From: an uncultured Clostridia bacterium
GTDB lineage: Bacteria; Bacillota; Clostridia; UBA1381
Assembly: GCA_947626075.1 (NCBI GenBank)
Contig: CANQQW010000016.1
Span: forward strand, 1-32,203
Direction: 5' to 3'
Length of the DNA stretch: 32,203 nucleotides
Both the position numbers and the translations under genes were made by a program. Under the pieces are notes generated by a model, which ran no database searches, was not told the origin of the DNA, and saw only the letters and a program-made list of their open reading frames with translations. This document shows, one piece after another, positions 1-32,203 of this stretch (positions within the stretch are counted from its first letter, which is position 1; each line of letters starts with the position of its first letter).

Positions 1-175
1 AAACAAGGGCAGCGCGGTAAGCTCGGAGGAGCTGTTTCACAGGATATGGCAGGACGAATACTACAGCAAAAGCAACAACACAATTACCGTTCATATCCGC
101 CATTTGCGTGAGAAAATGAACGACGCGCCAATCATAAAAACCATATGGGGAGTTGGATATAAAATTGAAAAATAA
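1..175 (+). CDS. Response regulator, OmpR/PhoB (VanR-like), C-terminal fragment cut by the window edge
   Basis: Frame 2 reads NKGSAVSSEELFHRIWQDEYYSKSNNTITVHIRHLREKMNDAPIIKTIWGVGYKIEK*, a winged-helix effector domain C-terminus; its stop overlaps the histidine kinase start. Confidence 0.88.
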   Translation, partial: NKGSAVSSEELFHRIWQDEYYSKSNNTITVHIRHLREKMNDAPIIKTIWGVGYKIEK

Positions 176-1286
176 GGATAGGTCTGAGTATTCACGCTTG
201 AAATCGAAAATTTACGCGCGGTTTTTTGTTCTGACCGCCGCCGCGATCGCGATTGTTTTCGTACTGTATCGGCTGCTTTGGAAAAACCGAGGCGGAGATT
301 TTGTGCTGGAAATTCTTTGTAAAGCCGGCTTGAGCCGTGAAACGGCGGTGGTAATTTATCAGCACTATTTCCGCAACGCCACCGATATTATATGGATCGC
401 CGCGGTCGCAATAGTATTTTTAATAATGCTGCGTTTTTTCCTTAACTGGTTCACGAAATATTTTACCTCGATAAATCAAGGTATAGACGAGCTTTTGACG
501 GAGGACGACAATGTAATTCTCCTGCCGCCGGAAATGTCGGCGACAGAGAATACGCTAAACACCGTAAAGCGCACATTGCGCCAAAGAAAAAAAGCGGCGG
601 ACGAGGCGGAGCAGCGAAAAAACGATTTAATCACCTACCTTGCCCACGACATTCACACTCCGCTGACGTCCGTCATAGGCTATATCAGTCTTTTAAAGGA
701 GTCGCCCGACATGCCCAAAGACAAGGCGGACGCGTACCTCGACATAACGCTCGACAAGTCGCTTCAGCTTGAAAAGCTGATAAACGAGTTTTTTGAGATA
801 ACGAAGTACAATTTACAGGAAATAACATTGGACAAGCGCGACACCGACATTTACTACATGCTCCTGCAATTAACGGACGAGTTTTACCCCGTTCTTAAAA
901 AACACGGCAACAGCATCGAGCTTAACGCGGACGAAAATTTATCGGGACGCGTTGACGCTGAAAAGCTTGCGCGGGTATTCGGTAACATTCTGCGCAACGC
1001 CGTATCGTACAGCTATACCGATACGCCAATCACAATCAGCGCCGCGAAAAATGATGAAAATATCGTTATTTCGGTAAGCAGCAAGGGCAAAACAATTCCG
1101 AAAGAAAAGCTGCAATCTGTATTTGAAAAGTTTTTCAGAGCCGACGACGCGCGCGGAACAAATACCGGCGGCGCGGGGCTGGGGCTTGCGATAGCGAAAG
1201 AAATCGTGACGCTTCACGGCGGCGAAATTACAGCCGAGAGTGAAAACGAAATCACGACGTTTACCGTCCGCATACCCGCCTTATAA
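153..1286 (+). CDS. Sensor histidine kinase, VanS-like
   Basis: Two N-terminal TM segments, H-box LAHDIHTPLTSVIGYISLL, N-box NILRNAVSYS, G-box GGAGLGLAIAKEIVTLHGGEI; translationally coupled to the response regulator. Confidence 0.9.
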   Translation: MDIKLKNKDRSEYSRLKSKIYARFFVLTAAAIAIVFVLYRLLWKNRGGDFVLEILCKAGLSRETAVVIYQHYFRNATDIIWIAAVAIVFLIMLRFFLNWFTKYFTSINQGIDELLTEDDNVILLPPEMSATENTLNTVKRTLRQRKKAADEAEQRKNDLITYLAHDIHTPLTSVIGYISLLKESPDMPKDKADAYLDITLDKSLQLEKLINEFFEITKYNLQEITLDKRDTDIYYMLLQLTDEFYPVLKKHGNSIELNADENLSGRVDAEKLARVFGNILRNAVSYSYTDTPITISAAKNDENIVISVSSKGKTIPKEKLQSVFEKFFRADDARGTNTGGAGLGLAIAKEIVTLHGGEITAESENEITTFTVRIPAL

Positions 1287-1346
1287 AAAAATTAATCTTA
1301 TCTTAATGTTTTCTTAGGAATTTATCAATTTAATATTAAAGTATCG

Positions 1347-1390
1347 AAAGTCTTTATTTGCTACAATAAACAGCAGATAAAGACTTTTTA
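1347..1390 (+). terminator. Long hairpin plus T-run between the kinase gene and vanY-like gene (terminator or attenuator)
   Basis: AAAGTCTTTATTTGCT - ACAATAAAC - AGCAGATAAAGACTTT (16-bp stem, one G-T pair) followed by TTTATTTT. Confidence 0.7.
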
Positions 1391-1407
1391 TTTTGGGGGC
1401 GGATATT

Positions 1408-2142
1408 ATGAAGCATAAACATAAACTCGGCTGCGGGCGCGCTGTTATTATCGCCGCGTGTGTTGCCTCGGCGGCAGTGCTCGCGGTGACAGCACTGACA
1501 GACGGCGGCGCGCTCGGACGCGTCAAAACGGAAATATCGCTGCTTGCCGACCCTATAGACAAGAACGCCGTTTCGTCGGAGGACGACGACTGGCAGCTTA
1601 TTCTCATAAACGCCGACAATCCCCTGCCCGACGATTTCAGCGTTACGCTGACGACGCTCGCGAACGGTCACAAAATAGACAGCCGCGTTTACCCGCATTT
1701 GCAGAAAATGTTTGACGACGCGAGAAGTCAGGGTATTATGCCCGCAATATCATCGTCGTACAGGACGAGCGAAGAGCAGCAAGCGGAGCTTGACCAAAAG
1801 ACGAGGGAGTTTAGAAACCAAGGCTACACGCCCGACGAGGCGCTTGAAGCCGCGAAAACATGGGCGGCGCTCCCGGGTACGAGCGAGCATCAAACGGGGC
1901 TGGCGCTCGATATTACCACCGCCGACGCGAAGCTGCAATCGGTGGATATTGTGTGGAACTGGCTTAGAAAAAACTCATATAAATACGGTTTTATCGTTCG
2001 TTATCCCGCGAACAAGGTCGATATAACGGGTATAAGCAACGAGCCGTGGCATTTCAGATATGTGGGGCTTTCCGCTGCGGAGGAAATATACAGGCGCGGT
2101 CTGTGTCTTGAGGAGTATTTGGAATTTATACATAAGAAGTAA
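1408..2142 (+). CDS. D-alanyl-D-alanine carboxypeptidase, VanY/peptidase M15 family
   Basis: N-terminal TM anchor; SSYRTSEEQQ, GTSEHQTGLALDIT and EPWHFRYVG zinc-site motifs of VanY-type M15 peptidases. ATG at 1408 preferred over the TTG at 1393. Confidence 0.9.
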   Translation: MKHKHKLGCGRAVIIAACVASAAVLAVTALTDGGALGRVKTEISLLADPIDKNAVSSEDDDWQLILINADNPLPDDFSVTLTTLANGHKIDSRVYPHLQKMFDDARSQGIMPAISSSYRTSEEQQAELDQKTREFRNQGYTPDEALEAAKTWAALPGTSEHQTGLALDITTADAKLQSVDIVWNWLRKNSYKYGFIVRYPANKVDITGISNEPWHFRYVGLSAAEEIYRRGLCLEEYLEFIHKK

Positions 2143-2147
2143 CTCGC

Positions 2148-2197
2148 CTTCGATTGTTACGGCTTGCAGCGCGACGAACGCCGCAACGATGTCAATC
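2148..2197. terminator. Imperfect palindrome between convergent genes, overlapping the stop of the DUF3298 gene
   Basis: GATTGTTACGGCTTGCAGCG...CGCCGCAACGATGTCAATC; the minus-strand TGA stop lies in one arm. No strong T-run. Confidence 0.4.
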
Positions 2198-2893
2198 CGA
2201 CGCCAAACGCCTGTATTCCTCTTTAAGGTACCCGCTAAGCTCGTCAAGCGGCAGCGGAAATTCCACAAATCCGCGCGCGTAATAAGACAGCTCGTAAGGC
2301 TGAAAAAATATTACGAGCTTATCATCGTCGTTTATATAAAAATCCGTCTGGTGCGACTCCTGTATTTCCGGCTTCGCCCAAAGGTCTTTGTAATCGCCGC
2401 TTTTTTCCGTTACCAGCTCGTTTATCATACGGTTAAGCGTGTTTACGTAAGCGTCGTCCTCGAACAGGTCGGCAAGACGCACCTGCCTTGCGCCCGCCGT
2501 GTCTATATTCCTCGGCTCGCGCACAAGCGAGCCGTGCGCGCCGCCCGTGTATATGTACTTTTCCTCGACAACGCTCAGAAAATCGTTCTTATTATACTTC
2601 TCGTCCCAGCTTATTTCAAGCACGCACTTATTACCCATACGCACGTTGCCGGCGTTGTCCGAAGCGTCGCTGTCGAAAGCGACCGTCTCACTCTCGACAG
2701 CCTGTTCTATCTCCGCGTTCAGCGCGTCCTGAAATTCCTTGTCCGCCATTCCCGCAAACCGTATTATTTCAGCCTTTACGCTTGAATAATCCGTCTCGTA
2801 CTCCTTTATGCTTTTCTCGGACTTAGTATTACCCGCGGCGCATGAGCACAGACACATAAGCGCCGCGGCAATAATAACAAAACGTCTTAACAT
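2192..2893 (-). CDS. Lipoprotein with DUF4163/DUF3298 (RsiV-like) domains
   Basis: Lipobox-like MCLCSCAAG; YTGGAHG and DLFEDD / FYINDDDKLVIFFQPYELSYYARGFVEFPLPL pattern of DUF3298 proteins. Confidence 0.75.
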   Translation of the reverse strand: MLRRFVIIAAALMCLCSCAAGNTKSEKSIKEYETDYSSVKAEIIRFAGMADKEFQDALNAEIEQAVESETVAFDSDASDNAGNVRMGNKCVLEISWDEKYNKNDFLSVVEEKYIYTGGAHGSLVREPRNIDTAGARQVRLADLFEDDAYVNTLNRMINELVTEKSGDYKDLWAKPEIQESHQTDFYINDDDKLVIFFQPYELSYYARGFVEFPLPLDELSGYLKEEYRRLASD

Positions 2894-2921
2894 TCCCTCC
2901 GCCTCCCTATATTTATATCAT

Positions 2922-4400
2922 TTACAGAATGATACAGATAAGTCCGTTGCTGCCGTCGTTTATAATTCTTTGCAGCGTTTCCTTAAGCTTCATACGCGCC
3001 GATTCCGGCATACGCGACAGCTTATTGTGCAGTCCCTCGTTCACAAGTTCGTAAAGCGACTTTCCGAATATGTTCGACTGCCATATCTTTGCGGGATCGG
3101 ACTCGAACTCGGAAAGCAGATAATGCACAAGCTCCTCCGATTGCTTCTCCGTGCCGACGATCGGACTTACCTCCGTTTCTATATCGGCGCGTATCATATG
3201 TATAGACGGTGCGCTCGCCTTTAGCTTTACGCCGAACTTACCGCCCTGCTTCACAATCTTCGGCTCCGCCAGCGTCAGCTCCTCCGTGGACGGCGACACT
3301 ATACCGTAGCCCTTTTCCATGACCTCATGCAGCGCGAACGCAACCTTGTCGTACTCCGCCTTGATTGAGGCAAGCTCCTCCATAAGCGTCATAAGCTGAT
3401 GCTCGCTGTCTATCTCGAAGCCCGACGTCTCGCCCAGGACGCGATAAAAGAGCGGCTGCGGAAGCTCAATGCACATTTTCACGTTACCGCTGCCAAGGTC
3501 CATATTTTCTATATACGCGCGCTTTATAAACTCGCGGCTGTCAATGCCCGCCGATAAATCCCGAACGTCCCGTATACGGCTTACCCCGTTTATATTATCC
3601 ATAACCGCGCCGTAAATGTCCCGGCGCAGCCAGTGGTCGTTTCCGAGGTCTCCTATCCAGTCGGGTATGCGGATATTGATTTCACGGAGCGGGAACTCAA
3701 ACAGCACCGTTTCGATAATATCATGTATATCCGACGCGGTAAGCGCCTCGCAGTCCACCGCCATTACAGGCACTCCGTGGCGCGCCGCAAGCTCCTTCTT
3801 CAAATTCTGCGCGGTCTGCGAACGCGGATTGGTGGAATTTAAAAGCACTATAAACGGCTTGTTTATCGCCTTAAGCTCGCTTATAACCTTATTTTCCGCG
3901 TCAATGTAGTCCTCACGGTCAATATCGGTAATACTACCGTCGGTAGTAACCACAAGTCCTATTGTGCTGTGCTCGGTAATGACTTTTTTCGTGCCTATCT
4001 CCGCCGCCTCGTTAAACGGTATCGGCTCCTCAAACCACGGCGTGGTAACCATTCTCGGCTCGCCGTCCTCGACGTAGCCGAGCGAGCTGTCAACGATATA
4101 TCCCACGCAGTCTATCATGCGCACCCTTAAATGCGCGTTGTCGCCCAGGGAAATTTCAACAGCCTCATTCGGTATAAACTTCGGCTCGGTAGTCATGATC
4201 GTGCGTCCGGCGGCAGACTGCGGCAGCTCGTCGCGCGCGCGTTCCGCCCGGTACACGTTTTCTATATTCGGTATCACCAGCAAATCCATGAACTTCTTTA
4301 TAAACGTGGACTTGCCGGTGCGGACAGGACCGACAACGCCTATGTACACATCTCCCTGACTCCTCTTGGCTATATCATTGTAAATGTTATACTCCTCCAC
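2922..4400 (-). CDS. spoIVA: Stage IV sporulation protein A (GTG start)
   Basis: xEEYNIYNDIAKRSQGDVYIGVVGPVRTGKSTFIKKFMDLLVIPNI, full-length 492 aa; GTG at 4400 preceded by AAAGGAGG. Confidence 0.97.
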   Translation of the reverse strand: MEEYNIYNDIAKRSQGDVYIGVVGPVRTGKSTFIKKFMDLLVIPNIENVYRAERARDELPQSAAGRTIMTTEPKFIPNEAVEISLGDNAHLRVRMIDCVGYIVDSSLGYVEDGEPRMVTTPWFEEPIPFNEAAEIGTKKVITEHSTIGLVVTTDGSITDIDREDYIDAENKVISELKAINKPFIVLLNSTNPRSQTAQNLKKELAARHGVPVMAVDCEALTASDIHDIIETVLFEFPLREINIRIPDWIGDLGNDHWLRRDIYGAVMDNINGVSRIRDVRDLSAGIDSREFIKRAYIENMDLGSGNVKMCIELPQPLFYRVLGETSGFEIDSEHQLMTLMEELASIKAEYDKVAFALHEVMEKGYGIVSPSTEELTLAEPKIVKQGGKFGVKLKASAPSIHMIRADIETEVSPIVGTEKQSEELVHYLLSEFESDPAKIWQSNIFGKSLYELVNEGLHNKLSRMPESARMKLKETLQRIINDGSNGLICIIL

Positions 4401-4461
4401 TTTTACGTTTCCTCCTTTTGTCCAAAATATATGTTATATGTATATGCGCTTTTCTTTTCAA

Positions 4462-4492
4462 TATGTATCTCTGTTTCCGAAAAAAATATGAC
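4462..4492 (-). promoter_or_regulatory. Candidate sigma-E promoter for spoIVA
   Basis: Minus strand GTCATATT-N15-GATACATA, close to the SigE pattern (-35 KMATATT, -10 CATACANT). Confidence 0.5.
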
Positions 4493-4509
4493 ATTTTTGT
4501 AAATAATGT

Positions 4510-4538
4510 TTGATTATTTGTTAAAGTTAGTATATAAT
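4510..4538 (+). promoter_or_regulatory. Candidate sigma-A promoter for the EAL-domain gene
   Basis: TTGATT-N17-TATAAT. Confidence 0.6.
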
Positions 4539-4578
4539 ATATGTATTAAAAAACTTTTTTGTTGTAAAGGAATAAAGC

Positions 4579-7416
4579 ATGAATACTTTTAGAAAATGTT
4601 TTTTTGTATTTTCGCTGCTTGCGCCGCTTCTGCTGGCAAGCTCCGTTTACGCCGAAAAGACGTATAACGCGGGAATACTCTCCGACTATGAGTTCTCCGG
4701 CAACAACATTACGGAGTACGGAGAAAACAGTATTAAAGATGTTTTTACGGACGCCGAAAACTCCGCCCTTGATTTGAAAGGTGATTTTACTCTTTCGGAC
4801 GGTATAGGCGCGCTGTCCGGCGGGAGTATTAATATCTTATGTATGGTTCCCATGAGCGATACGCTCCTGCCGTACATGGATTATACCTCGGAGCCTATGG
4901 CGACGGGCTTTTTAACTCTGCTCGCTCCGAGCGGCAGCAAGCTGTATTTTGAGGATTTTTCCTCGTTTAACAATATTAAAATAGGTATGCTCAAAAACTC
5001 TTATTTCCAAAGCTCGCTAAATGCTTACGCGGCGCAAAATAAGTTCACCTTTACGCCTGTTTATTTTGACGATATTGACGCTTTAACCGGCGCGGCTTTG
5101 CAGGGCAGCGTAGACGCTATGCTCTCTCCCGCCGTTTCCGCGTCAGAGGGGCTGCGTATCATAGCCAAGTGCGGCGAGTTTGATTATTACTGCGCGGTGA
5201 AAAAGGGAGACAGCGAAACGCTTTCGTTTATAAACTCCGTTTTAAAGAAGCATAAGGCGTATTCGCCGTTCTTCATTCCCGATTTTTACCGTAATTCTTT
5301 CACGGTTCCCTACAACAACATGGTGCCGCTTACGACGGAGGACGAGCGCGCCGTGAAAACGCAGGAAAAGCTGCGCGTGTTTATTTTCGACAACGAATAT
5401 CCTATGGCGTATTTCGACCCGGAAACGTCCGAATATACGGGAATATATGTTGAATATATGAAAAAAGTGGCGCAAAATTGCAGTCTTGAACTTGAGTACA
5501 TACCCTGCGAGCAGGAAAACATAAACATGAACAGCATCGTTATAGGCAGAGCCGACATTATACTCAACGTCTCCGGTTCCACTCAAGGGCTTGTCGAAGC
5601 GTCAGCTCCGTACACGACCATGAATTACGTTACCATAGTTAAAAACGGCAATGAAATAACCGAGGACGGAAGTCATACCGTTGGAATACTGAAGAAAGAC
5701 GCTTGGATCGAGGATTATCTCGCGGATAATTATCCGTCGTGGACGATAAAGGAATACCGCTCGGTAAACTCGCTGCTCAGGGCGGCGGATTTTAACAGAG
5801 TGGACGCGGCGCTCGTTTCGTCCGTGGAAATGCAGACAAAAACAAGTCTTATAACCCACCCCCACCTTTCCGCCGCGGAGGGCGGCGATATTCCCGTCCC
5901 GGTATCCTTGGGAATATCAAAGGTGACGTGTCCGCAGGACGTTGTAAATCTTATTAACACGGCGATTCGCTACACGCCCTCGGGCGATGTGGAGGATGAA
6001 ATCGAAAAGTACGTTATCAGCAATGCGTACGTACCTAATGTGCGCGATGTCCTTTACAAGCACAGATGGCTGATACTGCTTGTTCTCGCCGCGTTTGTTA
6101 CCGTAATAACGATATTCAAGCTGCGGGAACGGTACTTCAAAATGCTGTCGCAAAGCGACTCGCTCACGAATATACATAACAGCCAGTACTTCTATAAGGC
6201 GGCTGAAAAAATGCTCGAGAAAAATCCTGAGCAGCCGTTTTTGCTCGCTTCGGTCGACGCGCGCAACTTTAAGCTTATAAATGACAGATTCGGTCACATA
6301 ATCGGCGACCAAACGCTTGTGAGCATATCGAACGAAATATCGAAAATATTCAAGGACAAAGGTCTTTACGCGCGTCTGCAAAGCGATAACTTTATCATAC
6401 TTATAGAGGACACCGACGAAAACCGCGCGCTGCTCGATTCACTGGAACATATAGACATACATATACACGACTCGTCGGAGTACCGCGTACCGATAAAGAC
6501 AGGCGTATGTCCCATTCCGTCTTACGACCCGAAAATATCGTTGTCAAGCTATATCGACAAGGCGAACATCGCAAAGGACGACACTCCCGGAAGAAGCACA
6601 AACTATCTGCGTTACTTCACGGACGAAATGGCGGCGCAGCTCGATACGAAGAACAATATCGAGGTCGAAATGGTTCACGCGCTGCACAGAGGCGACTTTA
6701 TAGTTTACTATCAGCCCAAATACGAGCTTGCCACCGATAAGATAATCGGCGCGGAAGCGCTTGTACGCTGGAACCACAGAGACAAGGGACTTATCTCTCC
6801 CGGACTTTTCGTGCCGCTGTTTGAGCAGAACGGATTTATAATTCAGCTTGACTTCTACGTGTACGAATCGGTACTGAAAATGCTTAAAGAACGTTTAAGA
6901 TGCGGCGAACAGGTCGTGACCGTTTCAATGAACGTGTCGCGCTGCCACCTCGGCGACAAGCAGTTCGCACAAAAGCTTGACGCGCTTGTAAGCAAGTATC
7001 AGGTACCGAAAAAATACATAGAAATGGAAATCACCGAAAGCATATTCTCCGAAGCGGACAGCAGCGCCATTTCACTTATATACGAGCTTAAAGAACGCGG
7101 CTTTGGCATATCCATGGACGACTTCGGCAGCGGCTACTCATCGCTGAACCTTTTGCGCAAGGTACCGATAGACACGCTCAAAATTGACAAGGTGTTCATT
7201 GACAACGCGGAGACAGACCACCGCGGACGCGTAATTGTCGAAGCCATAATCTCAATGGCGTCGAAAATACAGCTGCACACGATATGCGAGGGTGTGGAAA
7301 CAAAACAACAGCGCGACTTTTTGAAAGAAGCGGGCTGCGAGATGGTGCAGGGCTTCTTCTACGCCCGACCCATGCCATATGAGGATTTTGCGGCGCTGCT
7401 CGATTCGGATGATTAA
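4579..7416 (+). CDS. Periplasmic solute-binding (SBP_bac_3-like) sensor with TM, degenerate GGDEF and EAL domains; probable c-di-GMP phosphodiesterase
   Basis: Signal peptide, two PBP-like regions, TM (WLILLVLAAFVTVITIF), GGDEF-like domain with RLQSDNF at the signature site, EAL motif AEALVRWNH, MEITES, DDFGSGYSSL, IDKVFID. Confidence 0.9.
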   Translation: MNTFRKCFFVFSLLAPLLLASSVYAEKTYNAGILSDYEFSGNNITEYGENSIKDVFTDAENSALDLKGDFTLSDGIGALSGGSINILCMVPMSDTLLPYMDYTSEPMATGFLTLLAPSGSKLYFEDFSSFNNIKIGMLKNSYFQSSLNAYAAQNKFTFTPVYFDDIDALTGAALQGSVDAMLSPAVSASEGLRIIAKCGEFDYYCAVKKGDSETLSFINSVLKKHKAYSPFFIPDFYRNSFTVPYNNMVPLTTEDERAVKTQEKLRVFIFDNEYPMAYFDPETSEYTGIYVEYMKKVAQNCSLELEYIPCEQENINMNSIVIGRADIILNVSGSTQGLVEASAPYTTMNYVTIVKNGNEITEDGSHTVGILKKDAWIEDYLADNYPSWTIKEYRSVNSLLRAADFNRVDAALVSSVEMQTKTSLITHPHLSAAEGGDIPVPVSLGISKVTCPQDVVNLINTAIRYTPSGDVEDEIEKYVISNAYVPNVRDVLYKHRWLILLVLAAFVTVITIFKLRERYFKMLSQSDSLTNIHNSQYFYKAAEKMLEKNPEQPFLLASVDARNFKLINDRFGHIIGDQTLVSISNEISKIFKDKGLYARLQSDNFIILIEDTDENRALLDSLEHIDIHIHDSSEYRVPIKTGVCPIPSYDPKISLSSYIDKANIAKDDTPGRSTNYLRYFTDEMAAQLDTKNNIEVEMVHALHRGDFIVYYQPKYELATDKIIGAEALVRWNHRDKGLISPGLFVPLFEQNGFIIQLDFYVYESVLKMLKERLRCGEQVVTVSMNVSRCHLGDKQFAQKLDALVSKYQVPKKYIEMEITESIFSEADSSAISLIYELKERGFGISMDDFGSGYSSLNLLRKVPIDTLKIDKVFIDNAETDHRGRVIVEAIISMASKIQLHTICEGVETKQQRDFLKEAGCEMVQGFFYARPMPYEDFAALLDSDD

Positions 7417-7418
7417 TA

Positions 7419-7447
7419 TTGACATTACGCTCATTATATGGTAAAAT
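7419..7447 (+). promoter_or_regulatory. Candidate sigma-A promoter for icd
   Basis: TTGACA-N17-TAAAAT, starting just after the stop codon of the EAL gene. Confidence 0.65.
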
Positions 7448-7462
7448 GTAAACGTAGGTAAT

Positions 7463-7487
7463 GGGGCTGATTATTCAGCCCCGTTTT
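7463..7487 (+). terminator. Perfect 8-bp hairpin with T-run in the icd leader
   Basis: GGGGCTGA-TTAT-TCAGCCCC followed by GTTTTAATT; located downstream of the candidate icd promoter. Confidence 0.65.
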
Positions 7488-7510
7488 AATTAAGAAAGGA
7501 CTGATACTTA

Positions 7511-8722
7511 ATGGCAAAAATCCCGATGAAAACGCCGCTCGTCGAAATGGACGGCGACGAAATGACAAGAATAATATGGAAGATGATTAAGGACATACTC
7601 CTTACGCCTTACATCGACCTAAAAACCGAGTACTACGACCTCGGTCTCGAGCACCGCAACGCGACGAACGACCAAGTTACCGTTGACAGCGCGAACGCGA
7701 CAAAGAAGTACGGCGTCGCGGTAAAGTGCGCGACCATAACACCGAACGCCGCGAGAATGGACGAGTACGACTTAAAGGAAATGTGGAAGTCGCCCAACGG
7801 TACTATAAGAGCTATGCTCGACGGCACGGTTTTCCGTACGCCGATACTCGTAAAGGGCATAACGCCGTATATCCCGACGTGGACGCAGCCTATCACGATT
7901 GCGCGTCACGCTTACGGAGACATTTACAAGAACGTCGAAATGCAGGTCAAGGCGGGAAGCAAGGCGGAGCTTGTGACGACCGATAAGGACGGCAACGAAA
8001 CGCGCGAGCTTATATACGATTTCGCGGACGAGGACGGCATCATTCAGGGCGTACATAACCGCGACAAGTCGATTGCGAGCTTCGCGAGAGCGTGCTTCAA
8101 CTACGCGCTCGATATGAAAAAGGATATTTGGTTCGCGACTAAGGATACAATTTCCAAAAAATACGACCACCGCTTTAAGGATATTTTCCAAGAGATTTTT
8201 GACGCTGAATACAAGGAAAAATTCGACGCGGCGGGAATAGAGTATTTTTACACGCTCATTGACGACGCGGTTGCGCGCGTTGTGCGCTCGAACGGCGGCT
8301 ACATATGGGCGTGCAAGAACTATGACGGCGATGTCATGTCGGACATGGTTGCGACGGCTTACGGCTCGCTCGCGATGATGACCTCGGTTCTCGTTTCGCC
8401 CGACGGCATTTACGAGTACGAGGCGGCTCACGGCACGGTACAGCGCCATTATTATAAACACCTAAAGGGTGAAAAAACCTCGACGAACTCCGTTGCGACG
8501 CTGTTCGCGTGGACCGGCGCGCTCCGTAAGCGCGGCGAGCTCGATGCACTGCCCGAGCTTGTAAACTTCGCCGACTGCCTCGAAAAGGCGACGGTACAGA
8601 CGATTGAGGACGGCGTAATGACCGGCGATTTGTATCTGCTTTCAACGCTTGAAAATAAGCAGAAAGTCGATACCGAAGCATTTCTCAGGGCAGTGGACGA
8701 CAGGTTGAAAAAGCTGTTGTAA
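7511..8722 (+). CDS. icd: NADP-dependent isocitrate dehydrogenase
   Basis: [62 protein letters not shown]; resembles the homodimeric eukaryote-like NADP-IDH class. Confidence 0.95.
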
Positions 8723-8735
8723 AATTGTAGCAAGC

Positions 8736-8760
8736 AAAATCCCCTCTCCGAGGGGATTTT
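8736..8760. terminator. Rho-independent terminator after icd
   Basis: AAAATCCCCT-CTCCG-AGGGGATTTT, perfect stem with A/T flanks. Confidence 0.88.
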
Positions 8761-8771
8761 GTGATATATTA

Positions 8772-8964
8772 GGGCTGTCGAGGGCGCCAGCCCCTACGAT
8801 GAAAATTCAAAAAGTGGGCGTAGGGGACGGCGCCTCGACGTCCCGCTAGCCTTCCCCTTGAGGGGAAGGGGGACCGCCGAAGGCGGTGGATGAGGTGTAG
8901 CCGCGCAGCGGCGTTGTAGGGGCGACCATTGGTCGCCCGCGGGCGGCGAATCGCCGCCCCTACA
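8772..8964. repeat. Composite cluster of GC-rich inverted repeats (probable dispersed intergenic repeat)
   Basis: Successive palindromes: GTCGAGGGCGCC..CCCCTACG / CGTAGGGG..GGCGCCTCGAC (8772-8844); CCTTCCCCTTGAGGGGAAGG (8850-8869); ACCGCCGAAGGCGGT; GCCGCGCAGCGGC; TGTAGGGGCG..CGCCCCTACA enclosing GGGCGACCATTGGTCGCCC and GGGCGGCGAATCGCCGCCC. Confidence 0.8.
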
Positions 8965-8994
8965 CAAACGCGCGCGGTAGAATGTTATGCATAC

Positions 8995-9022
8995 AAAAAA
9001 ACGGCTTTGCGCCGTTTTTTTT
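8995..9022. terminator. Terminator of the nitroreductase gene (bidirectional shape)
   Basis: AAAAAAACGGC-TTTGC-GCCGTTTTTTTT. Confidence 0.85.
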
Positions 9023-9023
9023 G

Positions 9024-9527
9024 TTACAGTACCTTTACGCGCGTTTCGTCGTAGAAACCGCGCATGGCGGGCTCCTCGTCCGGCACGCCGACAACGATCA
9101 GCGCGACCGGCGTACTCGTGAGACCAAACGCTTCCTTAAACTTCGGCGTTCTCTCCTCGCCCGGATAAATACCGCACCAGCATGAACCGTAACCGAGCTC
9201 GGTGCATTGGAGCAGGATATTTTCAATCGCCGCGCCGCAGTCCTGCGGGAAGAAGCCCGACGCTATACCCTCCTGCAGGTCGGGTCTGCCGCATACGAGA
9301 ATACCTATCGACGCCGCGGCAAGATGCTTCGCGTATGGGTGAATATCAAGCGCTTTTTGCTTCGCTTCATCACTCCTAAGCACCACAAATTCCCAAGGGC
9401 GCGTATTGCACGCGCTCGGTGCGCACATCGCCGCCTCCAGTATCGTTTTAATATCCTCGTCGGGAATTTGCGCCGCCTTGTACTTACGCACGCTTCGTCT
9501 CGCTCGTATCGCTTCGCTTACATTCAT
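9024..9527 (-). CDS. Nitroreductase family protein
   Basis: MNVSEAIRARRSVRKYKAAQIPDEDIKTILEAAMCAPSACNTRPWEFVVL and GYGSCWCGIYPGEER. Confidence 0.93.
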   Translation of the reverse strand: MNVSEAIRARRSVRKYKAAQIPDEDIKTILEAAMCAPSACNTRPWEFVVLRSDEAKQKALDIHPYAKHLAAASIGILVCGRPDLQEGIASGFFPQDCGAAIENILLQCTELGYGSCWCGIYPGEERTPKFKEAFGLTSTPVALIVVGVPDEEPAMRGFYDETRVKVL

Positions 9528-9562
9528 TTTACATACCTCCCGAAAATTTATAATCTGTCTAT

Positions 9563-9591
9563 ATTATATACCGCCCCAAATCAAAATGCAA
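9563..9591 (-). promoter_or_regulatory. Candidate sigma-A promoter for the nitroreductase gene
   Basis: Minus strand TTGCAT-N17-TATAAT. Confidence 0.55.
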
Positions 9592-9616
9592 TAACCGATA
9601 CGCTCAGCGCGCATAC

Positions 9617-9648
9617 AAAAAAACGGCTTCTTTTTGAAGCCGTTTTTT
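9617..9648 (-). terminator. Terminator of the ribosomal-protein operon downstream of rplQ
   Basis: AAAAAAACGGCTTC-TTTTT-GAAGCCGTTTTTT immediately after rplQ. Confidence 0.88.
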
Positions 9649-9657
9649 AATATTATT

Positions 9658-10002
9658 TTAGTCTACAAGCTCAAGAATCGCCATAGGCGCGCTGTCACCG
9701 CGGCGCGGACCCGTCTGATAAATTCTTGTATAGCCGCCGTTTCTTTCGGCGTACTTGGGAGCAATTTCATTGAAAACCTTTGTTACAACGTCTTCTTTCG
9801 TAATAAACTCCAATGCCTGACGACGAGAATGTAATGTGTTCGCTTTGCCAAGAGTAATCATCTTTTCAGCCATACTCTGAGTTTCCTTTGCTCTCGTCAA
9901 AGTAGTTTCTATTCTACCCGTTTCCAAAAAGCTTGTTACGAGATTACGCAGCATAGCTTTTCTCTGGCTTGTTGGGCGATTTAACTTTCTTGTTCCCGGC
10001 AT
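9658..10002 (-). CDS. rplQ: 50S ribosomal protein L17
   Basis: [36 protein letters not shown]. Confidence 0.97.
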
Positions 10003-10018
10003 AACCGTTACCTCCTAT

Positions 10019-10969
10019 TTAATCTTCTTCTTTTTTAAGGTAAAGACCTAAACCATTCAATTTGTTTATGACTTCTTCAAGCGACTTTCTTCCCAGGTTT
10101 CTTACTTTCATCATGTCCTCCTCGGACTTGTTGGTAAGATCCTCGACCGTATTGATAGCCGCGCGCTTCAAGCAGTTGTATGAACGAACCGACAAATCAA
10201 GCTCCTCGATAGTCATTTCAAGAACCTTTTCTTTCTTGTTCTCTTCCTTTTCAACGATTATTTCCGCGTTCTTCGCGTCGTCCGAAAGGTCTACAAACAA
10301 TGAAAGCAGGTCGTTCATTATCTTAGCGGCAAGCGACACCGCCTCGTCCGGCTTAATAGTACCGTTTGTCCAAACTTCAACCACAAGCTCTTCTCTGTCC
10401 GTATACTGACCCACACGAGTGTTTTCTACTGTATAATTCACCTTGGTCACAGGAGTATAGATAGAATCCACAGGTATCACCCCGATTATGGGCTGTATAC
10501 TCTGCTTGTTCTGCTCCGCGCTGACGTAACCTCTGCCCTTTGACAAAGTAATCTCAATATAAAGATTAGCGTCATCGTTAAGCGTCGCGATATGAAGGTC
10601 GGGATTGAATATTTCAACGTCATCATCACGCTTTATATCGCCCGCCTTTATTTCCTGCGCGCCTTTTGCCTCAATATAAACGGTCTTGGGGAGGTCGCCG
10701 TGAATTTTAAGTGCAAGCTTCTTGATGTTAAGAATAAGCTCCGTAACATCCTCCGTAACTCCGGGTACTGTCGAAAACTCGTGCTGCACACCCTCAATCT
10801 TGATTGACGTGGCAGCCGCGCCCGGCAAAGATGAAAGCAAAATCCTGCGGAGCGAATTGCCGAGCGTGGTACCGTAGCCGCGCTCAAGCGGCGATACAAC
10901 GAATTTGCCGTATCTGCCGTCCTCGCTCATTTGGGCGCATTCTATATTTGGCTTTTCCATTTCTATCAT
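10019..10969 (-). CDS. rpoA: DNA-directed RNA polymerase subunit alpha
   Basis: [30 protein letters not shown] and C-terminal [23 protein letters not shown]. Confidence 0.98.
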
Positions 10970-11077
10970 TTCAGAACCCTCCTTTAAAATCTGAGTCGAA
11001 TCAGGAACCTATCTTGTTCCGCTTCAAAACAACTCTTTAAAACATATATATATCCACTTACCGAGGGTGACATATGA

Positions 11078-11671
11078 TTATTTAGAATAAAGTTCGACAA
11101 TAAGATGTTCCTCTACCTCGTAATCAATGTCTTCTCTTGTAGCCAGCGCAAGAACCTTGCCTGTAAGCGTATTCTTGTCCATTGAAAGCCACTTTGGAAT
11201 AATTCTGTTCGCGTTTGTTTCAACAATTTCCTTAATTCTCACCGAGTTCTTACTCTTTTCCCTTACCGAAACCACATCGCCGGGCTTTACAAGGTACGAA
11301 GGAATGTCAACCTTCTTGCCGTTCACCGTGATATGACCGTGATTAACTATCTGTCTTGCTTCTCTTCTCGTGTTTGCAAGTCCGAGCCTGAAAACAACGT
11401 TATCAAGTCTCGACTCCAAAATTTGGAGAAGCATCTCACCTGTGATACCCTGTCTCTTAGTCGCCATAACGTAATACTTTCTGAACTGCTTCTCAAGTAC
11501 GCCGTATATAAACTTAACCTTTTGCTTTTCGTTAAGCTGCAAGCCGTATTCGGACTGCTTTCTTCTTCCCTGCTTCGGTGTTCTGTTCGACGACTTGTCA
11601 ATACCCATTGTGGCGGGGTTAATGCCCAAAGTCTTGCATCTCTTTAAAACGGGTTGTTTGTTTACTGCCAT
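11078..11671 (-). CDS. rpsD: 30S ribosomal protein S4
   Basis: [30 protein letters not shown] and S4 domain [38 protein letters not shown]. Confidence 0.98.
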
Positions 11672-11702
11672 GCTCTTTTTCCTCCTTTACAATAATATAC
11701 AA

Positions 11703-12101
11703 TCAGACTCTTCTGCGCTTCGGCGGTCTGCATCCGTTATGAGGAATGGGCGTTACGTCCTTAATCATCGTAACGTCAAGACCTGTCGCCTGCAAAGCTC
11801 TTATGGCTGCCTCACGTCCGGCGCCGGGACCCTTTACGTAAACCTCAACTGTTTTCATGCCATGCTCCATAGCCGCTTTTGCCGCCGTTTCCGCGGCTGT
11901 CTGCGCGGCGAACGGAGTGCTCTTTCTCGATCCGCGGAAGCCTAAACCACCGGCGCTCGCCCACGATATAGCGTTACCGGCTGTATCTGTGATTGTAACT
12001 ATTGTATTGTTAAAGGTTGAACGGATATGAGCCGCTCCTTTTTCAACGTTTTTTCTGTCACGACGTCTTGTTCTTGTCGTTCTCTTTGCTACCTTAGCCA
12101 T
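11703..12101 (-). CDS. rpsK: 30S ribosomal protein S11
   Basis: [46 protein letters not shown]. Confidence 0.98.
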
Positions 12102-12118
12102 TTAGTTTAGTCCCTCCT

Positions 12119-12487
12119 TTATTTCTTCTTGCCCGCGATTGTCCTCGCCGGACCCTTACGGGTTCTCGCATTGTTCTTAGTGTTCTGTCCCCTTACCGGC
12201 AGACCCTTTCTGTGACGGATACCTCTGTAGCATCCGATTTCCATAAGACGCTTAATATCAAGCGCTATCTGGCGGCGAAGATCACCCTCCACCGTGTATT
12301 CCGCGTCAATAACCTCTCTGAGCTTACTTACGTCGGACTCCGTAAGGTCCTTTACTCTCGTGTCGGGATTAACTCCTGTCTTTTCAAGAATTTTCTGTGA
12401 GCTGCTAAGTCCAATGCCGTATATATAGGTAAGACCAACTTCTACTCTTTTTTCTCTCGGTAAGTCAACACCTGCTATTCTTGCCAT
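12119..12487 (-). CDS. rpsM: 30S ribosomal protein S13
   Basis: [26 protein letters not shown] and [23 protein letters not shown]. Confidence 0.98.
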
Positions 12488-12552
12488 ACTTTTCTACACC
12501 TCCATAAAAGATATCATCAAAAAATTTAATAGTGTTGTATTTTTTTAACCTC

Positions 12553-12590
12553 TTCAAGCTACCCTTTTTTTCGGGTCAGCCGCGCTTGAA
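12553..12590. repeat. Hairpin in the rpmJ-rpsM spacer
   Basis: TTCAAGC..CCC-TTTTTTTC-GGG..GCTTGAA, 7-bp outer and 3-bp inner stems. Confidence 0.5.
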
Positions 12591-12639
12591 TAAGTCATAA
12601 ACAAATTCTGCGGTAATATATCGTTCCTCCGGCAACTGT

Positions 12640-12743
12640 TAAAAAGTTCAGATTTGAGTGCAGATCGGATTTTCTTGACTGCCGCCGCGTACTTGTGTAC
12701 GCAAGGTAGGCAAAAAATCCGATATGTGCCAAATATGGACTTT

Positions 12744-12746
<3 letters not shown>
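12640..12746. repeat. Long imperfect palindrome, copy 1, incorporating the rpmJ stop codon
   Basis: TAAAAAGTTCAGATTTGAGTGCAGATCGGATTTT... pairs with ...AAAAAATCCGATATGTGCCAAATATGGACTTTTTA; apex GCGTAC-TTGT-GTACGC. Confidence 0.85.
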
Positions 12747-12878
<132 letters not shown>

Positions 12879-12892
12879 TCAGTTCAAGTTTA

Positions 12893-13111
12893 TTACTTGG
12901 ATCTCCATGTGATTCTGCCTCTGGTAAGGTCATACGGGCTCATTTCAAGCGTCACCTTATCACCGGGCAGAATCTTTATGAAATTCATTCTCAGCTTGCC
13001 TGAAATATGTGCCAGCACCTGATGCCCATTTTCAAGCTCTACTTTAAACATTGCGTTCGGCAGGTTTTCCACAACCGTACCCTCTAATTCCAATACATCA
13101 TCCTTAGCCAC
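12893..13111 (-). CDS. infA: Translation initiation factor IF-1 (GTG start)
   Basis: [72 protein letters not shown]. Confidence 0.97.
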
Positions 13112-13151
13112 GTTACATCCTCCTATTTTCGTGATACGCTCCAAAGAAATT

Positions 13152-13409
13152 TTAATTAAATTCCGACAATGCTTTTCGCACCTCAGAGTTGGTAACCTTT
13201 CCCGCTGTCTGCAATTTATTCCGTATAAATTCAGAAACGGTGTTACTGCCCTGCAAATGCTTGAGCTTTTTCTTCTTGGGACGGTCTACCTTTCTAAGTT
13301 CCCCGTTCGCGAGATACGCGTAATCGCCCTCGCGCGAGATAACTATAAATAAATCTCCCTTGTCCCGTCCCGCTATGGAACGGACTATTGACCCCTCTAT
13401 AATTTCCAT
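13152..13409 (-). CDS. KOW domain RNA-binding protein (L14e/L27e-like)
   Basis: [48 protein letters not shown], located between map and infA as in many Clostridia. Confidence 0.85.
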
Positions 13410-13419
13410 ACCATACTCC

Positions 13420-14166
13420 TTACAGCGTTAATATTTCATAACCGTCTTTTGTAATCAATACGGTGTTTTCATAGTGGGCCGACAGGCTTCCGTCGTCGGT
13501 TACGACCGTCCAGTCATCGTCAAGCACCGCCACCTTGTACGTACCCGCGTTGACCATAGGCTCAATCGCGAGCGTCATACCGGCCGCAAGCTTTACTCCG
13601 TGACCCGCCCTGCCGAAATTCGGTACGCTCGGATCCTCGTGAAGATTTTGACCTATACCGTGACCCACAAGGTCGCGGACAACGCCGTAGCCGTGCTTTT
13701 CAACATAATTCTGAATAGCTGACGAAACGTCGCCTAATTTGGCACCGTGCTTCAAGTACTTAATTCCCTCAAAAAAGCTTTCGCGCGTCACATCTATAAG
13801 CCGCTGCGCCTCATCGGAAATCTTACCGACCCCGAACGTACGCGCCGCGTCGCTGTGCCACCCGTCAAGGACAGCGCCCATATCTATACTGATTATGTCG
13901 CCTTCCTTTAAAACAGCCTTTTTACTCGGAATCCCGTGTACAACCTCGTCGTTTACCGACGCGCATATACTTCCCGGAAAACCGTTGTAATTAAGGAAAT
14001 TAGGCTTGGCACCCTTTGAAACAATAAAATCATGCGCTATTTTATCGAGCTGCGCCGTATTCACGCCCGGCTTTATATGCTTTTCGAGAAGCTCCAAAGC
14101 CTCTTTGGTGACTTTTGCCGACGCGCGCATTTTTTCGACTTGCTTTGCGGATTTAACCGTTATCAT
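13420..14166 (-). CDS. map: Methionine aminopeptidase type I
   Basis: MITVKSAKQVEKMRASAKVTKEAL, NEVVHGIPSKK, GHGIGQNLHEDPSVPNFG. Confidence 0.97.
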   Translation of the reverse strand: MITVKSAKQVEKMRASAKVTKEALELLEKHIKPGVNTAQLDKIAHDFIVSKGAKPNFLNYNGFPGSICASVNDEVVHGIPSKKAVLKEGDIISIDMGAVLDGWHSDAARTFGVGKISDEAQRLIDVTRESFFEGIKYLKHGAKLGDVSSAIQNYVEKHGYGVVRDLVGHGIGQNLHEDPSVPNFGRAGHGVKLAAGMTLAIEPMVNAGTYKVAVLDDDWTVVTDDGSLSAHYENTVLITKDGYEILTL

Positions 14167-14169
14167 AAA

Positions 14170-14808
14170 TCACACCTCAAGTCCGAGAGCCTTGGCAACA
14201 TTAGCCGTGGTATCTTCAAGCTTTTCCTCGCCCTTGGCGGTAACAAGAAGTCCCAGCTTGTCATAATATGCCTTTATCGGTTCTGTCTGCTCGTGATAAA
14301 CGTTAAGTCTGTTCTTAATCGTTTCGGGGGTATCGTCGGCGCGCTGTATGAGTTCACCGCCGCACTTATCACATTTACCCTCCTGCGCGGGCTTATTGGA
14401 AATTACATTGTACGGAGCGCCGCACTTTGAACATTCGCGTCTCGACGAAAGCCGCTCGACAATTTTCTCATCGTCCACTTCAAGCGACAGCACCTTGTCT
14501 ATCCTTACGCCCGACTTTGTAAGCGCCTCCGCCTGAGCTGTCGTACGCGGAAATCCGTCGAGGATAAATCCGTTCGCGCAGTCGGGCTTGGCAAGTCTTT
14601 CCTTTACAATTTTAACTATTACGTCATCGGGGACAAGCTTGCCCTCGTTGATATATCCCTCCGCAAGCTTGCCGACCTCTGTCTGTTCCTTGATAGCGGT
14701 TCTGAGCATAACTCCCGTCGAAATTGTGTCAATGCCCAGACGCTTCGATAAAATCTCGCCCTGAGTGCCTTTTCCGGCTCCCGGAGGTCCCATTAATACT
14801 AAATTCAT
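14170..14808 (-). CDS. adk: Adenylate kinase (zinc-ribbon lid)
   Basis: MNLVLMGPPGAGKGTQGEIL at ATG 14808; FILDGFPRTTAQAEAL; CSKCGAPYN...CDKCGGEL. Confidence 0.97.
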   Translation of the reverse strand: MNLVLMGPPGAGKGTQGEILSKRLGIDTISTGVMLRTAIKEQTEVGKLAEGYINEGKLVPDDVIVKIVKERLAKPDCANGFILDGFPRTTAQAEALTKSGVRIDKVLSLEVDDEKIVERLSSRRECSKCGAPYNVISNKPAQEGKCDKCGGELIQRADDTPETIKNRLNVYHEQTEPIKAYYDKLGLLVTAKGEEKLEDTTANVAKALGLEV

Positions 14809-14849
14809 ACTATTCAAACCGCCCTTTCTGCATTGGATATAATTATTTT

Positions 14850-14956
14850 TCAAAATTTCAGATTTGAGCGCAGATCGGTTATTTTTGCGAGCGGTGCCGT
14901 ATTCATATACTGCCCCGAGCGAAAAGAGCCGAGGTGCGCCAAATATGGAATTTTTA
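14850..14956. repeat. Long imperfect palindrome, copy 2, incorporating the secY stop codon; homologous to copy 1
   Basis: TCAAAATTTCAGATTTGAGCGCAGATCGG... pairs with ...CCGAGGTGCGCCAAATATGGAATTTTTA. Confidence 0.85.
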
Positions 14957-16273
14957 TTCCAAAAAGCCCTTGTAGTGCCTCATCGTCATCTGCGATTCTA
15001 TCTGCATTACGGTTTCAAGCGCAACGCCTTCCATAATCAGAAGCGACGTACCGCCTATCTGCAGCGACGATATATTGAATACCGCGCCCACGATTACAGG
15101 CAGTATGGCTACGACCGCAAGGAAGAACGCTCCCACAAGATTAAGTCTTGACGAAATCTTGTGAATATAGTCGCTCGTCGGCTTGCCCGGTCTGATACCC
15201 GGAATATATCCGCCGTTCTTCTTCATATTATTCGCAAGCTCAATCGGGTTGAACTGGATTGAAGAATAGAAATACGTGAAGAAGAGTATAAGGAGCGCGT
15301 AAAGTACCGCGTATACAACACTGGTCCACCATTCCGACGCGAATCCCGCCGACAAACAGCCGAGGATATAATATCCGATACTCGGACTCTGCGGCATATT
15401 ACCGCCCGAAAGCAATCTTACGATTGTCGCGGGGAACGCCATGATCGACGACGCGAAGATGATAGGCATAACGCCGCCCGCCGCGACTTTGATCGGGATA
15501 TTTGTACTCTGACCGCCGTACATCTTTCTTCCGACAACTCTCTTTGCGTACTGCACAGGTATTCTGCGCTCCGCGTCCGAGAAGAATACAACGAATGTGA
15601 TAGCGGCTATCGCGACAATAACAACCGCGGCAACGAAGATAAGTCCGCCCGCCGTGATGCCGCTGCCAAGCTTCTGATTATACAGATTGTAAGCCGACAT
15701 CGGTATTCTCGAAACGATACCCGCAAAGATGATCATCGACACGCCGTTTCCGAGACCTTTTTCCGTAATAAGCTCGCCCAGCCAGATGATAAACGCCGTA
15801 CCCGCCGTGAACGTAAGCACGATTACGAAGAACGTAAGCACGCTCGGATTTGTGATTGCGCTTCCCATATTGTAAAGCGTCACATACAGTCCCGCGCCCT
15901 GAATAAACGCGAGCGCGATACCGAGGTATCTTGTTATCTTGTTGAGCTTCTTTCTTCCCTCCAAGCCTTCTTTCGCAAGACGTTCAAGCGAAGGAATGGC
16001 AACGGTAAGAAGCTGCACTATAATCGACGCGTTGATGTAAGGTGAAACACCCATCGCCATAACGGTAGCGTTTGAGAACGCGCCGCCCGTAAACACGTCA
16101 AACAGGCTGAATAAGTCTGTTCCCTGACCGAGGAACGCCTGCATAGCCTCCGAGCTCAAATACGGTACGGGGATGTGCGCGCCGAATCTGAATACGATAA
16201 GCATCATTAACGTGAAAAGTATTCTGCGTCTTAAGTCGGGGATTTTCCATGCGTTTCTTAAAGTCTGAAGCAT
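14954..16273 (-). CDS. secY: Preprotein translocase subunit SecY
   Basis: MLQTLRNAWKIPDLRRRILFTLMMLIVFRFGAHIPVP and YIPGIRPGKPTSDYI. Confidence 0.98.
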   Translation of the reverse strand: MLQTLRNAWKIPDLRRRILFTLMMLIVFRFGAHIPVPYLSSEAMQAFLGQGTDLFSLFDVFTGGAFSNATVMAMGVSPYINASIIVQLLTVAIPSLERLAKEGLEGRKKLNKITRYLGIALAFIQGAGLYVTLYNMGSAITNPSVLTFFVIVLTFTAGTAFIIWLGELITEKGLGNGVSMIIFAGIVSRIPMSAYNLYNQKLGSGITAGGLIFVAAVVIVAIAAITFVVFFSDAERRIPVQYAKRVVGRKMYGGQSTNIPIKVAAGGVMPIIFASSIMAFPATIVRLLSGGNMPQSPSIGYYILGCLSAGFASEWWTSVVYAVLYALLILFFTYFYSSIQFNPIELANNMKKNGGYIPGIRPGKPTSDYIHKISSRLNLVGAFFLAVVAILPVIVGAVFNISSLQIGGTSLLIMEGVALETVMQIESQMTMRHYKGFLE

Positions 16274-16274
16274 T

Positions 16275-16715
16275 TTATATCACCTCTGCCTTTCCGCCCG
16301 CCTTTTCAATCTTTTCCTTGGCGGACGCGCTCATCTTGGCAACTTTAACGTTAAGCTTCTTTGTAAGCTCGCCTCTGCCTAAGATTTTTACGCCGTCAAG
16401 CGTCTTGCTGATGATACCGCTTTCCTTGAGTACCTCAGCCGTAACGTCGCTTCCGTCCTCGAGCTTGTTAAGCTCCTCCACGTTGACAGCGACATACTGC
16501 TTAGCAAATATATTCTTAAAACCACGTTTAGGAAGTCTCCTGTAAAGGGGCATCTGTCCGCCTTCAAAGCCCGGTCTCACTCCGCCGCCGCTTCTGGCGT
16601 TTTGTCCCTTATGACCTTTACCCGAAGTTTTACCTGTTCCGCTTCCGATACCTCTGCCCACTCTCTTGGGAGCAAACTTTGAGCCTTCAGCGGGCCTCAG
16701 TTCGTTTAAGTTCAT
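16275..16715 (-). CDS. rplO: 50S ribosomal protein L15
   Basis: [60 protein letters not shown] at 16715 with upstream AAGGAGG. Confidence 0.97.
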
Positions 16716-16734
16716 TTTGCTGCACCTCCTTACT

Positions 16735-16914
16735 TTAGTTTTCTTCAACTGTTACAAGGTGAGAAACCTTGTTTATCATTCCTCTTATCTGAGGTGTGTC
16801 GTTATGTTCAACGACGCTTCTTATTTTCTTAAGTCCAAGAGCCTCAACCGTCGCGATTTGATCTTTCTTTCTGCCGATTGTACTCTTGACTAACGTTATC
16901 TTTAACTTAGCCAT
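16735..16914 (-). CDS. rpmD: 50S ribosomal protein L30 (absent from the ORF track)
   Basis: Minus-strand translation [59 protein letters not shown]. Confidence 0.96.
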
Positions 16915-16932
16915 TGTCCATGTGCCTCCTTA

Positions 16933-17436
16933 TTAACCTCTGATTTGGTCTACAGTCTTGCCGCGCAGCTTCGCAACCTCGTCGATCTGCTTAAGCTCAG
17001 ACAAGCCCTGTACAGTAGCACTAACCACGTTTCTCTTATTGTTTGAACGCAGACTCTTTGCCCTTATATCCTTAACGCCCGCAAGCTCCAGCACGGCACG
17101 CGCCGCACCGCCCGCGATAACTCCGGTACCCTGTGAGGCAGGCTTTAAAAGAACCTTGCCCGCACCCGCGATACCTGTTACCTCATGCGGAATTGTCGTT
17201 CCTACAAGGGGAACGTTTATAAGGTTTTTCTTCGCGCTGTCGATACCCTTTCTTATAGCGTCGGGAATTTCGGCAGCCTTGCCCTGACCGTAGCCGACGT
17301 GACCGTTTCTGTCACCCACAACGACCAAAGCGCTAAATCTCATCGTTCTGCCGCCCTTAACTGTTTTAGCAACACGATTTATTGCTACGACATTTTCTTC
17401 AAGCTCCAAAGCTTCCAAGTCTAATCTTTCAGTCAA
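16933..17436 (-). CDS. rpsE: 30S ribosomal protein S5 (probable TTG start)
   Basis: [50 protein letters not shown]; TTG at 17436 preceded by AGGAGG. Confidence 0.95.
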
Positions 17437-17455
17437 CTTATTCGTCCTCCTTCTG

Positions 17456-17815
17456 TTAGAATTCCAGTCCGCCCTCTCTTGCGCCTTCCGCAAGAGCGGC
17501 AACTCTGCCGTGATAAACATATCCGCCTCTGTCGAATACTACCGCCTTAATGCCCGCGGCGCTTGCTTTCTCGGCAATCTTCATGCCGACCTTTTTCGCG
17601 CCCTCGACATTACCGCCGTAGCCGTCAAAATCCTTATCCATGCTTGACGCAGCCACAAGGGTAACTCCCTTAACATCGTCAATAATCTGAGCGTAGATAT
17701 GCTTCGCGCTTCTGAACACGTTCAGGCGGGGTCTCTCCGCTGTGCCGGAGATGTTCTTTCTAACTCTTTTATGGCGACGAACTCTTGCCGCTTTTGTATC
17801 TATCTTCTTAATCAT
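17456..17815 (-). CDS. rplR: 50S ribosomal protein L18
   Basis: [35 protein letters not shown]. Confidence 0.97.
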
Positions 17816-17834
17816 TTAAGAACACTCCTTTCAA

Positions 17835-18383
17835 TTATTTCTTCTTAGCTCCTGCTTTTCCCTCTTTACGTCTTATATGTTCATTGACATACTTGATACC
17901 TTTACCCTTGTAAGGCTCAGGCTGTCTGAACTCTCTTATCTTTGCGGCAGTAGCTCCAACATCTTCTTTGTTAGCGCCCTTTACAAGGATTTTGTTCGGA
18001 GCGGGTACCTCGATTGTTACCCCGTCCTTAGCCTCGTACAATACGGGATGCGAGTAGCCGAGGCTCAAATTGAGCGTCTTGCCCTGCATCGCGGCTCTGT
18101 AACCGACGCCGTTTATCTCAAGCTCCTTAGTAAATCCTTCCGTAACGCCGACAACCATGTTGTTTACAAGTGTTCTTGTAAGACCATGCAGCGACTTGTG
18201 CATTTTATCCTCTGACGGACGCTCAACGGTTATAACGCCTCCCTCACACTTTACAATCATGTCGGGGTGCAGCGTTCTCGTGAGAGTGCCGTTTTTACCC
18301 TTAACCGTTATCTCGTTGTTCTCACCGATCTTTACCTCAACTCCGGCAGGAACGGTGATAGGCATTTTACCTATTCTTGACAT
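17835..18383 (-). CDS. rplF: 50S ribosomal protein L6
   Basis: [19 protein letters not shown] and [27 protein letters not shown]. Confidence 0.98.
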
Positions 18384-18469
18384 AGGATTTTTCCTCCTTA
18401 ACTTAAATTTACTCTGCGTATTTGCAGGTTTTCAGTTATTTATTTAATTCTTTTAGCTTTACGCTATTA

Positions 18470-18620
18470 TAGGAAACCAACCGATTTTTTTAACTTCGGA
18501 GTTGATTTTTTGTTTTTCAAGGCAAAGCCGCGACGGCAGTAGTCCTGTACGGCAAGCGGCTTTAACGCCGAAAAACGGGAAATCGGACCGAAGGCTAAAA
18601 AAATCTTCATTAGCTTTCTA
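18470..18620. repeat. Long imperfect palindrome, copy 3, incorporating the rpsH stop codon
   Basis: Arm GATTTTTTTAACTTCGGAGTTGATTTTTTGTTTTTCAAGGCAAAGCCGC versus the reverse complement of the other arm GATTTTTTTAGCCTTCGGTCCGATTTCCCGTTTTTCGGCGTTAAAGCCGC. Confidence 0.85.
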
Positions 18621-19016
18621 CCATATAAAGGCGAGTACTTCTCCGCCAATATTCTGCTTTCTTGCTTCCTTATCGGTCATGATGCCCTTTGAAGTGGAGA
18701 TTATCGCGATACCAAGACCCTTTAATACTCTCGGAAGCTCGTCTGCTCCGGCGTAAAATCTCAGACCCGGCTTAGAAACTCTTTTAAGACCGCTTATAAC
18801 CTTCTCTTTGTTGGGACCGTACTTCAGCGTAATTCTGATAACGCCCTGCTTGCCGTCCTCAATTACCTGATAGCCCTTTATATAGCCCTCATCGTTAAGA
18901 ATTTCCACAATCGCCTTCTTCATGTTTGAAGCGGGAACATCGACCGTTTCATGCTTTGATGAGCTTGCGTTTCTGATTCTTGTAAGCAAATCTGCGATTG
19001 GATCAGTTATTTGCAT
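18618..19016 (-). CDS. rpsH: 30S ribosomal protein S8
   Basis: [36 protein letters not shown] and [26 protein letters not shown]. Confidence 0.98.
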
Positions 19017-19093
19017 TTAATTTACCTCCTTCCGAAATCTTTAAAAGAATTCGTACTCTATCTAAATATTTTATAAAACAGAATGAGCGTGTT

Positions 19094-19279
19094 TTACCAG
19101 CTTGCCTTTCTCACTCCGGGAATTTGACCCTTGTACGCAAGCTCCCTGAAGCATATACGGCAAATACCAAACTTACGAAGGTAAGCGTGCGGGCGTCCGC
19201 AAATCTTGCATCTTGTATAAGCTCGTGTCGAATACTTCGGCTTTCTCTGCTGCTTTAAAATCATTGCTTTTCTTGCCAT
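19094..19279 (-). CDS. rpsN: 30S ribosomal protein S14 type Z
   Basis: 61 aa with [38 protein letters not shown] (zinc-binding form). Confidence 0.97.
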
Positions 19280-19299
19280 TGTTAAATCCTCCTTATCAA

Positions 19300-19839
19300 T
19301 TATGAACGAAACGGAGCGCCGAGAAGCGCAAGAAGCTCCCTTGCTTCCTCGTCCGTTTTTGCGGTTGTAACAATGTTTATGTCCATACCTCTGATTTTGT
19401 CGATTTTATCGTAGTCGATTTCAGGGAATATGAGCTGTTCCTTAACGCCCACGCTGTAATTGCCTCTTCCGTCGAAGCCGTTCGGGTTAATACCTCTAAA
19501 GTCTCTTACGCGCGGAAGCGCGACATTGAAGAACCTGTCTAAGAATTCATACATCTTGTCTGATCTCAATGTCACCTTGCAGCCAATGTTCATGCCTTCT
19601 CTAAGCTTGAAGTTTGCGACAGACTTCTTAGCCTTCGTGACGATAGGCTTCTGTCCCGTGATAGCGGCCAAATCCGAGCAAGCGGCTTCAATCGCCTTGG
19701 GATTGTCCTTCGCCTCGCCCATACCGATATTTACAACGATTTTGTCGAGCTTAGGTATCTGCATTACGCTTTTGTAACCAAACTTCTCCATGAGAGCCGG
19801 AGCAGCTTCTTTATTATATTTATCTTGCATTCTACTCAT
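19300..19839 (-). CDS. rplE: 50S ribosomal protein L5
   Basis: [43 protein letters not shown]. The internal start is chosen over the longer ORF. Confidence 0.96.
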
Positions 19840-19865
19840 TGTCAGAATTTTCCTCCTCTCGAAAA

Positions 19866-20189
19866 TCAATCGCTAAGTTCTGCATCACATTTTTTGCAGT
19901 ATCTTATTTTTGAGCCGTCCGCAAGAACTCTTATGCCCGTTCTTGCCGGTTTTCCGCACTTCGAGCAAACTCTCATTACGTTTGAAGCGTCAATCGGCAT
20001 TTCCTTATGGATAATACCGCTTTCCTGACCCTGGATCCTCGCCTTTTGATGTCTCTTCGCTACAGCGACGCCCTCGACGATTACCTTGTTCGCGCTTGGA
20101 ATGGCGGTAATGATTTTGCCCTCTTTGCCTTTATCCTTACCGGCGATTACCTTTACAATATCGCCTCTTTTAACATGCATTTTTTTCAT
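19866..20189 (-). CDS. rplX: 50S ribosomal protein L24
   Basis: [27 protein letters not shown] plus C-terminal [27 protein letters not shown]. Confidence 0.97.
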
Positions 20190-20210
20190 TGTACCAATTA
20201 TCCTCCTTAA

Positions 20211-20579
20211 TCAAAGAACTTCCGGAGCCAATGAAAGTATCTTCATGTACTCTTTATCTCTGAGCTCTCTTGCGACGGGGCCAAAGATACGTGTACCTCT
20301 CGGGTTTTTATCGTCTCTTACGATAACCGCCGCATTCTCGTCGAATCTGATGTACGAGCCGTCGGCGCGCTTTGACTCTTTAACCGTTCTGACCACAACC
20401 GCCTTCACAACGTCGCCTTTCTTCACAACGCCGCCCGGTGTTGCCTTCTTAACGCTGCAAATGATTTCGTCGCCAACCGCGGCATATCTCTTTCTGCTGC
20501 CGCCCATTACGCGGATACACATAACTTCCTTAGCGCCCGTATTATCAGCCACTTTCAAAAGTGTTTGTTGTTGAATCAT
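20211..20579 (-). CDS. rplN: 50S ribosomal protein L14
   Basis: [33 protein letters not shown]. Confidence 0.98.
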
Positions 20580-20609
20580 TAAAATTTCCTCCTTCCGGGA
20601 AACGCCATA

Positions 20610-20867
20610 TTACTTAACTTTTTCAACGATTTCCACCAATCTCCATCTCTTATCCTTTGACAAAGGTCTTGTTTCCATAACTCTTACCTTATCACCGACG
20701 GAGCATACGTTCTCTTCATCATGCGCCTTTAACTTGTACGTATTCTTTACAATTTTACCATAAAGCGCGTGTTTTCTGTTTTCTTCTATAGCAACAACGA
20801 TTGTCTTATCCATCTTATTGCTGATTACTTTACCTATCTTAACCTTACGGCTGTTTCTTTCTTCCAC
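20610..20867 (-). CDS. rpsQ: 30S ribosomal protein S17 (probable GTG start)
   Basis: [53 protein letters not shown]; GTG at 20867 downstream of GGAAGGAGG. Confidence 0.95.
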
Positions 20868-20954
20868 AGATAAGTGCCTCCTTCCGCACATTCTTTATAT
20901 AGTTCTATCTGCTCATACCCCGCGCCGTTACCCGTCTGCGCGGATAATCGCGCG

Positions 20955-21158
20955 TCACATCGCGCTGCCTTGCAGCTCTCTTTCATGAATGATGGTTAAA
21001 ATACGAGCGATAGTTTTCTTCACTTCGCCTATTCTCTTGGGATTTTCCAGTTGATTAATGGCGTGCTGGAACCTCAGATTAAAAAGCTCCTGCTTACTCT
21101 CCGCCAACTTTTCCTCAAGCTCGGGCGTTGATAAATCTCTTAGCTCATTTACTTTCAT
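20955..21158 (-). CDS. rpmC: 50S ribosomal protein L29
   Basis: [43 protein letters not shown]. Confidence 0.97.
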
Positions 21159-21160
21159 TC

Positions 21161-21583
21161 TTATTCACCATCCTCTGCCTGTTTCGTCACAAACTTACAC
21201 TTGATAGGAAGCTTGTGCATAGCAAGACGCATAGCCTCTCTTGCTGTATCCTCGCTTACGCCCGCCATCTCAAATAATACTCTGCCGGGCTTTACTACGG
21301 CTACCCAGTACTCGGGAGCGCCCTTACCGGAACCCATTCGCGTTTCCGCCGGCTTTCTCGTTACCGGCTTATCGGGGAATATCTTTATCCATACCTGACC
21401 GCCTCTGCGCGTATATCTCGTCATAGCGATACGAGCCGCCTCGATCTGTCTTGACGTGATCCACGCCGGCTCCAAAGCCTGGAGACCGAACTCACCGTTT
21501 GACACAACGTTACCGCGTGTTGCCTTACCTTTCATTCTTCCGCGCATAACGCGTCTGTATTTAACTCTTTTGGGTAATAACAT
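21161..21583 (-). CDS. rplP: 50S ribosomal protein L16
   Basis: [66 protein letters not shown]. Confidence 0.98.
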
Positions 21584-21585
21584 GA

Positions 21586-22311
21586 TTATCTGCCTCCTTT
21601 CGGTTTTCTGTCACCGCGGCGACGATTATCGCGTCTTTGGTTGCCTGCCTGCGCGGCGGCTTCCTTTCTTCTTCCGTCGGCAACATTAAGAATTTCACCC
21701 TTGTATATCCATACCTTAACACCGAGGATTCCGTAAGTCGTCTTTGCCTCGGCAAATCCGTAATCTATATCCGCTCTCAGTGTCTGCAGGGGAATTGTAC
21801 CCTCGTGGTACTGCTCCGTTCTCGCGATTTCCGCGCCGCCCACACGACCGGCAACCGCCGTCTTTATACCCTTTACTCCAAGACGCATCGCTCTGCCCAT
21901 AACCTGCTTCATGGCACGTCTGAACGAGATACGTCTCTCAAGCTGCGCCGCGATATTCTCCGCGACGAGCTGCGCGTTTGTATCGGGAGTCTTAACCTCC
22001 ATGATGTTTACGTTTACCGTCTTTGAAGTAAGCTTCTCGATTTGTGCCTTAAGCTTGTCGATTTCCGCGCCGCCGCGTCCGATGATTATGCCCGGCTTCG
22101 CCGCGTGAATGGTGATGAAAACTCTGTTCTGCTTTCTCTCTATGCCAATCTTCGCAACGCCCGCGTCAAAGCAAGCCTTCTTAACAAATTTTCTTATATT
22201 GTAGTCCTCAACCAACTGGTTTCCGAAATCCTTCTTGCCGGCAATCCATGTGGAATCCCAGTCCTTTATAACACCGACTCTAAGTCCGTGCGGATTAACC
22301 TTTTGTCCCAT
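21586..22311 (-). CDS. rpsC: 30S ribosomal protein S3
   Basis: [40 protein letters not shown] and the KH-domain GXXG motif [12 protein letters not shown]. Confidence 0.98.
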
Positions 22312-22330
22312 TAGTGAACCTCCTTTTCGA

Positions 22331-22669
22331 TTAGTTGTCCATTTCCTTTAATACTAAAGTGATATGGCTGGTTCTCTTTAAAATCTTAAACGCCCTGCCC
22401 TGTGCGTGAGGCTGTATTCTCTTTAAAGTAGGACCCTGAGTTGCAAAACATTCTGCAACGTATAACTTATCTTTATCCATATCATGATTGTTCTCCGCGT
22501 TCGCCTCGGCAGACGCAAGAAGCTTTAACAAATACTCGCTCGCCGCTTTCGGAGTATTATTAAGAATACCCTTTGCAACGCTGACAGGCTTGTTTCTTAT
22601 AAGATCAAGCACTATCTTCACCTTTCTCGGCGAAATACGAGCATATCTCAACACTGCGCGTGCTTCCAT
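22331..22669 (-). CDS. rplV: 50S ribosomal protein L22
   Basis: [27 protein letters not shown] and [19 protein letters not shown]. Confidence 0.97.
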
Positions 22670-22756
22670 GTGTGGATTCCTCCTTTTTGCAATAATTGTA
22701 ACGGGAATAATTCCCTGCTTTCCTATTTTAATTTACAGTCTTATATCGATCAACGG

Positions 22757-22865
22757 GAAATAATTTCGATTCCGAGGCTGATTTGGAGTTTCTTTTCGTG
22801 CGCCGCGTACGTTGGTACGCAAGTGCGAAAAAAAGTTCAAAGCAGCCCGAAAGCGGAATTATTTC
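22757..22865. repeat. Long imperfect palindrome, copy 4, incorporating the rpsS stop codon
   Basis: Ends GAAATAATT ... AATTATTTC; apex GCGTAC-GTTG-GTACGC; arms TTTCTTTTCGTGCGCC / AAGTGCGAAAAAAAG. Confidence 0.85.
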
Positions 22866-23131
22866 GATGTCTTTGCACCTGCGTGACCCCTAAAGGTTCT
22901 TGTCGGTGCAAACTCGCCGAGTCTGTGACCTACCATATCCTCGCTGATAAATACGGGGACGTGCTTTCTGCCGTCATGCACCGCGATTGTGTGTCCAACC
23001 ATTTCAGGGAAAATTGTGGAAGCTCTCGACCATGTTTTAACGACCTTCTTCTCGTTCGCCGCGTTCATGGCTTCTATCCTGCTCATAAGACGCTCCTCAA
23101 CGAAAGGGCCTTTTTTAAGTGATCTGCCCAT
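22859..23131 (-). CDS. rpsS: 30S ribosomal protein S19
   Basis: [62 protein letters not shown]. Confidence 0.98.
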
Positions 23132-23159
23132 TAAATCTTCCTCCTTTCAGTAATATCGA

Positions 23160-23993
<834 letters not shown>

Positions 23994-24027
23994 TATCCTT
24001 TACTCTCCTTATTCTCTAAATTTGCGA

Positions 24028-24333
24028 TTAAATTTCAAAGAACTCAATCGTCTTGCTGTCATCGGTAAGCGTTACGATTGCCTTCTTCCATGAAGCGCGT
24101 CTGCCCTCATAGCGGCCCATTCTCTTAACCTTACCGAGAACGTTCATCGTGTTGACCTTAGCAACCTTAACTCCGGGGAATACCTCTTCGACAGCCTTCT
24201 TTATCTCGACCTTATTCACAGTCTTGGGGACCTCGAAGGTGTACTTCTTTATCTCGTTACCCTCTCTGTCATAGATTTTATCCATACTGCGCTCAGAGAT
24301 GATTGGTCTTTTAAGAATATCATACGAATTCAT
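24028..24333 (-). CDS. rplW: 50S ribosomal protein L23
   Basis: [17 protein letters not shown] and [43 protein letters not shown]. Confidence 0.97.
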
Positions 24334-24956
24334 TATGCAAGCACCTCCTCAATCTTTGCCACCGCGTCCTTTGATACGATAAACGCGTCGTGGTTCATAA
24401 CATCATACGTGTTAAGCGTGCCTACATGCGTCGGAGTAACATTTTTTATGTTTCTCGCCGACTTGTAAATGTTCTCGTCAGCCTCCGCCGTAACTATAAG
24501 AGCCTTTGTGTTTACGTCGAGACCTTTAAGGAGATTTACTATCTTCGCGGTCTTGATTTCATCCATCTTAAGCTCGTCGATAACAAATACCTTGTAATCC
24601 GCGTACTTAACGGAAAGCGCGCTTTTTAAAGCGATTCTCTTTACCTTTTTGTTCACGCTGAATCTGTAGCTTCTCGGCTTGGGACCCAACGCAACGCCGC
24701 CGCCCGTCCACTGCGGAGCGCGGATGCTTCCCTGTCTCGCGCGGCCTGTGCCTTTCTGCCTCCAGGGCTTTGCGCCGCCGCCGCTTACTTCCGTGCGCGT
24801 CTTGGTGCTCTGCGTGCCTTGTCTTTGATTTGCAAGATAGTTCACGATTACCGTATGCAGCACCGATTGATTCACTTCAGCCGCAAAAACCGCGTCGGAA
24901 ACCTCCATGCTGCCCGTCTTTGCGCCTTCCATGTTATATAAAGCAACTGTAGCCAT
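24333..24956 (-). CDS. rplD: 50S ribosomal protein L4
   Basis: [48 protein letters not shown]. Confidence 0.98.
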
Positions 24957-24985
24957 TATATTTCCTCCTTTCCAAACAATCCCGA

Positions 24986-25612
24986 TTATGCCTTCACGCT
25001 GTTCTTTATTGTAACAAGTCCGCCCTTTGAGCCGGGAATTGCGCCCTTTATCAAAATCAAATTCTGCTCGGCGTCCACCTTGACGACCTCAAGATTTTGA
25101 ACCGTAACTCTTTGAACGCCCATGTGTCCCGGCAGTACCTTACCCTTGAAGACTCTTCCGGGGTTGGAGCACATACCCATTGAACCTGAAACTCTTTTAC
25201 TCTTTGAACCGTGCGTCATGGGACCTCTGTGAAGACCGTGCTTCATCGGGCCGGCAAAGCCTTTACCCTTTGAAATACCCGTAACGTCAACCTTATCTCC
25301 GGCCGCGAAAACGTCGGACTTGATTTCGTCTCCTACATTCAGAGCCGAGCAATCGTCAAGTCTTAACTCTCTGACATATTTTTTGTTTGCGGTGTTCGCC
25401 TTTTTAAAATGACCGAGCTGCGGCTTGTTAAGATGCTTCTCCTTAACGTCGCCGAAGCCTACCTGCACAGCGTCGTAACCGTCCGTTTCAACAGTCTTTT
25501 TCTGTGTGACAACGCACGGACCCGCCATAACGACCGTTACGGGGATAACAACGCCGCCTTCGCCAAAGATTTGTGTCATGCCAATCTTTGTGCCTAAAAT
25601 TGCTTTTTTCAT
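24986..25612 (-). CDS. rplC: 50S ribosomal protein L3
   Basis: [40 protein letters not shown] and [31 protein letters not shown]. Confidence 0.98.
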
Positions 25613-25637
25613 GTTTTTTCCTCCTTATCAGTTATTG

Positions 25638-25692
25638 GTTCATACAAAAGCCGGTATGAACTTGACCCGCATCATAGCCTTTGGCTACTGCG
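25638..25692. repeat. Two adjacent hairpins in the rpsJ-rplC spacer
   Basis: GTTCATAC-AAAAGCCG-GTATGAAC (25638-25661) and CGCATCATAGCC-TTT-GGCTACTGCG (25668-25692, bulged). Confidence 0.65.
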
Positions 25693-25722
25693 ATATAAGC
25701 TTTGCTTGCCCTTTTGCGGTTA

Positions 25723-26037
25723 TTACTTTTGAATTACGTCTATTTCAACGCCCGCGGGCAAGTCTATCTTGATTAGCGATTCCATGGTCTTTGCGCCGGG
25801 AACAACTATATCAATCAGTCTTTTGTGAGTTCTTCTTTCAAACTGCTCACGCGAATACTTGTACTTATGAACCGCCCTCAGGATTGTGATAACCTCTTTG
25901 TCGGTCGGAAGCGGAATGGGACCCGATACCTTGGCGCCCGTTCTCTTCGCGATTTCCACGATTTTTTCCGCGCTCTGGTCGAGAACCACGTGGTCATAAG
26001 CCTTAAGCTTGATTCTGATTTTTTGATTTGCTGCCAT
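25723..26037 (-). CDS. rpsJ: 30S ribosomal protein S10
   Basis: [62 protein letters not shown]. Confidence 0.98.
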
Positions 26038-26059
26038 ACTTTTCCCTCCTCAAAAATTT

Positions 26060-26401
26060 TTGTTTTGTTGTAATCTGCACGACAGCGCTAAAGAAAATTG
26101 CACACACCGCCGGGTGTTTCGCGTCACCCTTAAAGAAAACCCGAACATATTCATTATACATTCGGGCAAAGTTAGTCAATTTTCACCGCGCGTTACACAC
26201 AGCGCCGCTTCGCAAGAAGCCGCGTTACGTGCGTGGATAAAACGCGCGAATACTCAACTGCCGCCCGGTTTCATGAATCGGACTCGCTCCGCGGAAAAAC
26301 CGGCTCCGTCGAACCTTTAAAGCTCTTCTGCCGCAACCTCCCGTTTCATCGCGTATCAGTCCTGTTATGCGAGGCGTTTTTCACTCGCATAAAGTCACAA
26401 C
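26060..26401 (-). ncRNA. Candidate structured 5' leader of the S10 operon
   Basis: GC-rich hairpin-rich block in an AT-rich intergenic: TTATGCGAG..CTCGCATAA, GGTTCGACGGAGCC, CGCGTT..AACGCG, GCTTCTTGCGAAGC, ACACC-GCCG-GGTGT / GGGTG..CACCC. Confidence 0.5.
26153..26179 (-). promoter_or_regulatory. Candidate proximal promoter of the S10 operon
   Basis: Minus strand TTGACT-N15-TATAAT. Confidence 0.5.
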
Positions 26402-26407
26402 ATGACT

Positions 26408-26436
26408 ATTATACATGATTTCAAGCCGCTTTTCAA
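26408..26436 (-). promoter_or_regulatory. Candidate distal sigma-A promoter of the S10 operon
   Basis: Minus strand TTGAAA-N17-TATAAT. Confidence 0.7.
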
Positions 26437-26446
26437 GATTTCCCAT

Positions 26447-26500
26447 AAAAAAATTTCATTAAAATTTCTACAAATTTACAGAAATTTTAATGAAATTTTT
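26447..26500. terminator. Perfect 21-bp AT-rich inverted repeat, probable terminator upstream of the S10 promoter
   Basis: AAAAATTTCATTAAAATTTCT-ACAAATTTAC-AGAAATTTTAATGAAATTTTT; on the minus strand the stem ends in a T-run. Confidence 0.7.
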
Positions 26501-26663
26501 GTGCAATTTTCCCTACGCATAATTTTGCGCGCATGATTTTGTTGATATTTGATGTTTTTTTTATGGTTTTTTATTTGTAGTTAGAGATTTTTCGCGTGTT
26601 TTTTTTCAAATTGCCTGTTTTTTTACGTGTTTTTAATCAAAAAAGCCTCAAAAATCCGAGCAT

Positions 26664-26879
26664 ATAAACAAAAAATGAAGTCCGCGCCGCGTTGTTTTAT
26701 GCTTAAAATACGCCATTAAACGGGCATTTTCCTTACTTTTCTTTTCAAAAAGCTTTGGAAAATTCAAATGAATAAATAAAAATGAAGCCCGTGCCGCGTT
26801 GTTTTATGCTTAAAACGCGTCCGTAATTTAGAATTTTCTTCGCAATCCTTTTCAAAAAGCTTCCGAAAATTCGAGAGAA
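26664..26879. repeat. Two-copy tandem repeat, period 108 bp, overlapping the 3' end of the DUF4830 gene
   Basis: Units from 26664 and 26772 share AAAATGAAGYCCGYGCCGCGTTGTTTTATGCTTAAAA and TTTTCAAAAAGCTTYSGAAAATTC. Confidence 0.85.
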
Positions 26880-27286
26880 TGCATAAAACCGCTTAAACTC
26901 ACCGTCATAATATCGCCCGCCACGGGCTTGCCATCAATGCATATTACATTCGCCCTGACCTCCTCGCCGACATACACCGGATAATTCTTTACCGTGTACG
27001 TGTACCTGATGCCGCTCATACCCATGTACGGCGTCAGGTCAAGCCCCGCGCGAAGCTGTATTTCGTTATAGTTTTCGTACACCTTGTCAAACGGCTTCGG
27101 TATTGTTATTTCCTCGCTTTCTACGGCTTTCGCGCTCGTTTCCCAACCGTAGCTTTTCAGAAATTCCGCGTTGCGCACGTCCGTCTCGCCGCTCGCGAAC
27201 AGCACAAATACAAGCGTCGTTACTATTATGATTGCCACCGCCGCAAAATACATCATAGCTTTTCTCCCCATCATCTCACCCCGCAA
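26852..27286 (-). CDS. DUF4830 domain-containing membrane-anchored protein
   Basis: N-terminal TM; EFLKSYGWETS, KVYENYNEIQLRAGLDLTPYMGMSGIRYTYTVKNYP, EVRANVICIDGKPVAGDI pattern. Confidence 0.75.
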   Translation of the reverse strand: MRGEMMGRKAMMYFAAVAIIIVTTLVFVLFASGETDVRNAEFLKSYGWETSAKAVESEEITIPKPFDKVYENYNEIQLRAGLDLTPYMGMSGIRYTYTVKNYPVYVGEEVRANVICIDGKPVAGDIMTVSLSGFMHSLEFSEAF

Positions 27287-27384
27287 TTTATTTTATGTCT
27301 TTTTTAAAGAAAAAATTACCATGTTTAAAACTTAGCAAACGGCTTAAAACTAAAAACGTACTATATAAATAAGGAGAGATTTTT

Positions 27385-27597
27385 ATGGATAACACCTCAT
27401 TGGTAATAACCATTATAGGCGCGATTAACTGGCTGCTTGTCGGACTTTTCAAGTTCGACCTTGTAGCGGCGGTATTCGGCGGACAAACGTCATGGTTAAG
27501 CAGAATAGTTTATATCATTGTCGGTCTTGCCGGACTTTGGTGCATCAGTATCCTGTTCAAGGATAAGGTACCCAAGCGTCAGCACAGTAACGCGTAA
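27385..27597 (+). CDS. DUF378 domain-containing small membrane protein
   Basis: TSLVITIIGAINWLLVGLFKFDLVAAVFGGQTSWLSRIVYIIVGLAGLW. Confidence 0.88.
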   Translation: MDNTSLVITIIGAINWLLVGLFKFDLVAAVFGGQTSWLSRIVYIIVGLAGLWCISILFKDKVPKRQHSNA

Positions 27598-27602
27598 AAA
27601 AC

Positions 27603-27634
27603 AAAAATCCCGCGGTGTAAGCCGCGGGATTTTT
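27603..27634. terminator. Rho-independent terminator after the DUF378 gene (possibly bidirectional)
   Basis: AAAAATCCCGCGG-TGTAAG-CCGCGGGATTTTT. Confidence 0.92.
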
Positions 27635-27643
27635 CATATACTC

Positions 27644-28198
27644 TTATTCATCTTTAAAACGCGTATCGATATAATTTTTTATTATTTCCACACACTTTTT
27701 TGTATCGAGTCCCGATGTGTTGAGACAAATATCATAATGCGTGGGATCTGACCAAACAAGACCTGTATGGTGAAAATAATAATCGCCCCGCGTTTTGTTC
27801 ATGGAATGTATCAGACTTTTCGCGTCCTCGGGATTAAGCTCATACAAGCGTATAACACGGCGCATACAGCTGCGAAGCGGTGCGTATAAGTACGCTCTTA
27901 CAACATTGTCCCTCTCCCTCAGCACATAATCGGCGCAGCGTCCGACTATGACACAGCCTCCGCGCGACGCGATTTCCTTTATCGTGTCCGCCTGACGTTT
28001 AAATTCCTCGTCCGCTTCCCCAAAGGAGGATTTATGTATGCTCTCGTCGTCGCCCGGATATATTCCGCTTTCATCACCCTGAGATATTTCAAAAATCTCG
28101 CGTCCGTAATACGGAACATCCAAAGCCTTGGCAAGCGCTTTTCCTATCTCTTTACCGCCGCTGCCGTAGCTTCTGGCAATCGTAACAATAGTGTTCAT
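27644..28198 (-). CDS. Cytidylate kinase-like family protein
   Basis: MNTIVTIARSYGSGGKEIGKALAKALDVPYYGREIFEIS, GGCVIVGRCADYVLRE, CMRRVIRLYELN. Confidence 0.85.
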   Translation of the reverse strand: MNTIVTIARSYGSGGKEIGKALAKALDVPYYGREIFEISQGDESGIYPGDDESIHKSSFGEADEEFKRQADTIKEIASRGGCVIVGRCADYVLRERDNVVRAYLYAPLRSCMRRVIRLYELNPEDAKSLIHSMNKTRGDYYFHHTGLVWSDPTHYDICLNTSGLDTKKCVEIIKNYIDTRFKDE

Positions 28199-28262
28199 AA
28201 CAATCCCTCCTTTTTAGGTTCATACATAATATATACCACGTTTTTTAATTTTTAAACAAGTT

Positions 28263-29789
28263 TCAAAAATTACCAAAAACAAACGCTCCGCTCTCCGTAA
28301 GCTCATCTGCGCTTATACCGTCGCTCACATTCGCGCCGCTCTTTAAAGCCGCGCTGCTCTCGCTCTTGTCGCACAGCGACCAGTTCGCCCAGCTTATACC
28401 GCGCTCGTTCATAAAATCTATCCATTTTTGAGCCTCGTCCAAAAACACACCGCCGTTACCGTCCGCCGCGCTCGTTCCCCATTCCGTAACGAACACCGGC
28501 AGATTACAGTCTGCGATACGCTGACGCAGCCAATCGGTATGCGTACCAGCGTAGAAATGACAGGTATACATTATATTATCACCGCTAAGCGGATTTTTCG
28601 CCGCCTCATGCAAATCCTGGCTCCATGTCGGACTTCCTACCAATATAATACCGTCGCTGTTGGCGCGTATAATCGGTATTATCCGCTCCGCATACGGTTT
28701 CACGTTGCCGTCCCATGTCACGCCGCCGTTAGGCTCGTTGCATATCTCATACAGCACGTTGGGGCAGTCGGCATAGCGCTCGGACATTTCAGCAAAAAAC
28801 TCCGCGGCCGCGTCGGCGTTTGCGAGCGGATCGCCGTCGGACAGAATATGCCAGTCGATTATCACATACATATCCTGACGTATCGCCGCGTCAACAGCAG
28901 AAATAAGCGTGTCCTTAACGGCTTTATTTGACAAATATCCGCCCTCGCCGGTGTACATCGCGCATCTGAACAAATTAGCACCGTACGCGGCTGTCGCCTT
29001 AATCGCGTCCTCCGTCGCAAAATTTGCGAACCACTGCAAACCGTGGCTGGACATTCCCTTTAGCTGCACCGTCTCGCCGCGTTCGTTGACGAGACGCGTA
29101 CCGTCTACGCGCAGCCTTCCGTTCTCGCTTGCTCCGCCGCTCACCGATGTTACGGGCGCGGGCGGCTCCGCCGCCTCGGGAGGCGTATAAGGCTTCAGAT
29201 TACCTCTCTTATCCGCTGCGCGCATTATAATCGCGCAAGCCTCGGCGCGCGTTATGGATGCTTTCGGATTAAGCCGTCCCTTATCGTCACCGTACACAAC
29301 TCCGTTTGAATACGCGGCAATAACGCTGTCATAGTAGCGTCCGTCGAGGTCGGAGAAATCGCTGACGCTCCCCGACACCTTGTTATAATCTCCCTTTTCG
29401 TCGGGCAGAAACGCTTTCATTACTATCTTTACCGCAAGCTGACGCGTTATCGGCTCGTCAAACGTCTCGCCGGTGGGCGGTATCTCGTCCCAGTCGTAAA
29501 GCGACGCGTCCAGCGCGGCTTGCAGCATACCGCCCGCCCAGTGGCTTGTCTGTGACTTTTTCTCCTCAAGCCCGCTTACTCTGCCTACCACGCTTACCAG
29601 CTCCGCCTTGGTTATTATGCCCGACGGACGGAATGTGCCGTCCTCGTAGCCCGAAAGGTAGCCGTTCTCTGTCATTCCGTTCACATTTTCATAAAACCAG
29701 TCGTCCGTACTCACGTCCGAAAAACCGTACGCGCATCCGCACATAAGCATTACAAATATAACCGCGGAAATAAATATACTTTTTTTCAT
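28263..29789 (-). CDS. Secreted SLH-domain protein with GH5 (endoglucanase) catalytic domain
   Basis: Signal peptide; SLH repeats (FSDVSTDDWFYENVNGMTENGYLSGYEDGTFRPSGIITKAEL...); GH5: VQLKGMSSHGLQWF, MYVIIDWHIL, EICNEPNG (acid/base), FVTEWGTS (nucleophile), WANWSLCDK. Confidence 0.93.
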   Translation of the reverse strand: MKKSIFISAVIFVMLMCGCAYGFSDVSTDDWFYENVNGMTENGYLSGYEDGTFRPSGIITKAELVSVVGRVSGLEEKKSQTSHWAGGMLQAALDASLYDWDEIPPTGETFDEPITRQLAVKIVMKAFLPDEKGDYNKVSGSVSDFSDLDGRYYDSVIAAYSNGVVYGDDKGRLNPKASITRAEACAIIMRAADKRGNLKPYTPPEAAEPPAPVTSVSGGASENGRLRVDGTRLVNERGETVQLKGMSSHGLQWFANFATEDAIKATAAYGANLFRCAMYTGEGGYLSNKAVKDTLISAVDAAIRQDMYVIIDWHILSDGDPLANADAAAEFFAEMSERYADCPNVLYEICNEPNGGVTWDGNVKPYAERIIPIIRANSDGIILVGSPTWSQDLHEAAKNPLSGDNIMYTCHFYAGTHTDWLRQRIADCNLPVFVTEWGTSAADGNGGVFLDEAQKWIDFMNERGISWANWSLCDKSESSAALKSGANVSDGISADELTESGAFVFGNF

Positions 29790-29816
29790 TATGTACCACT
29801 CCTTACAGTTTAAAAA

Positions 29817-29844
29817 GAGGACGCCGCGTAAAGCGCCGTCCCCG
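29817..29844 (-). terminator. Probable terminator of the REC/HD-GYP gene
   Basis: Minus strand GGACGGCGCTTTACGCGGCGTCC followed by TCTTTTT. Confidence 0.6.
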
Positions 29845-29873
29845 CGCGAATTTTGACGCGCTCATATTTTTTA

Positions 29874-31388
29874 TTAAGCCTCAACCGCGATACCCATTAT
29901 GCCCGTTTCCCTCACAGTGTCCGCGTCAGACCATACTGCGCGGCATATAAGGTTATAATCTTTCTTTTCACCGTTGATTTTAAGTTTACATTCATATTTA
30001 AAGTCGGGATTTTCGGGCGTGACGTTTGAAAGCGCCTCTACGATACCCTTTACATTTTCCTCACCGAATATATCCATAATACGTTTGTCTTTTCTCGGAC
30101 GCGCCACAGCCTCGTTTGTACCGAGCAGACGCGCCGCCCACGGCGATAATACAAGCATAGACGGGTCGCTTGTGTATTCAAAGCGTATTTCGTGCGTCGC
30201 CGCCGCGAAAAACTCATACTTCTCCCGCTCGTGCTCCACAATACGCAAAGTTCTTTCCGAAGCGTACAAATCCTCATGGCGACGCATTTCCTCAAGAACA
30301 CCCGTCATATTGGCGCGCTGCGCGCTTTCCTCGGAAATCGGGCTTATTTTAAGCTCCGTGGGAAGCGTTTCGGAAATCTCGCCCAGACATTCGATAACAA
30401 GCGGGTTGAATGTGCCGCATTCACCGTTTAAAATCATTTCCATAGCCTTCTCGTGCGAGAACGCTTTTTTGTATACTCTTTCACTTGTAAGAGCGTCATA
30501 AACGTCGGCTATAGATACAATCTGCGCGGAAATCGGTATCTCCTCGCCCTTAAGTCCGTCCGGATAGCCCCTGCCGTCGTACCGTTCATGGTGCCAGCGG
30601 CATATCTCGTACGCCACCTTTACAAGCTTTTCGTCCTTGTACTCCGTAAGCTCGTCGAGCATGGAAGCGCCTACCATTGAGTGCGTTTTCATCACCTCAA
30701 ACTCCTCGTCGGTAAGTCTGCCCGGCTTGTTCAGGATTTTACCCGGTATAGCGATTTTGCCTATATCGTGCAGCGCGGACGCCATACTTATAATTGAAAT
30801 GTCGGAAGGCTTTATGCCGTATTTATCCGTCTTATGGATAAGCGCACGCAGAAGTAATTCGGTAATCTTCTGCACGTGCATAACATGAAGTCCGCTCTCT
30901 CCGTTCCGAAACTCAACGATATGGCTCAGAATGGAAATCATAAGATTGTTGCTTCTTTCCTTTTCAAAAATCTGATTGGAGACTATATCGATAAGACGCT
31001 TATTCTTCGCGTAAAGCATAATCGTATTGATAACGCGCGTCCGAACGATGTGCGCGTCAAACGGGCGGCTTATGTAATCAGCCACTCCGAGGTCATACGC
31101 GCGCTCTATATACGACGGAGTAGTCTCCGACGAAATCATTATTACGGGTATGTCGTCAATCAGCTTATCGCGGTTCATGGCGGCAAGCACCTTGAAGCCG
31201 TCCATATTCGGCATTACTATATCAAGAAGCAAAAGCGACAGTTCGGTTCCGTACTGCTTAAGCACGGCTATAGCCTCCACTCCGTCCTTTACCTCTATTA
31301 TTTCAAACTCGTCTCCCAGCATATTCGCCAAAATGGCTCTGTTCATTTCCGAGTCGTCCGCAATAAGTATTTTCTGTTTTTCAGGCAT
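29874..31388 (-). CDS. Response regulator with HD-GYP domain and C-terminal PAS-like domain
   Basis: REC: ILIADDSEMNRAILANML...LLLDIVMPNMDGF; HD-GYP: ALHDIGKIAIPGKIL, HHERYDGRGYPDGL; C-terminal region FEYTSDPSMLVLSPWAARLLG resembles a PAS fold. Confidence 0.9.
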   Translation of the reverse strand: MPEKQKILIADDSEMNRAILANMLGDEFEIIEVKDGVEAIAVLKQYGTELSLLLLDIVMPNMDGFKVLAAMNRDKLIDDIPVIMISSETTPSYIERAYDLGVADYISRPFDAHIVRTRVINTIMLYAKNKRLIDIVSNQIFEKERSNNLMISILSHIVEFRNGESGLHVMHVQKITELLLRALIHKTDKYGIKPSDISIISMASALHDIGKIAIPGKILNKPGRLTDEEFEVMKTHSMVGASMLDELTEYKDEKLVKVAYEICRWHHERYDGRGYPDGLKGEEIPISAQIVSIADVYDALTSERVYKKAFSHEKAMEMILNGECGTFNPLVIECLGEISETLPTELKISPISEESAQRANMTGVLEEMRRHEDLYASERTLRIVEHEREKYEFFAAATHEIRFEYTSDPSMLVLSPWAARLLGTNEAVARPRKDKRIMDIFGEENVKGIVEALSNVTPENPDFKYECKLKINGEKKDYNLICRAVWSDADTVRETGIMGIAVEA

Positions 31389-31472
31389 GTTTTTCCCTCC
31401 AAATTCAGAATATTTTATACAATTATTCTACTATAAATTCAACAAAATATCAATATAAATTTCTTTTTTCGG

Positions 31473-31513
31473 CAAAAAGGATTGCCATATATTAATGTTA
31501 GCAGTCCTTTTTT
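31473..31513 (-). terminator. Terminator overlapping the 3' end of the GNAT gene
   Basis: AAAAAGGATTGCC..GCAGTCCTTTTTTT; one stem arm encodes the final codons KKDC and is followed by the TAA. Confidence 0.7.
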
Positions 31514-31995
31514 TGATATTCCTTTATTAAAAGCGCGCGCGGATAACCGCGGGACTTATCAACCGAGTCTATGTAAAATCCGCGTCCGTAATAAAAGCGT
31601 ATAAGCGGAGTTATATTCGAGCCGGTGTGGAGCGATATTTTGGTAACGCCCTTTTTTATCATTATCCTGTCCACAAGATTCATTATGGACTTACCTATAC
31701 CGTTATTCTGACTTGTGACCTTAACGGCAAAGCGCGACAGGTACGCCGTTTTGTCGGGAAACACCTCGACGCGCACGCTGCCCACAGGCTCGCCGTCAGA
31801 CAAGGCGAGAAGCACTACCTTGGTGTCTATATCCTTTTTTACGTCGTTATAGGACTCCTCGAGCGCCGCCAATTTTTCCACGCCCGACATTTTTTGGTAC
31901 TTTACAAACGCTTCGCGCGTTATGTTCATTATCGACGGTATATCGTCGTAATTAGCCAAGCGCACTTGAAAAAGCGACTGGTAATCCGAAACCAT
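31498..31995 (-). CDS. GNAT family N-acetyltransferase
   Basis: VRLANYDDIPSIMNITREAF, LSRFAVKVTSQNNGIGKSIMNLVDRIMIKKGVTKISLHTG, IRFYYGRGFYI. Confidence 0.88.
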   Translation of the reverse strand: MVSDYQSLFQVRLANYDDIPSIMNITREAFVKYQKMSGVEKLAALEESYNDVKKDIDTKVVLLALSDGEPVGSVRVEVFPDKTAYLSRFAVKVTSQNNGIGKSIMNLVDRIMIKKGVTKISLHTGSNITPLIRFYYGRGFYIDSVDKSRGYPRALLIKEYQKKDC

Positions 31996-32008
31996 TATTC
32001 CAACTCCT

Positions 32009-32203
32009 TTATCCCATAAGCGCAGCCATTACGGCTTTTTGCGCGTGCAGACGGTTCTCCGCCTCGTCGAATATTACTGACTGCGGTCCGTCTATTACGT
32101 CTTCGGTGACCTCAAAGCCCCTGTACGCGGGCAGACAGTGCATGAACACCGCGTCCGGCGCGGCAAGCTTAAACAGCTCTCCGTTCACCTGATACGGCAT
32201 GAA
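32009..32203 (-). CDS. argF: Ornithine carbamoyltransferase, C-terminal fragment (runs off the window)
   Basis: [61 protein letters not shown], with the HCLPAYRG motif. Confidence 0.93.

Follow-up and report, generated by a model that had tools for sequence, protein, structure and literature searches.

The question raised by this locus is what the structured stretch in front of rpsJ is and how it might act on the ribosomal protein genes behind it. The window, i.e., the whole 32,203-nucleotide stretch of DNA that was analyzed, belongs to a 95-contig assembly of an uncultured Clostridia bacterium. The leader lies on the minus strand between a DUF4830 ORF and rpsJ, which is followed by rplC, rplD, rplW, rplB, rpsS, and rplV; this cluster is the S10 operon. 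A sequence-only reading had described a conserved, structured leader RNA of the rpsJ operon, GC-rich in AT-rich surroundings. This description holds: GC content is about 0.50-0.58 at positions 26150-26399 vs 0.22-0.35 just upstream, and folding made the full leader more stable than 100/100 dinucleotide shuffles (z -2.85). P1 and P2 as drawn by Rfam are absent from its unconstrained minimum-energy fold. The same reading had recognized no Rfam family in the leader, called it uncharacterized, and placed it between two promoters. The features on which our own account relies are as follows.

26852-27286, DUF4830 ORF
26408-26436, minus strand, predicted distal sigma-70-type promoter TTGAAA-N17-TATAAT, expected start near 26401 (11/12 consensus positions and conservation)
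26365-26392, minus strand, 5' hairpin TTATGCGAG/CTCGCATAA, 9 bp, exact (arms 26392-26384 and 26373-26365; pairing in congeners)
26259-26358, minus strand, RF03136 S10-Clostridia r-leader motif, P1 and P2 (cmscan)
26263-26283, minus strand, P2 hairpin GTCCGATT...AAACCGGGC (sequence)
26234-26267, minus strand, candidate antiterminator 5' strand, i.e., the P2 3' strand and following sequence (consensus fold and pairing tests)
26163-26194, minus strand, candidate antiterminator 3' strand, made up of AACGCGCG, TTGACT, and the terminator 5' arm GCCCG (native pairing above swapped or shuffled pairing in the order)
26139-26167, minus strand, predicted intrinsic terminator hairpin GCCCGAATGTATAATGAATATGTTCGGGT, 12 bp and then a T tract; it holds the TATAAT previously taken for a -10 element
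26138-26132, minus strand, terminator T tract, interrupted by one C in this genome
26067-26130, minus strand, conserved post-terminator block (near-invariant in the genus)
26129-26125 and 26116-26112, minus strand, hairpin GGGTG/CACCC in that block (near-invariant in the genus)
26085-26080, minus strand, post-terminator CTGTCG, complementary to CGGCAG at 26263-26258 (sequence)
26050-26044, minus strand, rpsJ ribosome binding site AGGAGGG (sequence)
25723-26037, minus strand, rpsJ, ribosomal protein S10, first gene of the operon (Pfam PF00338, E 5.4e-35)

The leader belongs to a known self-regulating family, to which it adds one more member. cmscan places RF03136, the S10-Clostridia ribosomal protein leader of Rfam, at 26358-26259 on the minus strand with 40.4 bits vs a gathering threshold of 35.1, and this is the sole match above a curated threshold in the window. 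The likeness extends to sequence and structure over all 81 model positions (1-81 of 81), and the motif stands where the family is expected, i.e., in the 5' untranslated region of rpsJ and the S10 operon. This genome carries one copy only; the model finds matches in 77/95 genomes of the order and in 108/196 genomes sampled from the class, as well as in the Bacillus subtilis and Lactococcus lactis controls. Conserved pairing upstream of rpsJ, on which the sequence-only reading had made its leader depend, was found in relatives. Eckert and Weinberg 2020 (PMC7247131), who cite a 2007 study for the motif, describe an S10 r-leader of Firmicutes with many Clostridia examples. The literature passages considered on the RF03136 family and rpsJ leaders describe no terminator or antiterminator, and those on the curated leader family give no mechanism or proven ligand. 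We claim no priority for the attenuator proposed below.

Not every part of the Rfam model fits its members equally well. GTC/GGC at the base of P2 is paired in 143/143 leaders, a count that is partly circular as the arm finder favored GTC/GGC. The Rfam consensus draws the outer part of P2 as TGTC/GACA, and this pairing is complete in 42/66 leaders of the order, 57/77 outside it, and 0/15 congeners; in all 15 congeners, three of its four pairs are standard and the outermost one is an A-A mismatch, and our leader likewise departs from the consensus at one pair only. Since the curated score is reached and the same outer pair is broken in many members, it is the model rather than membership that is in doubt. 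The genus differs from RF03136 by an added 5' hairpin and, in one subclade, by a longer P1 loop. An extension of this loop (26330-26305) by about 18 nt is confined to this species and to five or six of its congeners, and it explains the lower RF03136 score of the subclade. An additional helix, P0, formed by GACA/TGTC or, in some members of the genus, by GACT/AGTC, was rejected as a feature: 6/15 congeners have no ungapped match, and it competes with P2 for GUC. Paired A/T swaps support it in some lineages, and it is kept as a possibility only.

The predicted distal promoter is supported by conservation. An exact TATAAT occurs at this site in 37/53 scorable leaders of the order, with a TTG hexamer 17 nt upstream in most, and the distance from the -10 element to the RF03136 motif is a near-constant 24-33 nt in the order vs 54-68 nt in this genus. 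The 5' hairpin accounts for the extra distance. This 9-bp hairpin, already recognized from the sequence, has a fully paired counterpart with compensatory changes in 15/15 congeneric species (6-11 bp; arms picked by eye from the sequences), and its arm sequences vary among TTATGCGAG, TTACGCGGG, TATGTACAT, TTGCGTGAATC, and others. Full pairing despite differing sequences argues that it is a real RNA helix; it is a genus-specific insertion that the rest of the order does not have. At the very 5' end, GTTGTGA is complementary to a candidate partner, TTACAAC, before the Shine-Dalgarno sequence; both are invariant in the genus, and their pairing is a possibility. Further upstream, an inverted repeat at 26449-26500 (26-nt arms AAAAATTTCATTAAAATTTCTACAAA and TTTACAGAAATTTTAATGAAATTTTT, 92% complementary, no spacer) leaves about 13 nt between its end and the distal -35 element. 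A comparable AT-rich dyad stands at the matching place in several congeners, and the repeat may serve as an UP-like element or as a terminator for the neighboring gene.

The supposed proximal promoter is of a different nature. TTGACT-N15-TATAAT at 26179-26153 can, like the distal pair, be read on the minus strand as described; the string match is exact and occurs in none of 100 window shuffles. If it were active, rpsJ would be driven by two promoters, the distal one yielding the leader RNA and the proximal one a short 5' untranslated region without the regulator, and the B. subtilis cluster is reportedly transcribed from two promoters (a 1997 study cited in PMC3933415). However, its spacer is short (15 nt), it is not among the promoter scan hits, and no conserved second promoter, as expected of a two-promoter ribosomal protein operon, was found. 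Among 15 aligned congeners, an exact TATAAT at this site is confined to the window's own sequence, where it falls inside the terminator hairpin, and TTGACT is accounted for as a strand of the candidate antiterminator. The site is therefore very probably not a promoter, and two promoters for rpsJ appear highly improbable. Its sequence rather belongs to a predicted, conserved intrinsic terminator, falling on its 5' flank and into its hairpin, so that both hexamer pairs of the sequence-only reading stand as strings and its second promoter does not. A strict scan, which required 5 or more closing pairs (3 of them GC), a dG of -8 or lower, and a T-rich tail, detected this terminator in 57/66 leaders of the order, among them 15/15 of those scored in the genus, and in 34/89 leaders outside the order, many class members having no detectable one. 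It usually lies 80-130 nt before rpsJ. In the alignment, congeners retain the base of the hairpin and vary its middle. The upper stem covaries, i.e., its sequence varies and its pairing is kept: exchange of arms between species lowers pairing at pairs 5-9 from 0.80 to 0.60. Terminators were parsed individually in each sequence because MAFFT misaligned the hairpin; consensus folding of that alignment was dropped for the terminator for the same reason. The hairpin at 26167-26139 might instead be a structural helix of the leader that terminates nothing, as its own T tract contains a C and the whole block lies within a larger fold, but the T-rich tail that follows in 57/66 leaders despite changes in hairpin sequence makes this reading quite improbable. 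With TATAAT placed in a terminator hairpin, the order of elements becomes promoter, sensor, terminator, and rpsJ, and a terminator inside the leader suggests that the operon is switched off by an early stop of transcription.

Comparison points to a candidate for a competing fold, an antiterminator. In the consensus structure that RNAalifold gives for the genus alignment, the P2 sequence CGGGCG is paired with TGCCCG, which lies at the 5' arm of the terminator, and the pairing continues into GTTA/TGAC and a covarying helix; CGGGC of the P2 3' strand (26267-26263) would thus also serve the antiterminator, and the TTGACT once read as a -35 element falls within its 3' strand. In 44 dereplicated leaders from the order, the strand from P2 onward binds the pre-terminator strand and terminator arm of its own leader better than the matching region of other species (mean -31.6 vs -26.5 kcal/mol, Wilcoxon p=2.9e-6), also when the terminator arm is left out (-22.9 vs -18.7, p=4.1e-6), and in 50 order leaders the native strand exceeds dinucleotide shuffles of itself (-31.1 vs -25.2, p=8.8e-12); these p values are too small because related sequences are not independent. 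Outside the order the outcome is mixed (swap p=0.0056, shuffle p=0.13). The terminator 5' arms of the leaders also pair the P2 strand ACCGGGCG better than do 312 other terminator-like hairpins (p=1.8e-12), a background that comes from a loose scan of the loci analyzed and includes doubtful hairpins. For the window's own strand, 76/500 shuffles are equally good; as this sequence by itself is indistinguishable from shuffles, the antiterminator is proposed from the comparison. The two folds of this RNA differ by less than 2 kcal/mol, and the antiterminator is its optimal fold before the terminator 3' arm exists. In these folding models, the arrangement has the layout of a kinetic switch, and the RNA may switch accordingly.

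Thus, we think it likely that this S10-Clostridia (RF03136) leader of the S10 operon has transcription attenuation as its output. The RNA would begin near 26401 and form P1 and P2. As long as nothing holds these, CGGGC on the 3' side of P2, together with the sequence that follows it, would pair with the pre-terminator stretch and GCCCG, and with this antiterminator formed polymerase would proceed into rpsJ. An excess of an operon-encoded ribosomal protein would hold P1 and P2, the terminator hairpin at 26167-26139 would form, and transcription would end roughly 100 nt short of the rpsJ start codon. Competition of two states in the cell and a ribosomal protein as the signal are what we infer from this layout, and by analogy the putative ligand would be uL4. 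The likeness to the L4 (uL4)-controlled S10 leader of Escherichia coli holds at the level of the model, i.e., a long structured S10-operon leader with a premature intrinsic terminator, as predicted here. In E. coli, the S10 operon is controlled by uL4 at the levels of transcription and translation (PMC10931766). According to PMC3933415, proteomics of Clostridioides difficile does not agree with the uL4 model of E. coli, and the analogy should therefore not be pressed. By description, the leader also resembles the rpsJ motif RLC-47-1, reported in 2024 from three genera of Peptostreptococcaceae (PMC11109978), which is likewise a leader candidate of the rpsJ 5' untranslated region in Clostridia with proposed ribosomal protein autoregulation.

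Control could also be exerted on translation only. The targets of a ribosomal protein would then be a long-range helix and the post-terminator block close to the ribosome binding site, with the terminator serving as a constitutive damper of fixed read-through. Such a helix does covary outside the order, where the terminator often goes undetected: the sequence directly after P2 (e.g., CGACAAGTCACTGTAC) pairs with a block (GTACAGTCACCGCTTGTCG) that lies some 55-75 nt ahead of rpsJ, the helix is retained in class members in which both sides differ (CGACAGGGAATCTGTA with TTTACAGAAGTTCCGCTGTTG), and native pairing exceeds swapped (-16.2 vs -12.3, p=7.6e-9) and shuffled (p=3.4e-10) pairing. The post-terminator block, moreover, is near-invariant in the genus. 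Within the order, the corresponding CGGCAG/CTGTCG is so nearly invariant that covariation cannot assess it, and the swap test does not favor this helix there. What a purely translational control leaves unexplained is the matching of the pre-terminator and P2 strands in the order, and we regard it as unlikely. A second helix in the genus, between pre-terminator GAAAATTG and post-terminator CAATTTTC, is not claimed: the two are complementary in most of the genus, but they hardly vary, and some species carry changes in them (two have CCAATTCT).

Attenuation and translational control might also be combined. On this tentative reading, three partners compete for the strand that ends P2, and only one of them can pair with it at a time: P2 itself, the antiterminator that seizes the terminator 5' arm, and the long-range helix, which would close near the ribosome binding site only after read-through. 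The Clostridia S10 leader would then exceed the 81-position Rfam model, and one ribosomal protein could control first transcription and then translation; we consider this possible, though less probable than not. The terminator and antiterminator fall outside RF03136, and the model ends at the first letters of the long-range helix, pairing TGTC with GACA instead. TGTC/GACA competes with the covarying long-range helix, and the model may need revision and extension; the terminator and antiterminator results suggest that it is too short and contains one partly mis-paired helix. For the attenuation proposed above, a terminator with a comparatively supported antiterminator gives a concrete, testable feedback output to a large ribosomal protein operon of gut Clostridia.

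Mimicry of rRNA by primary sequence was discarded. Conserved words of the leader, compared as primary sequence with the 23S rRNA of three Clostridia (loci read on the given strand only, flanks included), showed no similarity above that of shuffled queries. In the window's own assembly, neither the 16S nor the 23S rRNA gene was found; metagenome-assembled genomes commonly lack rRNA genes. A tandem duplication at 26671-26884 (107 nt, 77% identical) lies in the AT-rich sequence that separates the leader from the DUF4830 ORF, and it overlaps the 3' end of that ORF.
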